This document shows, one piece after another, positions 1 through 64,000 of a stretch of DNA of 64,000 nt. The notes under the pieces are model-generated. The model made no database searches, was not told the origin of the DNA, and saw only the letters and a program-made list of their open reading frames with translations. Where the stretch lies: contig JAHRVB010000148.1 in NCBI GenBank assembly GCA_019090895.1, positions 1 to 64,000 of the forward strand, read 5' to 3'. Position 1 is the first letter of the stretch. Each line of letters begins with the position of its first letter. The stretch comes from Kangiellaceae bacterium. GTDB taxonomy: Bacteria > Pseudomonadota > Gammaproteobacteria > Enterobacterales > Kangiellaceae. The position numbers and the translations under genes were made by a program.

Positions 1-7
1 ACCAGGC

Positions 8-460
8 TTAGCTCGTAGGCGCGATTATCTTACAAGTGCATGTCGCATGCGCGTATAGCTTTCCATTTTCATCGACTAATTTTGCTTCAGATACGCCCAG
101 CGATTTTGACCGATTTAATACTCGTCCTTCACAAACCAGTTTGACGTTTTTAGGGACAGGGCGCATCATTTTGACATTAAGGTCAATTGTGCCATAGCCT
201 TCACCAGGTTCAAGCACGCTATGGACTGCGCATCCTGTGGCAGAATCGAGTACTGTCGCAGCAAATCCTCCGTGTACGCCGCCCATCGGGTTAAGATGGT
301 TTTCAGTGGCCTTTACTTCAAACCGCGCGAAACCATAATCTACATCAGCCAATCGCATATTCATGGTGAGTCCCATGGATGGTGGCGGAAAATTTCCCGC
401 AATCATCGACTTCAGCTGTTGGATGCCACTTTGGGCGTAAATTTTGGCGTTAATCGTCAT
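8..460 (-). CDS. PaaI-type hotdog-fold thioesterase
   Basis: A 150-residue hotdog-fold protein of the PaaI/YdiI acyl-CoA thioesterase type, full length for the family. The signature HLNPMGGVHGG lies at residues 55-65 and is followed by a helix with D72 (VLDSATGCAV); this is the active-site region of PaaI-like enzymes. The family cleaves acyl- or aroyl-CoA thioesters in the cytoplasm, but the substrate cannot be read from the sequence. The ATG at 460 has a GAGG ribosome site just upstream. The gene is divergent from an HxlR regulator, and the shared spacer carries two palindromes, so it is probably a target of that regulator. Family assignment is firm; the physiological role is open. Confidence 0.85.
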   Translation of the reverse strand: MTINAKIYAQSGIQQLKSMIAGNFPPPSMGLTMNMRLADVDYGFARFEVKATENHLNPMGGVHGGFAATVLDSATGCAVHSVLEPGEGYGTIDLNVKMMRPVPKNVKLVCEGRVLNRSKSLGVSEAKLVDENGKLYAHATCTCKIIAPTS

Positions 461-489
461 CGGAAATCCTCACTCAACTTAACTTAAAT

Positions 490-535
490 AAGTTCCTTTT
501 TGGAACTTATACGATTTTAGGTTCCAAAAAGGAAC
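490..535. promoter_or_regulatory. Twin palindromic operators between thioesterase and HxlR genes
   Basis: Two related inverted repeats sit in the divergent spacer. The first is AAGTTCC-N5-GGAACTT (490-508), with perfect 7-bp arms around five T. The second is GTTCC-N5-GGAAC (521-535), around five A. Their centres are 29 bp apart, close to three helical turns, so bound dimers would lie on the same face. A possible promoter for the HxlR gene, TTCCAA-N18-TATACT (522-551), would have its -35 box inside the second repeat. Autoregulation by the adjacent HxlR protein and repression of the thioesterase is the simplest reading, but is inferred. Confidence 0.7.
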
Positions 536-632
536 TTGTCAATCTATACTTAATCACAAGCGCACTGGTCAGTAGCGACGCAGCTGTTATCTTTAAATGT
601 TCGAGACACTGTCAGATTAGGGGTAGACCACT

Positions 633-1151
633 ATGAAACGAACGGAACATAATGATAAACCATGCAGTATTGCCCAGACGCTTGGGATTATTGGTGATAG
701 TTGGACTTTACTTATTTTGCGTAACTGTTTTTTAAAGACTCGGCGCTTTGCCGATTTTCAGCAACAGTTAGGGCTTACTCGGCATTTATTGTCTGATCGT
801 TTAAGCAAACTTGTCGACAATGATATTTTAAACAAAGTGCCGTATGGTAAATCAGGAAAACGTTTTGAATATCGACTTACTGCAAAGGGGGCATCATTAG
901 CTAAAGTATTTATAGCAATGAATCAATGGGGCAATGATTGGTTATTTGAAGAGGGTAGCGCACCGACTCAATATGAGCATCTTGACTGTGGACAAGTTAT
1001 GCAACCAGATTTGAGTTGCTCCGAATGCGGCGGCAAGATTAATCATAAGAATATAAAAATGGTGGTCGGTGACAGTATTAAGGAAACCATGCGCACAACA
1101 GAAAAAGAACAGTGGAACGAGTTATTAGGCTTCGCGGCCAATAACGATTAG
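633..1151 (+). CDS. HxlR-family winged-helix regulator with C-terminal Cys cluster
   Basis: A 172-residue HxlR-type transcription regulator. Residues 11-90 form the winged helix-turn-helix, with the family pattern CSIAQTLGIIGDSWTLLILR and then FADFQQQLGLTRHLLSDRL. HxlR proteins are dimeric repressors or activators, often tied to redox or aromatic/aldehyde stress. Unlike minimal HxlR proteins of 110-120 residues, this one continues with a segment holding C119, C129 and C132 (the last two as CSEC), which could bind zinc or sense redox state. The ATG at 633 follows an AGGGG ribosome site. Its likely binding sites are the twin palindromes upstream. The regulator call is firm; the role of the cysteine tail is speculative. 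Confidence 0.88.
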   Translation: MKRTEHNDKPCSIAQTLGIIGDSWTLLILRNCFLKTRRFADFQQQLGLTRHLLSDRLSKLVDNDILNKVPYGKSGKRFEYRLTAKGASLAKVFIAMNQWGNDWLFEEGSAPTQYEHLDCGQVMQPDLSCSECGGKINHKNIKMVVGDSIKETMRTTEKEQWNELLGFAANND

Positions 1152-1189
1152 TTACTAGCTGAGTAATCACCAACCAATCGTCTGCCAAA

Positions 1190-2473
1190 CTAATCCCACA
1201 GCACTTCTGGGGGAATATGTAAACCACGTCCACCAGGATGGGGCTTTTTTATCGTTTGATTGGAACTAGAAAGTAGAATGGTTTCCAGTTCCGAAACTTG
1301 CTCGCCTGCAGCATTAATCAACGTACAAATTTCTGGTTTGGTAGCATGTTTAGGATCGCGACGAATAACAACGACAATCTCGCCTGAATTAAGCTCATGG
1401 AAAGTACCGGCGGGATAAACTCCAATTGCTTTTATGAAGGTGGTATAAAAATCATTGTCATATTTATGACCCTCGAACAATACTCGCTTTAGCGCCTCTT
1501 TAGGTTCGACTTTATTCCGATAGGCTCTGGGCCCGATCATGGCTAAGTAAGTGTCTACTATTCCAATAATTAGAGCTTCATCCGGTATTTCCTCACTGCG
1601 TAGTCCGGCCGGATACCCTTCGCCGTCGGGTCTTTCATGATGATGCAAGATCGCATTGATGATGGTTGGATGTTTGATGCCTGCGGTTGCTGTTAAGGCC
1701 ACGCTCTCTTCAGAATGCTTTCGAATTTTTGAGATTAGGTCATCGCAGAGTTTGGTATCTTTGGAGTTTAATTCCTCATGAAGCTCTATCGCTCCTAAGT
1801 TCATACAAAAGGCAGAAGTTACAACAAGTCTGACAAATCGATCAGGGTAGCCAATCGTTTTCGAATAGGTTCCTGCCAAAATTGCCGAAAATACACAATG
1901 TTCTGCTTGAGACTTTATTTCTGAAATATGGATCAAGCCGATTGCTGCGTCCTTATCTTGTTCGATGATCCGGAACAGTTTGGTTTCCATTGTTTTAAGA
2001 ATACCCAGCACAGTGGATGAATCGTCATAGAAAGCCTTGTGCAGTTTTGGGAAAGTTGCTATCAGCTGATTGATCAGTGCAACAACGCTTACCTTTGTGC
2101 CATTTCGGACAGCGTTGTCTCTATTGGCTTTATAATCACTAAAATCATGCTCTCGCGCAGCAACGGTTAAAAGTTCGCCACCGCCATACTCAAGACTTGT
2201 ATCGGTTTGTTCAATAGAGCCAGTCGCTTTATTAACTTCTTTTAGTTCAGTATCATTTCGTAGTTGAGTTTTAAAGTCTTCATCAGTTTTGAGTCGCATT
2301 GGTTTCGATTGGGACATCATTGAAATTTCCATTTCGTTTTTAAAGATGTAGTCTTTGGCTGAAATGAACTTTCCTCTTGCATTATAAAGATCATAAGGAA
2401 GTGATTGACCTACTTTAAGTAAGGATATAGAAATAGGGGTTAATTCTTCGATAGGAACACCGTGCTGAATCAT
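1190..2473 (-). CDS. HD-GYP-like protein with degenerate HD motif
   Basis: A protein of about 427 residues laid out like two-domain c-di-GMP phosphodiesterases: an N-terminal DUF3391-like region (about 10-110) and an HD-GYP domain (about 170-380). The GYP half is intact, HHERPDGEGYP at about 279-289, with VDTYLAMIGPRAYR after it. Where the metal-binding HD pair should stand (LxHDIGK in active members) the sequence reads AFCMNLGA, with Cys-Met replacing His-Asp at about 224-225. A catalytic dinuclear centre is therefore unlikely, and a c-di-GMP receptor or adaptor role is more plausible. The ATG at 2473 has AGGAG upstream; a TTG one codon earlier is a weaker start. The gene is convergent with the HxlR gene. 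Confidence 0.82.
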   Translation of the reverse strand: MIQHGVPIEELTPISISLLKVGQSLPYDLYNARGKFISAKDYIFKNEMEISMMSQSKPMRLKTDEDFKTQLRNDTELKEVNKATGSIEQTDTSLEYGGGELLTVAAREHDFSDYKANRDNAVRNGTKVSVVALINQLIATFPKLHKAFYDDSSTVLGILKTMETKLFRIIEQDKDAAIGLIHISEIKSQAEHCVFSAILAGTYSKTIGYPDRFVRLVVTSAFCMNLGAIELHEELNSKDTKLCDDLISKIRKHSEESVALTATAGIKHPTIINAILHHHERPDGEGYPAGLRSEEIPDEALIIGIVDTYLAMIGPRAYRNKVEPKEALKRVLFEGHKYDNDFYTTFIKAIGVYPAGTFHELNSGEIVVVIRRDPKHATKPEICTLINAAGEQVSELETILLSSSNQTIKKPHPGGRGLHIPPEVLWD

Positions 2474-2496
2474 CAAAACTCCTGAATTTTACTATA

Positions 2497-2526
2497 ATTA
2501 TAAGTCACAGAAATCTATTATTTCTG
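2497..2526 (-). promoter_or_regulatory. Promoter and inverted repeat for the HD-GYP-like gene
   Basis: On the minus strand a TATAAT -10 box (2502-2497) lies 24 bases before the start codon. Next to it, across the spacer and -35 region, is a perfect inverted repeat with 7-bp arms CAGAAAT / ATTTCTG (2508-2514 and 2520-2526) and a 5-base centre. No good -35 hexamer is seen, so the promoter may depend on an activator or be governed by a repressor binding this repeat. The binding protein is unknown. The rest of the spacer up to the TetR promoter near 2792 shows nothing I recognise. Confidence 0.5.
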
Positions 2527-2791
2527 ATGTGCGAGTGAATCATAGGTTCAAATTCGGAAAAATTCAAAAAGCATTAAATAGAAGGTTGACAGAGGTCAAG
2601 TGCAATTTAAACAGAAGGGTAAGTGGAGCTTCCTTAGAGCTGGATACTGCTTATTTGAAAATGGTCTTATCGCAGAATAGAGCGGTTACTTTTTGAACAA
2701 GTAGAACAGCCCTGCATTGCCAAGCGTAAGTCGTTAGTGGGAGCTTTCCTATAAATATAACTTCCGCTAAAGTGATAAGAGTTTAAGTTTG

Positions 2792-2839
2792 TTGACATCT
2801 AATGAAATCATCAATACGATACGGGCTGTCTCGTAATTG
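2792..2839 (+). promoter_or_regulatory. Sigma-70 promoter with overlapping palindrome for a TetR gene
   Basis: TTGACA (2792-2797), a 17-base spacer and TACGAT (2815-2820) form a near-consensus promoter pointing at the TetR gene that starts at 2857. Overlapping the -10 box is an imperfect palindrome, CAATACGA (2812-2819) facing TCGTAATTG (2831-2839); the arms match except for one inserted base. A repressor bound here would block open-complex formation, so autoregulation by the TetR protein is likely. The promoter is visible in sequence; the operator assignment is inference. Confidence 0.65.
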
Positions 2840-2856
2840 TATGGTTTGTATAATAA

Positions 2857-3477
2857 ATGACATCATTTCAAATCAAATCTAAGTCTTTAACTAAGAACAG
2901 CGACGAGAGCAGTTCCGAAGTCGGCCGACCCCGTTCGACTCAAGTTAATACAAGTATTTTAGAGTCTGCGTCTCGACTGGTTTCTGAGCTTGGTTATCAA
3001 GCAACATCAATCGAAAAGGTGGCGGCGAATGCTGGAGTTGGCAAAGCATCGATTTATAGACGATGGAAAAGTAAAGCGGCGATGATGATTGAAGTTTATC
3101 GTTGGCAGATTCCTGCTGAATTATTAATTTCAAAGTCTGATTCGTTCGATTATCGTATGAAGTTTTTATTGCGAAAACTATTTGATGCTTATAGAAACAG
3201 CGCTGCTGGATATATCCTGATTGGTCTAATCGCGGATTCTCAGAGTAACGAAGCAACTAAGAGGGAATTGAAATCTGGGATTATTCAGCAAAGACGAAAA
3301 TTTTTGACTGAGGTGATTGAACTCGGAATTCAAGATCGTAGCTTGTCGGCTGGGTGTGATGTTCAAGAGGCCAATGATTTAGTGGTTGCTATGATTTGGC
3401 ACCAGTTGTTGATCGATAAGGATAAGCTCAACCTTTCGTTCACTAAGCGCATAATGCGTATTTTAGCATCCTTATAA
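2857..3477 (+). CDS. TetR-family regulator (GRP-type N-terminus)
   Basis: A 206-residue TetR/AcrR regulator. A basic leader with GRPRSTQVNTSIL precedes the helix-turn-helix at about residues 28-75 (ESASRLVSELGYQATSIEKV then GVGKASIYRRWKSKAAM). The C-terminal ligand/dimer domain resembles the TetR_C_11 type. These proteins repress genes for efflux, degradation or lipid metabolism until a small molecule binds. The ATG at 2857 lacks a strong ribosome site but follows a strong promoter by 37 bases. No divergent partner lies beside it, and the GNAT gene downstream starts 107 bases later, so its targets are unclear. Regulator call firm; ligand unknown. Confidence 0.85.
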   Translation: MTSFQIKSKSLTKNSDESSSEVGRPRSTQVNTSILESASRLVSELGYQATSIEKVAANAGVGKASIYRRWKSKAAMMIEVYRWQIPAELLISKSDSFDYRMKFLLRKLFDAYRNSAAGYILIGLIADSQSNEATKRELKSGIIQQRRKFLTEVIELGIQDRSLSAGCDVQEANDLVVAMIWHQLLIDKDKLNLSFTKRIMRILASL

Positions 3478-3583
3478 CTGCTGATTGAGCTTTCTAGTGA
3501 ACTAGGAAAAGACTAAATATCACGAGCTGGGACAAAGGCAAAAGCAAAGCAAAATGAAGTAAATTATAAGAGGATAAGGCACT

Positions 3584-4099
3584 GTGTCTAACAATACATT
3601 TAGTAATATTGACGGGTTAGAAATCATCGGTTTTCAACCCGGTGCAATATCGACACTCTGTGCGATTCAAAGTGAATTCTATGCGCGAGCATGGGGTTTT
3701 AACCATTTGTATGAATCGGTGGTTGCTGCTTCAGTCGGCGAATTTTTAACTCGATATGATCCAGAGCAGGATTTTATACAACTAGTTTTATACAAAGGAC
3801 GCATAGAAGGGGGGATTGCTATCGATCATCGCGATGGTAAATTAGCTCAATTACGTTGGTTTATTGTGACCGATCAGCTGAGAGGATTTGGGGTAGGAAA
3901 GTTTCTAATCGAGCAAGCGATGAGCTTTGTTAAGCGGCAGTCGTTTTCACAAGTCTATTTGACTACATTTGAAGGCCTTGATAGTGCGCGAAAATTGTAT
4001 GAAAAACATGGGTTTAAATTAACTTCGGGAAAAAATGCAGCGACTTGGGGTAAAGAGGTCAACGAACAACGGTTTGATTGGTTCCGAAATAAAGAGTAA
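3584..4099 (+). CDS. GNAT-family N-acetyltransferase
   Basis: A 171-residue protein with the GNAT fold. The acetyl-CoA loop LRGFGVGKFLIEQA is at about residues 105-118, preceded by the beta-4 strand AQLRWFIVTDQ and followed by the SARKLYEKHGF motif typical of the last helix and strand. Such enzymes transfer an acetyl group from acetyl-CoA to an amine on a small molecule or protein; the acceptor cannot be told. The start is GTG at 3584, chosen because AAGAGGATAAGG stands just upstream and no ATG is available early in the frame. It lies between two TetR genes and may be co-regulated with either, but it is not obviously in an operon. Confidence 0.78.
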   Translation: MSNNTFSNIDGLEIIGFQPGAISTLCAIQSEFYARAWGFNHLYESVVAASVGEFLTRYDPEQDFIQLVLYKGRIEGGIAIDHRDGKLAQLRWFIVTDQLRGFGVGKFLIEQAMSFVKRQSFSQVYLTTFEGLDSARKLYEKHGFKLTSGKNAATWGKEVNEQRFDWFRNKE

Positions 4100-4120
4100 G
4101 AAATAGGTATTCTAAATTCA

Positions 4121-4149
4121 TTGACCAATCAGTCAGTGAGTTCTAAAAT
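4121..4149 (+). promoter_or_regulatory. Promoter and operator of the efflux-linked TetR gene
   Basis: TTGACC (4121-4126), a 17-base spacer and TAAAAT (4144-4149) form a good sigma-70 promoter. The spacer begins with an inverted repeat TGAC-N6-GTCA (4122-4135). That repeat matches the perfect operator upstream of the efflux genes at 10 of 14 positions and also abuts the -35 box. Transcription would start near 4156, so translation cannot begin at the TTG at 4152; this supports the ATG at 4179. One TetR protein probably controls both its own gene and the efflux operon. Confidence 0.65.
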
Positions 4150-4178
4150 GTTTGTTTGGTTTCAATAAAAGTTCTTTC

Positions 4179-4769
4179 ATGAATTTAACTCGGCAGCAAT
4201 CAGCACTCATAACGAGAGAAAAAATAGTCTCGGCGGCGTTCAATATAGTCGGAAGAGAAGGCTATGAATCCCTCACGACCAATTCTCTGATTTCCGAAGC
4301 CGGAGTCGCGAAAGGCACTTTGTATCATCATTTCAGTAATCTAGACGAAGTTGTCTATTCGATGATTCAAATGATTCTTGACCAGAGCTTGAACGATGTG
4401 CCGGTAGAGAAATTCGAATCTCTTGCTGATTATCTTGATGCTATCGGCAAGTATTTAATGGAGGATTTTACTCAGAATCCGCAAATCATGAATATCGTAT
4501 TCGGGTTTTTACCCAAAGGAATGAAAGATCTTTTTTTCAAAAGTGTTGGTAAAGACATGCTTGAAAATGCCTGTAACCGCATAGCGCCAGCCATGCAAAA
4601 GTTCTATTCAGGGCGCCTCAGTGAAGAAAAAATCGATAAAGCAATACGAATGGTGGATATGTTTACCGTAGGATTTTGTGTTCACTTCACTATTTTTGAA
4701 GAAAAACAGAAGTATCTAGAAATTTGGCAAGACTTCAGTGAATTGATGATTAACTACCTCGAAACATAA
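4179..4769 (+). CDS. TetR-family regulator of the adjacent RND efflux operon
   Basis: A TetR/AcrR regulator of 196 residues from the ATG at 4179. The helix-turn-helix occupies about residues 10-55 (TREKIVSAAFNIVGREGYES then EAGVAKGTLYHHFSNLDEVV). The C-terminal domain is all-helical and not similar to the other TetR gene in this window. An in-frame TTG at 4152 is possible but would lie at or before the predicted transcription start. The gene sits directly upstream of an MFP-RND pair, and related palindromes precede both units, the standard layout for a local repressor of a multidrug pump. Role inferred from context; ligand unknown. Confidence 0.87.
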   Translation: MNLTRQQSALITREKIVSAAFNIVGREGYESLTTNSLISEAGVAKGTLYHHFSNLDEVVYSMIQMILDQSLNDVPVEKFESLADYLDAIGKYLMEDFTQNPQIMNIVFGFLPKGMKDLFFKSVGKDMLENACNRIAPAMQKFYSGRLSEEKIDKAIRMVDMFTVGFCVHFTIFEEKQKYLEIWQDFSELMINYLET

Positions 4770-4815
4770 AGTAAATCAACGCTACAATTTGTGACATTTT
4801 ATCATAGCTTCTCCG

Positions 4816-4845
4816 TTGACCGACCGGTCGGTCTAGTGCTAGTAT
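4816..4845 (+). promoter_or_regulatory. Efflux operon promoter with perfect 16-bp TetR operator
   Basis: GACCGACCGGTCGGTC (4818-4833) is a perfect 16-bp palindrome. It overlaps the -35 box TTGACC (4816-4821) and fills most of the 18-base spacer before TAGTAT (4840-4845). This arrangement is typical of TetR-repressed RND pumps: repressor on the palindrome excludes RNA polymerase. The weaker copy before the upstream TetR gene identifies that protein as the likely binder. The leader to the ATG at 4950 is about 100 bases. Confidence 0.75.
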
Positions 4846-4949
4846 CCGCATCGATCCTAAGAGTCGAGAGCTTTCTCTATTTTTGCGATAGCCAATACAA
4901 AATCAAAGTTCCATTTAAATTTAAGCTCATTTAGGGATACGGAGTATCT

Positions 4950-5369
4950 ATGCGCCATTTCTATTTCAACTTTATTCGCAATCTTGACTCAAAACCCCTA
5001 ATTTCGATTATATTTGCTTGTCTGTTGGGTGGAATGTCTTTGCAAATAATGGCGGAAGATTCGGATAATGAAACTAAAACTATTCGAGTCGTAAAGGTAA
5101 CGTCGCAACCGATATCTTCGATGATATTTTTTCCCGGTCGAAATGCACCCGCAATAGCAGAAGCACTTAATCAAAGTAATATTCCCGCTCAAATAAATGC
5201 AGTTCTGGCTCAATTAGAAGTTAAAGTTGGTCAAACATTTAATCAGGGTGATGTCTTAGCTCGATTAAATTGCCAAGATCAAGATTTAGAAGTCACCAAC
5301 CAAAAAGCTCAATATGACAGCGCAAATGAACAGTTCAAATTTCAAAAAACGACAGTTGGTGAGAGGTAA
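4950..5369 (+). pseudogene. RND membrane-fusion protein, N-terminal part (frameshifted)
   Basis: First reading frame of a split membrane-fusion (periplasmic adaptor) gene. It encodes a signal/anchor segment (about residues 15-36) and the first half of the biotinyl-lipoyl domain (INAVLAQLEVKVGQTFNQGD, then VLARLNCQDQDLEVTNQKAQ). It then runs into a stop at 5367-5369, shortly after an A6 run at 5344-5349. Removing one A makes the frame continue as FQKRQLVRGKKLAKNRS into the second part, exactly as expected for the coiled-coil hairpin of HlyD/AcrA proteins. The defect is either a real mutation or a homopolymer sequencing error; everything else in the operon is intact. Confidence 0.75.
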
Positions 5370-6099
5370 AAAGTTAGCAAAAAATAGATCCATTGGAGAA
5401 GCCGAATTGGATAACTTACAAACCAATCTAGCGGTCTCACAATCGCAACTCGTTGTTCAGAAGTCTCAATTTAATGTGGCTGAACTCAATCAAGAACGAT
5501 GTTTGGTTCGTGCACCTTTTGATGGAATCATTAGTCAACGAATTGCCAGTGAAGGAGAAATGCTTACGGTTGGCTCGCCTATTGTTGAGGCTGTTGAAAT
5601 AGGAAGAATAGAAATATCAGCGGATATCTCGCTCAATGATAGTGCTTCGTTTGAGGAAGCAAAAGAGTACTATTTTGAATCAAACGGAGTTCGCCATTCA
5701 CTAGTAAAAAGGGTTCTTTTGCCGCTTGTTTTGAATGAGTCTCGAAGTCGCCAAGCTCGTTTAGATTTTATCGAACCAGCTGCCATTGCGGGTATGACCG
5801 GACGACTATTTTGGTTTACACGAGAACGATATTTACCTGCGAATTTACTTCAATCAAGAGGTGCGAATCGAGGTTTTTTTATCATCGAGAATAACAAGGC
5901 TAAGTTTATTGTGATTGAAGGAGCACAAGAAGGGCGTCCAATTAAACTCTCTGACCAATATTCCTCCCAGAGTGCCCAGCTTATTATTGATGGACGACAT
6001 GGTTTGATCGACGGACAACGAGTCGAAGTTCCAAATTCTGGTGTTGGTTCCTCGGACGAGCATTCTGGAAAGAGTGTGGCCAAGGGTGGTGCGCAATAA
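5314..6099 (+). pseudogene. RND membrane-fusion protein, C-terminal part (frameshifted)
   Basis: Continuation of the adaptor gene in the +1 frame relative to the first part; meaningful sequence begins about 5350. It supplies the second coiled-coil arm (GEAELDNLQTNLAVSQSQLV), the returning lipoyl half (CLVRAPFDGIISQRIASEGE) and the beta-barrel/membrane-proximal region. Together the parts would give an adaptor of about 380 residues, normal for the family. This protein bridges the inner-membrane RND pump and an outer-membrane TolC-type channel in the periplasm. The stop codon overlaps the RND start (TAATG at 6097-6101), so the two genes are translationally coupled. The ATG at 5314 is unlikely to be a natural start. 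Confidence 0.75.
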
Positions 6100-9000
6100 T
6101 GTGGCTAAAACGGTTAATTGAAAATCATGTACTTACCAATCTATTATTTATCCTGGTGCTTTTTTCTGGCTACGTTGTTTACTCCGACCTGCCTCGAGAA
6201 CAAGATCCTACGGTCAATTTTAATTGGGTTCAAGTCACTACATTCTTAGCAGGTGCTTCAGCACAAGATGTTGAACAAAAAGTCACAGATGTATTAGAAG
6301 AATCAATTGAAAAAATTCAAGATATAAAATTTGTATCGAGTACCAGTAGAGAAAGTATATCCAGTATCTTAGTTAGGTTTAACGATATTGGAGAAGATGC
6401 TTTTGACAAGCGAATTGCGGATCTCAGGCGTGAAATTAATAATGTTGAAGATCAGCTACCAATAGAAGCCGAGCGACCTGATATATTTGAAATAACCACG
6501 GCAAATGCATTCCCAACTGCAACTGTTGTCGTCAGTGGTCCTGCGGAAGATGAAAATTTACGCAGACAAGGGCGCAATTTAGAAAAAGATCTCGCCAGAA
6601 TTAAAGGAGTCGATAGAGTACAAACTACAGGCTTGCTTGATCCTGAACTACAAATTCAATTTGATATAGAGAAGATTCAAAAGTTAGGTATCTCACCAGT
6701 AATGATAGCCAACTCTGTGCGTGGTTTTTTTCAGGATACGTCGGCAGGTACTGCTCGAATCGCTCAAGATCAATGGTTGATTAGGGTACAAGGGACCACT
6801 GCTGATCCTGAAAAACTAGCCGCTATTCCTGTTGTGGGTAGTAAGAAGAACACAGAAATTCGTCTCAGTGATGTCGCGAGTGTTGTAAGGGCAAGAGCAA
6901 AATCAGACCGGTTAGTACGTTACCAAGGTCGACCAGCGATCTTATTAGCTGTAATGAAACAGGAGAGTACCAACACGCTGAAGTTAGTCCAGCGGATCGA
7001 TGAATTTGTGACTAAAAAAAACCTGAATGCAGCTAAAATAGGAGTGGAGTTTACTTTAGTTGATGACCAAACGCTGATTACACGTAATGCGTTGGGAATA
7101 ATGCAAACTAATGCGCTTTATGGATTAGTATTGGTATTTTTTGTAACTTGGGTATTTCTTGGTTCAAAAATAAGTATTCTGGTTACTATCGGTATTCCGT
7201 TTACTCTCGCAGGCACCTTTATATGTTTGCATCTACTAGGACAAACACTTAATACCTCTGTGTTACTGGCGATCGTAATTTCCCTTGGCATGTTAGTTGA
7301 TGATGCGGTGGTAGTGGTCGAATCCATCAATCATAAACTTCATAAAGGGATTAAAGGTGTCGAGGCTGCTTGGACGGGATTGACGGAAGTTATTAGTCCC
7401 GTTACGGCTTCTGTACTAACAACGATTGCAGCTTTTTTACCATTAATGCTTCTGCCTGGAATTCTTGGAAAGTTTATGATGGTGATCCCTTTGGTGGTCA
7501 CTTTAGCATTAGCTATCAGCTTAATCGAAGCTTACTGGATGTTGCCGGGACACATTCTAGTTTCAAAGATAAATTTTGACAAAAAATCAAAGGCTGAAGT
7601 GTACCGCTCGCGTTTTATTCACTGGATAAAAATAAAATACGGTTTTGGGTTACTTAGAGTGATGCGTTATCCTAAACGAACTTTTGCTGCTCTGTTCGGA
7701 TTATTCATTCTTTCTATTGGCGCTCTATTTAGCGGCGTTATTAAAATGGACTTTTTTGCTTCCGATAACATTCGTTTATTTTATGTTAATGTCGAAATGC
7801 CCACCACTAGTTCGTTACAAGAAACCATGGAAAAGGTATTGACGGTTGAGAGAGAAACCGCAAACAATATGCTACCTGGTGAAATTCGTTCAATGGTGAG
7901 TTATTCGGGACAGATGTTCACCGAGACTGAACCTTTGTTCGCACAGAATATCGGTCAAGTTCTGGTCAGTTTGCACCCGCGAGATGGCGATATGAGAAGT
8001 GTTCCTCAAATTGTCGATGAGATAAGAGAGCGAGTTACTCAAGTTGTTGGACCGGTTAATATTTCTTTCTTAAAAATAGCAGGTGGGCCTCCGACGAGTA
8101 AGGCAATTAGTGTCAAGGTAAGAGGAGACGAGTATTCAGAACTTAGGTTTGCAACGGATCAACTCACTAAATTTCTTAACGAAGATGTTAATACCCACTA
8201 TTTAGATATAGCCGATGATGATAGTAAAGGTCGATTCGGGTTAACACTTAAATTAAATACGGATGTGATTAACCGTTCTGGTATAGCGCCTGATGATGTT
8301 TACCGGACCATTAAAATGTTAATCGATGGGGAAGTCGTTAGCTACTTACAAAATGAAGGTGAGCGGATAGCTATCCGGTTAAAATCTTCTGCGTCCGTAG
8401 CGAATGACTTCGATAATATTGATGCTGTACTTGGCCTTTCTATTCCTTCACCATCAGGTGAATACCTACCGTTAAGCGAGCTCGTTCATGCAACTGTAGA
8501 GCAAGTGAAAGGCAATTTCAGGCATTATAATTTTAAACGAACGATCACTCTAGAAGCGAATATCGATAAAGACAAAACCGATACGATCGCTGCTAACCAG
8601 AAATTAATTGATTATTGGGAGACCATCGCGGCGGATCATCCAAATGTATCATTAGATTTTTCGGGTGAGCTTGATGATATTCAAGAAAGTATGGATTCAA
8701 TGGGAACACTCTTTCTATTTGGTATTGGATTAATGTACTTAATTCTGAGCACCCAATTTCAAAGTTATTTTCAACCATTGATGATGCTTTTCACGGTACC
8801 GATGGCTTTTATCGGTGTCGTTCTTGGGTTGGCTGTATCTGGTAATCCACTGAGTCTATTTACTCTGTACGGGATAGTGGCACTTGCGGGAATTGCGGTG
8901 AATGCATCAATCGTTTTGATTTCTAAAGCTAATTCGAATTTGGACATTGGAATGAGTTTAGTCCATTCAACATTTTACGCTGCTAGGCGAAGAGTGTTAC

Positions 9001-9206
9001 CAATTTTGATCACAACTTTAACCACTGTGGCAGGTCTATTCTCGCTCGCGATGGGATTTGGTGGCCACTCCTTAATTTGGGCGCCAGTAGCAACGGCAAT
9101 TGTTTGGGGATTAATCTTTTCGTCAATGCTAACTCTTTTTATCGTACCTGTGCTTTACCAGAGTTTTATGCAATATTCAAAGCGAAGACAGAAGTATAAA
9201 ACATAA
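6099..9206 (+). CDS. RND-family efflux pump, HAE1-type inner-membrane transporter
   Basis: A 1035-residue resistance-nodulation-division transporter, full length. It has the expected twelve membrane spans in two halves, each with a large periplasmic loop. The proton-relay Asp pair of TM4 is visible in GMLVDDAVVVVESI at about residues 396-409, and the second half has the matching GIVALAGIAVNASIVLIS at TM10. The pump expels drugs, dyes, bile-like or lipid compounds using the proton gradient, with the upstream adaptor and an outer-membrane channel. No TolC-like gene is present here, so the channel must be encoded elsewhere. The start overlaps the adaptor stop. A strong hairpin terminator follows directly. 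Confidence 0.93.
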   Translation: MWLKRLIENHVLTNLLFILVLFSGYVVYSDLPREQDPTVNFNWVQVTTFLAGASAQDVEQKVTDVLEESIEKIQDIKFVSSTSRESISSILVRFNDIGEDAFDKRIADLRREINNVEDQLPIEAERPDIFEITTANAFPTATVVVSGPAEDENLRRQGRNLEKDLARIKGVDRVQTTGLLDPELQIQFDIEKIQKLGISPVMIANSVRGFFQDTSAGTARIAQDQWLIRVQGTTADPEKLAAIPVVGSKKNTEIRLSDVASVVRARAKSDRLVRYQGRPAILLAVMKQESTNTLKLVQRIDEFVTKKNLNAAKIGVEFTLVDDQTLITRNALGIMQTNALYGLVLVFFVTWVFLGSKISILVTIGIPFTLAGTFICLHLLGQTLNTSVLLAIVISLGMLVDDAVVVVESINHKLHKGIKGVEAAWTGLTEVISPVTASVLTTIAAFLPLMLLPGILGKFMMVIPLVVTLALAISLIEAYWMLPGHILVSKINFDKKSKAEVYRSRFIHWIKIKYGFGLLRVMRYPKRTFAALFGLFILSIGALFSGVIKMDFFASDNIRLFYVNVEMPTTSSLQETMEKVLTVERETANNMLPGEIRSMVSYSGQMFTETEPLFAQNIGQVLVSLHPRDGDMRSVPQIVDEIRERVTQVVGPVNISFLKIAGGPPTSKAISVKVRGDEYSELRFATDQLTKFLNEDVNTHYLDIADDDSKGRFGLTLKLNTDVINRSGIAPDDVYRTIKMLIDGEVVSYLQNEGERIAIRLKSSASVANDFDNIDAVLGLSIPSPSGEYLPLSELVHATVEQVKGNFRHYNFKRTITLEANIDKDKTDTIAANQKLIDYWETIAADHPNVSLDFSGELDDIQESMDSMGTLFLFGIGLMYLILSTQFQSYFQPLMMLFTVPMAFIGVVLGLAVSGNPLSLFTLYGIVALAGIAVNASIVLISKANSNLDIGMSLVHSTFYAARRRVLPILITTLTTVAGLFSLAMGFGGHSLIWAPVATAIVWGLIFSSMLTLFIVPVLYQSFMQYSKRRQKYKT

Positions 9207-9232
9207 AAAGGAGCTCAATGAGCTCCTTTTTT
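9205..9232. terminator. Bidirectional Rho-independent terminator
   Basis: Arms AAAAAGGAGCTC (9205-9216) and GAGCTCCTTTTT (9220-9231) pair perfectly around a three-base loop, with A and T tracts on the two sides. The hairpin overlaps the end of the RND gene and lies 22 bases beyond the stop of the minus-strand spondin gene, so it can end transcription from both directions. Confidence 0.92.
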
Positions 9233-9253
9233 ATACGGTTAGTCGATTGAATA

Positions 9254-10102
9254 CTAACGCGTTCGTGAGACAATAATTTTCGATGTTGGGTTGTCCCATC
9301 GATGAGCTTCTGTCAGAACAGAGGTGGCAAGTCCCTCCATGCTTGGGTCACCCGCATTTGCATTGGTCGTCGCACCAGAGTGTATTCTGACTCGATCAAA
9401 GAGATCATCTCTCGTTGCGTCAAAACCAGCTGCCGCTCCACCACCGCCCGCAGCTCCCGCAGCGGGACCAGGCATTGTATCTGCGGTTTCTAGGTTGGCT
9501 TCTGTTCCCGAATCCCAGCTTGGCGCCATGAAAGATTTAGATTCTCCGACTTCCATATTGCTAATGTCCGCGGCATTTAAACCAGTAAAAGCATCGTTGG
9601 TATCAACCAGCATGGTTGCAATACTGAGGCGCAGATTGTCGGTATCTAACTCAGGTACTACTAACGTGGATACTTCACCCTTTGAGCGGCCTGGAATTGC
9701 TCCGCCGGTGGATATTGCATCTAGAAACTGAGTTTGGATAGAGGCTTCATCGATTATGAGCATTGGGTTTCCACCTTCAGCAAGTTGCTCTAATGCAACC
9801 GAAGCGCTTTGACCTTCCATAAACGTATTGTAACCAGGTTCATGCATAATTACCGCAGCGCCTGAAAATGTTTGGCTATAAGTTAAGTTTGTGATTTGAA
9901 CTGTATAGACCGCTGTATTGCCTGAAGTACCCGTTGCGCCGTCTTGCCCATCAGCACCATCTTGACCGTCTTGTCCATCGGCTCCGGCTTGACCTGCAGT
10001 TCCTTGAGGACCTGCTTGTCCTGTGTCCCCGTCGTCGGCACAACCGGTGGCTAGTGTGATCAGCAAACTGAGCAAACTAATTTTGAATAGATTGTTTTCC
10101 AT
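9254..10102 (-). CDS. Spondin-domain lipoprotein with collagen-like stretch
   Basis: An exported protein of about 282 residues. From the ATG at 10102 (AGGAG ribosome site 8 bases upstream) it begins with a lipoprotein signal ending LATGC. A collagen-like run of Gly-x-y triplets follows (GQAGPQGTAGQAGADGQDG and onward, about 12 triplets), then a Spondin_N-type beta-sandwich with TNDAFTGL, DSGTEAN, RVRIHSG and the closing AHRWDNP. The frame is open 22 codons further upstream, but that part would run into the neighbouring gene and lacks a ribosome site. The spondin domain is known from animal matrix proteins and many secreted bacterial proteins of unknown role; adhesion or surface display is a guess. 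It pairs with the paralogue upstream. Confidence 0.85.
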   Translation of the reverse strand: MENNLFKISLLSLLITLATGCADDGDTGQAGPQGTAGQAGADGQDGQDGADGQDGATGTSGNTAVYTVQITNLTYSQTFSGAAVIMHEPGYNTFMEGQSASVALEQLAEGGNPMLIIDEASIQTQFLDAISTGGAIPGRSKGEVSTLVVPELDTDNLRLSIATMLVDTNDAFTGLNAADISNMEVGESKSFMAPSWDSGTEANLETADTMPGPAAGAAGGGGAAAGFDATRDDLFDRVRIHSGATTNANAGDPSMEGLATSVLTEAHRWDNPTSKIIVSRTR

Positions 10103-10119
10103 TTTTTCGCTCCTGTTGT

Positions 10120-10953
10120 TTATGGTGCTGGTACAGTGATTGTTACGCGAGCTACTGGATTTAACCAACGATGAGCTGTTGATTGTAGATCACTTGCGCC
10201 AGCTGTTAGATCGGTATCGCCTAAAATATTTCGGTGTATGTGGACAGGACCATCAGTACCATCCACCACTTCATTTGCCCCTATTGCATTACCATCTTGG
10301 TCAAAGCCGACGGTTACAGCAACACCCGTTCCGCCGGTGCCAAGAGGAACAGTTGAAGCCCCTACACCAGCAACACCAGGAAGGCCATAACCGCCAAGTG
10401 CTGCACCGCCTTGCTCTACTATGTCTGTCCTTGTGCTATTTAGCTCATCGTTAAGCTCTGTTCCTGCATCATAGGCATGTAAAACGTAGGTGTAAGTACC
10501 GGGCTCGATTGGGATTACAATGCTATCTAATCCTGCAAATGCGTCATTAGTAGGGATTAACATTGTTAATAGTGATAAATAAGTTTTGTCCATTGTGTCA
10601 AATGGATAACTTAAAGTCGTCGACGGTGTGACAAGCCCACCAAATCGGTGCCAAGTATTCGTTGTATTATCGTTGTCTGTTGGTCCTAACATCCACTCGA
10701 AGTTTTGTCCTGCCGAGTCTGCTGATTGTGCGTCGTCAATAACACCGGCTTCTGCTAACCATGCTAAAGGCGTTGATGCCTCTACACCTGGTTCAAATAG
10801 ATCGATCGTGTTGTCGTGTGCGACTACCAAGCGAGGGGTGAAACTCATCGCGTGGGTTAAATTAGTTATGCTGATATCTATGATTTCTGCACTTGCGGTG
10901 TTCCAAGTAGCCGCTGTTAATAGAGCTATGGAAGCGAGTTGTCGTTTGTTCAT
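10120..10953 (-). CDS. Secreted spondin-domain protein
   Basis: A 277-residue protein with a classical signal peptide (MNKRQLASIALLTAATWNTA, cleavage probably after ASA near residue 22) and one spondin domain. It shares with the next gene the blocks ITNLTHAMSFTP, TNDAFAGLDSI, AYDAGTELND, VHIHRN and AHRWLNP, so the two are diverged tandem paralogues, 17 bases apart and clearly co-transcribed. A glycine/valine-rich insert (GGYGLPGVAGVGASTVPLG) interrupts the domain. AGGA lies upstream of the ATG at 10953. The protein is probably released or held at the cell surface. No function is known for bacterial members; the pairing suggests a matrix or adhesion role, which is inference only. Confidence 0.82.
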   Translation of the reverse strand: MNKRQLASIALLTAATWNTASAEIIDISITNLTHAMSFTPRLVVAHDNTIDLFEPGVEASTPLAWLAEAGVIDDAQSADSAGQNFEWMLGPTDNDNTTNTWHRFGGLVTPSTTLSYPFDTMDKTYLSLLTMLIPTNDAFAGLDSIVIPIEPGTYTYVLHAYDAGTELNDELNSTRTDIVEQGGAALGGYGLPGVAGVGASTVPLGTGGTGVAVTVGFDQDGNAIGANEVVDGTDGPVHIHRNILGDTDLTAGASDLQSTAHRWLNPVARVTITVPAP

Positions 10954-11274
10954 GTATTGGGTCCTTTTTGTTTATGTTATCGAACGTAGTTTTATCGATT
11001 GATTTGAGTGGATTAAATCGAATAGCCAATTTAGTTTCTAAATCTCACAGATACATCACAAGGAGCTCACAAATTAGTCAACAGTCTGTCTCGGACTTGT
11101 GACATTTTACAAATTGATAAATGAAACATCTCACAAAACAAAGTTACAAGCAGAGAGGACAAATGCTTACAATAATTAAAGTGATAGTCTCTTTGTTGAG
11201 ACCCTGGGAATTGAGATACTGGTTTCGAACGAACCGATAACGGATATTCAATGGTTAATTAAAAGGACTTTGTT
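10954..11274. other. Divergent spacer between spondin pair and DNA ligase
   Basis: This 321-base stretch holds the ribosome sites of both flanking genes (AGGA before each) and must hold both promoters. I find no convincing -35/-10 pair. GGTTTCG facing CGAACC near 11221-11234 is a weak imperfect inverted repeat. No small gene or RNA is recognisable. Confidence 0.4.
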
Positions 11275-12189
11275 ATGAGAAAAATTAAGCACTATATATT
11301 TACCGTGGTAGCAGGTCTTGTTAATTCTGCCTGTTCTGCGTCGGAACAATGGACCCTTAAAAGTGATGTATTGAACCTCCAGCTCTCAACTTCACCAAAG
11401 GCGCACCAAGAAAGGCTAGCATTGCCCGGAATATTACTCGCGACTAATTACAATTCGACGGTTGACGTCAAACGATTCTATGTCAGTGAAAAACTGGATG
11501 GTGTGCGCGCTTATTGGAATGGTACAAATTTGTTGACTCGTACTGGTAGAGTTATTCATGCACCAGCTTGGTTTTTGCGGAGGCTACCGTCAGAGGAACT
11601 TGATGGTGAATTATGGATCGACCGACAAAAATTTGACTTAGTGTCTGGAATTATTAGAAGGAAAACAGCAAAGGATGAAGACTGGAGACAAGTAAAATAT
11701 ATGGTGTTTGATCAACCTGATAGAAGAAAGACATACACTCAAAGAGTAAAGTATCTGCAACAATTAATTTCAACAAGCAACTTTAGTAATTTAAAGTTCG
11801 TCCACCAATATAGCATTAATTCAAACGACGAGTTGCAACAGTTTTTATCCGACGTAGTTTCCAAAAATGGTGAAGGTGTAATGCTGCACCGTAAAGATTC
11901 TACCTACAAAGGATATCGGCATACCGACTTGCAAAAATTGAAACCGTATGATGACGCTGAAGCTACAGTCCTCAGACACATTGAAGGTCATGGTAAATAT
12001 AAAGGCCTTATGGGAGCTGTTGAAGTCATATCAGAGGACGGAATAAAGTTTAAAATAGGAAGTGGTTTCACGCGAGAGCAGCGAAAACATCCCCCTCCAA
12101 TAAAGAGCACGATTACTTATCGCTATCGAGGACTAACCAAAAATAGCGTACCGCGTTTTGCGACGTTCTTAAGAATGAAAACCGATTGA
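11275..12189 (+). CDS. Exported ATP-dependent DNA ligase (LigE type)
   Basis: A 304-residue minimal ATP-dependent DNA ligase. The nucleotidyltransferase motif I, SEKLDGVRAYW, puts the adenylated lysine at K73. Motifs ELDGELWIDR (III), KNGEGVMLHR (IV) and DLQKLKPYDDAE (V) follow, then a short OB domain with KFKIGSGFTREQRKHPPP. An N-terminal signal peptide (about residues 1-22, ending ACSA) marks it as the periplasmic LigE/Lig B type of Gram-negative bacteria, thought to seal nicks in DNA outside the cytoplasm, possibly during uptake or in biofilm matrix. AAGGA precedes the ATG. It stands alone beside the exported spondin pair. Enzyme call firm; periplasmic role is family knowledge. Confidence 0.9.
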   Translation: MRKIKHYIFTVVAGLVNSACSASEQWTLKSDVLNLQLSTSPKAHQERLALPGILLATNYNSTVDVKRFYVSEKLDGVRAYWNGTNLLTRTGRVIHAPAWFLRRLPSEELDGELWIDRQKFDLVSGIIRRKTAKDEDWRQVKYMVFDQPDRRKTYTQRVKYLQQLISTSNFSNLKFVHQYSINSNDELQQFLSDVVSKNGEGVMLHRKDSTYKGYRHTDLQKLKPYDDAEATVLRHIEGHGKYKGLMGAVEVISEDGIKFKIGSGFTREQRKHPPPIKSTITYRYRGLTKNSVPRFATFLRMKTD

Positions 12190-12233
12190 TTTTAAATCCA
12201 GAATAAATTTAAAACGACGCCAATTCCCAAAAG

Positions 12234-13385
12234 TTAACAGTTACTTATTTTCAAAGTTTCTGGAGCAACGGCAACACAGTTTCGACCTTTATCCTTGGCC
12301 AAGTAAACGCCTTTGTCAGCTTGGCTGATCAAATAATTTTGGACTTGCTCGTAGGTCATTGAAGCTTTATTTGCACTCCAAGTGCTTACTCCAATAGATA
12401 CGGTTATCTTAAAAGCTTGATTCAGATCGTTAGCGATAGAAATCTGAGAAATTTCCTGCCGAATTCTCTCAGCGATTTCGAGTGCTTGTTTTTGACTCGT
12501 ATCGGGAAGCAATATTGTAAACTCTTCTCCACCGAATCGAGCGAACACGTCTGACTTTCTGAGTAATGGCATAATCGTTGTTGCAACGGATTGGAGCGCT
12601 CTGTCTCCGGTCAAGTGACCATGTGAATCATTAACTTCCTTGAAATGGTCCAGATCCATAAATAAACAGCTTATCGGAGACTCTGAGCGAGATGAACGAG
12701 CTATTTCTTTGGTAAGGGATTGGATGAAATATCGTCTATTTTTAGTTCGGGTTAATAGATCGACAAGGCTCAATAGCTTAAATTGTTCTTGAGTGACTGC
12801 ATTTTCAATACAAATACTAATGATTGAACCAAAGTGTTGCAGGAAGCTGGTTGCTAATCCGGGTACAAAGCGTTGTTTGTTATGGCTGCCAAAATGAATG
12901 CTTCCAATCAGTGTGTTTTCTCTTATAAGTGGCAACAAAGCAACACTATAGGCTTTTTTCGAGCTGAAGGAGAATAATTGATTTATGAGCTCTTGATCTT
13001 GGCTCAACAAAATATCTTGGTTTCCTTGATAAATTTCATTCAGAGTCGATTCGCTTTTATGATAACTCAGGTTTTCGTAATCTAGGTCGCCATAAATATC
13101 ATGAATAAGTCGCTGGATTTCGTCATTTGAGTCGATAAGATGTAGTTCGACAATTTCTAGATCTAACTTCTGACTTAGTTCAACGAGTAATTTTTCAAAT
13201 AAACCTGTGAGCGAGGTTGATTGCAACAAGTGTAATTCGAGTTGGTAAAACTTTTCCTGAGTGATTTGATTCTGTTTTGCCTTGTTAATCAAATTGTTGA
13301 GGGTCGCACTTAGCTCTCGATTATGCCTTTCCTGCTCCTTTATCGGGATTGAAGTGGTCGTTTGATTGTATCGCTTATTTTCCAT
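12234..13385 (-). CDS. Diguanylate cyclase with N-terminal DUF484/GAF-like domain
   Basis: A 383-residue GGDEF protein that makes c-di-GMP from two GTP. Residues about 41-205 form a DUF484/GAF-like sensory domain after a short coiled-coil start. The GGDEF domain (about 208-372) is intact, with active-site GGEEF at 285-289, DLDHFKEVND for metal binding and the product-inhibition I-site RKSD at 276-279, five residues before the active site. No membrane spans or signal peptide, so it is cytoplasmic. Divergent from the small DRR-rich gene. It may supply c-di-GMP in opposition to flagellar motility encoded later in the window, but no direct link is seen. Confidence 0.9.
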   Translation of the reverse strand: MENKRYNQTTTSIPIKEQERHNRELSATLNNLINKAKQNQITQEKFYQLELHLLQSTSLTGLFEKLLVELSQKLDLEIVELHLIDSNDEIQRLIHDIYGDLDYENLSYHKSESTLNEIYQGNQDILLSQDQELINQLFSFSSKKAYSVALLPLIRENTLIGSIHFGSHNKQRFVPGLATSFLQHFGSIISICIENAVTQEQFKLLSLVDLLTRTKNRRYFIQSLTKEIARSSRSESPISCLFMDLDHFKEVNDSHGHLTGDRALQSVATTIMPLLRKSDVFARFGGEEFTILLPDTSQKQALEIAERIRQEISQISIANDLNQAFKITVSIGVSTWSANKASMTYEQVQNYLISQADKGVYLAKDKGRNCVAVAPETLKISNC

Positions 13386-13457
13386 ATATTTAGTTTAAAT
13401 TAAGAGCTTGGTAACAAGTGTGGCACATTTACTAAAAAAATCCGTTTATTTGAACTG

Positions 13458-13486
13458 TTTCACAAAAAATATGTGAACCGTATAAT
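13458..13486 (+). promoter_or_regulatory. Promoter with inverted repeat before the DRR-rich gene
   Basis: TTTCAC (13458-13463), a 17-base spacer and a consensus TATAAT (13481-13486) form a plus-strand promoter. An inverted repeat TTCACA-N7-TGTGAA (13459-13464 and 13472-13477) overlaps the -35 box and spacer, so a repressor could act there. The half-sites are oriented opposite to a CRP site. The leader to the gene at 13629 would be about 135 bases. Confidence 0.55.
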
Positions 13487-13628
13487 AATTAAGCAAATCC
13501 TTGTTAGCGACCTATACTTTAACTAGTTAAGTAAATTAATAAAATATTGGCATGTATCGCGATTTGAGAAATCAAGCAATATCAATCGTTTGCATGCTGA
13601 TAGTTGATCATATAGAAGGTTTTAGTAA

Positions 13629-13838
13629 GTGACTAGTAATTTAAAAGAAGATGTACAATGGTCCTCAGAGCACGAAATTAGAAGTACCGATGACCGCCGT
13701 GAAAGTATCGACCGTCGCCAGTATAAGGGTCGGAGTATCACTGTGCCCGATATGCGAGCGGGGGCAGAACGGCGAGTTGAAGGCGATCGTAGAAATAAAG
13801 TTCGATTGACCATTACTGGGCGAGCGATGGATATTTAA
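13629..13838 (+). CDS. Small arginine-rich protein with DRR repeats
   Basis: A 69-residue protein starting with GTG at 13629, with GAAGG nine bases upstream and a consensus promoter further up. It repeats a DRR motif (DDRRESIDRR at about 21-30, ERRVEGDRR at about 47-55) and ends RLTITGRAMDI. I know similar short DRR-rich proteins from gammaproteobacteria, but no function for them. No signal peptide or membrane span. Two reading frames on the opposite strand overlap it but lack ribosome sites. The basic repeats could bind nucleic acid or c-di-GMP, as RxxxR motifs do in PilZ proteins, but that is only a thought prompted by the neighbouring GGDEF gene. Confidence 0.55.
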   Translation: MTSNLKEDVQWSSEHEIRSTDDRRESIDRRQYKGRSITVPDMRAGAERRVEGDRRNKVRLTITGRAMDI

Positions 13839-14114
13839 CGATTTTAACGGACGACTACTCATCAGCTAATCCTCTTCGATTCCGCGTAAATTCATCTCGG
13901 CTTGATTTATTCCTTAGGCTATTACCCTCTCAAACAAATACTACTTGCATAACTGGTGCTTGTTTTGTTAGTATAACTCCGTTGAGGATAACCAGCCATT
14001 GGCTCCAGATCACCAAGTTCGACTAGTATTTTGACGCCTTACTTATTATCGGTAAGCACGAGTCTGATTATCAGTCGCTTTTTAATCCGGGACATTTTTT
14101 CTCCACAAGAAAGT
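13839..14114. other. Spacer with no recognisable content
   Basis: No gene, RNA or clear promoter is visible. Together with the doubtful gene at 14115-14405 and the palindrome behind it, this makes a stretch of about 740 bases before rmuC that is poorly explained. Confidence 0.4.
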
Positions 14115-14405
14115 TTATTGCCACTGGGTTGGCTCCGATTTGGTTGTTTTCACCGCTGATTGTTTGATCGCAGGGGTGTGATAATGGAGCTCCGTCTGAT
14201 TCACTCTTGGATGACCAAATTTATGGTCATGATTAGTAGTCGGATTACCAAGGATGCGGAATTGCCATGGAGGCCAGTTTGTTAAGATGATAATTCTGTT
14301 AAGGATGATGGAACTGTTGTCTTTTATAACTGAAAGCTCAATTTTCAAATAATCAGCAGTGGTTATGGTTATCTTCAACACTAATATTTTATTGAATATT
14401 TTCAT
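14115..14405 (-). CDS. Hypothetical protein, doubtful
   Basis: A possible 96-residue protein of no family I recognise. In its favour, the ATG at 14405 is preceded by AGGAG, and a large palindrome (14431-14459) stands where a promoter or operator would be. The first 45 residues are rich in Ile/Lys/Thr; the second half is rich in His, Thr and Pro (NHDHKFGHPRVNQ). There is no clear signal peptide or membrane span, and amino-acid use is unlike the neighbours. It could equally be chance reading frame in a non-coding region. Confidence 0.3.
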   Translation of the reverse strand: MKIFNKILVLKITITTADYLKIELSVIKDNSSIILNRIIILTNWPPWQFRILGNPTTNHDHKFGHPRVNQTELHYHTPAIKQSAVKTTKSEPTQWQ

Positions 14406-14430
14406 TTTCTCCTGATGCGTTCAAAGTAGA

Positions 14431-14459
14431 GAATAAGATACTGATTCAGTATCTTATTC
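14431..14459. repeat. Perfect 29-bp palindrome
   Basis: Arms GAATAAGATACTGA (14431-14444) and TCAGTATCTTATTC (14446-14459) are perfect reverse complements around one central T. There is no T tract, so it is not a normal terminator. A smaller inverted repeat AGATAG-N6-CTATCT (14472-14489) follows. It lies 25 bases upstream of the doubtful minus-strand gene and upstream of rmuC; an operator for one of them is the likeliest reading. Confidence 0.8.
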
Positions 14460-14579
14460 GTTAGAAACGCAAGATAGAGTGAACTATCTATGTGCATTAA
14501 CCAAGTGGCTTAAACTAATTTGATCGCCGAATCATGTTACTATCTGATTCTACTCTTGTTCAGCAGATATCTTTTATTT

Positions 14580-16073
14580 ATGGAACACTTAATCCAGCTT
14601 TCGCCATTTTTAGTTGTCGCCAATTCGATGCTATTGGTGGTACTGTTGATCGCCAATTTTAGTCAGAAAAGCACTCATCAAGAAGAGACAATAGTTGAGG
14701 ATAATGCTCGTCTCGCGGAATTAATTAAGCAACTAGTTAACGAAAATCAACGACATTTGGATGATAAGTTGGGACGTGGTCAAAGCCAAGTTTTCGAACT
14801 TATTTCCAATGATAGAGACAAACAGCTCGCTTCCCTTGAAAGCCTAAAACTTAATTTGGAACAACGGTTTGCCACATCGCAGTCAGCACTTAGTGAGAAT
14901 GTCCAATCATTTAAAGTCAATATGGTCGAGAAATTTGAACAACTGAAACGTGACAGCTACCAATCTTTGCAGGCTGGTCACGAACAGTTGACGGCAACCG
15001 TTAATCAATTCGGTGAGAAAATAACAATAAACATGCAATCCCATCAAACTTTGATGACTGAGATGATTGCTGAAAATATTAGAAAAGGCATTAAGGACGT
15101 AAGATTAGATCTAGACCGTAGTCTCAAGCAACAGAGTGAAACTACCAGCAAGAGTATTGCAAATTTAACGGAATCTACGGACAACCGCTTAAAAGAAATA
15201 AGTGGTCAAGTCGAGAAGCGGTTAACTGACGGATTTGAAAAGACCAATCAGACTTTTAATGATGTTATCAAACGATTAGCACTGATAGACGATGCTCAAA
15301 AGAAAATAACCGAATTGTCGAACAATGTTGTTAGCCTCCAGGAAATTTTGAATGATAAACGTTCAAGAGGAGCATTTGGTGAAGTTCAATTACAATCTTT
15401 GGTTAGCAATATTATACCTGATGCTCATTACTCAATGCAGAGTAAACTGTCAAATGATAAGGTGGCGGATTGCATTTTAACGCTACCGGAGCCGACAGGG
15501 AAAATCGCAATTGATGCGAAGTTTCCTCTCGAAAGCTATAAACGTATGACAGATGTGAAAGTTGCCGATGTTGATAGAAAAGAAGCTTCGAAACAATTTG
15601 CTAGAGATATAAAAAAGCACATATCAGATATTTCTTCGAAATACATTATTCCACCGGAAACCTCAGATGGAGCAGTAATGTTTATTCCCGCTGAGAGCGT
15701 CTTTGCTGAAATACATGGCCATTATCCTGAGTTAGTCGAATTTGCGTATAAATCGAAAGTATGGATGGTCTCTCCAACCACGTTGATGGCGATATTAACG
15801 ACTGCTTCGGCTGTCATAAAAGACGAGAAAACACGCAAACAAGTCCATATTATAAAGGAGCATTTGGCGGCTCTTGGGAAAGATTTTATACGCTTTCAAG
15901 GTCGAATGGATAAACTATCTTCGCACATTGGACAAGTGAGCAAAGACGTTGATTTAGTTCATACTTCAGCTAAAAAAATAACATCTCGATTTGAGAAAAT
16001 CGAACGCGTTGACCTATCTCATGAACAACAACTCATCACCGAAGGTTTAGCTGATACTGAAATAGAACCATAA
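14580..16073 (+). CDS. rmuC: DNA recombination protein RmuC
   Basis: A protein of 497 residues from the ATG at 14580. A single membrane span near the N-terminus is followed by a long coiled coil (to about residue 260) and the conserved RmuC nuclease-like domain with GAFGEVQLQSLV, IAIDAKFPLESYKRM, VMFIPAESVFAEIHGHYPEL and VWMVSPTTLMAILTTA. RmuC limits inversion events at short inverted repeats in E. coli and belongs to a restriction-endonuclease-like fold. An in-frame TTG at 14520 would add 20 hydrophobic residues; neither start has a strong ribosome site, and the ATG gives the usual N-terminus. It is not in an obvious operon. Confidence 0.92.
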   Translation: MEHLIQLSPFLVVANSMLLVVLLIANFSQKSTHQEETIVEDNARLAELIKQLVNENQRHLDDKLGRGQSQVFELISNDRDKQLASLESLKLNLEQRFATSQSALSENVQSFKVNMVEKFEQLKRDSYQSLQAGHEQLTATVNQFGEKITINMQSHQTLMTEMIAENIRKGIKDVRLDLDRSLKQQSETTSKSIANLTESTDNRLKEISGQVEKRLTDGFEKTNQTFNDVIKRLALIDDAQKKITELSNNVVSLQEILNDKRSRGAFGEVQLQSLVSNIIPDAHYSMQSKLSNDKVADCILTLPEPTGKIAIDAKFPLESYKRMTDVKVADVDRKEASKQFARDIKKHISDISSKYIIPPETSDGAVMFIPAESVFAEIHGHYPELVEFAYKSKVWMVSPTTLMAILTTASAVIKDEKTRKQVHIIKEHLAALGKDFIRFQGRMDKLSSHIGQVSKDVDLVHTSAKKITSRFEKIERVDLSHEQQLITEGLADTEIEP

Positions 16074-16260
16074 GTTAAAATATCCTACTAGCCTCTCATT
16101 GAGGTAGAGTCCGTATTTGTGCGTGCTAGAGCTAAACTACATAAGTCGAATTGTTTCTTATAATAATCGATTAAATAAGCGAGTTTGAGCAAAATAAATT
16201 AGGTCATATATTGAGAACTGAGCTATATATTAACTACTAATAGTTAATGAGGTCAGTCGA

Positions 16261-17649
16261 TTGTCTATTCCAAAGAGCATTCAAGAAAAACTAGATTCTA
16301 ACAAGGTAGAATATCAAATAGTAGACGCATTTGAGTGCCTAGATATCTATATGGCGACTGAAACAACAGAAAACCAAGTTAAAAAGCTCATTCGAACCGT
16401 TGGATTTAAGCACGAATCCGAAGTGTTTTTAGCTGTTCTTCCCTTTAACCATCTATTGGACTACAAAGCTTTTTCTGAATTATTGGGTTTCGAACCAGAT
16501 GCGCTAACCGGCGAAGAGAGCAAACCCTTTTTTAGTCACTGTATAGATAATAGCCGCCCCCCAATAGACGGGTTATTCAATCTAAAGTTGGTTGTCGATC
16601 CTGCTGTACTTGATATGGATGAGATATTTATTGAAAGTGGCAACCCGGACCATTTTATTCGATTAGATAAAATGAATGGAAACTTATTATTTCAAGATAG
16701 TGATTCACTTTCATTTACAGCAAGTCCAGAACAATTATTTGCTGGGCGTAACAATTCAAATAAAGATGATGAAGTTGATTTGAGTTTTACGCCAATGAGG
16801 CTCAAACAAAGAGTCGACGAGACTTTCGATCTACCGGCTATGCCAGAAATTGCGCAAGATATAATGAAGTTAAGAGTCGATCCGAGTGCAGATGCGACCA
16901 AGCTAGGTAAAATTGTGGCTAGAGATCCTTCTCTTGCAGCACAAGTTATTAGCTGGGCGAGTTCTCCTTATTACGGATATCAGGGTAAGATAGATTCAAT
17001 TGAAACGGCTATCGCACGCGTTCTAGGTTTCGAATTGGTAATGAACTTGGCATTGGGTATTTCAATTGGAAAATCACTACGAGTTCCCAAAGAAGGGCCT
17101 TTGGGCGTAAAAGAGTTTTGGCGGCAATCAATTTATACGGCAAGCTTAGCAGAGAAGCTATGTCGAGCAATGCCAATTAAACAGAGACCAGAAAGAGGGT
17201 TAATCTATTTAAGTGGTTTATTGCATAATTTTGGTCATCTTTTGTTAGGACATATTTTTCCTCCACAATTCAAACTTGTGAATCAATCCATTTTATGTAA
17301 CCCGCAAATCTCTGTTGAAGATATAGAGTATTTTATTTTAGGTGTTTCTCACGAAGAAATAGGAGCGTGGCTCATGCAGAATTGGCACATGCCTGATGAA
17401 TTAATCGTAGCGGTGCATCGACATCACCAAGAAGAATTCTGGAGCAAGCACGCGGTCTATTCAAACTTAGTTCTAGTTGCGAACCGATTGTTAACTAAAC
17501 TAGATATTGGGGACTCAGTGATGACTGGAGTTCCAGAGTCGACGCTCGAATTGCTTTCGTTGGAAGCTGATGATGTTGAGTCTGCTTTAGAGGATATTCG
17601 CGGAGAGTCAGAATCTTTGGATCTAATGGCAAAACAATTGGTGGCGTAA
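16261..17649 (+). CDS. YbaK-like domain fused to HDOD signalling domain
   Basis: A 462-residue fusion. Residues 1-155 resemble the YbaK/ProX aminoacyl-tRNA deacylase fold (IQEKLDSNKVEYQIVD at the start, IRLDKMNGNLLFQD near the end). Residues about 180-450 form an HDOD domain (LPAMPEIAQDIMKLRVDP, IVARDPSLAAQVISWASSP, then LSGLLHNFGHLLLGHIFPP and HEEIGAWLMQNWHMPDELI). HDOD domains are non-enzymatic relatives of HD phosphohydrolases used in bacterial signalling. Similar YbaK-HDOD fusions occur in Pseudomonas and relatives, without a known job. The TTG start at 16261 has TGAGGT eight bases upstream and no competing ATG. It stands alone. Confidence 0.83.
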   Translation: MSIPKSIQEKLDSNKVEYQIVDAFECLDIYMATETTENQVKKLIRTVGFKHESEVFLAVLPFNHLLDYKAFSELLGFEPDALTGEESKPFFSHCIDNSRPPIDGLFNLKLVVDPAVLDMDEIFIESGNPDHFIRLDKMNGNLLFQDSDSLSFTASPEQLFAGRNNSNKDDEVDLSFTPMRLKQRVDETFDLPAMPEIAQDIMKLRVDPSADATKLGKIVARDPSLAAQVISWASSPYYGYQGKIDSIETAIARVLGFELVMNLALGISIGKSLRVPKEGPLGVKEFWRQSIYTASLAEKLCRAMPIKQRPERGLIYLSGLLHNFGHLLLGHIFPPQFKLVNQSILCNPQISVEDIEYFILGVSHEEIGAWLMQNWHMPDELIVAVHRHHQEEFWSKHAVYSNLVLVANRLLTKLDIGDSVMTGVPESTLELLSLEADDVESALEDIRGESESLDLMAKQLVA

Positions 17650-18018
17650 TAGATCACCGTTTTAGCTTAGTAAGCTATTTCCGATTAATTAATCGATTAA
17701 TTTACTGAAGTAACTGAGAGAGTTTTAATACGACACGAACACATGGCTAGAGCTCGATCGTTCATCCGTCGAATATCAATTCGCCGGTTTTTATTTTTAA
17801 CCACTCAGCTCATCCTATTGTTCAGTTCAAGTTCAGTCATTGGGGATACTATAGGGTTATCGCCAAATAATAACGTGCTAAATCATGTTTAATTAGGCAA
17901 TAAATGACTCGACAGCCATTCTGTATTTTTCTAGTTTTCGCTATTAAGTGTTTCAGTATTGCGTGATATAGTTGGCTATTCTTACAATCCGTTAAATATT
18001 GAAACTTATGAGTGTAAT
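17650..18018. other. Spacer with two short palindromes
   Basis: This 369-base stretch has TAGCTTA-G-TAAGCTA (17663-17677) and CGATTAATTAATCG (17682-17695) just after the HDOD gene; neither is followed by a T tract. The promoter of the PepSY/two-component set should lie near its right end, but I cannot name the boxes. No gene is seen. Confidence 0.4.
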
Positions 18019-18309
18019 ATGAGCGAGAAATTCTTCATTAGCATCAAGTTATTTGTATTGATAACAATTCTAAGCTGCGCTCTTGTCACACAGGCTAAAG
18101 ATAAGTCTGATAGTCGCGATGCTGTCACTCAAAAATATCAGTGTAAGATGATTTCTCGCGGTGAAGCGATTAACAGAGCAAAACGTAAAGTAAAAGGTAA
18201 AATTGTCGGGGTGCAGCTTTCTGAGAAAGGAAGTCGCTCAGTTTATAAAGTGAGAATGTTAGTCGAAAAAAAGCGTGTTAAGACCGTATCCATCAATGCC
18301 TGCCTATAA
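18019..18309 (+). CDS. Small exported PepSY-like protein
   Basis: A 96-residue protein from the ATG at 18019, with a signal peptide (about 1-26, ending VTQA) and a single PepSY-like fold: ISRGEAINRAKRKVKGKIVG, then SVYKVRMLVEKKRVKTVSIN. PepSY modules are small periplasmic inhibitory or sensory domains. It lies 27 bases before an OmpR-type regulator and its sensor kinase, an arrangement common in proteobacteria, where the PepSY protein is thought to tune the kinase from the periplasm. An upstream TTG at 17959 would spoil the signal peptide and is rejected. Role inferred from position. Confidence 0.72.
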   Translation: MSEKFFISIKLFVLITILSCALVTQAKDKSDSRDAVTQKYQCKMISRGEAINRAKRKVKGKIVGVQLSEKGSRSVYKVRMLVEKKRVKTVSINACL

Positions 18310-18336
18310 TCTAATAACTAAAAAAAGAGACCAATT

Positions 18337-19020
18337 ATGAAAATACTTGTCGTTGAAGACGAACAGTTGATTAGAGAGAACTTAGTTAATTCATTTAAGT
18401 CGAATGGTTTTGCGATTGAGTCTGCTGATAACGGAGAGGATGGCTTATTTCTAGCCGAAGAATATCCTATTGATTTGGCCGTCGTAGACATCGGGCTCCC
18501 CGGCATGTCTGGTTTAGAATTAATTGCTAAATTAAGAGACGGAGGGAGCCAAATTCCAGTCATTGTTTTAACAGCACGGGATTCGTGGCAAGACAAAGTT
18601 GAAGGCTTGTCGACCGGAGCCGACGACTATATGGCGAAACCTTTTCAATTTGAAGAACTGTTGGCGCGTTGTAACGCTCTTCTCAGACGGACTGCTGGTT
18701 TTGCAACTCCCCTACTAAAGATTGCTGATATCGAATTAGATACAATGGCTCAAAGTGTAAGAAAAGCGGGTGAAAATATTGAACTCACAGCGTACGAATA
18801 CAAAGTGATTGAATATCTCTTTCTTAATCCCAAGAAAGTAGTATCAAAATCTGAGCTGACAGAACATATCTACGATCAGGACTTTGATCGCGACAGCAAC
18901 GTGCTAGAAGTATTCGTTGGTCGATTACGAAAGAAGATTGATCCAAATCAAGAGCTTAAACTAATTCAGACATTGCGTGGACAAGGTTACAGACTGAATC
19001 CAGACTATATAACTCAGTAA
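18337..19020 (+). CDS. phoP: OmpR/PhoP-type response regulator
   Basis: A 227-residue two-domain regulator. The receiver domain (1-115) has the acidic pocket E7-D8, phospho-acceptor D51 (VVDIGLPGMSG) and K101 (MAKPF). The C-terminal winged helix (about 127-222) carries ELTAYEYKVIEYLF and VEVFVGRLRKKID-like residues typical of the OmpR class. Sequence and neighbours resemble PhoP of the magnesium/antimicrobial-peptide responsive PhoPQ system and its PepSY-linked relatives; the exact stimulus is not proven. It is followed 25 bases later by its kinase. The symbol is by resemblance and should be read as PhoP-like. Confidence 0.88.
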   Translation: MKILVVEDEQLIRENLVNSFKSNGFAIESADNGEDGLFLAEEYPIDLAVVDIGLPGMSGLELIAKLRDGGSQIPVIVLTARDSWQDKVEGLSTGADDYMAKPFQFEELLARCNALLRRTAGFATPLLKIADIELDTMAQSVRKAGENIELTAYEYKVIEYLFLNPKKVVSKSELTEHIYDQDFDRDSNVLEVFVGRLRKKIDPNQELKLIQTLRGQGYRLNPDYITQ

Positions 19021-19045
19021 TTATCTAACTTTATCCTATCTGCCA

Positions 19046-20389
19046 ATGAATAACTGGTCTTTAAAACAACGATTGACAACGGTAAGCGCCATAATCCTTA
19101 CTATTGCATTTAGTACTATTTTCATTGCAATACAATCGGCATATTCAATCGCGAGCAAGAGTCGATTGCAGGAAAGCATGACGGCCCAGGTATATGCCCT
19201 AATGGCAATTGCTAATGATGATGAAGGCCAGCTATTCATACCGGATATATTAAGGAATGATAGACTTGAGAATTTGAGTTCCGGCTTAGTGGCTTATGTT
19301 CTCGATCAACGAGGTGATTTAGTATGGCAATCCACGTCGAGTGAGCTATATCAGTCGTTACCAGATATAAACCATCCCTTTTCAATGTTGTCTATTTCTG
19401 AGTCTGACTTTGAAGGGCGGCAAATGTTTTGGATAGGCGAGTCAATCATTTGGGAACACGAAGATGAGCAAGAGAAAACCTACTACTTTATAATCGGAGA
19501 GAAACAATCAATTTTAAATTCGTCATTGAATGAATTTAAAAAAGAAGTATTAGCTTGGTTGTCTATTTCAGGTATTATTCTTTTAGTTGTGTTCGCTTAC
19601 GCGCTTAATTTTACACTTCGTCCTTTGAAAACGGCACAAGAACAAATCGAAAAAATTAGAGAGGGGAAACTACAAGGACTAGGGGGAGAATTCCCTGAAG
19701 AGCTAATTCCTCTTACTTCTAGTATTAATCAACTTTTAGACAGTGAAGCGAGACAGAAGAATCGTTTTAGAGATAGCTTAGGAAACTTGGCCCATAGTTT
19801 AAAAACGCCGTTAGCTATCATTAAAGGTGAAATTGAGAACCGGAAAATCAATGATGAGCGAGGTGTATTGAAAAATCAAGTAGAGCGAATCGATGACATC
19901 GTTAAGTATCAACTGAATCGATCTGTTATATCCTCGGGAAGGACTTTGGTTAAGACATGTGCAGTTCAGCCTGAAGTAAGCAAAATTGTAGAAGCACTTA
20001 AAAAAGTTTATCAAAGCAAAAATATAACCATTGAAAGTAGAATACAAAATAGTGCGATTTTCCCCGGTGATGCTGGAGATTTACTTGAGTTAGTCGGAAA
20101 TCTAACTGAAAACGCCTGTAAGTGGACTCAATCGTTGGTGGTTGTATCAGTTAAACATAAAGAAGGTAATTTCTGTCTTTACGTTGACGATGATGGACCA
20201 GGTATTGCTATTGAAAACCGGGCAGCTATTCTAAACAGAGGTAAGCGGCTTGATCAGTCCACAGAGGGGCAGGGACTAGGCCTTTCAATTGTCATGGATA
20301 TTATTACTAATTACCGCGGCGATATTGTCATCCAAGAAAGTGCATTAGGTGGAGCACTTTTTTTAATCACAATTCCACTTGCTGACTAA
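19046..20389 (+). CDS. phoQ: PhoQ-like sensor histidine kinase
   Basis: A 447-residue membrane histidine kinase. It has a first span at about 13-33, a periplasmic sensor of roughly 135 residues, a second span at about 170-190 and a HAMP-like linker. The dimerisation box NLAHSLKTPLAIIKGEIE contains the phospho-acceptor H250. The ATPase domain shows GNLTENACKWT (N box), DDDGPGI (G1) and GQGLGLSIV (G2). NLAHSLKTPL is the form found in PhoQ. The periplasmic part is acidic (for example EHEDEQEKTYYF), as in PhoQ sensors that bind divalent cations. Partner of the upstream regulator; possibly modulated by the PepSY protein. Confidence 0.88.
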   Translation: MNNWSLKQRLTTVSAIILTIAFSTIFIAIQSAYSIASKSRLQESMTAQVYALMAIANDDEGQLFIPDILRNDRLENLSSGLVAYVLDQRGDLVWQSTSSELYQSLPDINHPFSMLSISESDFEGRQMFWIGESIIWEHEDEQEKTYYFIIGEKQSILNSSLNEFKKEVLAWLSISGIILLVVFAYALNFTLRPLKTAQEQIEKIREGKLQGLGGEFPEELIPLTSSINQLLDSEARQKNRFRDSLGNLAHSLKTPLAIIKGEIENRKINDERGVLKNQVERIDDIVKYQLNRSVISSGRTLVKTCAVQPEVSKIVEALKKVYQSKNITIESRIQNSAIFPGDAGDLLELVGNLTENACKWTQSLVVVSVKHKEGNFCLYVDDDGPGIAIENRAAILNRGKRLDQSTEGQGLGLSIVMDIITNYRGDIVIQESALGGALFLITIPLAD

Positions 20390-20474
20390 CATTCTTAGTT
20401 TTTCTTGATGTGTAACGTGCTATTATAGCTAGTTATTCAACTAGTGCTTATACTCTCCCTTATCGACCCCTGTT

Positions 20475-21533
20475 ATGAAAAAAATTATACATGTTGATAT
20501 GGATTGTTTTTATGCTGCCATTGAGCAGAGAGACGATATTCATTTGGCAAACACTGCCGTTGCTGTTGGAGGCAGTCCTGATAATCGAGGTGTTATTGCG
20601 ACGGCCAACTACGAAGCTCGTAAATTTGGTGTTCATTCTGCCATGCCATCGGGATATGCAAGACAATTGTGTCCACATTTAATCATCGTGAAGCCCGATC
20701 TAAGTAAGTACCGCGCCGAGTCAAAAAAAATAAGACAAATTTTCCACAAGTATACTAATTTGATCGAACCGTTATCTTTAGATGAAGCCTACTTAGACAC
20801 TAGTGATTCTGAGCTTTGCCATGGTAGCGCTACTTGGATAGCTCAAGCAATATGCAATGATATATTCGAAGCGACACAATTGACCGCATCAGCTGGAGTA
20901 TCGACGAGTAAATTCCTTGCCAAAGTTGCTAGCGACTGGAACAAACCAAACGGTATCAAAGTGGTAGGCCCAGGAGAGGAGATAAAATTTCTCGATAAAT
21001 TACCGGTAAAAAAACTCCATGGGGTGGGGAAAGTAATGACTGCCAAGTTAGAGTCTATGGATATCATCACTTGTAAGGAATTGCGAGCCGTGGAATTAAG
21101 CGTATTGGTGCAACGTTTTGGTAAGTACGGAAAGTACTTGTATGATCTTTGCCGAGGCATTGATAATCGGCAAGTAACAGTCGACTCTACCCGAAAATCA
21201 GTCAGTGTAGAAACCACGTTTGAACAAGATATTTCTGAGTGGCAAGATTGTGAAAGTGAATTTATGAAGTTACTTTCTTCTTTGTCGCGGAGGCTTGAAC
21301 AATCGAAAGGCACTGATAAAATTAGAAAAGTTTACGTTAAAGTGAAGCAAGCAAATTTTGTTTTACATACTGCGGAATCAATTTCAATCGGACTAGATAT
21401 CAAGTTATTAATTGCTTTGCTAAAAAGGTTGCGCGAGCAGTACCCTGAGCCCATTCGATTAATGGGAATCGGGGTAAAATTCCCCGATTTGAAAAGACAA
21501 AAAACCGCCCAACAAATTAATATTCCTTTCTAG
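20475..21533 (+). CDS. dinB: DNA polymerase IV (Y family)
   Basis: A 352-residue translesion polymerase of normal length. The catalytic acidic residues are in HVDMDCFYAAIEQRD (D8) and LSLDEAYLD. TASAGVSTSKFLAKVASDWN and the helix-hairpin-helix KLHGVGKVMTAKL follow, and the little-finger domain closes the protein. It extends mismatched or damaged primers with low fidelity. The C-terminus ends QINIPF and lacks an obvious canonical QLxLF clamp-binding motif. I looked for a LexA box (CTG-N10-CAG) upstream and did not find one, so SOS control is not evident. The gene follows the PhoQ-like gene by 85 bases. Confidence 0.95.
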   Translation: MKKIIHVDMDCFYAAIEQRDDIHLANTAVAVGGSPDNRGVIATANYEARKFGVHSAMPSGYARQLCPHLIIVKPDLSKYRAESKKIRQIFHKYTNLIEPLSLDEAYLDTSDSELCHGSATWIAQAICNDIFEATQLTASAGVSTSKFLAKVASDWNKPNGIKVVGPGEEIKFLDKLPVKKLHGVGKVMTAKLESMDIITCKELRAVELSVLVQRFGKYGKYLYDLCRGIDNRQVTVDSTRKSVSVETTFEQDISEWQDCESEFMKLLSSLSRRLEQSKGTDKIRKVYVKVKQANFVLHTAESISIGLDIKLLIALLKRLREQYPEPIRLMGIGVKFPDLKRQKTAQQINIPF

Positions 21534-21584
21534 GATAAAGTCGCTCTTTTAGCATTGTGAGTAGAACCTTTAGATCGGAGACTA

Positions 21585-22346
21585 TTACTGAAGTCTAGCT
21601 GCACCATCGAGCCGAACGGTCGAGCCATTGAGCATCTGATTGTCGTTAATCTGCTCAACCATTTTTGCGAATTCATCGGCGGTTCCGAATCGAGAGGGGA
21701 AGGGAATGCCTCCATAGAGTGATTCGCGCAGTTCATCAGAAACGTTAGCCATCATCGGAGTTTCGAAAATTCCTGGTGCTATAGCCATACAACGAATTCC
21801 ACTTTTTGCGAATTCGCGAGCTAGAGGCAGCATCATGCCGACGATTGCAGATTTTGTTGCGGAATATGCAACCTGACCAAATTGTCCTTCGTAGGCAGCA
21901 ATAGAAGCTGTGTGGACGATAACCCCTCTCTCTTTTCCTTCGTTAGGTAGATTGGTCTGCATGTGTCGTGCGGCAGCTCTTGTGAGCAGGAAAGAGCCAA
22001 TTAAATTAATGTTGACGACCTTTTGAAAATACTCGAGGGGCATAGGGCCTTTTTTACTAACAATTTTACCCGCCCCTAAAATGCCAGCACAACCGACAGC
22101 TAAATTTATTGAACCGAAGGTTTCAACCGCCTTATCAACAGCAAAATCTACATCGGTTTCGTTGCCAATATCAGTTTTCAAAAATATTACTTGTGCTGGA
22201 AATTTGTTGGCGATTTCTTGACCGGCTTGCTCATTAATGTCTAATATTGCTACTTTTCCGCCCTGGGTAATAATTCTTTCGACGACAGCTAATCCAAGTC
22301 CTGATGCTCCGCCGCTAACGACTGCAAAAGAATGTTCAAATGACAT
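21585..22346 (-). CDS. Short-chain dehydrogenase, 3-hydroxyacyl-CoA dehydrogenase type-2-like
   Basis: A 253-residue SDR oxidoreductase. The NAD-binding GGASGLG is at about 12-18, LDIN at about 36-39 points to NAD rather than NADP, and the catalytic Ser-Tyr-Lys set is seen in HTASIAAYEGQ and VAYSATKSA. Overall sequence, including GIFETPMM and the ending NGSTVRLDGAARL, resembles the type-2 3-hydroxyacyl-CoA/2-methyl-3-hydroxybutyryl-CoA dehydrogenases used in fatty-acid and branched amino-acid breakdown. It is convergent with dinB and no partner catabolic genes lie nearby, so the substrate is inferred from family resemblance only. Confidence 0.85.
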   Translation of the reverse strand: MSFEHSFAVVSGGASGLGLAVVERIITQGGKVAILDINEQAGQEIANKFPAQVIFLKTDIGNETDVDFAVDKAVETFGSINLAVGCAGILGAGKIVSKKGPMPLEYFQKVVNINLIGSFLLTRAAARHMQTNLPNEGKERGVIVHTASIAAYEGQFGQVAYSATKSAIVGMMLPLAREFAKSGIRCMAIAPGIFETPMMANVSDELRESLYGGIPFPSRFGTADEFAKMVEQINDNQMLNGSTVRLDGAARLQ

Positions 22347-22502
22347 ATCTAATTCCGAATGCTTGAGTATTTAAAGTAAGTTGATTGTATCAACTTTGAA
22401 AGTCGTTTTATATGCTAGTTGAATGTGAATCTTTGAATTGGGCGAACGGTGAAAAACACCGAAACGCCTTTCGAGTGAGCTAGATTTGAGAGAGTTGGCA
22501 AG

Positions 22503-22889
22503 TTATCCAAATATACTCATAATTTGAGACTTGTCATCGAACCTATTCTTGCCTGGCTCGGAGTCTTTATTATTTCGAAGAAATATTTCGTTGATATCTT
22601 TTACTGTATCGTCCAGCCGGCAACAGTCGTTTTCTTTAAGGGATTCCATCATGCTGTTGGCAAAATACTCATATTCAGTGGCCCACAAGTGAGGGTTATT
22701 TGATTGTTTCATACGGCGACTAATTCTGCCGAGTATGCCGTACAGGCGAGGAGCGTCATGCGATTTACAAAATTCCTGAATGACTTCCTTCATCATGTTA
22801 TATTGCGAATTAGTGATTTTAATAGCGTTCCTCTTGTCAAATTGCGGCTGCATTGACTTGAGAATAGACGGGATTTGCTGTACTGACAT
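22503..22889 (-). CDS. Hypothetical protein, alpha-helical
   Basis: A 128-residue soluble protein that I do not recognise. AGGAG stands eight bases before the ATG at 22889, which supports it as a real gene. It is mostly helical and charged, with a conserved-looking central block (SRRMKQSNNPHLWATEYEYF) and a CC pair at about residue 86. No signal peptide or membrane span. It is divergent from pldA by 77 bases and is probably transcribed alone. Length and composition would suit a small regulator or adaptor, but no function is proposed. Confidence 0.6.
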   Translation of the reverse strand: MSVQQIPSILKSMQPQFDKRNAIKITNSQYNMMKEVIQEFCKSHDAPRLYGILGRISRRMKQSNNPHLWATEYEYFANSMMESLKENDCCRLDDTVKDINEIFLRNNKDSEPGKNRFDDKSQIMSIFG

Positions 22890-22966
22890 AGTGACAACTC
22901 CTAAGGAAATTCCTAGTTTATAAACACTAACCTGTTAAATATAATTGACTCGAGTAAAAAAGTACA

Positions 22967-24037
22967 ATGAATAGAACGAATAAATCTCAAACGGCTATAT
23001 TTATAGGCCTTTTGTATCTAATGGTTCACCCTTTAATGGCAGAGGAGTTGAACTCGACCCGTGATAAGTGCCTGCTCCGTGAATTAAAAGAAGCCGAACC
23101 TACTGAGACGATTAAACTCGTCATAAAGCGTTGCGACAGTATTAAGCCAAGTAGCAACGAAAAACACCATAGCTCCATGGCTACAGACCAGTCCAAACAA
23201 ACTGCAATGGTTGAAACACGGCATTTATCGAGACTCGACCGTAGGATACAAAATGAAAGGGCTACAATCGATAACCCCGCTGTTATTACGTCACATAATC
23301 GAAACTACATGTTACCCATCACCTTTGCCCGTGAACCTAATAACGCGCCGTTTGAGCAAACTCTGGATGGCGGCTCGCTGGATAATGCTGAAGCAAAGTT
23401 TCAACTGAGCTTTAAAGCGCCTCTTCTATCGCAAGTATTTGATGATAAAGATGTTCTTTTCTTCGGTTTTACACTGCAGTCTTACTGGCAGTTGTATAAT
23501 TCTGAGCTTTCCTCACCATTTCGTGAAACAAATTATCAACCTGAAATATTCTATGCCATTGAAAATGATACGGAAATAGGACAGTGGACCAATAAAGCTC
23601 TGTTATTTGGTATTGAGCACCAATCGAATGGACGAACGCAAGCTTTCTCTAGAAGTTGGAACCGAGTTTATGCAAACTTTGTCTTTGAAAAAGATGATTG
23701 GTTAATATCATTTAAACCATGGTACCGATTGCCTGAAAAAGAGAAAACTGAGCCAAATCAGGCCGATGGGGATGATAATCCAGATATTGATAAATACATG
23801 GGGCACTTTGAACTCTCCACTATATATAGCTGGGACGAACAAAACTTTAGCTTGCTGCTAAGAAATAATTTACGCTCTGAAAATAGGGGCGCCTTGCAAA
23901 TCGATTGGACCTTTCCATTAGGAAAACGGTTTAAAGGTTACTTTCAGTATTTTAATGGCTACGGTGAAAGTCTCATCGACTATGACCATAATATCGAAAG
24001 AATAGGTTTTGGGGTCGCGTTGACTGATTTTCTCTAG
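22967..24037 (+). CDS. pldA: Outer-membrane phospholipase A
   Basis: A 356-residue exported beta-barrel enzyme. A signal peptide (about 1-25, ending LMA) precedes a periplasmic lead and the barrel. The catalytic His and Ser appear in GIEHQSNGR (His-x-Ser as in OMPLA), and the third residue, Asn, in SRSWNRVY. The protein ends with aromatic Phe (GVALTDFL), as barrel proteins do. OMPLA cleaves phospholipids that reach the outer leaflet when the membrane is disturbed; it works as a calcium-bound dimer. The acidic loop NQADGDDNPDID lies in the middle of the barrel. Divergent from the hypothetical gene. Confidence 0.92.
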   Translation: MNRTNKSQTAIFIGLLYLMVHPLMAEELNSTRDKCLLRELKEAEPTETIKLVIKRCDSIKPSSNEKHHSSMATDQSKQTAMVETRHLSRLDRRIQNERATIDNPAVITSHNRNYMLPITFAREPNNAPFEQTLDGGSLDNAEAKFQLSFKAPLLSQVFDDKDVLFFGFTLQSYWQLYNSELSSPFRETNYQPEIFYAIENDTEIGQWTNKALLFGIEHQSNGRTQAFSRSWNRVYANFVFEKDDWLISFKPWYRLPEKEKTEPNQADGDDNPDIDKYMGHFELSTIYSWDEQNFSLLLRNNLRSENRGALQIDWTFPLGKRFKGYFQYFNGYGESLIDYDHNIERIGFGVALTDFL

Positions 24038-24248
24038 GATAAGTGAGTATGGCGGAGATTGTTATTCCAATGCTCCACAGTCCCTTTCCAATTCATTAAA
24101 TACTGGACGAATTTTAATCGAACAAAGGTGAATTATTGAATTAAAGCGAAAATTGGGCCTGAAAACTTGTCGTGACTGGGTCATTTGTGGTTTTATTGTC
24201 GGTTGAAAATACTGACTTTTTATTAGAATAAGAATTAGAAGGAACAAT

Positions 24249-25643
24249 ATGTCAATTCAGCGTGGTGGTTTTAGTTCTCGACTCGGGTTTATCTTAGCTG
24301 CAGCAGGTTCAGCTGTTGGACTTGGTAATATTTGGAAGTTTCCGTTTGAAGTCGGGCAGGGTGGCGGTGCAGCCTTTGTGGTTATGTATTTAGTTTTTTG
24401 CTTCGTATTGTGCTTCCCTGTATTGGTTGCAGAAATTGCAATAGGACGAAAAACTCAATTAAACCCTGTCGGAGCATTTAAGGCTCTTGGGTATAAGAAT
24501 TGGGCCATCGTGGGTTATTTGGGACTCGCAAGTGGTGTTCTAATACTCTCTTTTTACAATGTGGTTGCTGCTTGGGCTTTTGGCTATTTTGTTGAAATTT
24601 TAATGGGACATTTTGATATCGGGCAACGATTCAGTGAGTTTACAAAAGACTGGATAACCGTTGGTAGTTATAGTGTCCTGTTTATGATTGGCACGGCGTT
24701 TGTAGTTTCTCGCGGGGTTTCTGGAGGAATAGAGCGAGCTGCAAAAATACTGATGCCAACGTTATTTGTCATGATCATTGCTTTAATCTTATACGCCTTG
24801 ACGCTACCCAACGCTATGGACGGAATTCGTTTCTATCTAGTCCCAGATTTTAGCCAAATTACTGGTAAGGTTGTCTATTCGGCTCTGGGCCAGGCTTTCT
24901 TTAGTTTGTCACTTGGTATGGGCGCTCTGATTACCTACGGAAGCTACGTTTCAAAGAAAGACAATATTGTCACTGCGGCGGCCTCAATTACATTATTGGA
25001 TGTTGGGGTGGCGACTCTTGCTGGTTTTATGATTTTTCCATTCGTATTCTCCCAAGGGATCGAAACTGATGGCGGACCCGGATTAATTTTTGTTACTTTG
25101 CCAGGAATTTTTGAGTCACTTGGCGCAACATTGGGAGTGATAGTTGGCGCGTTATTTTTCTTGTTATTGTCTTTTGCAGCATTCACTTCAACAATATCTT
25201 TGTTAGAAGTACCGACTGCTTATATGGTTGATGAAAAGAAAATGAAAAGAAAGAAGGCAACCTGGATTGTTGCGATATTCATATTCTTAGTGGGTATACC
25301 TTCGATGTTGTCTGTGGGCGCTGTGGACGGCTTGACCCATTTCGTCACTCTGGCGGGGGCCGGTGAAAAGAATTTCATGGATTTCATCGGATTAATTGCA
25401 AGTGATACTTTTCTTCCTCTGGGCGGATTTATGATCGCTGTATTCACCGCTTATGTATGGAAGAAAGAGAACTTTAATCTAGAAATGGCCAATGGCGACG
25501 AGAATCATCGTCGCAGCTGGTTGCAGAGTTATGTTGATTTTGCGATTGGTTATATTTGTCCCGTTCTTCTAGGAAGTATATTTATTGTCACAGTTCTTGA
25601 TAATTTCTTGGGCATTAAAATATTAACGATGTTATTTGGATAG
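24249..25643 (+). CDS. Sodium-dependent transporter of the NSS (SNF) family
   Basis: A 464-residue membrane protein of the neurotransmitter:sodium symporter family. The sodium/substrate site of TM1 is clear (GFILAAAGSAVGLGNIWKFP at residues 11-30). About eleven or twelve spans follow, the usual number for bacterial members such as LeuT and TnaT-like transporters. The likely cargo is an amino acid or related compound, imported with sodium. AAGGA precedes the ATG at 24249. Next in line, 172 bases later, come amidohydrolase genes and a sodium/proton antiporter; whether they share a pathway is uncertain. Confidence 0.9.
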   Translation: MSIQRGGFSSRLGFILAAAGSAVGLGNIWKFPFEVGQGGGAAFVVMYLVFCFVLCFPVLVAEIAIGRKTQLNPVGAFKALGYKNWAIVGYLGLASGVLILSFYNVVAAWAFGYFVEILMGHFDIGQRFSEFTKDWITVGSYSVLFMIGTAFVVSRGVSGGIERAAKILMPTLFVMIIALILYALTLPNAMDGIRFYLVPDFSQITGKVVYSALGQAFFSLSLGMGALITYGSYVSKKDNIVTAAASITLLDVGVATLAGFMIFPFVFSQGIETDGGPGLIFVTLPGIFESLGATLGVIVGALFFLLLSFAAFTSTISLLEVPTAYMVDEKKMKRKKATWIVAIFIFLVGIPSMLSVGAVDGLTHFVTLAGAGEKNFMDFIGLIASDTFLPLGGFMIAVFTAYVWKKENFNLEMANGDENHRRSWLQSYVDFAIGYICPVLLGSIFIVTVLDNFLGIKILTMLFG

Positions 25644-25815
25644 ATAATATCCTAACTAGTTAGTTTAGTTTTGAGGGGCAGTTGTCAGTTGCGAACCACA
25701 GTTGAAACTGCCGCTTTATTCGTATAGTTAACAATGCTCGAGCTCTAGATATTCGCACTGGCAAGGCTTTGAATCGTCTCACTCCTAATCAATCGTTAGC
25801 AAAGGCAATATTGAA

Positions 25816-27222
25816 TTGAGTTATATTATCGCTTTCCTAAGAACGCTGTTTGTCATTCTCATTGTAGTTGTATTGTCTGCATGTGATCCAGTACCCGAGT
25901 CTTCAACCGAAGTAGCAAGCCAACCTTTTGAATCTACCTATAATCCTCCTACAACGAGTTCTTTCCTGATTGAGCATGCTACCGTGCTGACGGGAAAAGG
26001 AAAGCAATTGAATGATGCTTCTGTGTTGGTTGAAAAAGGGGTCATCAAATCAGTAGGAAATAACCTCTACGCACCAGCAAACGTTATTCGATACAACGCA
26101 GATGGACAATGGGTAACTCCAGGATTGATAGATGTTCATTCGCACTTGGGTGTCTACCCTTCACCTGCAATCGAAAGTTCCGAAGATGGTAATGAAATGA
26201 CCGCACCTGTCACTGCTGAAGTTTGGGCGGAACATTCTGTTTGGACTCAAGATCCAGGCATGCCGCTAGCGCTTGCTGGTGGTGTAACAACATTTCAAGT
26301 TCTGCCAGGCTCTGGCAATCTCATTGGTGGTAGAGGAGTGACGCTCAAGAATGTCTATGCTCGATCGGTTCAAGGGATGAAATTTCCCGGTGCGCCTCAT
26401 TCGTTGAAAATGGCTTGCGGAGAAAATCCAAAGAGAGTTTATGGCGAACGTGGTCAAGCGCCATCGACACGAATGGGGAATGTTGCTGGATATCGTAAAG
26501 TTTGGATTAGGGCAACGGCGTATCGTAAAAAATGGGATGATTATTTAGCAGCGATTGGAGCGGGTCAAGAATTAGACGAACCAGAAAGAGATCTTCAATT
26601 AGATACACTTGCCGAAGTGCTGAGAGGTAACATATTAGTTCATAACCATTGTTACCGGGCTGAAGAAATGATGATTATGATTGATATTGCAAAAGAGTTT
26701 GACTACAAGATATCCACCTTTCATCATGCGATCGAGGCGTATAAAATAGCGGACGTATTGGCGAAAGAAAACATTTGCTCTGCTATGTGGGCCGATTGGT
26801 GGGGATTTAAACATGAAGCTTTTGATCACGTTAGAGAAAACGCAGCGATGGTCAACAAGGCTGGCGCTTGTGCAATAATTCATTCCGATTCTGATATTGG
26901 TATTCAACACCTTAACCAAGAAGCTGCAAAAGCCATGGCTGCGGGAAACAAGAGTGGTTTAGCTCTTCAGCCTAAAGACGCAATAGCCTGGATTACATCA
27001 AACGCTGCACAGGCGATAGGTATCGCTGAAAAGACTGGCGTAATTGAAGAAGGGAAAATGGCGGATCTAGTCATTTGGTCCGGTAACCCATTTAGCGTTT
27101 ACTCTAAAACCAACAAAGTATTTATTGATGGGCGATTGGTTTTCGACCGATCAGATGATTCGAAAAAAACTGTCAGTGATTTCGAATTAGGAATTCTAGC
27201 GCCGGAAGGAGAAAGAAGATGA
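25816..27222 (+). CDS. Amidohydrolase lipoprotein (imidazolonepropionase-like)
   Basis: A 468-residue metal-dependent hydrolase of the amidohydrolase superfamily, exported as a lipoprotein (signal ending VVVLSAC, Cys23). The metal ligands are present: HSH in TPGLIDVHSHLGVYP, NHC after ILVH, HHAIEAYK, and the final Asp in HSDSDIG. Such enzymes hydrolyse amide or cyclic amide bonds; exported ones of this group are often suspected to act on peptides or cyclic amides in the periplasm. The TTG at 25816, preceded by AAGG, is the only start that keeps the signal. Its stop overlaps the next gene, a degenerate paralogue (ATGA), so the two are translated together and may form a complex. Confidence 0.85.
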   Translation: MSYIIAFLRTLFVILIVVVLSACDPVPESSTEVASQPFESTYNPPTTSSFLIEHATVLTGKGKQLNDASVLVEKGVIKSVGNNLYAPANVIRYNADGQWVTPGLIDVHSHLGVYPSPAIESSEDGNEMTAPVTAEVWAEHSVWTQDPGMPLALAGGVTTFQVLPGSGNLIGGRGVTLKNVYARSVQGMKFPGAPHSLKMACGENPKRVYGERGQAPSTRMGNVAGYRKVWIRATAYRKKWDDYLAAIGAGQELDEPERDLQLDTLAEVLRGNILVHNHCYRAEEMMIMIDIAKEFDYKISTFHHAIEAYKIADVLAKENICSAMWADWWGFKHEAFDHVRENAAMVNKAGACAIIHSDSDIGIQHLNQEAAKAMAAGNKSGLALQPKDAIAWITSNAAQAIGIAEKTGVIEEGKMADLVIWSGNPFSVYSKTNKVFIDGRLVFDRSDDSKKTVSDFELGILAPEGERR

Positions 27223-28487
27223 CTCGGATATTATTGAGGATCCTGTGTTGTTTTCTGGTGATGACGCCGGTATATGCAAAAGACTACTTGATAAAAAATG
27301 CAACTTTGCACACGCTGACTTCAACCGGTGTCATCAAAAATGCGGATATTTACGTCAGTGATGGATTTATAATGCAAGTGGGACGCCAATTATCAATCCG
27401 TACTAAACATCAAATCATCGATGCGACTAACAAACATGTAACTCCCGGTTTAATAGCGGCGTGGTCTCAAATTGGGTTAGAAGAAATTAGCGCTGCAGAA
27501 AGTACTGTTGATCACCGTACCACCCTTTCTCGCTATGGTGCTTCGTTTAACATAGCTCCTGCTCTGAATTTTAAGTCAACTCTTATCCCTCATAATCGCA
27601 CTCAAGGACTCACCCGAGCAATTGTTGCTCCTACAGAAGGTGAAAAACTCTATCAAGGAATGGGTGTTGCGATAAGCTTATCTAATATCCAGCCAGAGCT
27701 ATCACAAGAGGTGATCGCACAGTTCGCTAGATACGGTGACCAAGGCGCAAAAATTGCCGGAGGTTCTAGGGCAGCAGCTTACATGGATCTAGATTTAGCG
27801 CTTCAAGAGGCTGATTATCTTCGTAACAATCGTAGCCAGTATAAACCAGGTCATGATTGGCACTTTTCGCTTTCGGTTGGAGATTTAGATTCCCTTAAGC
27901 TTGTCTTGGAAAAGAAGATACCTTTAGTGGTACATGTTCATCGAAGTGACGATATCCTAACCCTTATTAATCTTGCCAAGAAACACCACATAAGATTGGT
28001 TATCCGTGGTGCGGCTGAGGCATGGATGGTGGCAAATGAACTTGCTTTAGCAAAGGTTCCGGTCATAATAGATCCGTTAATGAATATACCCAGTTCGTTT
28101 GAATCACTGGCAATTAAATTGGAAGGTCCTGCCATGTTAAATGAAGCTGGGGTTAAGTTAAGTTTTAGTAATATGTCGAGTCATAACGCCTATCTAGTAA
28201 GACAGTCTGCTGGAAATGCCGTGACCTATGGCTTGCCCGCTGAAGAAGCCATCAAAGCAATGACGATTAATACTGCAGAGATATTCGGTATCAAAAATTA
28301 CGGGACCATCGAATTGGGAATGGAAGCCGATCTAGTAATTTGGGACGGCGATCCATTGGAGGTTACCTCTCATGCTGACGCAGTTCTTATCAAAGGTGTT
28401 AAACAGTCGATGGTCTCTCGAGCAAGTCGATTGAAAGACAGATTTTGGGATTTATCAAACATAACCAACAAAGCTTATGTCAAATAA
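27219..28487 (+). CDS. Amidohydrolase-like protein lacking metal ligands
   Basis: A 422-residue exported protein (signal peptide about 1-20, ending VYA) with the amidohydrolase fold but an altered active site. Where the partner has TPGLIDVHSHLG this one reads TPGLIAAWSQIG, losing both histidines, and the terminal HSDSDIG is replaced by FSNMSSHN, losing the catalytic Asp. A central HVHR is kept, and the C-terminal ADLVIWDGDPL is typical. It is probably not a normal hydrolase; a structural or regulatory partner of the intact enzyme is the best guess. It overlaps the upstream gene by four bases and is followed after 55 bases by nhaC. Confidence 0.82.
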   Translation: MTRILLRILCCFLVMTPVYAKDYLIKNATLHTLTSTGVIKNADIYVSDGFIMQVGRQLSIRTKHQIIDATNKHVTPGLIAAWSQIGLEEISAAESTVDHRTTLSRYGASFNIAPALNFKSTLIPHNRTQGLTRAIVAPTEGEKLYQGMGVAISLSNIQPELSQEVIAQFARYGDQGAKIAGGSRAAAYMDLDLALQEADYLRNNRSQYKPGHDWHFSLSVGDLDSLKLVLEKKIPLVVHVHRSDDILTLINLAKKHHIRLVIRGAAEAWMVANELALAKVPVIIDPLMNIPSSFESLAIKLEGPAMLNEAGVKLSFSNMSSHNAYLVRQSAGNAVTYGLPAEEAIKAMTINTAEIFGIKNYGTIELGMEADLVIWDGDPLEVTSHADAVLIKGVKQSMVSRASRLKDRFWDLSNITNKAYVK

Positions 28488-28542
28488 GCTGCTCGCTGTT
28501 AATCGATATAAATAACAACAAAAATAAGGAATCATTTAAAAG

Positions 28543-30204
28543 ATGAATTCAGAAAAACGACAACCCAGTATGTTAGATGCACTCATTCCAATACTATCAT
28601 TGATTATGATGCTATCGGCTTCGGTGTATTTCTATGGTTCAGACTCGTCCTATGGCGCAAACCAAATAGCATTGATTTTAGGAGCCGCAATTGCGAGCTT
28701 AGTAGGTTTTAAGAACGGATATAGTTGGGAAGAAATTGAAAAAGGGATTTCATCAGGGATTGCCACCGCTTTTGGGGCAATTTTAATTCTTTTGATGGTT
28801 GGTGCGTTGATCGGCAGCTGGATAATTTCCGGTACCGTTCCGACAATGATTTATTTTGGACTTCAAATTCTTGACCCGAGTATTTTTTATGTTGCGGCTT
28901 GTTTAATTTGTGCATTGGTTTCAATCAGTATTGGTAGTTCATGGACGACAGCGGGTACTGTCGGAGTAGCCTTGGTAGGAATTGCTGCTGGATTGGATAT
29001 GTCTTTAGCTGTTACAGCCGGCGCTATAATTTCAGGTGCTTACTTTGGCGATAAAATGTCACCTTTGTCAGATACTACTAACTTGGCACCTGCTGTGGCG
29101 GGGACGGACTTATTTAGTCATATCAGGCATATGATATGGACTACTGGACCTAGTATATTAATTGCACTTGTTCTGTTTGCATTTATTGGATTGACCAGAG
29201 ATTCGAGTGAGCAACCTGCAAACTTAGGCTCGACGGTGTCCGTGCTACAAGAGCAGTTCAATATTTCTGCATGGGCATTAGTCCCACTGCTGTTGGTATT
29301 TATTCTAGCATTCAAGAAAGTACCTGCATTTCTTACTCTGTTGATCGGCTCGTTAGTGGGTGGGCTATTCGCTGTATTGTTGCAGCCTGACACGCTTAAC
29401 CGAACAGTTGAAGCATCTCGCTATAGTTGTTCTGCTGTCTCGCTAAATAGCCAAATTGATGGCTGCGAAGTAAAGATGGTTAATCAATCTCAGCAACTAA
29501 TCACTTTTGGATTGAAACTTAAAGATGAATCTATCATCGAAAGCGAACTAGCCTTCGACGCACCTACAAAACCTTCAGCGTTCATTGCACAAGTAGGAGA
29601 TAAGGAAGAATCTATTAGTTTAGAAACCAGGTCCAATTTTGCCAATATGGTGGACGCAGTTTGGAGAGCTTTGTTTGCAGGGTATGAGTCGAATAGTGGT
29701 GATGCGGCGGTGGATAAACTACTCTCCCGCGGTGGAATGGGCAGCATGTTAAACACTATTTGGTTAATATTGACGGCTCTAACATTTGGCGCTGTACTGG
29801 AAACTGTTGGATTGCTCAAAAAAGTAGTGGAGTCAATATTGAAGTTGGTACGAGGAACGGGCTCGTTGGTTGCTTCTGTTATTGGTACCTGCGTAACGAC
29901 CAATATCATAGCCGCAGACCAATACATTGCAATCGTTCTTCCTGGGCGGATGTTTCGAGCTGAATTTAAACGACGTGGTTTAGACCCCAAGAACTTATCT
30001 CGAACACTCGAAGACAGCGCTACTATGACATCTCCACTAATTCCATGGAATACCTGTGGAGTGTATATGGCTGGTGTATTAGGGGTTCCAACGCTGGTCT
30101 ATTTACCTTTTTGTTTCTTTAATATAGCTAGTCCATTTATATCAATTGCCTACGGTATTATGAATATAAAAATTACTCGGCTTGAGCCTGCTACAGCAAG
30201 TTAA
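28543..30204 (+). CDS. nhaC: NhaC-type Na+/H+ antiporter with extra soluble insert
   Basis: A 553-residue antiporter, longer than usual NhaC proteins (about 450-490). Family blocks are clear: [60 protein letters not shown] and [20 protein letters not shown]. The extra length is one hydrophilic insert at about residues 287-365, placed between membrane spans just before the conserved GYES block and containing a Cys pair (YSCSAV and DGCEVK). It may be an added sensory or stabilising domain on one face of the membrane. The family exchanges sodium for protons or carries organic acids. The gene sits in line with the amidohydrolase pair and the MBL gene. Confidence 0.88.
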
Positions 30205-30215
30205 GGATTTGTTTG

Positions 30216-31094
30216 ATGAAAGAGCTTTTCTCAATATTAGGTAATTCACAAAAGCTTGATGGTGGAGCCATGTTTGGCAATGCGCCTAAAGGCATGTGGA
30301 AAAAGTGGGTTAAGGTGGATGAGAAAAATCGAATTGATTTGGCTTGTCGGTGCTTGCTGATTAAGGAAACAATGCCGGATGGGGCAAGCCGAACCATTTT
30401 ATTTGAAGCTGGTATCGGCGCATTTTTTGAACCTAAATTACAAGACCGATTTGGGATTGTCGAGTCCGAACACGTTTTGCTCGACTCACTCAAAGAAGTC
30501 GGGGTTGAGCACACTGATATTGATGTAATCGTATTATCACATCTGCATTTTGATCATATTGGCGGCTTGCTGTCTAAATGGGAAGTTGATCAAGAGGCAG
30601 AACTATTGTTTCCAAATGCAGCAATACTGGTTGGAAAGAAAGCTTGGCAACGTGCTTTAAATCCTCATTTTAGAGATAAAGCATCTTTTATCCCTCATTT
30701 GATAAATTTACTAGAACAGAGAGATAATTTGCATGTGGTTGAAGATTCAACACACCCCATCCTTGGAAATGAATACCGGTTTCATTATAGCGATGGGCAC
30801 ACGCCTGGAATGATGTTAGCAGAAATTGCTATGCCTGAAGGGCCGATCGTCTTTTGCGCAGACCTTATACCTGGAGCACCTTGGGTTCACTTACCTATTA
30901 CTATGGGGTACGACCGCTACGCGGAAAAATTAATTGATGAAAAACAAGCATTGCTATCGGATTTGCTTGCACGAAATGGACGCTTATTTTTTACACATGA
31001 TGCTGAAATCGCCCATGGAAGGATTGCTCAAAATGAAAAAGGTAAATTCTTATTATCAGATTCAATACCTTCCATGAACGGTGTAAAAAGCTAA
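30216..31094 (+). CDS. MBL-fold metallo-hydrolase
   Basis: A protein of about 292 residues with the metallo-beta-lactamase fold. The zinc motif HLHFDHIGG is at about 109-117, with further ligands in [18 protein letters not shown] and the late [11 protein letters not shown]. Similar enzymes hydrolyse lactones, thioesters or phosphodiesters; the substrate is unknown. I chose the ATG at 30216, preceded by AAGGA, over a TTG one codon earlier. Only 11 bases separate it from nhaC, so the amidohydrolase pair, nhaC and this gene are probably one operon. No signal peptide: cytoplasmic. Confidence 0.85.
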
Positions 31095-31148
31095 CAATAA
31101 TCTACTTTTCCTTGCTTTTATTATTACGATGAAGTAATTTTAAAATAC

Positions 31149-31170
31149 AAAATGACAGCGTTGTCATTTT
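31149..31170. promoter_or_regulatory. Palindromic operator upstream of nagB-II (candidate NagR site)
   Basis: AAAATGACA and TGTCATTTT (9-bp arms, 31149-31157 and 31162-31170) flank a GCGT centre. Palindromes with a central CG are typical LacI-family operators, and the LacI-type gene at 34944 ends this cluster. It lies 56 bases before the nagB-II start, where a repressor would act. I found no second full copy before nagA, nagP or nagR. Confidence 0.75.
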
Positions 31171-31225
31171 TGATGGTTGTTACTTTCAAGTTGATCAATC
31201 CCAAATAATAAGAGTTACTCACTAA

Positions 31226-32227
31226 ATGTCATTCGAAAGTCTAATGAAACAAGAAGCGACTGAAGCTCCTCAACGAATCGCAGAGCAGCTTGTAGCCAAT
31301 ACTGCTCGTGTAAGAAGTATCAGCGACAAAATTAGGGAATTCAATCCTTATTCAGTCATGTTTGTTGGAAGAGGTTCATCGGATCATGCTGGAACTTTCG
31401 CTAAGTATCTGATTGAAATAGAACTTGGTATCGCAACATTTTCCGCCGCGCCATCGATAGCGACTATTTACAATTGTTCACTCGACTTGTCAAAGAGCTT
31501 AGTACTTATAATCTCTCAATCTGGCCGTAGCCCTGATATCTTGCAGCAAGCAGAATCGGCAAAGAAATCTGGAGCGCTTTGCGTCGCATTGCTTAATGAT
31601 GAATCCTCACCACTAGCAGAAATAGTTGATTTTGTAATTCCTCTTTCAGTTGGTGAAGAAAAATCAGTAGCTGCGACTAAAAGCTATCTTGCAACGCTTG
31701 CTGCGATGATGCAGCTGGTGGCATATTGGAGTCAAAAGAAAGAACTAATAGATTCTCTCATGCAAATCCCAGAAGCGCTGCAATCGGCTGTAGAGTCGGC
31801 TCCATCTCTATCCATCAATAACTTAAATAATGTTAGAAACTTGGTAGTACTCGGGCGAGGGCTTGGTTTTGCCGCAGGTAAAGAGATTGCACTCAAGCTT
31901 AAAGAAGTTTGTTCTATTCATGCAGAGTGTTTTAGCAGTGCAGAATTTTTACATGGACCAGTTACATTGGTAGATGATAAATTTATAATCATTAACTTGA
32001 AGGTAGAAGATGAGTCTTATTGCACTCACAACGAGCAATGTGTCGAAATAGCGAATCGAGGAGCTGTTATGCTAGATTTAAAACAATCAAGTTCTGACTT
32101 TCATCAAAGGCTCGGTGTGTTTATGATCTTGCAAAGGTTTTATCTCGATATAGAATTAATAGCGGTGCAGCAAGGACTTGATCCCGATCTACCGAAAGGG
32201 TTAAAGAAAGTGACCGAAACTATCTAA
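31226..32227 (+). CDS. nagB-II: Glucosamine-6-phosphate deaminase, SIS-domain type (NagB-II)
   Basis: A 333-residue protein of two SIS sugar-isomerase domains, resembling the isomerase half of GlmS. Motifs MFVGRGSSDHAGTFAKYLIE and IISQSGRSPDILQQAE bind the sugar phosphate; EEKSVAATKSYLATLA and FSSAEFLHGPVTLV follow. In marine gammaproteobacteria this protein replaces the classical NagB and converts glucosamine-6-phosphate to fructose-6-phosphate and ammonia. It is followed by nagA, nagP and a LacI-type regulator, which settles the function, and is preceded by a palindromic operator. Cytoplasmic. No NagK-like kinase is found in the window, so GlcNAc phosphorylation must come from another locus. 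Confidence 0.88.
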   Translation: MSFESLMKQEATEAPQRIAEQLVANTARVRSISDKIREFNPYSVMFVGRGSSDHAGTFAKYLIEIELGIATFSAAPSIATIYNCSLDLSKSLVLIISQSGRSPDILQQAESAKKSGALCVALLNDESSPLAEIVDFVIPLSVGEEKSVAATKSYLATLAAMMQLVAYWSQKKELIDSLMQIPEALQSAVESAPSLSINNLNNVRNLVVLGRGLGFAAGKEIALKLKEVCSIHAECFSSAEFLHGPVTLVDDKFIIINLKVEDESYCTHNEQCVEIANRGAVMLDLKQSSSDFHQRLGVFMILQRFYLDIELIAVQQGLDPDLPKGLKKVTETI

Positions 32228-32338
32228 CGTCAGGATAACAAATACTACCCCCTTACTTTTCTACAAAGCATTAAAAAGTATTGATTTCACGTGTTCGACT
32301 AACCCATAGCTAATTAGAGTCAGAGTAATTTTATTATT

Positions 32339-33457
32339 ATGAATAAGAATAGTTTTTCAGTTGAATTTTTATTTGATGGCAATTCAATTAGGCAGCATCA
32401 AACAGTTACTCTCTGTGATGATGTTATCGAGTCCATAAAACCATGGAACTCGACGGGTGAACTGTTATCTGGTCTATTAGTACCGGGATTGATCGATATA
32501 CAAGTCAACGGAGGAGGAGGAGTGTTATTTAACGCAGAACCTAACCTCAATGCGATCAAAATAATTGCAAAAGCACATAATCAATTCGGTACAACGGGGT
32601 GGCTACCAACCCTTGTTACGGATAGTTTTGAAAAGATGGAAGTCGCGGCCGAAGCGGTGATTCAAGCCCGCAAAGACCCATACAACGGTGTATTAGGGAT
32701 TCATTTTGAAGGCCCCTTTTTGTCGAGCGAGAAAAAAGGTGTTCATTCTGCACGATTAATGCGGCAGCTCGACGAAAAAGATATCGCGCTGTTTACGCAA
32801 CAGGGGCTAGGTATTGTCTTGTTAACTGTAGCACCGGAACGAGTGACAGACGAACAAATAAAGAAACTCACTGACTCTGGCGTCATCGTTTCATTAGGTC
32901 ATAGTGCTGCAAGCTATGAAGATGCGAGAAGTGCACTGGGAGCTGGAGCAACGGGCTTTACTCATTTATACAATGCGATGTCTCCTTTAGGTTCTCGTGA
33001 ACCCGGAATGGTTGGCGCTGCTCTGGCAAGTAGTGATACTTTTTCTGGCATTATTTTAGATGGTATTCATGTACATGCAGCTGCTGCAAAAGTGGCTTTT
33101 CAATCGAAGACAAATCTAGTTTTAGTAACCGATGCAATGCCGCTCGTAGGCAGTGAAGAAAATGAATTCGATTTCTTTGGGCAGTCTATTTTAAGAAATA
33201 ATAATCGTCTTACGGATAAGGATGGCCGATTAGCAGGGTCTACGCTGGATATGTTATCCGCAGTAAGAAATGCGGTTAAAATGCTAGATATAGAACTCAA
33301 GGATGCGGTTAATTTAGCTTCAAATTCTCCAGCTCGGTTTCTTGGTGTTGAAAAAAAATATGGAATGTTGTCAGAAGGTTACCAAGCGAGCATGATATTG
33401 ATCGATGAAACTGAGAAATTGCAAGCGAGTTGGTGTGAAGGAAAAAAGCTAATCTAA
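32339..33457 (+). CDS. nagA: N-acetylglucosamine-6-phosphate deacetylase
   Basis: A 372-residue NagA, normal length. Family motifs in order: GLIDIQVNGGGGVLFN, GIHFEGPFLSSEKKGVHS (metal Glu), VSLGHSAASYEDA, GFTHLYNAMSPLGSREPG, IILDGIHVHAAA and LVTDAMPLVG (catalytic Asp). It removes acetate from GlcNAc-6-phosphate in the cytoplasm, feeding nagB-II. The gap of 111 bases from nagB-II shows no terminator, so co-transcription is likely. Part of a chitin or peptidoglycan amino-sugar pathway with the NagP importer downstream. Confidence 0.95.
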   Translation: MNKNSFSVEFLFDGNSIRQHQTVTLCDDVIESIKPWNSTGELLSGLLVPGLIDIQVNGGGGVLFNAEPNLNAIKIIAKAHNQFGTTGWLPTLVTDSFEKMEVAAEAVIQARKDPYNGVLGIHFEGPFLSSEKKGVHSARLMRQLDEKDIALFTQQGLGIVLLTVAPERVTDEQIKKLTDSGVIVSLGHSAASYEDARSALGAGATGFTHLYNAMSPLGSREPGMVGAALASSDTFSGIILDGIHVHAAAAKVAFQSKTNLVLVTDAMPLVGSEENEFDFFGQSILRNNNRLTDKDGRLAGSTLDMLSAVRNAVKMLDIELKDAVNLASNSPARFLGVEKKYGMLSEGYQASMILIDETEKLQASWCEGKKLI

Positions 33458-33590
33458 TAACCAGAATGCCTGACACTTTCTTAACTTCTCGAAACTGAGT
33501 CAAGATAAGTACTTTATTTCAAATATAAAAATAAGAATAAATACAGAAAATGTCAGTTTATAAAAACTAAAATAGTGAGGATGAAAATGC

Positions 33591-34892
33591 ATGAATACCA
33601 TTAATCAAAATAAGACCACACACACTTTCGGGCCAATGATTATTATTGGAATCCTATTCTTTATTTTCGGTTTTGTTACTTGGCTAAATGGTTCGCTTAT
33701 TCCTTTTTTAAAAATAATCTGTAATTTAAATGACTTTCAAGCTCTTTTTGTAACGTTTGCATTCTATATCGCTTATACAGTGATGGCCTTACCGATGGCA
33801 TATGTGTTGAAAAAAACCGGATACAAAAACGGAATGGCAATCGGTCTTTTTATTATGGGAGTAGGTTCATTAATCTTTATACCTGCCGCACTCAGTGCAA
33901 GTTATGTGGTTTTTCTAGTTGCTTTATTTGTGCTTGGAACGGGCTTAACCATTCTCCAAACAGCCTCTAATCCGTACGTTGTTCTATTAGGGCCTCATGA
34001 AAGTGCAGCAATGAGGATAAGTATCATGGGGCTCATTAATAAAGGAGCTGGGGTAGTCGTTCCTTTAGTCTTTACGGCCGTTGTACTTTCCGGATTAGAC
34101 AGCACCTCTGGCGAAGCGCTAGAGCAATTGACGACCGAAGAACTAAAAAGTTTATCTGGGAGATTGGTAGAACCCTACATTTATATGGCTGTGACAGCAT
34201 TTTGTTTGATTGGTTTAATTCGATTTACTCACCTACCAGAAATCGAAATTGAAGAAGATGAGGCACAGCAAGACAAAACGGGGATTATTCAATATCCACA
34301 GGCTATTTTGGGCTCCATCGCGCTATTTGCATACGTTGGTGTGGAAGTTATTGCAGGAGACACTATCGGTTTATTCGGGTCGCAGTTAAGTGTTAATCAT
34401 TTCGCATCGCTGACTTCATACACCATGGTATTTATGGTGATCGGGTATTTGATTGGAGTGATTTGCATTCCCCGTTTTTTAAGTCAGCAGAGTGCTTTAA
34501 TCGGCTCAGGTATTGCTGGTATTTTATGTACAGTATTGATTTTAACAAGTTCGTCTAGTTCTAATTTGGTATCCGATTTTATCTGGGGCTGGTCCGGTAT
34601 TGCAATTATTCCAGATCCTATCTTTTTTGTCGCATTAATGGGCTTAGCACATGCATTAGTTTGGCCTTCTGTTTGGCCGCTAGCACTAAAAGGACTTGGT
34701 CGATTTACTGCGCAAGGATCGGCGCTATTGATAATGGGGATTTCAGGAGGGGCCGTTCTTCCTTTATTGTTTGGATATTTATCTGAAAGTTCTGGGAATA
34801 TTCAAGGGGCTTATTGGGTCGCAATCCCGTGTTATTTATTCATCCTTTTTTACGCCGTTAAAGGGCATAAAATGCGAAGTTGGGGAGCTTAG
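33591..34892 (+). CDS. nagP: N-acetylglucosamine MFS permease NagP
   Basis: A 433-residue major-facilitator sugar transporter of the FucP/GluP group, about twelve spans. Early motifs FFIFGFVTWLNGSLIPFLK and FALFVTFAFYIAY-like residues, then LGTGLTILQTASNPYVVLLG, mark the family. In Shewanella and related genera the member within nag clusters imports GlcNAc across the inner membrane. The ATG at 33591 has GAGG ten bases upstream; an ATG at 33581 is in another frame. Followed 51 bases later by the LacI-type regulator. Cargo inferred from context. Confidence 0.9.
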   Translation: MNTINQNKTTHTFGPMIIIGILFFIFGFVTWLNGSLIPFLKIICNLNDFQALFVTFAFYIAYTVMALPMAYVLKKTGYKNGMAIGLFIMGVGSLIFIPAALSASYVVFLVALFVLGTGLTILQTASNPYVVLLGPHESAAMRISIMGLINKGAGVVVPLVFTAVVLSGLDSTSGEALEQLTTEELKSLSGRLVEPYIYMAVTAFCLIGLIRFTHLPEIEIEEDEAQQDKTGIIQYPQAILGSIALFAYVGVEVIAGDTIGLFGSQLSVNHFASLTSYTMVFMVIGYLIGVICIPRFLSQQSALIGSGIAGILCTVLILTSSSSSNLVSDFIWGWSGIAIIPDPIFFVALMGLAHALVWPSVWPLALKGLGRFTAQGSALLIMGISGGAVLPLLFGYLSESSGNIQGAYWVAIPCYLFILFYAVKGHKMRSWGA

Positions 34893-34943
34893 ATATTTTG
34901 TTCCAAGACCTTGTAGAAAAAGTCGGTTGAGGTCATTCAAGTT

Positions 34944-35978
34944 ATGACTTCGACCATTAACGATGTAGCGAGGCATGCTGGCGTCTCCATGAAGACCGTT
35001 TCCCGTGTGATAAATAATGAACCTTCTGTAAGAATATCGACTCTAGAGAAGGTTCGAGCCTCAATTAAAGAACTTAACTACCGTCCCAATAACTCAGCGA
35101 GAAGTTTGGCTGGAACGCGCTCATATACCATAGGATTCATTTATGATAATCCGAATGCTTATTATGTGATTGATATGCAAAATGGTATTTTATCTGAATG
35201 TAAGAATAATAATTTTGAGCTGTTGATACATCCATGCAACCATAAATCTTCCGATATAAAGCAAGAGTTAACTAATTTAATAAATCACTCGAGAATCGCA
35301 GGGGTGGTGTTAACGCCACCGTTTTCTGAAATGCCGATGGTCTCTGAATTGTTAGAAAATTTGAGTCTTCCTTACGTTCAAATAGTCTCTGGAAGAGATG
35401 AAGTAGGGCGGAGTGATTCAAGTATTCTAATCGACGATTTCCAAGCCGCCTATGATATTACCGAGCATCTGATAGAGCTAGGGCACCGGAATATAGGGTT
35501 TCTATGTGGTGGTCGAGAACATATGTCGAGTATTGAAAGGTTAGAAGGATTTAAAGCAGCGTTAGCTACTAACGGTATTAATTTGCGTAAGCGGTCGGTC
35601 TTGGAGGGAGAGTATTCGTTTAATTCAGGTGTTGTAAATGCAAAAAAACTGCTTTTCAGAAAAGAAAGGCCCAGTGCCATTTTTGCCAGTAATGATGAAA
35701 TCGCAGCGGGAGCATTGTTCGCAGCTCGGTTAGAGGGAATAGACATACCACGAGAACTTTCGATCGTTGGATTTGAAAACAGTCCTTTTTCTAGACAAAC
35801 ATGGCCAAAATTAACCACAGCACATCAGCCTAATGAATTAATAGCGCAACAAGCTGTAAGTTTGTTAATCGCAAAAATTCAAGGACGCTCGAAGGATTAC
35901 ATTGAGGACAAACAATTACTGAGGAGATTCAAACCGGCGCTAGTGGTAAGAGATTCTACCTCAAAGAAAAACTCATAA
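34944..35978 (+). CDS. nagR: LacI-family regulator of the nag cluster
   Basis: A 344-residue LacI/GalR repressor. The N-terminal helix-turn-helix and hinge are complete (TINDVARHAGVSMKTVSRVI, then LNYRPNNSARSLAG at about 48-61). The periplasmic-binding-protein-like core would sense a sugar effector, here most likely GlcN-6-P or GlcNAc-6-P. It is the last gene of the nag cluster and the likely binder of the palindrome at 31149-31170. In Shewanella-type bacteria a LacI regulator called NagR controls this pathway in place of the ROK-family NagC. Assignment by context. Confidence 0.88.
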   Translation: MTSTINDVARHAGVSMKTVSRVINNEPSVRISTLEKVRASIKELNYRPNNSARSLAGTRSYTIGFIYDNPNAYYVIDMQNGILSECKNNNFELLIHPCNHKSSDIKQELTNLINHSRIAGVVLTPPFSEMPMVSELLENLSLPYVQIVSGRDEVGRSDSSILIDDFQAAYDITEHLIELGHRNIGFLCGGREHMSSIERLEGFKAALATNGINLRKRSVLEGEYSFNSGVVNAKKLLFRKERPSAIFASNDEIAAGALFAARLEGIDIPRELSIVGFENSPFSRQTWPKLTTAHQPNELIAQQAVSLLIAKIQGRSKDYIEDKQLLRRFKPALVVRDSTSKKNS

Positions 35979-36106
35979 GCCTGCTAAAGCCCCGTTTTTT
36001 AGCCCTTTGATGGATTTTGAATACATATCAAAATAATCTCCGTCCAGTTGATATTGACTAATTTCTGTGGCTTATTTATTTTATTTGAATAATTATCAAA
36101 TTTTTT

Positions 36107-36134
36107 TGAACTTTCCCAAATACCACCAGTCAGA
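36107..36134 (+). promoter_or_regulatory. Sigma-E-like promoter before the candidate small RNA
   Basis: TGAACTT (36107-36113) and TCAGA (36130-36134) are separated by 16 bases. This is close to the envelope-stress sigma-E pattern GGAACTT-N16-TCTGA, with one mismatch in each box. A sigma-70 alternative is poor (TTTCCC-N18-TATATA). Transcription would begin near 36141. The spacer to the left (35979-36106) is AT-rich with no gene; GCTAAA/TTTAGC at 35983-36003 is a weak hairpin after nagR. Confidence 0.45.
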
Positions 36135-36140
36135 GTATAT

Positions 36141-36264
36141 AAGAAGCGATTTCCCCTCCTTCGGTTGTTAGTTAGGCACTCGGAAATTATGAGAATTACC
36201 CCTTAAACAATTCTTATAAGAGTATTCCGAATTTTCTTAAGCCACCTTTTGGTGGCTTTTTTTT
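36141..36264 (+). ncRNA. Candidate small regulatory RNA
   Basis: A stretch of about 124 bases in a 378-base gene-free gap shows features of a trans-acting small RNA. A sigma-E-like promoter stands upstream and a strong Rho-independent terminator ends it, although no coding gene precedes that terminator closely. Between them is a long stem-loop: TCGGAA (36180-36185) pairs with TTCCGA (36225-36230), and TATGAGAATT (36188-36197) pairs with AATTCTTATA (36209-36218) with one G-U. The loop ACCCCTTAAAC and the single-stranded TTTCCCCTCC near 36150 are C-rich and could pair with ribosome-binding sites. No match to a named RNA is claimed. Confidence 0.5.
36239..36264 (+). terminator. Strong Rho-independent terminator
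   Basis: AAGCCACC (36239-36246), a TTTT loop and GGTGGCTT (36251-36258) form an 8-bp stem followed by T to 36264. It is 260 bases beyond nagR and 93 bases before the cyclase gene, so it most likely ends an independent short transcript. Confidence 0.92.
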
Positions 36265-36356
36265 GTCCGCAGAAAGAGCAATCATTTGCTAACCTTAAGT
36301 AAATATCCTATTCTCGATACAATGCGAATTGAACTTGCTAGCTGATACCGAGAATT

Positions 36357-37271
36357 ATGGATACTCAACCAATCGACACTTTAACAGTGATGTTTGCCGA
36401 TGTTGCTGGAAGCACTAAGCTCTATGAGCAACTTGGTGATGTCATCGCCAATAGTATCATTTCTGAAGTGATTCAAATGATGCAACAGGTAACAGAATCT
36501 CATCGTGGTACCGTCATCAAAACCATAGGTGATGAGGTTATGTGCAGATTCAATAGTGTAGATGATTGCGCCTCGACAGCAATAGTTATTCAGGAGAAGC
36601 TGCAGCTAGGAATGGTACAAGGACAATTTGTTTCGGTTAGAATTGGTTTTCATAGTGGCACCGCAATCATTCAAGCCGATGGAGATATTTTTGGTGACAC
36701 CGTAAATACTGCAGCTAGAATGGCTGGTATTGCGAAAGGCAGGCAAATAATTCTTAGCCATGAAACCAGTGAAAAACTGACTCCCAGTATTCAAGATAAA
36801 TCTAGAAATATCGATAAAGTTCACGTCAAGGGTAAAGCAGAACCGATGCTAATCAGCGAACTAGTTTGGGAGAATGCGGGTGTCACACAAATGGTGGCAT
36901 TTGATAATGTGGCATCTCAAATTAAACAACAATTGTTACTAATTTGTAATGGTAGCGAGATTAGAACAGACACTGATAGCGTTGATATACAGCTGGGTCG
37001 AAGTGACGACTGTGATTTGGTGGTTGACGAAGAGCTTGTATCGAGGTTTCATGCCAAAATTTCGGTACGAAGAGGCCAGTTTATACTAACTGACCAGAGT
37101 ACCAATGGAACCTATTTTAGAACCAATGATGGAAAAGTTACCTATCTAAGAAGAGATGAAATTACTTTGGCCGATTCGGGCGTGATCAGTCTCGGAAATC
37201 ATTTCGAACAGTCTACTGGAGACTGGCTTATCAATTTTCTAGTGACTCACAATACGTCGACTATCTTGTAG
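36357..37271 (+). CDS. Class III adenylate/guanylate cyclase fused to FHA domain
   Basis: A 304-residue cytoplasmic fusion. Residues about 8-170 form a class III nucleotide cyclase with both metal-binding Asp positions (MFADVAGSTKLYEQL and the GDEVMCRF strand), adenine-type lysine in IKTIGDEV, and FGDTVNTAARMAG near the end. Residues about 205-290 form an FHA phosphothreonine-binding domain (IQLGRSDDCDLVV, SRFHAKISVR, STNGTYF). cAMP synthesis gated by a phosphorylated partner is the likely theme. Most described FHA-cyclases place FHA first; here the cyclase comes first. It is not in an operon and follows the candidate small RNA. Confidence 0.88.
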   Translation: MDTQPIDTLTVMFADVAGSTKLYEQLGDVIANSIISEVIQMMQQVTESHRGTVIKTIGDEVMCRFNSVDDCASTAIVIQEKLQLGMVQGQFVSVRIGFHSGTAIIQADGDIFGDTVNTAARMAGIAKGRQIILSHETSEKLTPSIQDKSRNIDKVHVKGKAEPMLISELVWENAGVTQMVAFDNVASQIKQQLLLICNGSEIRTDTDSVDIQLGRSDDCDLVVDEELVSRFHAKISVRRGQFILTDQSTNGTYFRTNDGKVTYLRRDEITLADSGVISLGNHFEQSTGDWLINFLVTHNTSTIL

Positions 37272-37363
37272 GCCTTTAGTTTTCCATTAGTCAGTGAACT
37301 AGAAATGGACTTATTTGTCTCAGAAACTCAGTAGACAAGATAGCCTTGTTATAAGACTAAAAT

Positions 37364-38182
37364 CTAAAAAACACTTCTTTTTATGCCTGTCGATGCTAGT
37401 ATTTTCGCCGCCAGCTCTTCCACAGAGCGAGATGTCGTATTTAAACTTTCAATCTTAAGCCTTCGATACATAGATTCCACCTCTCGTACTTCAAACTGAC
37501 ACTGTTTTAATGATGCATATTTTGAATTAGCTTTTCTCTCCGTCCTAATTTCATGTAAGCGATTTGGGTTTATAGTTAATCCAAATATTTTATTTTTGAA
37601 TTTCTTTAGCTCTAGAGGAAGAGATAGGTTATCCATGTCATCTTCTGTGAAAGGATAATTGGCGGCCTTTATACCAAACTGCATTGCCATATAAAGAGAA
37701 GTTGGGGTTTTTCCACAGCGAGATACTCCGACTAAGATAACGTCAGCTTTGTCGTAGTGTCGCATGGTGATGCCATCATCGTTGTTTAATGCGAAATTAA
37801 CGGCTTCAATTCTAGCGTCGTATGCTTTTGAATCCGACAAGGAATGTGTTTTTCCGACTCTAAATCCAGAAGATTGCTTTAACTCGTCTTCGAGTGGGCC
37901 AATGAACGTATGAAAGAAATCAAGTACGAGAGCACCACTGGACTGGACGACTTGACGTATTTCAGGCAACACAATCGTATCAAAGACAATCGGTTTCTGT
38001 TGGGTATCTTTTTCCGCCTTGGCAAGTATCCTACAAACTTCTCGGGCTTTATCGACAGAATCTATGAACGGGAGTGTCATTTCGTCAAACTGAGTTTCTT
38101 CAAATTGAGATAAAAGTGATTGACCAAACATTTCGGCAGTAATGCCGGTTCTATCAGAAACAAAGAACACTTTGCGTTTCAT
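37364..38182 (-). CDS. ppsR: PEP synthase regulatory protein (kinase/pyrophosphorylase)
   Basis: A 272-residue DUF299 protein (PSRP). The family opens with FFVSDRTGITAEMFGQSLLS and has the nucleotide loop GVSRCGKTPTSLYMA, both present. It phosphorylates and dephosphorylates a threonine next to the catalytic histidine of PEP synthase, using ADP and phosphate, and so switches gluconeogenic flux. It is divergent from its substrate gene ppsA by 166 bases, the usual arrangement in gammaproteobacteria. Length and motifs are complete. Confidence 0.94.
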   Translation of the reverse strand: MKRKVFFVSDRTGITAEMFGQSLLSQFEETQFDEMTLPFIDSVDKAREVCRILAKAEKDTQQKPIVFDTIVLPEIRQVVQSSGALVLDFFHTFIGPLEDELKQSSGFRVGKTHSLSDSKAYDARIEAVNFALNNDDGITMRHYDKADVILVGVSRCGKTPTSLYMAMQFGIKAANYPFTEDDMDNLSLPLELKKFKNKIFGLTINPNRLHEIRTERKANSKYASLKQCQFEVREVESMYRRLKIESLNTTSRSVEELAAKILASTGIKRSVF

Positions 38183-38348
38183 ATTTCTCTACCTTGAAGT
38201 AAAATGACTCTATACTTAAATATTCTAGATTTTTATGATTTAATCACGCTAAGACTACTCAAGCAACCAAATGACTGAGAATCTGCACCTGATTGTCTTG
38301 AATCGATTTTGGTTGTTGGTATTTTAACAAAACTTCGGAGTTAAAACT

Positions 38349-40727
38349 GTGCAAGATAATGTGCTTTGGTATGATGGTTTAGGGATGAATGACGTCGACA
38401 GGGTCGGCGGGAAGAATGCGTCCTTAGGAGAAATGATCAGCAACTTGAGCAATATGGGGGTAAGCGTCCCCAATGGTTTTGCTACGACCGCCGATGCATT
38501 TAGGGCCTTTATGTCCCAAAGCGGTCTACATGACAAGATTCAAGCTGAATTGAATGTTCTCGACGTTGAAGATGTCGAAGCGTTAGCCGTTACTGGAAAG
38601 AAGGTACGTCAGTGGGTGATCGAAACGCCGTTTCAAGATGATTTAGAATCCTCTATATACCAGGCTTACTTGGAGCTGAAAGGTGACTCAAATGATGAAT
38701 TTGCAGTCGCAGTAAGGTCATCGGCAACCGCTGAAGATTTACCAGATGCGTCTTTCGCAGGCCAACAAGAAACATTTTTAAATGTGCGTGGATGGGAAAA
38801 CGTCAAACTCGCACTAAAAGAAGTATTTGCTTCATTGTTTAACGATAGAGCAATATCCTACCGAGTCCACCAAGGTTTTGAACACAGCGAAGTGGCATTA
38901 TCCGCAGGAATTCAGAAAATGATCCGCAGCGATTTAGCGTCTAGCGGAGTAATGTTCACCATAGATACCGAATCAGGATTTTCGGATGTTGTGTTTATAA
39001 CTGGCGCTTATGGATTGGGTGAAACTGTTGTTCAAGGCGCGGTTAACCCCGATGAATTTTATGTCCATAAACCAACACTTTCCAATGGCAAACATGCCAT
39101 TGTTAGAAAAAACATCGGCGGTAAAGCAATAAAAATGATTTATACCGATGATACTGGTCACGGTAAATCGGTTGAAACCATTGATGTGGAGATGCCGCAG
39201 CGTCAGAAATACTGCATTTCCGACGCAGAAGTTCAAGAACTCGCTAAACAAGCGATAATAATAGAAAAACATTATCAACGTCCCATGGATATTGAATGGG
39301 CTAAAGATGGTGCTGACGGAAATCTATACATTGTTCAAGCGAGACCGGAAACTGTTCGAAGTAGAGATGATGGTCGAGTCATTGAGAGATATTTGCTTGA
39401 AAATACCTCAGAAATTGTTGCGACGGGTCGAGCCATTGGGCAGAAAATAGGGAAGGGCGCTGCGCGGTTAATTAATGACCTATCAGAAATGTCGAAGGTT
39501 CAAGAAGGCGATGTCCTTGTCACCGATATGACTGATCCTGATTGGGAGCCGATTATGAAAAGAGCTTCCGCCATAGTAACCAATCGTGGGGGTAGAACTT
39601 GTCATGCGGCAATTATTGCACGTGAATTAGGCATTCCCGCAGTGGTTGGTTGTGGTAACGCTACAGCATTGATTCAATCCGATCAAACGGTGACGGTGTC
39701 TTGTGCTGAAGGCGATACCGGCAATATTTATGACGGATTGTTAGATTTTGAAGTGAGCCAAAGCGAAGTGAGCAATATGCCGGACTTACCGTTCAAAATA
39801 ATGATGAACGTTGGAAACCCAGACAGAGCATTTGATTTTGCTCGCCTTCCACATTTTGGCATAGGATTAGCACGATTAGAGTTTATTATTAATCGAATGA
39901 TTGGTGTTCATCCAAGAGCATTATTAGAATTTGATTCACTGGAAGATGAAGAATTAATTGCGACTATCAAGGATCAAATGGCTGGTTACCAAAGCCCTGT
40001 GTCTTTTTATATTGATAAACTAGTCGAAGGGATCTCAACTCTAGCCTCAGCTTTCTCTCCTGAGAAAGTGATTGTTCGGATGTCTGATTTTAAATCAAAT
40101 GAATATGCCAACCTCATTGGTGGTCATTTATACGAGCCAGAAGAAGAAAATCCAATGCTGGGTTTCCGTGGCGCGTCACGATATATATCGGATGAATTCG
40201 AAAAGTGCTTTGAATTAGAATGTCGAGCAATTAAGAAAGTGAGAGAGGACATGGGCTTCACTAACGTGGAAATCATGATCCCATTTGTTCGAACGCTTGA
40301 AGAAGCCGCTCAAGTGATTGAGCTACTGAAAAAGAATGGTCTAGAAAGAGGCGTTAACGGTTTACGGGTCATTATGATGTGTGAGCTGCCATCAAATGCG
40401 TTACTGGCGGACGAGTTTCTTGAGTATTTTGATGGTTTTTCTATCGGTTCAAATGACTTGACTCAATTAACCTTAGGACTCGATCGAGATTCCGGAATCA
40501 TTGCCCACTTATTCGATGAACGTAATCCTGCCATTAAGAAGCTGCTGAGTATGGCGATTCAAGCATGTCGTAAAGCAAATAAATATGTCGGAATCTGTGG
40601 TCAAGGACCATCTGATCATCCAGATTTGGCTAAATGGTTGATGCAAGAAGGTATAGACAGTGTTTCGTTAAACCCCGACAGTGTATTGGAAACTTGGTTA
40701 TTTTTGGCAAATAAAGAAGCCGGATAA
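38349..40727 (+). CDS. ppsA: Phosphoenolpyruvate synthase
   Basis: A 792-residue PEP synthase of normal length. The N-terminal ATP-grasp domain has [11 protein letters not shown] and [19 protein letters not shown]. The mobile domain carries the phosphorylated histidine in [20 protein letters not shown], with the regulatory Thr just before the Cys-His. The C-terminal TIM barrel has [17 protein letters not shown] and [16 protein letters not shown]. It makes PEP from pyruvate and ATP for growth on pyruvate-level carbon sources. The GTG at 38349 is chosen because CGGAG lies nine bases upstream and the family start matches. A terminator follows at 40778. Confidence 0.96.
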
Positions 40728-40777
40728 AACGAGTAATACCATACGACCTAATTTTATATTTTCCTCTGCGTAAAATA

Positions 40778-40815
40778 AAAACCATGACTCATTGATTTTG
40801 AATCATGGTTTTTTT
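40778..40815. terminator. Rho-independent terminator after ppsA
   Basis: AAAACCATGA (40778-40787) pairs with TCATGGTTTT (40803-40812), followed by T to 40815. The A tract on the other side gives a T-rich tail on the minus strand as well, so it may also stop transcripts from motY, which ends about 100 bases to the right. Confidence 0.88.
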
Positions 40816-40914
40816 ATGTGCTTTTCCTTGTGGTACATGGCCCATTAGTTTTGAATTTGATTGTTTATTGAGCGATATTTAAATCCGCAGTCACAAGGTC
40901 GCAAATTTATTCTA

Positions 40915-41781
40915 CTATTCAACTCGAATATATACTCGTCGGTTCAGTGCTCGTCCTGATGATTTCCGATTACTTGCTACTGGTTTACGTTCGCCGTGAG
41001 CAAGAGAATTGAACCGATTTGAATCGGTTCCCGGTAGGGTTAAAATTTGCTGAACGGATGCTATTCTTCTTTCTGATAGTTTGTGATTATAATTTCGAGA
41101 CCCCTTGCTGTCCGTATGCCCACTGATGAAAACGACCTCAAGTTCAGAGTCATGTCTTATATATTGAGCCAACGCTCGCAGTTTTTCACGGTAGGGTGGT
41201 TTAACTTTGTCTTTTGCAAAATCAAACCTTAATGTCATCTTTTTTAATTCCTCTAATTTGTAAGGAACTAAAGTATTGAGACAATCCAAGAATTGATTGT
41301 AAGGGTTTTTAAATCCAACAGCAGATAGAGACACTGAAACCTGGTCTTCCAACGACGCAAACTCTTGGTAGCGAAACATTGGAAAACGTCCTGTTTCTAG
41401 TTCACTCAGTAACTTCCAGCTAGCTGTATTTTCAGTTTGAAAAATAGACTTTCCGTTGAGAATTTTTAGTTCTCCCAACAGTTTGGCTGATTGCTTTGGA
41501 AACCAAGAAGGACTCATTGATTGAACCGAAGCTACTTTAACGGCGGCGACGGGTTGTCGTTTGTATCCCATTGAAAATTTGAGCTGTTGGTTTTTTCCTG
41601 CCCCTTTAAAAAAGCTTCCCTTACCATATTCAGGAACTGAATGTGATAGATTGCATTGCAATGGATTTCCAGAAAATTGCCAGCTTGAATCTGATATCTC
41701 TGCTTCGTATACTTTATAAGACGCGTGTGAGCTCAAGCTTGTCATTAAAATTGCTAATAGTAATAGGTTTGACTTGTACAA
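40915..41781 (-). CDS. motY: Flagellar motor T-ring protein MotY
   Basis: A 288-residue exported protein with a signal peptide (about 1-20, ending SHA). It has the MotY N-terminal domain (SSWQFSGNPLQCNLSHSVPE, then FRYQEFASLEDQVSVSLSAV and FLDCLNTLVPY) and a C-terminal OmpA-like peptidoglycan-binding domain (ISGHTDSKGSRNYNHKLSER). MotY forms the periplasmic T ring that anchors PomAB/MotAB stators of polar, often sodium-driven, flagella in Vibrio, Pseudomonas and Shewanella relatives. Its position next to rnt is the same as in those genera. Stator genes are not in this window. Confidence 0.9.
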   Translation of the reverse strand: MYKSNLLLLAILMTSLSSHASYKVYEAEISDSSWQFSGNPLQCNLSHSVPEYGKGSFFKGAGKNQQLKFSMGYKRQPVAAVKVASVQSMSPSWFPKQSAKLLGELKILNGKSIFQTENTASWKLLSELETGRFPMFRYQEFASLEDQVSVSLSAVGFKNPYNQFLDCLNTLVPYKLEELKKMTLRFDFAKDKVKPPYREKLRALAQYIRHDSELEVVFISGHTDSKGSRNYNHKLSERRIASVQQILTLPGTDSNRFNSLAHGERKPVASNRKSSGRALNRRVYIRVE

Positions 41782-41905
41782 AGGGGATATCCTTCAACGG
41801 TTCAGAGCGATCTAAAAAAGAGCATACTGGGTTATCGGCTTAAAAAATCTCGACTTAAGTTAAGCCCGAAATATTTAACAAGCTGTAGGTCTTATATTGG
41901 AGAGA

Positions 41906-41926
41906 ATAGGGCATTGTTTGCCCTAT
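41906..41926 (-). other. Hairpin between a small reading frame and motY
   Basis: ATAGGGCA (41906-41913) and TGCCCTAT (41919-41926) are perfect 8-bp arms around a five-base loop. On the minus strand it is followed by TCTCTCC, not a T tract, so termination would be weak. It begins eight bases past the stop of the 32-codon frame and lies in the region before motY. Confidence 0.6.
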
Positions 41927-41933
41927 AGTTCAT

Positions 41934-42032
41934 TTAATCGAGTTTGCAGCCTTCTAAATCGTAATAATTACCGAACAATTGAAGTCGATTACCTTTCAGA
42001 TTAAGTAAGTGATAGAATTCCGGTTCACCCAT
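41934..42032 (-). CDS. Possible 32-residue small protein
   Basis: An ATG at 42032 opens a 32-codon frame ending TAA, with protein-like composition (it reads MGEPEFYHLLNLKGNRLQLF and then a Tyr-rich end with one Cys). A stop two codons before the ATG bounds it. There is no Shine-Dalgarno sequence. A stable hairpin follows within eight bases. It could be a free-standing small protein, a leader peptide for motY, or a relic of a larger gene. I do not recognise it. Confidence 0.3.
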   Translation of the reverse strand: MGEPEFYHLLNLKGNRLQLFGNYYDLEGCKLD

Positions 42033-42058
42033 AAGAAGTTATCAGGTAGTTTGTAAAC

Positions 42059-42676
42059 ATGAGTATGATGAAGCGTCGTTTCAGAGGATTTTTCCCAGTG
42101 ATTGTTGACGTAGAGACAGGGGGATTTAATCCACAAACTGATGCTTTGCTAGAAGCTGCTGCGGTGACTCTAAAATTTGATGAGCTTGGTAATTTAGCCC
42201 TTAATAAGGAATTTCAATTCAATATAGAACCTTTTGAAGGCGCCAACATAGAACAGGCTGCACTCGAATTCACAGGAATAGATCCTACAAACCCATTGAG
42301 GTTTGCGGTGGAGGAATCAGTGGCTCTGAGATCACTGTTTTCTGACATTAGAACACTACAAAAAGAAGTTGATTGTCAGCGATCCGTTTTAGTCGGGCAT
42401 AATTCAGCATTTGATATTGCATTTATCCTCGCTGCTGCCGAGAGAATCAAGGCAAAACGTAATCCGTTTCATCCATTTACAAGCTTCGATACGGCTACCT
42501 TATCGGGTCTAGCACTCGGTCAAACTGTTCTGGCGAAAGCGTGTGAATTGGCTGGGATTAAGTTTGACGCCAATGAAGCGCACTCTGCGTTATATGATGC
42601 TCAAAAGACAGCCGAATTATTTTGTTATATTGTCAATCGCTGGAAAAAACTTGGGGGTTGGCCGTTAGGAGATTGA
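42059..42676 (+). CDS. rnt: Ribonuclease T
   Basis: A 205-residue DEDDh exonuclease. The first Exo motif is [20 protein letters not shown], the second [12 protein letters not shown], and the third [16 protein letters not shown], giving Asp-Glu, Asp and His-Asp ligands. RNase T trims 3' ends of tRNA (removing the CCA terminal A in turnover) and matures 5S and 23S rRNA, working as a dimer. [12 protein letters not shown] at the start is diagnostic. The ATG at 42059 is followed by two further Met codons, so the exact start is uncertain by a few residues. Divergent from motY, convergent with flgN. Confidence 0.95.
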
Positions 42677-42721
42677 CCGGTCACAGCTTAACAGCCGGCC
42701 TTTCAGGTACAATAAATAGTA

Positions 42722-43183
42722 TTAAGCCGAAACAGGTCGACCATAGTGTGAGACTATTTTTCGGTCCCCTTTGGCATCATAGATATTGTTGTCAGGATCA
42801 AATCCTTTTATAAGATTAAAGGTGCGCTTGGTCGATTTTGTCATTAGTTCAATCACTTTAGAATTAACTTCATTCTTATGGTGACACTGACCAACTAAAG
42901 TCATAAGGTTTTTCCATTCATCTTGTAAATCTGGAGTTTGTAAGCAATATTGTTTAACTTGTGAAAATGTTAGTTGAGCGACATTTCCGTCATTGATAAT
43001 TGAAGGAATCTGTTCCAGACTGATTTTATTGACGAGTTCATTTTTTTGTCTGACTAACATCTCTAGCTGTTCAAAGTCCCTTTTCTCTAAGGTACGCTGT
43101 TCTTGGCTAAGTAATTCTAACAGTTCATTATACTGACTCATCCATTGATTGATGAGTGTTTGGTATATTTGTGTTTCTTTCAT
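42722..43183 (-). CDS. flgN: Flagellar export chaperone FlgN
   Basis: A 153-residue, mostly helical cytoplasmic protein of the FlgN type. The long N-terminal coiled coil (ELLELLSQEQRTLEKRDFEQ) and the C-terminal tail with YDAKGDR (a YDxxG motif common to FlgN) support the call. FlgN binds the hook-junction proteins FlgK and FlgL, encoded at 54200 and 56236, and delivers them to the export gate. It is the last gene of the minus-strand flgA-flgM-flgN run, 82 bases after flgM. Sequence similarity in this family is weak, so position adds much of the confidence. Confidence 0.85.
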   Translation of the reverse strand: MKETQIYQTLINQWMSQYNELLELLSQEQRTLEKRDFEQLEMLVRQKNELVNKISLEQIPSIINDGNVAQLTFSQVKQYCLQTPDLQDEWKNLMTLVGQCHHKNEVNSKVIELMTKSTKRTFNLIKGFDPDNNIYDAKGDRKIVSHYGRPVSA

Positions 43184-43265
43184 AATCTGTTCCTTTGACC
43201 TGTATACATTATGCTGTGATCGATCTTGTTAGGATCCAGTGCTCAATGAGCTTTAGACTAGGCCA

Positions 43266-43571
43266 TTAATAGCCATAATAACTTGATTCAAAGTCCAACA
43301 TTTTGTTAGCGACTTGTTCGTAGTCGATCTCGAACTCACCCTTGGTGAGTTTATCTTTAACTGGAGATACACGATCAGGATTGACTGCTGGCTCTGCCTT
43401 CATTTGATTGATCAATTGACTGATCTTGTTTGCTTGTCCCGTTAGAACTACCGAATCAACTTCGACAGAATCACCCGCACTCGAAGTCCCCGCTTTTTTC
43501 TTGGACTTGTCAGTCTTGCCCAACAACGCCTTTGTCTGTCCAGGGACTAAATTTCGAACGTCTAAAACCAT
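43266..43571 (-). CDS. flgM: Anti-sigma-28 factor FlgM
   Basis: A 101-residue FlgM. The N-terminal part is low in complexity and disordered, as expected for a protein exported through the hook. The FliA-binding half has SVVLTGQANKISQLINQM and then DRVSPVKDKLTKGEFEIDYE followed by VANKMLDFE. FlgM holds sigma-28 inactive until the hook is complete, then leaves the cell, releasing late genes such as flagellin. It lies 30 bases after flgA. Confidence 0.93.
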   Translation of the reverse strand: MVLDVRNLVPGQTKALLGKTDKSKKKAGTSSAGDSVEVDSVVLTGQANKISQLINQMKAEPAVNPDRVSPVKDKLTKGEFEIDYEQVANKMLDFESSYYGY

Positions 43572-43601
43572 TTTTTAAGCCCTTATTATTGATGTAACTT
43601 C

Positions 43602-44345
43602 CTAAAGTGTGACAACCAATCGATTTTTGCTGACAACCTTAGCGGTAAATGAGCGTTTCGATTGTTTGTTTCTCACTAATGTATTTTCGCCTATCCTTGC
43701 ATCAGCTAAAGCAACGGCTTCCATATTGATACTAAAATAGTCGCTTTTAGCGGTGATATGTACATTATCACCACGGCATACCATACAAATACTATCTTCG
43801 AAAATAACTGAGTCATTTCTTACATTCCTTTTCATCGTGCTCCCAATAACTTGAGTTTCCGATAGAATAGGGACTTTTCGCATTGTTGATATATTGACTC
43901 GTTTCCGAGTAATATCATGTTGAGTAATCACTGTTTTACGAGCTAATGTTCTCGAAGCAACAATCACCTCCGCATACTCAGCAATCTCAGCAGCAATAAG
44001 AACTTTCCAATTAACCGGACTACTACAGCTGACAGCAACCGTCATTTTTCCACGAGTTCTTGAACCTGACGGAATAAAGGCTTTCATTTCTTCAGAGCAT
44101 CGTCGCAGTCTTAGACGTGGGTCAAGCTGGTTAATTTGTATATCTATAGTTGGTATATCGGCAGCAGAGGTCATTTTCTCAAGGAATATTTTAGCGGTTT
44201 CTCGTATTTCATCAGAAGTGTGATAAATTTGTTCTTTTGCGCCAGCATGTAGAGCGACAATAAGTCCGTTGCACACAAAAAATACTGCTAATGGAATCAG
44301 TCGTTTTCGAGAAAGCTTGGTGCGTGTTGACTTAAATTTTATCAT
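43602..44345 (-). CDS. flgA: P-ring assembly chaperone FlgA
   Basis: A 247-residue periplasmic protein with a signal/anchor segment (about 15-35). Its SAF-like beta-clip domain has the FlgA pattern ITQHDITRKRVNI and a closing RLVVTL. The Cys pairs (RRCSEE and VSCSSP) probably form a disulphide as in other FlgA proteins. FlgA helps FlgI assemble into the P ring in the periplasm. AGGA stands before the ATG at 44345. First gene of flgA-flgM-flgN, divergent from cheV by 212 bases; no clear promoter is recognised in that gap. Confidence 0.92.
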   Translation of the reverse strand: MIKFKSTRTKLSRKRLIPLAVFFVCNGLIVALHAGAKEQIYHTSDEIRETAKIFLEKMTSAADIPTIDIQINQLDPRLRLRRCSEEMKAFIPSGSRTRGKMTVAVSCSSPVNWKVLIAAEIAEYAEVIVASRTLARKTVITQHDITRKRVNISTMRKVPILSETQVIGSTMKRNVRNDSVIFEDSICMVCRGDNVHITAKSDYFSINMEAVALADARIGENTLVRNKQSKRSFTAKVVSKNRLVVTL

Positions 44346-44557
44346 CTTTATCCTACAGTTCTTCTGATTTTTACTATACTAATAACCATACAGACAAACA
44401 AATATGCAATTCAGAAGACGAGCTCAATGAAACGCTAACTTTCACAGCTTCAAAATACCGTCTTGCAGTGTTTAAATTTTGACTCTTGTCTAAGTTGTAA
44501 GCAGTATTTATGCCAATACCCAGTTAATAGGGTGAGATATTTTAATGAGGAAAACTA

Positions 44558-45484
44558 ATGTCCAGTATTCTTGACTCGGTCAATCAACGAACTCAAATGG
44601 TAGGTCAAAACCGACTAGAACTGTTGATGTTCAGACTTGCCGGTAAACAGTTATATGGTATCAATGTGTTCAAAGTGAGAGAGGTTATTCAATGCCCTCA
44701 CTTAACGACTATGCCTGGCTGTCATCATGTTGTCAGAGGGGTTGCACAAATACGTGGCAAGGCCATATCAGTGATTGATTTAAGCATGGCTGTTGGTGGT
44801 CCCTCGCTGGGAGATGTTGAGACATGTTTTGTTATCATTGCGGAATATAACCGAAAGGTTCAAGGCTTTCTGGTTAAAGGGGTTGAGCGAATTGTTAATA
44901 TGAATTGGAGTGATATACATCCACCGCCCAGCGGTTCGGGTAGAAGTCATTACCTCACCGCAGTAACTAACATTGATGACAAGCTGGTAGAAATTATTGA
45001 TGTAGAGAAAATTCTATCGGAAATCACACCCAATAACGCGACGGTGAGTCAAGAAATCGTTGATGAAGCCGCTGGTTTAGCACCGCAGGACCGGTATGTT
45101 CTAATTGCTGATGATTCCTCGGTTGCGAGAAATCAAATCAAACGCACAGTCGAACAGATAGGGTATAAAACCAAGATATTTAAAGATGGAAGGGAATGTT
45201 ATAACTACCTAGACGAATTGGTCAGTAGTGGAGAGCCCATCGATTCTGAAGTACTGATGTTGATCAGTGATATTGAGATGCCAGAAATGGATGGGTATAC
45301 CCTCACAGCCGAAATTCGGAATAATGAAAAGCTGTCTCACATGTGGGTTCTATTGCATACATCGTTAAGCGGTGTATTCAATGAAGCGATGGTAGAGAAA
45401 GTGGGCGCGAATGACTTTATTCCAAAATTCAATCCCGATGAATTGGCTAAGGCTGTTCAGCGTCGTATGGAACTAGAAGACTAA
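44558..45484 (+). CDS. cheV: Chemotaxis coupling/response protein CheV
   Basis: A 308-residue fusion of a CheW-like coupling domain (about 20-160; FRLAGKQLYGINVFKVREVI) and a receiver domain (about 180-305). The receiver has the acidic pair DD in LIADDSSVARNQIK, the phospho-acceptor Asp in LLISDIEMPEMDGY-like residues and the conserved Lys in FIPKFNPDEL. CheV links receptors to CheA and can be phosphorylated for adaptation. It precedes cheR and the flgB operon, the order seen in Vibrio, Shewanella and Pseudomonas. GAGGAAAA precedes the ATG. Confidence 0.93.
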   Translation: MSSILDSVNQRTQMVGQNRLELLMFRLAGKQLYGINVFKVREVIQCPHLTTMPGCHHVVRGVAQIRGKAISVIDLSMAVGGPSLGDVETCFVIIAEYNRKVQGFLVKGVERIVNMNWSDIHPPPSGSGRSHYLTAVTNIDDKLVEIIDVEKILSEITPNNATVSQEIVDEAAGLAPQDRYVLIADDSSVARNQIKRTVEQIGYKTKIFKDGRECYNYLDELVSSGEPIDSEVLMLISDIEMPEMDGYTLTAEIRNNEKLSHMWVLLHTSLSGVFNEAMVEKVGANDFIPKFNPDELAKAVQRRMELED

Positions 45485-45581
45485 ATATTTCAAGGATTTG
45501 ATATTTCGCTTAGATTGGTTTCACCCAATTAAGTGGGTCTATTTATTGCTAAACATTTAATCGGACAAGTAAGAATATACA

Positions 45582-46385
45582 ATGGACATTTCCTCTATTG
45601 ACTATAGTAAGTTTCGCGAAATCCTTGAACGCCAAAGCGGAATTTTGCTTGGCGATAACAAGCAGTATCTCGTCGTAAGTAGGCTAGCTAATTTTATAAA
45701 AGAGCACAATGTTGCCAGCCTCACGGAACTAATTGATAAAATTGCTATTCCCTCTGGAGCGAGCCTGCTTCAGAAAGTTATCGATCGTATGACGACCAAC
45801 GAAACTCTTTGGTTTAGGGATCAGTACCCGTTTGACTTTATGAAGAATGCGATAATTCCTGCATTAAAGAAAAAAGGGCGTTCTCGAATTTGGTGTGCAG
45901 CGTGCTCCTCAGGACAAGAGCCTTATTCATTATCAATGTTGTTACATGAAACAATGGCGCAAAATTCTATTGAAGTGTTGGCTTCGGACTTATCGCTCAA
46001 AGTACTTGATAAGGCAAAGCAGGGAATATATCAAGACATTGAACTTAAACGGGGAATGCCGAAAGACCGATTAAACAAGTTCTTTACTCATATCGACGAC
46101 GATAACTGGCAAGTTAATTCGGCTATTAGAGCTAACGTGCGGTATCAACCAATAAACTTACTCAAGATTCCTTATACTCAAGGTAAATTTGACGTGATTT
46201 TTTGTCGTAATGTTTTAATCTATTTTTCTCAAGAAAATAAAACCAAAGTTCTTAATGCTCTTTACAACAGTTTACAACCAGGGGGGTATCTATTTTTGGG
46301 CGCATCTGAATCACTCACTAGAGATTGTAATCCCCTTGAAATGGTCCGTTGTAATCCAGGGCTAGTCTATCAAAAAAGCGAATAG
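45582..46385 (+). CDS. cheR: Chemotaxis protein methyltransferase CheR
   Basis: A 267-residue CheR. The helical N-terminal domain (about 1-75) is followed by the SAM-binding domain with IWCAACSSGQEPYSLSMLL, VLASDLSLKVLDKAKQGIY, FDVIFCRNVLIYFS and GGYLFLGASESL. It methylates glutamates of chemoreceptors for adaptation, using S-adenosylmethionine. It follows cheV by 97 bases and precedes the sigma-54-driven flgB operon. No CheB is present in the window. Confidence 0.94.
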   Translation: MDISSIDYSKFREILERQSGILLGDNKQYLVVSRLANFIKEHNVASLTELIDKIAIPSGASLLQKVIDRMTTNETLWFRDQYPFDFMKNAIIPALKKKGRSRIWCAACSSGQEPYSLSMLLHETMAQNSIEVLASDLSLKVLDKAKQGIYQDIELKRGMPKDRLNKFFTHIDDDNWQVNSAIRANVRYQPINLLKIPYTQGKFDVIFCRNVLIYFSQENKTKVLNALYNSLQPGGYLFLGASESLTRDCNPLEMVRCNPGLVYQKSE

Positions 46386-46624
46386 TATTCGTTCGGCTCT
46401 TTTTCAATATTTATTCCGTTCGAGCAGTCATTAGCACTCTATCGTTTAACGCTATTATCAACAGATTGCCGCTTTTTGCGGAACGCAGTTGCCGCAAACT
46501 CGCTACATTCTAAATTGATTCCATCTTGCAGGATTAATAGCAAATTCTAATAAATACCTCAATTATCTGAATTGAGTAGGTTATCGCGTTCCCAATTTCT
46601 CCTAAAACTCGACTTGGCCTAAAG
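46386..46624. other. Leader region of the flgB operon with GC-rich inverted repeats
   Basis: This gap lacks a gene. Two GC-rich inverted repeats stand out in AT-rich surroundings: CCGC-N5-GCGG (46469-46481) and TTGC-C-GCAA (46489-46497). They lie about 130-160 bases before the sigma-54 promoter, a suitable distance for an NtrC-type activator of the FlrC/FleR kind. The binding assignment is inference. Confidence 0.4.
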
Positions 46625-46640
46625 TGGCACAAGCTTTGCA
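46625..46640 (+). promoter_or_regulatory. Sigma-54 promoter of the flgBCDEFGHIJKL operon
   Basis: TGGCAC-AAGCT-TTGC matches the sigma-54 consensus in both elements, with the GG and GC dinucleotides ten bases apart. Transcription should begin near 46651, giving a leader of about 80 bases to flgB. In polar-flagellated bacteria this operon is typically driven by sigma-54 with an NtrC-type activator. Confidence 0.93.
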
Positions 46641-46734
46641 AACGTCTTGCATAAGAAGAAATCATATTAAATGTACCGGATTTAATTGGTTGTCTTAGTC
46701 TTAATACTTGAGTTGGAGTTAGTTGTTAATTGTC

Positions 46735-47133
46735 ATGGCTATAAATTTTGAAAAAGCGTTTGGAATTCATGAGGCTGCACTTAATCTTAAAGCCCAACGA
46801 GCGGAAGTTATTGCAAACAATCTCGCGAACGCTGATACACCTAATTTTAAAGCCAGAGATATCGATTTTAAGAAAGCGTTACAACTAGCACAAAGTACCA
46901 ATAATTCGAGTTTAAGTAAAACACACTCGGCTCATATGGATAGCCGGATAGGAACTGAAATTCCGGGGTTATCTTATCGGATTCCTTTTCAACCGGATAC
47001 CGGTGATGGTAATTCTGTAGAAGCACAAATAGAGCAAACTAAATTTGCAGAAAATGCAATGCAATATCAAACGAGTTTGAGAATTCTCAATGGTCGAATC
47101 AAGGGTCTAATAACGGCGATAAAAGGCGAGTAG
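46735..47133 (+). CDS. flgB: Flagellar proximal rod protein FlgB
   Basis: A 132-residue rod protein from the ATG at 46735. It has the rod/hook D0 signature QRAEVIANNLANADTPNFKA near the N-terminus and a C-terminal amphipathic helix (AENAMQYQTSLRILNGRIKG). FlgB makes the innermost rod. A TTG at 46723 has a better-spaced GGAG (46715-46718), but MAINFEKAFGIH is the usual family start, so the ATG is preferred. First gene of the operon. Confidence 0.93.
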   Translation: MAINFEKAFGIHEAALNLKAQRAEVIANNLANADTPNFKARDIDFKKALQLAQSTNNSSLSKTHSAHMDSRIGTEIPGLSYRIPFQPDTGDGNSVEAQIEQTKFAENAMQYQTSLRILNGRIKGLITAIKGE

Positions 47134-47150
47134 TCGTCGGGAGTTTATAG

Positions 47151-47561
47151 ATGAGTCTTTACAATATATTTGAAATAAGCGGTTCAGCAATGTCGGCCCA
47201 AACGACGAGATTGAACACGACTGCGAGTAATATAGCAAACGCGGATAGCGTCGCCAGCAGTACTGGAGAAGTTTATAAAGCGAGACACCCTATTTTTCAA
47301 ACAATTATGCAACAGTTTGGAGAACAACAACCTGGCGGTGTTCGTGTTGCAGGTATTGTTGAGAGTCAAGCTGATGCAATTGCTCGGCACCAACCCGAAA
47401 ACCCAATGGCTGACGAAAATGGTTATGTTTATGCACCCAATATCAGTCTGGTGGAAGAAATGGCCAATATGATTTCGGCATCACGCTCCTATCAATCGAA
47501 TGTGCAAGTTGCCAACATGACAAAGAATCTTTTGAATAAAACTTTGACGTTAGGTCAATAA
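47151..47561 (+). CDS. flgC: Flagellar proximal rod protein FlgC
   Basis: A 136-residue rod protein. N-terminal FEISGSAMSAQTTRLNTTAS followed by NIANADS and C-terminal NPMADENGYVYAPNISLVEE, then SYQSNVQVANMTKNLL, are diagnostic. It assembles with FlgB, FlgF and FlgG in the rod that crosses the periplasm. It starts 17 bases after flgB. Confidence 0.95.
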   Translation: MSLYNIFEISGSAMSAQTTRLNTTASNIANADSVASSTGEVYKARHPIFQTIMQQFGEQQPGGVRVAGIVESQADAIARHQPENPMADENGYVYAPNISLVEEMANMISASRSYQSNVQVANMTKNLLNKTLTLGQ

Positions 47562-47609
47562 GACTAACTAGAAAATATTTGGTGAAACCTTTTTACCGAG
47601 AATAAAACT

Positions 47610-48293
47610 ATGACAATTATTAGTAATCCAACAGATAATATATATACCGATATTGGTATAAACCCACCTCCGACGGAAGATACATCGGCGAGTCAAGAGT
47701 TGGGGCAGTCCGATTTTTTAATGCTATTGACGACTCAATTAGCAAATCAGGACCCTTTGTCGCCGACGGACAGCAAAGAATTTATTAGTCAGATGACACA
47801 GTTTTCCAGCGTCGATAGTTTACAAACATTGGTAACAAAATTTGATGATCTTTCTACCTCACTAACTTCAAATCAAGCGCTTCAAGCATCTTCGTTAGTG
47901 GGTCGACAAGTTCTGATTCCATCAGCGGTTGGTTATGTACCCAACGACACGGGTATGTCAGGACAAATTAACGTTCCTTCTGCTACTAATAATTTGCGGT
48001 TCGAAATTAGAGACGCCGCAGGTCAGCTAGTGCGTCGTATAGATGTTGGTGATCGAGATGCTGGAGATATCGAGTTTTATTGGGATGGAAATAACGAAGA
48101 AGGTGAATTCGTCGGTGAAGGCCAATATGAGGTTGCTGCGTTTGGCAATGTAAATGGCAAGACCGAGCAATTACCTACTTCAATAAGAGCGCAGGTTCAA
48201 AGTGTAAATTTAGGAGGTTCTGATGGCGGCATCTTTTTGAACCTAACAGGTTTGGGACAAATTAATTTTAACGACGTGAAAGCAGTCGGTTAG
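47610..48293 (+). CDS. flgD: Hook cap protein FlgD
   Basis: A 227-residue hook scaffold. The conserved N-terminal export region has LGQSDFLMLLTTQLANQDPL and the SPTDSKEFISQMTQFSSVDS block. The C-terminal part holds the FlgD Tudor/FnIII-like domains (FYWDGNNEEGE, then YEVAAFGNVNG). FlgD caps the growing hook and is replaced by FlgK. Starts 48 bases after flgC. Confidence 0.94.
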   Translation: MTIISNPTDNIYTDIGINPPPTEDTSASQELGQSDFLMLLTTQLANQDPLSPTDSKEFISQMTQFSSVDSLQTLVTKFDDLSTSLTSNQALQASSLVGRQVLIPSAVGYVPNDTGMSGQINVPSATNNLRFEIRDAAGQLVRRIDVGDRDAGDIEFYWDGNNEEGEFVGEGQYEVAAFGNVNGKTEQLPTSIRAQVQSVNLGGSDGGIFLNLTGLGQINFNDVKAVG

Positions 48294-48320
48294 ATAAAAT
48301 TCTAAAATAGGAGAGTTGTT

Positions 48321-49610
48321 ATGTCTTTTAATACAGCATTAAGTGGTTTGAATGCAGCGCAATCTGAGCTCAACGTAACTAGTAATAATATTGCTAACGT
48401 AGGTACCACGGGTTTCAAAGGTTCGCGAGCGGAATTTGCAGATATTTTTGCGACTTCATCATTTGGTAGTTCAAGTACTGCGATTGGTAATGGGACATTG
48501 CTTGCTAATGTTGCTCAACAATTTGGCCAAGGTAATTTGGAGTTTACTTCTAATACTTTAGATCTGGCAGTCTCAGGCGAAGGGTTTTTTATTCTATCTC
48601 CGAGTGAAACTAACGCGAATAATTTATTTACACGTAACGGTGAATTTGGCGTTGATAACAATGGATTTGTTGTTAATAACGCGGGAGCAAGATTACAAGT
48701 ATTTCCAGTTAACGCTGACGGAACAGTAACAGCGACTAGTATATCAAGCACAATACCACTGCAACTTCCGCAGACCGCTGGTGTACCAACAACGACTAAT
48801 CTCGTAGACATCGGTGTGAATTTACCTGCCAACGCTAACGTATTAGACCCGAATCTTTTTGATCCATTGCAGGCGTCCACGTTCACACAGTCTACATCGC
48901 TAACTGTGTTTGATTCACTTGGTGAAAGCCATGTTGTCACTGCCTATTATATTAAAACCGGTGCTAATACGTGGGGGACATATTACAACACAACAGATGA
49001 TGCTGGAGCTACTTTATCCGTCGACATTGCGGGTGGCACAGCGGGGGCTGCTGGACAACTTTACAACACCATGAGCTTTAGTAATTCCGGAGTCTTTACA
49101 GGAAGTGTTCCCGACCCAATCGCTACAACTGCAATCGATTATGGTAATGGTTCCAACTCGACAGGTACCTTAACTTTTAACTATGCCGGCAATGGAACAA
49201 CTCAATTCTCATCTCCTTTTACAGTGAATGTACTTGAACAAAATGGTTTTCCGATTGGTCGGCTAACGGGTGTAGAGATATCAGATACTGGTGTGGTCAG
49301 AGCAAATTTCAGTAACGGGCAATCTACTGCGTTGGGCAAAATTGCATTAGCGCGATTTCAGAATGCACAAGGATTATCACAAATTGGTAATAACTCTTGG
49401 GAGGACACGACTTCTTCGGGTACGCCACTAGTTGGTGAAGCGGTAACGTCTAGTTTTGGTCAAATTCGCTCGGGAGCGATTGAAGTATCAAATGTCGATT
49501 TGACTGCAGAGTTAGTTAATTTGATTTCGGCTCAGAGAAATTTCCAAGCGAACGCTAAGGCCATAGAGACAAATAATACGATTACCCAAGCGATAATAAA
49601 TATTCGCTAA
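48321..49610 (+). CDS. flgE: Flagellar hook protein FlgE
   Basis: A 429-residue hook subunit. The N-terminal D0 is LSGLNAAQSELNVTSNNIAN, followed by the GTTGFKGSRAEFAD block, and the C-terminal D0 is VNLISAQRNFQANAKAIETN. The middle (about 150-330) is the variable outer domain, rich in Thr, Asn and Ala. It polymerises into the universal joint outside the cell. GGAG precedes the ATG. Confidence 0.95.
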   Translation: MSFNTALSGLNAAQSELNVTSNNIANVGTTGFKGSRAEFADIFATSSFGSSSTAIGNGTLLANVAQQFGQGNLEFTSNTLDLAVSGEGFFILSPSETNANNLFTRNGEFGVDNNGFVVNNAGARLQVFPVNADGTVTATSISSTIPLQLPQTAGVPTTTNLVDIGVNLPANANVLDPNLFDPLQASTFTQSTSLTVFDSLGESHVVTAYYIKTGANTWGTYYNTTDDAGATLSVDIAGGTAGAAGQLYNTMSFSNSGVFTGSVPDPIATTAIDYGNGSNSTGTLTFNYAGNGTTQFSSPFTVNVLEQNGFPIGRLTGVEISDTGVVRANFSNGQSTALGKIALARFQNAQGLSQIGNNSWEDTTSSGTPLVGEAVTSSFGQIRSGAIEVSNVDLTAELVNLISAQRNFQANAKAIETNNTITQAIINIR

Positions 49611-49657
49611 TCGAACCCTCTAATGATCGGAATTGGTAGATATGAGTAGAACTGTTA

Positions 49658-50395
49658 ATGGATAAGTTACTTTACATAGCGATGACTGGTGCAAGGGAAA
49701 CCGGACTTGCACAGGCCAAAACGGCAAATAACTTAGCTAACGCTTCGACAACTGCCTTTAAAGCCGATTTCGCCCAGTTTAGAGCGATGCCTGTTTATGG
49801 TGATGGTCATGCAAGTCGAGTATTTGCTATGACAGAACGTCCTGGCTATCGACTTAGTGGTGGCGGCGAAGTGACTACTGGCCGAGACCTCGATGTTTCT
49901 ATTCGGGGGCAAGGATGGATGGTTACTCAAAACGAAGAAGGCGAAGAGCTGTTAACTCGAAGAGGTGATTTAAAAATCGATGCCAATGGCACTCTAACGG
50001 ATGGTATTGGAAATGTTATTTTTGGAGATGGCGGCCCTATTTCAATCCCTCCTTTCGAAAAAATTGACATCGCAGCGGACGGAACAATCTCTATTCGACC
50101 TGTCGGTGCCCAGCCAAACGAGACGGCAATTGTAGAACGTATTCGTTTAGTTAATCCAGACCCTAAAGATTTATTTAAAACGACGGAAGGGTTATTTAAG
50201 AGTTCAGATACAGAGATTTTTGACAACGATATTGGCGTTTCATTACAAACGGGAATGCTTGAAGGAAGCAACGTGAGCGTAGTGGAAGAGCTGAGTAATA
50301 TGATAGCAATGTCTAGAAAGTATGAAGTTCAAGTAAAAATGATGGCGTCAGTTGAAGAGCGCGGACAAGCGCTTGACCGATTGTTGCAGCCGTAG
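49658..50395 (+). CDS. flgF: Flagellar proximal rod protein FlgF
   Basis: A 245-residue rod protein. It starts LLYIAMTGARETGLAQAKTA, then NNLANASTTAFKADFAQFRA, and ends with the D0 helix SNMIAMSRKYEVQVKMMASV. The middle has GQGWMVTQNEEGEELLTRRG as in the FlgF/FlgG group. It lies between FlgC and FlgG in the rod. 47 bases after flgE. Confidence 0.94.
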   Translation: MDKLLYIAMTGARETGLAQAKTANNLANASTTAFKADFAQFRAMPVYGDGHASRVFAMTERPGYRLSGGGEVTTGRDLDVSIRGQGWMVTQNEEGEELLTRRGDLKIDANGTLTDGIGNVIFGDGGPISIPPFEKIDIAADGTISIRPVGAQPNETAIVERIRLVNPDPKDLFKTTEGLFKSSDTEIFDNDIGVSLQTGMLEGSNVSVVEELSNMIAMSRKYEVQVKMMASVEERGQALDRLLQP

Positions 50396-50432
50396 TTTTA
50401 GCTTTTGATAAATTAGTGAAGAGGTATATATT

Positions 50433-51221
50433 ATGCATCCAGCACTCTGGATTTCAAAGACAGGATTAGAGGCGCAAACTACTAATCTGGCCGTTATTTC
50501 TAACAATCTTGCGAATGCCGGTACTCATGGCTTCAAGCGAGATCGAGTTGTTTTTGAAGATTTGTTTTATCAAAATTTCCGTCAACCTGGCGCTCAATCG
50601 TCGCAAGATACAAAATTGCCTTCGGGACTACAAATTGGTACAGGTGTCGAAGTAGTCGCTACCCAAAAACAACACACCCAAGGGGGGTTTCAAACGTCCT
50701 CTACTCCGTTAGATATGGCTATCAAAGGAAATGGCTTTTTTCAAATCCAAATGCCGGATGGAACATTGGGCTATACCCGAGCAGGAAATTTTTCAACGGA
50801 TGAAAATGGACAAATCGTAACTTCGGGTAGTGGTTTCGTGCTGGACCCTAGCATTACCATTCCCTCTAATACGACGAGTTTCGATGTCGGCCTTGATGGA
50901 ACCGTCACGGTACAGGAGCAGGGGGCAGCTGCGCCTACTACTATTGGTAATATCACTCTTGCCACTTTTATTAATCCAGCTGGATTGCAATCGATTGGCG
51001 GAAATCTATTCCTAGAAACGGGGAGTAGTGGGACCCCAACCGTTGGTACGCCCGGCTTAGACGGCGTTGGTTCACTGCTTGGTGGGCAACTAGAAACATC
51101 TAACGTTTCAAGCGTTGAAGAATTGGTAGCGTTGATTGAAACCCAGCGAACGTACGAAACCAATGCGAAGGTACTTTCTGCGGTCGATCAAATGCTTCAA
51201 TTTATCAATCAAACTTTATAA
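50433..51221 (+). CDS. flgG: Flagellar distal rod protein FlgG
   Basis: A 262-residue distal rod subunit, standard length. ALWISKTGLEAQTTNLAVIS and NNLANAGTHGFKRDR begin the protein; IKGNGFFQIQMPDGTLGYTR lies in the middle and EELVALIETQRTYETNAKVL near the end. It forms the rod segment through the L and P rings. GAGG stands before the ATG. The very close flgF, flgG and flgH spacing confirms the operon. Confidence 0.95.
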   Translation: MHPALWISKTGLEAQTTNLAVISNNLANAGTHGFKRDRVVFEDLFYQNFRQPGAQSSQDTKLPSGLQIGTGVEVVATQKQHTQGGFQTSSTPLDMAIKGNGFFQIQMPDGTLGYTRAGNFSTDENGQIVTSGSGFVLDPSITIPSNTTSFDVGLDGTVTVQEQGAAAPTTIGNITLATFINPAGLQSIGGNLFLETGSSGTPTVGTPGLDGVGSLLGGQLETSNVSSVEELVALIETQRTYETNAKVLSAVDQMLQFINQTL

Positions 51222-51236
51222 TTTGAGAGTTGCACA

Positions 51237-51920
51237 ATGATGATTCGGACTTTCTATCTATTTGTATTTTTCACTCTAACCGGGTGTACTACTATTTATC
51301 ATCACGAAATAGAAGATGACCCAGATTGGGCACCAAGCTACCCGTTGGAAGAAGCTTCACACACTAGAAACTCTGGTTCGATTTATAACGTCGCAACCGC
51401 CAAAATGTTATTTCAAGATAAGAAGGCATTGCGTTCTGGGGACATCATCACAGTCGTTCTAAAAGAGAGTACGCAAGCAACCAAAAACGCTGATACGGAA
51501 CTATCTAAAGATACAGGCATTAGCACTACTGCACCGGTATTATTTGGCAACACACCCAGTATCGGTGCTGGTACCACTGACCTTGGATTGAGTATAACAA
51601 GCGCCAATGCTTTCAAAGCCGAAACGGACAGCAAGCAAAGTAACCTTTTGACAGGAACGATTAGTGTGACGGTACAAAAAGTATTCGCCAATGGAAATTT
51701 ATTGATCAAAGGGGAAAAATGGATCTCGCTAAATCAAGGGAATGAGTTCATTCGTGTTTCTGGTTTGATTCGGCCTGAAGACATTGATAAGGATAATCAA
51801 GTTGAGTCCACTAAAGTAGCGAATGCACGTATTTATTATGGAGGGACCGGACCGCTTGCTGAAGTAAACGAAGAAGGTTGGCTCAGTCGATTTTTTAATT
51901 CAGGCTGGTGGCCGTTTTAA
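51237..51920 (+). CDS. flgH: Flagellar L-ring lipoprotein FlgH
   Basis: A 227-residue outer-membrane lipoprotein with signal ending TLTGC (Cys about residue 19). Conserved SIYNVATAKMLFQDKKALRS and GDIITVVLKESTQATKNADT, and a C-terminal IRPEDIDKDNQVESTKVANA block, identify FlgH. It makes the ring around the rod in the outer membrane. Two ATG codons in tandem (51237, 51240) leave the start uncertain by one residue. Confidence 0.95.
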   Translation: MMIRTFYLFVFFTLTGCTTIYHHEIEDDPDWAPSYPLEEASHTRNSGSIYNVATAKMLFQDKKALRSGDIITVVLKESTQATKNADTELSKDTGISTTAPVLFGNTPSIGAGTTDLGLSITSANAFKAETDSKQSNLLTGTISVTVQKVFANGNLLIKGEKWISLNQGNEFIRVSGLIRPEDIDKDNQVESTKVANARIYYGGTGPLAEVNEEGWLSRFFNSGWWPF

Positions 51921-51940
51921 TCTTAAAGGTGGAATGAACT

Positions 51941-53095
51941 ATGAGTGTTAGTCTGAAATATTTAGGTAGACAAATTGTTCGCTTTGTATCAACCAATAGA
52001 ACGAGTCAATTAAAACTTGTTATGGTTCTTTTCATTTGTTTTTCCAATACAAATGTAAACGCAGAACGCATCAAAGATATTACTTCTATTCAAGGTGTTC
52101 GAGAAAATCAATTGATAGGTTATGGTCTTGTCGTTGGATTAGATGGAACGGGTGAGAAAACTAAGTATACAGAGCAAACGTTTAGAACGATGTTGGGGCG
52201 GTTTGGAATTAATGTTCCCGCTGGTGGGCAACTAAAATTAAAGAATACAGCGGCAGTAGCTATTCACGCTAACTTACCAGTGTTTGCAAAAAAGGGCCAA
52301 CTTATCGACGTAACAGTCAGTAGTCTTGGCGAAGCCAAAAGTTTAAGAGGTGGGACGTTACTTATGACTCCCTTAAAAGCAGTAAATGGTGAAGTTTTCG
52401 CAATAGCCCAAGGTAATTTAGTGGTTGGCGGGTTTGGTGCACAAGGGGGCGATGGCTCTTCCATTACTGTCAACGTACCCACCGTAGGGAGAATTCCTAA
52501 CGGCGCATCCGTAGAACAAACAGTCACATCTAGCTTTATGAGTGACGAACATATTGTGTTTAATTTAAATCAACCAGACTTTACTACTGCAGTTCGATTA
52601 GCCAAACAGATTAATTTATTACTTGGTTCGAAAGCTGCTCAACCAATAGACGCAACAAGTATTCAAGTATCAGCTCCGCGAGATGGAGCACAACGAATCA
52701 ATTACCTGTCGGTGCTAGAAAATATTGAAGTGCAACCAGCAGAAGGGGGAGCAAAAATAGTCGTCAATTCTCGAACCGGAACTATCATTATCGGAAAGAA
52801 TATTCACCTGAAAGAAGCAGCTATTGCTCACGGTAATTTGATCATAAAGATTAAGGAGAATCAGCAAGCTAGCCAGCCAGGAGCACTAGCGCAAGGGGAA
52901 ACTGTAATCACTCAAGATACTCAAATTGATATTGAGCAAGAGAATGACAGAATGTTCCATTTTCAACCGGGGGCAACTCTTCAACAATTAGTCGAGGCGG
53001 TGAACGCAGTGGGGGCGGCACCTGGTGATGTAATGGCGATTCTTGAAGCCTTAAAAATTGCCGGTGCAATCAGTGGCGAACTAGTCGTTATTTAA
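51941..53095 (+). CDS. flgI: Flagellar P-ring protein FlgI
   Basis: A 384-residue periplasmic ring protein with a signal peptide of about 40 residues (ending VNA before ERIKDIT). Characteristic blocks include [40 protein letters not shown] and [15 protein letters not shown]. FlgA, encoded at 43602-44345, assists its assembly. FlgI and FlgH together form the bushing for the rod. Ends two bases before flgJ. Confidence 0.96.
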
Positions 53096-53097
53096 TT

Positions 53098-54108
53098 ATG
53101 GATTCTGTCGCTCAAAAATTCGTCAGTCAATCGAGTATATATTCCGACTTGCAATCACTTGATGGGATTAGAAAACAAGCTCAGACTGATCAACGTTCAG
53201 CCATCAAGGCTGCCGCTAAAGAATTTGAAGCTTTTTTTATGAATATGATGTTGAAGTCGATGCGTCAAGCCAGTGAAGTCATTGGTGATGACTCGATGTT
53301 CAGTAGTCAGCAAGAAAAGATGTTCATTGGGATGCTCGATGAACAAATGTCAGTTGAACTTTCACAAAAGGGGAATTTGGGAATTGCCGATTTGTTGACT
53401 CGTGATTTATTGGGAGACTCTAATCCAGTGAATAGTACAACGAGTGGTAATTTATTTAGCCAAACAATAAAGGCAAGAAATAATGATGTTCATCAGGCGT
53501 CAAACGTTCCTCAAAAAGTCAATTCGGAGCCGAAACCAGTCCCTGAAGTTGTTAGTTCGAGTCTCAATGAATTGATTAAAACACCCGCTGAAAAACGTTT
53601 GGGACAGGGGATCGCTGAGAAAAAGTCACTCTTTGATAGTGCCAAAAATTTTATTTCAGAGTTATTGCCGGCGGCCAAGAGGTTTGCTGAAAAGTTGGGT
53701 GTTGAACCAGAATTGTTAGTGGCACAAGCTGCTCTAGAGACTGGTTGGGGAAAGTACATCATGCACAATAAAGCAGGACAGCCAAGTTATAATCTCTTTG
53801 GTATAAAGGGTGGAACAAACTGGAATGGTAATACCGTAAAAATCGATACTCTTGAAGTAGAGAAAGGATCGTTTGTTAAGAAAAAAGATGATTTTAGAAT
53901 GTACGACAGTTTTGAAAATAGCTTTTCAGACTATGTTGACTTTATTAAAAATAGCCCGCGTTACCAATCAGCACTTACGAAAGTGAGCGATGCTAAAGGG
54001 TATCTCGAGTCACTGCAAGAATCAGGCTATGCCACAGATCCCGAGTACGCGAACAAAATTTTGAGAATTTTCGAGCAAGATATTAAACCAAACGAATACT
54101 TTAAATAG
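53098..54108 (+). CDS. flgJ: Rod-cap/peptidoglycan hydrolase FlgJ
   Basis: A 336-residue two-domain FlgJ. The N-terminal rod-cap domain (about 35-105) has AAKEFEAFFMNMMLKSMRQA. A linker of about 85 residues follows, and then the glucosaminidase domain (about 185-330) with VEPELLVAQAALETGWGKYI (catalytic Glu) and YNLFGIKGGTNWNG. It clears a hole in peptidoglycan for the growing rod. The dual-domain form is the gamma/betaproteobacterial type. Confidence 0.95.
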   Translation: MDSVAQKFVSQSSIYSDLQSLDGIRKQAQTDQRSAIKAAAKEFEAFFMNMMLKSMRQASEVIGDDSMFSSQQEKMFIGMLDEQMSVELSQKGNLGIADLLTRDLLGDSNPVNSTTSGNLFSQTIKARNNDVHQASNVPQKVNSEPKPVPEVVSSSLNELIKTPAEKRLGQGIAEKKSLFDSAKNFISELLPAAKRFAEKLGVEPELLVAQAALETGWGKYIMHNKAGQPSYNLFGIKGGTNWNGNTVKIDTLEVEKGSFVKKKDDFRMYDSFENSFSDYVDFIKNSPRYQSALTKVSDAKGYLESLQESGYATDPEYANKILRIFEQDIKPNEYFK

Positions 54109-54138
54109 TAATAGTCGAACAGCTTAATGATGGCATCT

Positions 54139-54154
54139 TCTATCGAAAGATAGA
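54139..54154 (+). other. GNRA-loop hairpin between flgJ and flgK
   Basis: TCTATC and GATAGA (6-bp arms) enclose the tetraloop GAAA. No T tract follows directly, so full termination is unlikely; it may protect or process the long operon message, lowering or separating expression of flgKL from flgB-J. The 91-base gap shows no sigma-54 or sigma-28 promoter I can defend. Confidence 0.5.
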
Positions 54155-54199
54155 TTGGGTTTTAATTTAGTAGACTACTGTTTTAAAGAGGAATTTAAA

Positions 54200-56203
54200 A
54201 TGCCAGTTAGTATTTTTGGAATCAGTGTTTCGGGCTTGCTCAGTAATCAAGCTGCTTTAAATACGACGTCTCATAATATTGCCAATGCAAACACTGAAGG
54301 TTACTCTCGACAGAGAGTTTCACAAAGTCCGCAGTTACCGGAGTTTATCGGCGGAAATTATTTTGGTGCAGGAGTTGAAGTTGGTCAGGTAACAAGAATC
54401 TTTGATCAAACACATCAACTAGAAATCCGAGCAGCTACTGCGACTTTTAACGAATTAGAATCTTACTTAGCACAAGCTGATAGGGTCGATAGCTTACTCG
54501 CAGATAGTAACAACGGTCTCGATCAGTCTTTGCAGAGTTTTTTTGAAGCGGTACATGGTGTTGTGAATGACCCAGCCTCAGTTTCAGCTCGACAGGTGAT
54601 GTTAGGTCAAGCCGAAGGATTGGTATCACGATTCGATTCAATTCATACCCAACTGGATGCTCAGATTACCCAAGTTAATACCAATATTGATTCGGTTGCC
54701 AAAGAAATTACAGCGTTGGGTGCAGCTGTCGCGACATTGAATAATCAAATTTCTGGCTCTGCAGGAAACCCCCCACCAGATTTACTGGATAGAAGAGATG
54801 TCGCCATTGGGCGAATCAGCGAGTTGATTGCTGTTCAAACGACTCAACAAACTGATGGTAGTATGAACGTTTTCATCGGTAGTGGACAATCGTTAGTTGT
54901 AGGCTCATTGTCCAATAGTTTAGTTGCGACTCCTGACACCCAAAACCCAAGAGCTATGAGCTTAAGTTTGGAGGCCGGGTCATCTTCAATTGAAATTACA
55001 GAGAATTTACAAGGTGGACAACTGGGTGGGTTGTTAAAGGTAGTGGACGAAATAATTAATCCAGCATTTAATACCTTGGGTCGAGTGGCCATTTCGGTTG
55101 CAGATTTATTTAATACTCAAAACGGTTTAGGTATGGACTTAAACAATGAGCTTGGAGGAAACTTATTTACGGATATCAATGACCCTACGATTGCGAGTGC
55201 AAGAGTTTCGGATGATGCGAATAATACGGGCAATGTTGACCTCAGTATTAGTATTGATGACCCATCGCTCCTAGGAAATTCAGATTTCACTTTATTCATA
55301 CAGGGTGGAAATTACCAATTAGTCGACCAAACAACCAATACGACTATCGCAACCTTCGCGCCGCCTGGCGTATTACCCGATACAGTCCAAATAGCTTCTC
55401 GAGGTATCAGTATTAATTTCCTATCAGGTGCAGCTATTAATGGCGATTCTTTTGAAATACAACCATCCAGGAACTTCTCGTCGGAATTTTCAGTCGAAAT
55501 TAGTTCTGCAGAGGAAATAGCAGCAGCGTCACCGGTGCGTGGTGAACAACTACTTTCCAATATTGGTTCAGGTACGATTACCAATATTTCTGTTACAGAT
55601 ACTAGTACAGTTCAATTTACTGGCGTTCCTAACGACTTAAACCCGCCAATTCGCATTGAATTCGATTCACCTCCTGGTGTCCCAGGAGAATTTTCGATAT
55701 ATGATATTTCGGGTGGCGCTCCAGTTCTAATCGCTGGAGGTATTGCTGGATATGTTCCTGGGGAAGAAAACAATATGCTCGCTCTTGCAGGGGCTCCGTT
55801 CAACGCTTATGGATACGAGGTCACCTTAAATGGCGATCCTCAACCCGGGGATGCATTCGATATAAATTATAATAATAATGGTAGCGGAAATAATGAGAAC
55901 GCTGCATTATTTGCTGAGTTACAGCAATTTTCAGGACTAGATAACGGAGGGGCAACTTTTCAGCAAGCGTTTAGTCGCATCATAGCAAGCGTAGGTGTCA
56001 ATACTCAGTCGACTCAAATTAAACGAGACGCAGCCGAATCTATTATGTTTCAAACACATGAGCGGCGAGAGAATTTATCCGGTGTTAATCTCGATGAAGA
56101 AGCTGCCAATTTACTTAAATTTCAACAAGCATATGAAGCCTCAGCACAAGTAATCAGTGTCGCGCGGACATTATTTCAAACAGTGCTAGACTCCGTAAGA
56201 TAA
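54200..56203 (+). CDS. flgK: Hook-filament junction protein FlgK (HAP1)
   Basis: A 667-residue HAP1 from the ATG at 54200, chosen because GAGGA lies seven bases upstream and ISVSGLLSNQAALNTTSHNI and NANTEGYSRQRV follow as in all FlgK proteins; a TTG at 54155 would add a non-conserved tail. The C-terminus has the D0 helix NLDEEAANLLKFQQAYEASA and QVISVARTLFQTVLDSVR. The long middle (about 330-560) is variable, exposed domain. FlgN is its chaperone. Confidence 0.95.
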   Translation: MPVSIFGISVSGLLSNQAALNTTSHNIANANTEGYSRQRVSQSPQLPEFIGGNYFGAGVEVGQVTRIFDQTHQLEIRAATATFNELESYLAQADRVDSLLADSNNGLDQSLQSFFEAVHGVVNDPASVSARQVMLGQAEGLVSRFDSIHTQLDAQITQVNTNIDSVAKEITALGAAVATLNNQISGSAGNPPPDLLDRRDVAIGRISELIAVQTTQQTDGSMNVFIGSGQSLVVGSLSNSLVATPDTQNPRAMSLSLEAGSSSIEITENLQGGQLGGLLKVVDEIINPAFNTLGRVAISVADLFNTQNGLGMDLNNELGGNLFTDINDPTIASARVSDDANNTGNVDLSISIDDPSLLGNSDFTLFIQGGNYQLVDQTTNTTIATFAPPGVLPDTVQIASRGISINFLSGAAINGDSFEIQPSRNFSSEFSVEISSAEEIAAASPVRGEQLLSNIGSGTITNISVTDTSTVQFTGVPNDLNPPIRIEFDSPPGVPGEFSIYDISGGAPVLIAGGIAGYVPGEENNMLALAGAPFNAYGYEVTLNGDPQPGDAFDINYNNNGSGNNENAALFAELQQFSGLDNGGATFQQAFSRIIASVGVNTQSTQIKRDAAESIMFQTHERRENLSGVNLDEEAANLLKFQQAYEASAQVISVARTLFQTVLDSVR

Positions 56204-56235
56204 TGATAAGACGTGCGTACTAGGGTACCAACAAT

Positions 56236-57450
56236 ATGAGAATTTCAACGTCCCAAATTACTAGCGCCGGCATACGAGAAATGTTGTTGCGGCAAGCAGA
56301 AATACAGCACACTCAACTGCAATTATCAACACAGCTCAGGGTCTTGAAGCCATCGGACGACCCTGTGGCAGCTACCGCTATTAGTGCGCTTACAAGCGAG
56401 ATTGCGCAACTAGAACAATTTAACAGAAATAGCGATGCGGCTAAAGCGAGTAACGAATTAGAAGAAACTATATTAGGCAGCTCTACCGATATATTGTTTA
56501 GGATGAGAGAGCTAACGGTTGCTTTAGGTAATGGGTCGTATACCCAAAATGAATATAATAGTATCGGAGTTGAGCTTGAAGAAGGGCTAAAAGAGTTATT
56601 GGGTCTTGCCAATAGTCGGAATGCGAACGGCGACTATATATTTAGTGGAGGACAAGTCGATTCAAAGAGTTTTATAAAAGATGCAGCGGGTAATATTAGC
56701 TATAACGGCGATCAAAACCAACGATTGCTAAGAATCAGTAGTGGCGTAGTAACTCAAGTATCCGACTCAGGTTTTGATGTTTTTGTAGACATAAAAAATG
56801 GTAATGGTGCTTTTACTATTAATTCAAATACAGCCAATACGGGGGGAGCGATAATAACTCAAGGAAGCTACCAGGCTCCGCCTAACTTTTTGGCTGAACC
56901 TTACTCGATAACTTTCGCGACCGATGCTAGCAACAATACTACATATACTGTAACAGGCGATGTTAGTGGGACAACATTCGTTCCCGCTACAATCTACGAA
57001 CCTGGGAACGCCATTAGTTTTAATGGAGTAACCGTTGAAGTGAGTGGTGAGCCAGATGCCGGGGATATCGTTGGTGTCGCTCCGAGCCAGTCTCAAAGCG
57101 TATTTTCCGTTGTACAAGATGCTATTAACGCCATCGGTCAATTCGACGACACCGAAGCTGGGCGCGCAGAATTTTCTAATCGCATGACGAATGTTCAAGA
57201 ATCGTTAAATAATAGTCTCGATAATATCAATATTGTCCGCGGAAGACTTGGTGGACGCTTAAATGCAATTGATTCAGAATTTGATAGTAATCTAAATCAA
57301 ATTGCAACTAATAAGAGTAGTTTGTCCGACGTGCGAGATTTAGATGTCATTGAAGCGTCGACAAGGTATTCTCAACAGTTAGTAGTGTTAGAAGCGGCAC
57401 AAGCCAGCTTCGTAAGAATCCAAGGACTTAGTTTATTTAATTTCTTGTAG
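56236..57450 (+). CDS. flgL: Hook-filament junction protein FlgL (HAP3)
   Basis: A 404-residue HAP3. MRISTSQITSAGIREMLLRQ and TQLRVLKPSDDPVAATAISA open it; LNNSLDNINIVRGRLGGRLN-like and DVIEASTRYSQQLVVLEAAQ close it, as in flagellin-like junction proteins. It links FlgK to the filament. Its stop lies one base before the GTG of the glycosyltransferase gene, which indicates coupled expression. Confidence 0.95.
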   Translation: MRISTSQITSAGIREMLLRQAEIQHTQLQLSTQLRVLKPSDDPVAATAISALTSEIAQLEQFNRNSDAAKASNELEETILGSSTDILFRMRELTVALGNGSYTQNEYNSIGVELEEGLKELLGLANSRNANGDYIFSGGQVDSKSFIKDAAGNISYNGDQNQRLLRISSGVVTQVSDSGFDVFVDIKNGNGAFTINSNTANTGGAIITQGSYQAPPNFLAEPYSITFATDASNNTTYTVTGDVSGTTFVPATIYEPGNAISFNGVTVEVSGEPDAGDIVGVAPSQSQSVFSVVQDAINAIGQFDDTEAGRAEFSNRMTNVQESLNNSLDNINIVRGRLGGRLNAIDSEFDSNLNQIATNKSSLSDVRDLDVIEASTRYSQQLVVLEAAQASFVRIQGLSLFNFL

Positions 57451-57451
57451 T

Positions 57452-59917
57452 GTGTTTTTGTTGCGCACTAAGCACTGTGTTTTATATAAGGTGAAAACTA
57501 TTTTTTTACAAAAGGCAATTAAGCTTCATCAACAGGGGAACCTTAAAAAAGCTAAACAATTCTATGTGAAAGCCATTAAGGATAATAAAGGGAATGCCCA
57601 AGCGCACTATTTGCTTGGTCTTTTATATCAGCAAGAAAGAAAGTTTATTGATTCTTCGAAACACCTCAAAAAATCTTTGGAATTGGTTCCCACTGACTTG
57701 CTAGTATGCAATGCATTTACGAATCTGCTAAGCATTCAGAATAAGCATGTGCAATTGCAAGCTTACGTAAAGTCTCAGATTAAAGAAAAACTGTTCGATG
57801 AAGCACTTGTTCTAAAGCTAGCGAGTTCTTTTGTGAAAACCGGTGATTATAGTTCCGCTCTTAAACAATTTAAATCCGCGATCAGTATTAATGCAATTAG
57901 TTGGACGGCTTGGTTAGGCGTAGGTAATTGTTTGTTTAGTTTAAAAAAATATACCGAGGCAATTTCGTCTTATCATAAAGTCCTTGAAATTATTCCCGAT
58001 CAAATCGACGCACAGAACAATATTGGAGCGATCTACATTGAGCAGAATAAACTGGTTGAAGCCACCAAGAATTTTGAGAACATAGTAAGGAAAAAACCTA
58101 AGTATCCACCGGGTTGGTACAATCTAGCAGTAATATCATCAAGTTTGAATCAAAATGAACACGCTGAGAACTTTAACAACAATGCACTTGTTCTAAATCC
58201 GCATTACCTAGATGCTTTACTTTTAAAATGCAAGTTACTTATTTTTCGAGGCGAATATGCTTGTGCGCTCGAACAATATAATGACATTCTTGATAAGGTA
58301 GGCGAATCTAATACTGTATTTAACGATATAGGAAACTTGTACTTCAAAATTGGCGACTATCGAAATGCAAAGTTGTACTACAAAAAATCGGTCGAATCTT
58401 GTATTGGTTATACTGACGGATTATTTAACTTGGCCAACACCCAAATTCAATTAAAAGAACACCCCGAAGCAGTTAAGACGCTTCGAGAAGTTGTATCTCT
58501 CCAACCCGGCTATCATCAAGCATGGCCGTTGTTACTCCACTGTTTAAGGCAATGTTGTCTTTGGGCTGATATCTCGCTAGCTCAAAAAAATGTTCGACAG
58601 TTACTGAAAAACAATCAGAATGTGACAATTCCTCCCTTTAGCTTAATTACGCTAGACGATAGTACTAATCAGGAGCAAAAGCTGGTGGCCCAACACTGGC
58701 TTATGAACCAAAAATCAGTAATCGAACTCGCGAAAAAATCTAATGAAAATGCTAGTCATTTAACTGAAAGTTCGGTGCTGAATATTGAAAGAAAATTGGT
58801 AAGTAAAGTTGCAATTGAGAGTGATGTTAAAGAAACAAGAATTAGGCTGGGCTATTTATCATCTGACTTTCATCAACATGCAACTGCTCATCTTATCGTT
58901 CGCATGTTAGAACTTCATGACCGAAGTCGTTTTGAAGTGTTTGGCTATTCTTATGGACTTAATGATAAATCACCGATGCGCGGACGGTTAGTAACGGCCA
59001 TGGAGCACTTTAAAGACATGTCTTCGATGACTGATGAGGATATGGTTAAGAGTATTAAGAAAGATGAAATTGATATATTGATTGATTTAAAAGGCTTCAC
59101 ACAAAATAGTCGTTCACATATTCTTGTCAATCGATTGGCTAAAGTTCATATTAATTTCTTAGGTTATCCAGCGACAATGGGTCGTGAGTTAGTCGACTTT
59201 ATCTTGTGCGATAAATACATTAATTCATCAGGAGCTGATCAATTCTTGGAGAAAGCACTTGTGATGCCAAATTGCTATCAACCGACCGATAATACTAGAA
59301 GTATATTAATGGCACCGTCTAGAGAATCACAAGGAATACCTAATGATTCCTTTGTATTTGGAGCTTTTCATCAGTCATATAAGTTGTCCAAAGAAGTTTT
59401 GGATTGTTGGTGTAGTATTTTATACAAATGTGAATCATCAGTACTATGGTGCTTAGGCACTAATGAAGTTGCTAAACAACAAATAATAGAAAGAGCTAGC
59501 CAAAATGGAATTGATGAACAGCGAATTATCTTCGCTTCAAAGGTGTCTCAAGCAGAACACATGGCCAGGCTTCAGTTGGTAGATTTAATGTTGGATACTT
59601 ATCCCGTTAATGGGCATACAAGTACTAGTGATGCACTTTGGGCTGGAGTTCCTACTATTACTAGTTCAGGTGACACGTTTGTCTCCAGAGTCGCAGGTAG
59701 TTTATTGGGTGCAGTAGGATTAGAGTGTTTAGTGTGCGATAGTTTAGATAAATATAAAAATGTGGCGGTCAACTATGCTACCAACGAAAAAGAGTTATTA
59801 AAACTAAGACGTGAACTGCAGTCTAGTGCAAAAAGCAAGCCGTTGTTTGATACCGAAAATTATACTAAGGATTTTGAACAGCTGTTATTGACTACCCTAC
59901 TTATTGAGGAGGAGTGA
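57452..59917 (+). CDS. TPR protein with GT41 O-GlcNAc-transferase-like domain
   Basis: An 821-residue protein. Residues about 15-400 are tandem tetratricopeptide repeats (for example AQAHYLLGLLYQQERKFIDS and ISWTAWLGVGNCLFSLKKYT). Residues about 465-815 match the SPINDLY/OGT catalytic fold: LGYLSSDFHQHATAHLIVRM, INFLGYPATMGRELVDFILC, then NGHTSTSDALWAGVPTITSS and FVSRVAGSLL, the UDP-binding signature. OGT-type enzymes attach N-acetylglucosamine to Ser/Thr of proteins. Its start abuts flgL, and flagellin genes converge on it, so flagellin glycosylation before export is the likely role. The GTG at 57452 lacks a clear ribosome site; a GTG at 57491 is an alternative. It overlaps the end of the GNAT gene by 17 bases on the other strand. 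Confidence 0.88.
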   Translation: MFLLRTKHCVLYKVKTIFLQKAIKLHQQGNLKKAKQFYVKAIKDNKGNAQAHYLLGLLYQQERKFIDSSKHLKKSLELVPTDLLVCNAFTNLLSIQNKHVQLQAYVKSQIKEKLFDEALVLKLASSFVKTGDYSSALKQFKSAISINAISWTAWLGVGNCLFSLKKYTEAISSYHKVLEIIPDQIDAQNNIGAIYIEQNKLVEATKNFENIVRKKPKYPPGWYNLAVISSSLNQNEHAENFNNNALVLNPHYLDALLLKCKLLIFRGEYACALEQYNDILDKVGESNTVFNDIGNLYFKIGDYRNAKLYYKKSVESCIGYTDGLFNLANTQIQLKEHPEAVKTLREVVSLQPGYHQAWPLLLHCLRQCCLWADISLAQKNVRQLLKNNQNVTIPPFSLITLDDSTNQEQKLVAQHWLMNQKSVIELAKKSNENASHLTESSVLNIERKLVSKVAIESDVKETRIRLGYLSSDFHQHATAHLIVRMLELHDRSRFEVFGYSYGLNDKSPMRGRLVTAMEHFKDMSSMTDEDMVKSIKKDEIDILIDLKGFTQNSRSHILVNRLAKVHINFLGYPATMGRELVDFILCDKYINSSGADQFLEKALVMPNCYQPTDNTRSILMAPSRESQGIPNDSFVFGAFHQSYKLSKEVLDCWCSILYKCESSVLWCLGTNEVAKQQIIERASQNGIDEQRIIFASKVSQAEHMARLQLVDLMLDTYPVNGHTSTSDALWAGVPTITSSGDTFVSRVAGSLLGAVGLECLVCDSLDKYKNVAVNYATNEKELLKLRRELQSSAKSKPLFDTENYTKDFEQLLLTTLLIEEE

Positions 59918-60374
59918 GTATTTTCCTAGCCGTGTGGGCTACAGAAAAATAGCCGTTTGCTTGCCAAAATGACCCAACTTCTTTATTTTTTTCGGTAAAA
60001 GAGCATTCAACATAATTGATCCCAAGTTCCTTGAAACAGGTTTCTACATTTTCCAATAAATGCTTTGCGAATTTTTGTTGACGATAGTGAGGTTCCACCC
60101 ATAAAAGTTGAACAATGCCCTTAATTGGATCGGACAAAAATCCATTATCATTGATACTGCTAGATGAAGCGATGAAGCCAACGGGGTTACCTTTTACCTC
60201 TGCAATCAAAAGTAACGAGTTAGAAGAGAGTATTTCGGCTTCAATCCAACGTTTTAAATTCAACTCGAAGTTCGGATGATAGATTAATTGGCCGTCATTT
60301 TCGTATTTTTGTAACCGGGCGGTAAATTCGGTAATTATGTCTAAATCTTTAATATCACACTGACGTATTTTCAA
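59901..60374 (-). CDS. GNAT acetyltransferase at the end of the fli operon
   Basis: A 157-residue GNAT protein. The acetyl-CoA loop is VEPHYRQQKFAKHLLENVE at about 95-113, after the strand GIVQLLWV, and the C-terminal NKEVGSFWQANGYF is typical. It lies three bases after fliT in the minus-strand fliD operon and overlaps the converging GT41 gene. The place suggests acetylation of flagellin, of a flagellin glycan, or of a flagellar chaperone, but general detoxifying GNATs look the same, so the acceptor is unknown. Confidence 0.8.
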   Translation of the reverse strand: MKIRQCDIKDLDIITEFTARLQKYENDGQLIYHPNFELNLKRWIEAEILSSNSLLLIAEVKGNPVGFIASSSSINDNGFLSDPIKGIVQLLWVEPHYRQQKFAKHLLENVETCFKELGINYVECSFTEKNKEVGSFWQANGYFSVAHTARKILTPPQ

Positions 60375-60377
60375 GTC

Positions 60378-60692
60378 TTAGTTGCCCTGAGTTGTTCGGT
60401 ATGAATTAATAGCAGAATGAGAGAGCTTTAAATTCAAGCTACTCTTTATCATTTTTTGCTTAACAAGTGCTATTGTTGATTCAATTTCTGTATCGGATTT
60501 TCTTACAATATCAAATATTTCTTGGGCGTTATTTTTATTTCGACTAAAGTCGTTTTCCGAAAAGTACTGCTTAATGAATTTGTCGCGTCTAATACTTAAA
60601 TCGAATAAAGCGTCCCATTTTCCTGCTTCAGCCAAGCGGGAGATGTTCCGATTGAATTCGGTGATTTCTTTGATTAATTTGGTATTATTCAT
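60378..60692 (-). CDS. fliT: FliT-like flagellar chaperone
   Basis: A 104-residue helical protein placed directly after fliS, where FliT stands in many bacteria. The ATG at 60692 (MNNTKLIKEITEFNRNI) is four bases beyond the fliS stop, suggesting translational coupling; an upstream start at 60749 would overlap fliS and is less likely. It shows the FliT-like pattern of two or three long helices with a central RRDKFIKQYF. FliT proteins hold the cap protein FliD before export and sometimes repress the master regulator. Sequence similarity is low, so the call rests on size, helical pattern and position. Confidence 0.65.
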   Translation of the reverse strand: MNNTKLIKEITEFNRNISRLAEAGKWDALFDLSIRRDKFIKQYFSENDFSRNKNNAQEIFDIVRKSDTEIESTIALVKQKMIKSSLNLKLSHSAINSYRTTQGN

Positions 60693-60696
60693 TGGT

Positions 60697-61098
60697 TTAT
60701 GAGTTGCTATTGTTAACTGCTTGCTCTCGGATTCCCTGCCAAGCCTCACGAATGTTATTCATAACATTTAGTACTGAATCTAACTTATCAACATCATTTT
60801 CGATATTAGCGTTTAACAAAGTTGTTGTACTAAATTCGTATAGGGCATTTAAGTTTGAAGATATTTCGCCCCCCTTATCGTGATCGAGACTTGCTTGTAA
60901 TCCATTAATAATCGAAATAGCCCAACTGATATGTTGACCTTTTTGTGCAACTTTATTTTCTGACATAAAGTATTTTGCTTTATTGATTTTTTCGATTGCA
61001 CCATCAATGAGCATTTGAATGAGCATGTGAGGATCTGCATCCTCTACGCCACTAGTGGCGCTTACATTGTTGTAAGCTAAAGCTCCGGTTAAACCCAT
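60697..61098 (-). CDS. fliS: Flagellin chaperone FliS
   Basis: A 133-residue FliS, four-helix bundle. ALAYNNVSATSGVEDADPHM and LIQMLIDGAIEKINKAKYFM carry the family signature (LYxGAIxxxxxA-like), with LDHDKGGEISSNLNALYEF in the middle. It binds the C-terminus of flagellin, encoded at the window's end, and keeps it unfolded until export. 52 bases after fliD. Confidence 0.92.
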   Translation of the reverse strand: MGLTGALAYNNVSATSGVEDADPHMLIQMLIDGAIEKINKAKYFMSENKVAQKGQHISWAISIINGLQASLDHDKGGEISSNLNALYEFSTTTLLNANIENDVDKLDSVLNVMNNIREAWQGIREQAVNNSNS

Positions 61099-61150
61099 TG
61101 TAGAATTCCTTCTATTAAATTAAATATAATTCATGAATAGCGATGGTTAA

Positions 61151-62527
61151 TTAATCTTTATTACCAAATCCAGGTAGATTGTCGAATTGTTGTTTTATAT
61201 AACTTTGCGTACTATTCAATTGAGCGACAATGGCATCCATCGCTGAAAATTGCTTAATTAAACGAAACTCTAATTTCTCTATTCTAAGCGCAAGATTAAT
61301 TCGGTCGTCATCAATTCTATTCAGCTGCGCATTTAGTGATGTTTCGCGTGATGTAATGACACCACCGCTGCCAGTATAATTACTGATCAGCTCTCTCAGT
61401 TCAGTGGCAAAACCATTGTCACCCGAAAACAGCTCATCAAACTGATCAAAATCTGACGCTAATGCACTGTCCAAGGTTGTATTATCTATTTCCAGATATC
61501 CATCCTGGGTAGTTGAAATACCAATAGAAGACAGGTTACTAAAATTTCCGCTTACGGCTGACACATCGGCTGCAAAGAGATTTCTAATTTGAGAAGACAC
61601 TTGTCGTAAAGTAAAGTCGCCGACCAGAAGTCCTGGTTGGTTAGGATCCGCTGTACCTAGTTGTTTTACCACATCAATATAAGCATTGTATGTTTCGACA
61701 AAACCTGTAATTAATGATTTTGTGCTGCCAGTATCAAGCGCAATTGTCAAAGACTCGGTATTGCCGGGTGTATCCTGAACTTTGGTTACATTAACGGTGA
61801 CATCTTGGATGATATTTTCGAAGGAGTTAGTACTACTGGTTGCAGCAAAACCATCGACTAGAATAGAAGCATCGCTAGCAGCTTGAGTTGAAGTTAACCC
61901 AGTCGACAAATCGGCCAGCGATGCATCACCAGTAAAAGTCACCACCAAATCATTACCTAATCCTAAAGTAGTCGAATCAAAGGTTAAAACACTACCAGTA
62001 TCGAAACCATCGGTCACATTATTAAGTAAGTTGACTGACACAAGATCATTATCGGTTGCTGAGTTTATATTGTTTCTAATATCTTCAAGTGTGTCAGTTG
62101 ATGATACTGAAATATTGAACGTTTCGGCACCGACGGTAAATGTAAGAGTTCCGTCGCCAAAAGTTGAACTGCTTCCACCTGTAAAAACCTGTGATTCTTG
62201 AAAACTTCCTTGAGCGATTGCCGTCACTTCGATGTCATATGCACCAGGAGTGGCATCGCTGGTTGATGTCGCGCTAAAATAATCGCTACTTGAAAGGGTG
62301 ATAGAACGATTTTCATAATTGGATGATAAACTTAAATCTAGTGCGGCAGAGCGCAGTTCGTCGAGCGCGCCGCTAAGTCCACCCAAGCCAGTTAAAGTGA
62401 CGGTAACGTCTGCTTCATGTCGATTTAGGCTATTTTCTTTTGGAGCACGTTCAGCATTAACCAATGCTTCGACAATTGACGAAACGTCTAAACCTGAACC
62501 CAAACCACCTATACTGATCAGTCCCAT
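61151..62527 (-). CDS. fliD: Filament cap protein FliD (HAP2)
   Basis: A 458-residue FliD. The N-terminal block ISIGGLGSGLDVSSIVEALV and the C-terminal coiled region (LEFRLIKQFSAMDAIVAQLN, then STQSYIKQQFDNL) are diagnostic. The outer variable part (about 60-330) is rich in Ser, Thr and Asp. It forms the cap that folds arriving flagellin subunits. A sigma-54 promoter lies about 200 bases upstream. First gene of fliD-fliS-fliT-GNAT. Confidence 0.95.
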   Translation of the reverse strand: MGLISIGGLGSGLDVSSIVEALVNAERAPKENSLNRHEADVTVTLTGLGGLSGALDELRSAALDLSLSSNYENRSITLSSSDYFSATSTSDATPGAYDIEVTAIAQGSFQESQVFTGGSSSTFGDGTLTFTVGAETFNISVSSTDTLEDIRNNINSATDNDLVSVNLLNNVTDGFDTGSVLTFDSTTLGLGNDLVVTFTGDASLADLSTGLTSTQAASDASILVDGFAATSSTNSFENIIQDVTVNVTKVQDTPGNTESLTIALDTGSTKSLITGFVETYNAYIDVVKQLGTADPNQPGLLVGDFTLRQVSSQIRNLFAADVSAVSGNFSNLSSIGISTTQDGYLEIDNTTLDSALASDFDQFDELFSGDNGFATELRELISNYTGSGGVITSRETSLNAQLNRIDDDRINLALRIEKLEFRLIKQFSAMDAIVAQLNSTQSYIKQQFDNLPGFGNKD

Positions 62528-62720
62528 TTCAAAATAACCTTTTTCTCTATGGATATAATTTACTAAAAACGCTTACTTCAAGCACATTGACTGTATCGGC
62601 TGTAATGTGACTGAAGTAAATTTTTTTTATTGAATAATATAAATAATATTACTTTTAAATACATTTGTTTGAATATATTAACAATAATGCTCAATAACGA
62701 TGTTCTTGCTTTCTATGTAC

Positions 62721-62736
62721 TGCAAAAAATAGGCCA
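62721..62736 (-). promoter_or_regulatory. Sigma-54 promoter of the fliD operon
   Basis: Read on the minus strand, TGGCCT-ATTTT-TTGC followed by A keeps the essential GG and GC with ten bases between them. Only the AC of the -24 element differs from TGGCAC. Transcription would start near 62710, leaving a leader of about 180 bases before fliD. It lies between the flaG terminator and fliD, so fliD is expressed separately from flagellin. Confidence 0.75.
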
Positions 62737-62782
62737 TTGAAAATACAAAGTGACTTCCGCAACAATGGGTCGTTGATTTAGG

Positions 62783-62811
62783 AAAAAGGGAGGGTAACCT
62801 CCCTTTTTTTT
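62783..62811. terminator. Rho-independent terminator after flaG
   Basis: AAAAAGGGAGG (62783-62793) pairs with CCTCCCTTTTT (62798-62808) around a four-base loop, with T and A tracts outside. It overlaps the flaG stop codon and on the minus strand ends with TTTTT, closing the fliC-flaG transcript. It could act in both directions. Confidence 0.9.
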
Positions 62812-63265
62812 ATACTTTCTCTCGTAACAAAACACCACTATTACCGGTGTCCTGTTCGTTGAGCTCCTTCAAACGTCTAGAGAGGTTGATGAGTTCTTCT
62901 GGTGGGAACTGTCGGATTAACTCGTCTGTTTCCTTGTCAATAACTCGAACTATAGTGACGCCAAGTTCTTCATCAACTTTAAATTGAAGACTTCTATCGA
63001 TGCTTTGATGAAATTGTTGTAATTCTTCAATTTGGTTTTTTACTTCTTCCTGACTAACTGCGTTCTGCTCTTGATTTGAAACTTCAACTCTATTGTTATT
63101 ATGGGTGTTAATTTTCAGTGTTTCAGTCAATGAAGTTGCAGCATTTTCGTTGGTTATCTCGTCATTTGAAGTCGAAGGTGCTCTTCCTTGGTTGCTATAC
63201 GGCAATTCTCTGCCACTAGCGACCTCGGACGGTTGAAAGTTGCCTGCTAAATTTAAAATAGCCAT
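62810..63265 (-). CDS. flaG: FlaG-family flagellar protein
   Basis: A 151-residue FlaG protein. The first half is low-complexity and polar. The conserved half holds IDRSLQFKVDEELGVTIVRV and IDKETDELIRQFPPEELINL, the FlaG signature. FlaG influences filament length and lies between flagellin and fliD in polar-flagellated bacteria, as here. TGAGGT is nine bases before the ATG. It follows fliC by 102 bases; a weak AT-rich inverted repeat CGTTAAA/TTTAACG (63325-63350) in that gap may cut part of the flagellin transcript. Confidence 0.93.
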   Translation of the reverse strand: MAILNLAGNFQPSEVASGRELPYSNQGRAPSTSNDEITNENAATSLTETLKINTHNNNRVEVSNQEQNAVSQEEVKNQIEELQQFHQSIDRSLQFKVDEELGVTIVRVIDKETDELIRQFPPEELINLSRRLKELNEQDTGNSGVLLREKV

Positions 63266-63367
63266 AGCAATCTACCTCACAGAGCCAAAGAGAAGATCGG
63301 CATAGGCCGACCCTCTCGTCAAAACGTTAAAATATGCGTTTAATTTAACGTAAACCATCAGTTTATC

Positions 63368-64000
63368 CTACTGTAGAAGCGAAAGTACTGACTGGCTAGA
63401 AGCATTAGCTTGCGCAAGGATTGATAAACCAGCCTGTTGCAATACTTGATTCTTAGCTAATTCTGCTGTTTCTGATGCAAAATCCGTATCACGAATTCGT
63501 GAACGTGCAGCCGATACGTTTTCGATGATGCTACCTAAGTTTGAAATGGTAGAGCTTAATCGATTTTGAATCGCACCTAAATCTGCCCGGTTACTATCAA
63601 CGCCTTGTATCGCAGCATCTAAAACATCTATCGCTAATTGAGCACCTGCTGCTGAAGATATATCGATGTCGTTAACAGAGCTGAATTGACTTTGTTGACT
63701 AGCCGTTGCAAATACTTCAGTGTCACCGGTAGCGAGTGTAACTGCACCTTTGCTGCTATCAAGTGTTAAAGTACCTACTTGAAGTTCAGCAGTTCCTTCA
63801 GCAATACCAGCCGTTGCACCAAAATCAAAAGTAACAGTGTCGGTAGTGACCGCAAATGCTGCTAATGAAATGTCTCGCCCGTCGATTGCTGTCAGAGTCA
63901 AAGATGTTTTGTCAGTAGAACTTGCGAAAGTCGCAGTAATGCCTGTAGACCCTTGTACGCCATTTATTGCCGCAGCAACTTGGGTTAAGTCATTGGCGTT
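63368..64000 (-). CDS. fliC: Flagellin, C-terminal part (cut by window end)
   Basis: The frame is open from the window edge at 64000 to the stop at 63368, giving the last 210 residues of flagellin; the N-terminus lies outside. The C-terminal D1/D0 helices are unmistakable: NRLSSTISNLGSIIENVSAA, RSRIRDTDFASETAELAKNQ and VLQQAGLSILAQANASSQSV, then LSLLQ. The upstream part (for example TLTAIDGRDISLAAFAV) is the surface-exposed domain, rich in Ser and Thr and thus a fair target for the nearby GT41 enzyme. The filament's main subunit. Number of flagellin copies is unknown. Confidence 0.95.
   Translation of the reverse strand, partial: NANDLTQVAAAINGVQGSTGITATFASSTDKTSLTLTAIDGRDISLAAFAVTTDTVTFDFGATAGIAEGTAELQVGTLTLDSSKGAVTLATGDTEVFATASQQSQFSSVNDIDISSAAGAQLAIDVLDAAIQGVDSNRADLGAIQNRLSSTISNLGSIIENVSAARSRIRDTDFASETAELAKNQVLQQAGLSILAQANASSQSVLSLLQ

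Follow-up and report, generated by a model that had tools for sequence, protein, structure and literature searches.

Introduction

The question raised by the locus described here is what a glycosyltransferase of family GT41, joined to a long TPR region, does between the gene of the hook-filament junction protein and the genes of the flagellar filament. The window is the whole stretch of DNA that was analysed, 64,000 nucleotides from a Kangiellaceae bacterium (GenBank assembly GCA_019090895.1, contig JAHRVB010000148.1, positions 1 to 64,000), and the GT41 gene lies near its end (Table 1). The explanation considered best, and held with somewhat more confidence than doubt, is that of a one-gene flagellin glycosylation island in which a soluble GT41 enzyme O-glycosylates flagellin in the cytoplasm. 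The evidence directly in hand consists of the predicted fold, the order of domains, the active-site residues, the gene order, the recurrence of related genes beside fliC clusters and the lack of a strong NeuB match and of any Maf match in the genome. Catalytic activity, the donor, flagellin as the target and the timing before export are what we infer. According to this proposal, the slot at the junction of flgL and the fliC cluster is occupied by a cytoplasmic TPR-GT41 enzyme, whose N-terminal TPR superhelix would bind flagellin (FliC1/FliC2) and whose GT-B domain would take a single sugar from a UDP-sugar and attach it to Ser/Thr in the variable domain of flagellin, so that flagellin would be glycosylated before its export through the flagellar secretion system.

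Table 1. Genes and catalytic motifs at the GT41 locus (positions in the window)
Feature	Position	Strand	Basis or remark
flgL (hook-filament junction), directly upstream of GT41	56236..57450	+	TIGR02550, 280.9 bits
GT41 glycosyltransferase gene, likeliest extent	57491..59917	+	808 aa; start by alignment with homologue N-termini
N-terminal catalytic motif SSDFHQHATAHL	58859..58894	+	D472 = OGT D554, H476 = OGT H558
FHQSYK	59366..59383	+	Q641 = OGT Q839; K644 = OGT K842 = SPY K665 (essential lysine)
UDP/sugar site QAEHMAR...YPVNGHTSTSD	59549..59632	+	H703, R706, H722, T723, D727 kept
GNAT acetyltransferase, convergent with GT41	59901..60374	-	Profile match and same-genus copies
fliT-like gene	60378..60749	-	Position and similarity to same-genus copies
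fliS (flagellin export chaperone)	60697..61098	-	Profile matches
fliD (filament cap)	61151..62527	-	Profile matches
flaG	62810..63265	-	Profile matches
fliC, C-terminal part, runs past window end	63368..64000	-	Complete in L027, 482 aa

The gene and its predicted protein

The longest open reading frame of the GT41 gene (57452-59917, forward strand) is open throughout its 821 codons counted from the first GTG. The original prediction let the gene begin one base after the flgL stop, which is the longest-frame reading of GTG 57452; GTG 57491 is the likelier start, with a gap of 40 nt after flgL, because the N-terminus read from it, VKTIFLQKAIKLHQQGNLKKAKQFY, aligns with the starts of homologues, e.g. 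MKSFEQALQYHQQGKIQEAQAIY in L030. Neither GTG is preceded by a clear Shine-Dalgarno sequence, and a promoter and terminator scan gave no excess of promoters and no terminator between flgL and the GT41 gene. At its 3' end the gene shares 17 bp with the convergent GNAT frame. Recent transfer was considered on grounds of composition and set aside, the GC3 of the gene (0.328) lying inside the range of its neighbours (0.31-0.40).

A TPR-rich protein with a catalytic domain of the SPINDLY/OGT type had been predicted, and profile and structure-sequence searches confirm it. Glyco_transf_41 (PF13844) matches with 264.6 bits (E 1.8e-78, cut-off 25) in two stretches that cover both catalytic lobes, many TPR families also match, and among solved structures sequence matches were obtained to human OGT (7ntf, E 1e-92), SPY (E 7.3e-58) and XcOGT (E 1.2e-51). 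Both catalytic motifs quoted earlier are present, SSDFHQHATAHL at aa 470-481 and NGHTSTSDALWAGVPT from aa 720. In the 808-aa form the TPR superhelix takes up aa ~1-375 and is followed by the GT-B catalytic domain at ~449-808.

A comparison of the predicted structure with human OGT had been suggested as a check. The AlphaFold2 model, computed from an alignment of 57 sequences (pLDDT 89.8, pTM 0.83), predicts a TPR array joined to a GT-B fold as in the solved structures of OGT, XcOGT and SPY. In VIA-align 2 its best solved match is XcOGT (Z 52.5, 537 residues, 2.2 A), followed by TtOGT (Z 43.9), Drosophila OGT (42.4), human OGT (~42) and SPY (~42), and HMW1C-type enzymes score Z ~31.

Active site

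Residues of the GT41 protein are numbered here from GTG 57452 and mapped along the alignment with human OGT, for which numbers are the count along chain 7ntf_A, whose own numbers run 40 ahead. The catalytic residues known from OGT (D554, H558 and K842, the last equivalent to SPY K665; PMC9715652) have their counterparts in D472, H476 and K644, and thus the residues expected of a GT41 member are present. Loss of the UDP-GlcNAc-binding residues had been named as one of the results that would speak against the prediction. The alignment finds them retained for the most part: H901 corresponds to H703, R904 to R706, H920 to H722, T921 to T723, T922 to S724 and D925 to D727, and at the position of K898 there is Q700, this position being variable among other bacterial GT41 members as well. 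Judged by these residues, the active site appears to be of the OGT type and largely intact.

It could be argued that the protein is a TPR scaffold or export chaperone in which catalysis has been lost, as the TPR region makes up nearly half of it and the equivalent of K898 is Gln. This is regarded as very improbable, however, since the equivalents of K842 (SPY K665), H558, D554, H901, H920 and D925 are all kept, the catalytic domain is modelled at high confidence and the glutamine falls at the position that also varies in other bacterial members.

Gene neighbourhood and same-genus genomes

It had been stated that the GT41 gene faces fliC-flaG-fliD-fliS-fliT-GNAT, and this arrangement was borne out, all of these genes lying on the reverse strand and convergent with it, with flgL upstream on the forward strand. 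The fliT-like gene is without Pfam or NCBIfam match. At and beyond the window end there are tandem flagellin genes (L027:7369-8817 and L027:9301-10746) encoding proteins of 482 and 481 aa, both with Ser/Thr-rich central regions. In four same-genus loci (L022, L023, L024, L025) the GNAT gene likewise closes the fliC cluster next to fliT, with or without a GT41 gene, and its product may have a flagellar protein as its substrate. A cluster for GlcNAc use (31226-35975), some 22 kb upstream of the GT41 gene, comprises NagB-II (NF046059) and NagA (TIGR00221) over their cut-offs, a NagP-like transporter under its cut-off and a LacI-type regulator; it is probably unrelated to the GT41 gene.

Six genomes of 75-95% completeness made up the same-genus comparison, and only that of the window holds this GT41 in the flgL slot. 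In G003 and G002 the slot is empty and flgL is directly followed by the convergent GNAT-fliT-fliS-fliD-flaG-fliC cluster. Between flgL and GNAT of G001 (L022:14977-17412) there is a gene, oriented like flgL, for an unrelated 811-aa CARDB-domain protein. In G004 another PF13844 gene is part of an island of sugar genes next to the flagellin genes, whereas G005 has beside fliC a distantly GT41-like protein of 655 aa (no Pfam match, a weak profile match), its flagellin region also containing aminotransferase, methyltransferase and acyl-ligase genes. The junction between flgL and the fliC cluster is a place which takes accessory genes in this genus. A glycosyltransferase gene stands inside the filament gene region and the slot differs among G001-G003, as in a glycosylation island, but the sugar-biosynthesis genes that usually, though not always, accompany such an island were not recognised anywhere between flgL and the far side of the second flagellin gene, so that it is a minimal island at best. 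With no sugar-nucleotide genes beside the GT41 gene, the sugar is not readable from context.

Among the six, NeuB gives a strong match only in G001 and G003, both of which lack GT41. The matches in the other same-genus genomes, that of the window included, are weak (E about 1e-11 to 1e-13) and are presumed to be relatives of DAHP/KDO-8-P synthases, and Maf found no match in any of the six. The distribution hints that GT41 may replace a nonulosonate route within the genus; it stays at a hint because the sample is six genomes of the completeness given above.

Wider occurrence of GT41 relatives

A genome contig scan with the protein returned no close homologues, and whole-genome searches in the family, order and class gave relatives of at most 43% identity, with matches confined to the catalytic region or to the C-terminal portion, for which reason conservation of the flgL-GT41 pair is not directly traceable. 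Strong matches were uncommon at the thresholds used: among the 394 genomes of the order three others had one, and among the 368 of the class 18 did. GT41 stands beside fliC with flaG, fliD or fliS in four of 20 neighbourhoods (L063, L068, L071, L078), and flagellar filament genes lie within 10 kb of GT41 in six of 80 loci (L084, L113, L131, L132, L138, L154). By chance 0.1-0.2 would be expected for the 20 loci and 0.4-0.8 for the 80, taking 20-kb neighbourhoods in a 4-Mb genome with one or two flagellin clusters; these figures are approximate, as the loci are non-random, short contigs are frequent among them and Rhizobacter supplies two of the six flagellar loci. GT41 relatives recur beside fliC clusters more often than by chance, across Proteobacteria and in unrelated lineages. 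On the catalytic-domain tree the flagellar copies group together, their label requiring 6 changes against 14.4 in shuffles, but the starred branches force only 2. Two of the flagella-adjacent genes (L068:7971-12410 and L071:8570-12985), divergent from fliC, each consist of one open reading frame of ~1,470-1,480 aa that contains a pair of GT41 catalytic regions.

The original prediction also saw a special tie to flgL and proposed a survey of flgL-GT41 adjacency. The tie had to be given up: in the same genus the slot has no gene or a different one, and among the flagella-adjacent relatives in the 20 and 80 loci none adjoins flgL.

These results bear on a further explanation, namely that the substrate of GT41 is a protein other than flagellin (FlgL/FlgK, an adhesin or some target in the cytoplasm) and that the slot behind flgL is merely tolerant of insertions. 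Most of the strong GT41 relatives in the survey are away from flagellar genes, and the same slot holds the CARDB-domain protein in G001 and nothing in G003 and G002. Yet relatives adjoin fliC clusters well above chance, and G004 and G005 also possess GT41 or distantly GT41-like genes beside fliC, so this explanation is thought unlikely. The window GT41 itself forms a deep, long and isolated branch of the catalytic-domain tree with no near kin, and no full-length homologue beside flgL was found; because of this, flagellin is proposed as the target by analogy alone. The recurrence beside fliC clusters, together with published islands (PMC4875605), makes the GT41 protein probably a flagellin modifier.

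The sugar donor

The residue distinguishing GlcNAc-using from fucose-using enzymes is C917 in OGT and Y744 in SPY, and the same gate position is Y463 in XcOGT, Y419 in TtOGT and F517 in ApHMW1C (PMC9715652). In the window GT41 it is V719, and the tyrosine by which a SPINDLY-type O-fucosyltransferase excludes GlcNAc is therefore not there. Valine being small, there should be room for an N-acetylhexosamine in the sugar pocket, and such a donor is sterically plausible. Among 125 bacterial GT41 domains the gate is Y in 75, C in 19, V in 18, F in 10 and I in 3, which makes the small gate a minority state, and the trait flips often (26 two-state changes on the catalytic-domain tree). A correlation of the gate with flagellar location was considered and dropped: flagellar copies with C or V are found in L084, L113, L131, L132, L138 and L063, but in others the gate is Y or F, and it switches state frequently along the tree. 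On a Hyphomicrobiales contig (L115) at least six GT41 domains stand in tandem, and Y, V and F gates are mixed among closely related neighbours.

The same enzyme with the same class of target could use a donor different from UDP-GlcNAc and transfer either a hexose or a deoxy-amino sugar whose synthesis is encoded at another place in the genome. Bacterial GT41 donors are diverse, HMW1C using UDP-glucose and XcOGT and TtOGT being poor with GlcNAc (PMC9715652), a wider specificity was held possible by De Maayer & Cowan (PMC4875605), and the frequent changes of the gate point in the same direction. On the other hand, the gate is Val and not aromatic as in SPY, XcOGT, TtOGT and HMW1C, the genome of the window is without a strong NeuB or any Maf match, and sugar-modification genes are absent near the GT41 gene. 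Such a donor is considered possible, if clearly short of an even chance. For the flagellin-modifying enzyme proposed here, a UDP-N-acetylhexosamine is the favoured donor in view of the small Val719 and the conserved residues of the UDP site.

A more far-reaching version would have a free-standing bacterial OGT with an open, OGT-like sugar pocket transferring O-GlcNAc from ordinary UDP-GlcNAc to flagellin, perhaps also to FlgL/FlgK, with no dedicated sugar pathway and in replacement of the nonulosonate route that some genomes of the genus suggest; it is offered tentatively, as rather doubtful. If it is true, the gene neighbourhood would reveal the native O-GlcNAc substrate of a bacterial GT41. 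The earlier claim of O-GlcNAc-type glycosylation of flagellin or junction proteins stands as far as a probable flagellin modifier with a small, GlcNAc-compatible gate is concerned, but "strongly suggests O-GlcNAc" was too strong, because it is not settled which donor bacterial GT41s prefer (XcOGT, TtOGT; PMC9715652).

Significance and comparison with known systems

Islands in the flgL-fliC slot, GT41 enzymes in flagellin glycosylation islands and flagellin glycosylation directed by TPRs are already known, and the arrangement as such is a fairly ordinary example; what stands out is its single-gene form together with an OGT-like gate residue. The native substrates and donors of bacterial GT41s are largely unsettled, and here the gene of an enzyme with an OGT-like pocket lies beside that of a defined candidate substrate. 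A small versus an aromatic gate can serve as a testable predictor of GlcNAc use by bacterial GT41s. The gain is modest, as GT41 in flagellin islands has been published: such enzymes, with GlcNAc suggested as the sugar, were described in 2016 from 198 enterobacterial strains (PMC4875605). The opinion that bacterial GT41 enzymes are little studied is therefore correct for their biochemistry but not for their genomic link to flagellin islands. The literature search, which excluded subscription journals, found no experimentally proven flagellin GT41.

The islands of De Maayer & Cowan share with the present locus a GT41 (SPINDLY/COG3914) domain, the filament gene region and a proposed role as flagellin glycosyltransferase; they differ in that most of their GT41s carry methyltransferase domains and the islands contain further sugar genes (PMC4875605), whereas here a lone gene, whose product has a long TPR region but lacks a methyltransferase domain, lies between flgL and the fliT end. 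In Pseudomonas aeruginosa the flgL/fliC slot likewise holds variable glycosylation genes, but these islands comprise several genes (PMC4020848) and not one gene convergent with the fliC cluster. XcOGT of Xanthomonas campestris (XCC0866) resembles the window GT41 in its TPR and GT41 fold and in the UDP site, and departs from it in the gate (Tyr463, not Val) and in a shorter TPR region; XcOGT and TtOGT have little or no O-GlcNAc activity (PMC9715652). Human and Drosophila OGT have in common with it most active-site residues, the small gate and the TPR superhelix, although identity is ~24-29% in structural alignments, no intervening domain separates the catalytic lobes of the window protein, K898 is replaced by Gln and the context is that of bacterial flagella. 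Modification of flagellin before export has a precedent in Aeromonas Maf1 (PMC4065374). Caulobacter FlmG is also a soluble TPR and GT-B enzyme, whose TPR domain binds flagellin and directs its cytoplasmic O-glycosylation; FlmG requires pseudaminic acid (PMC7591256), in contrast to the genome of the window with its lack of a strong NeuB-type synthase match.
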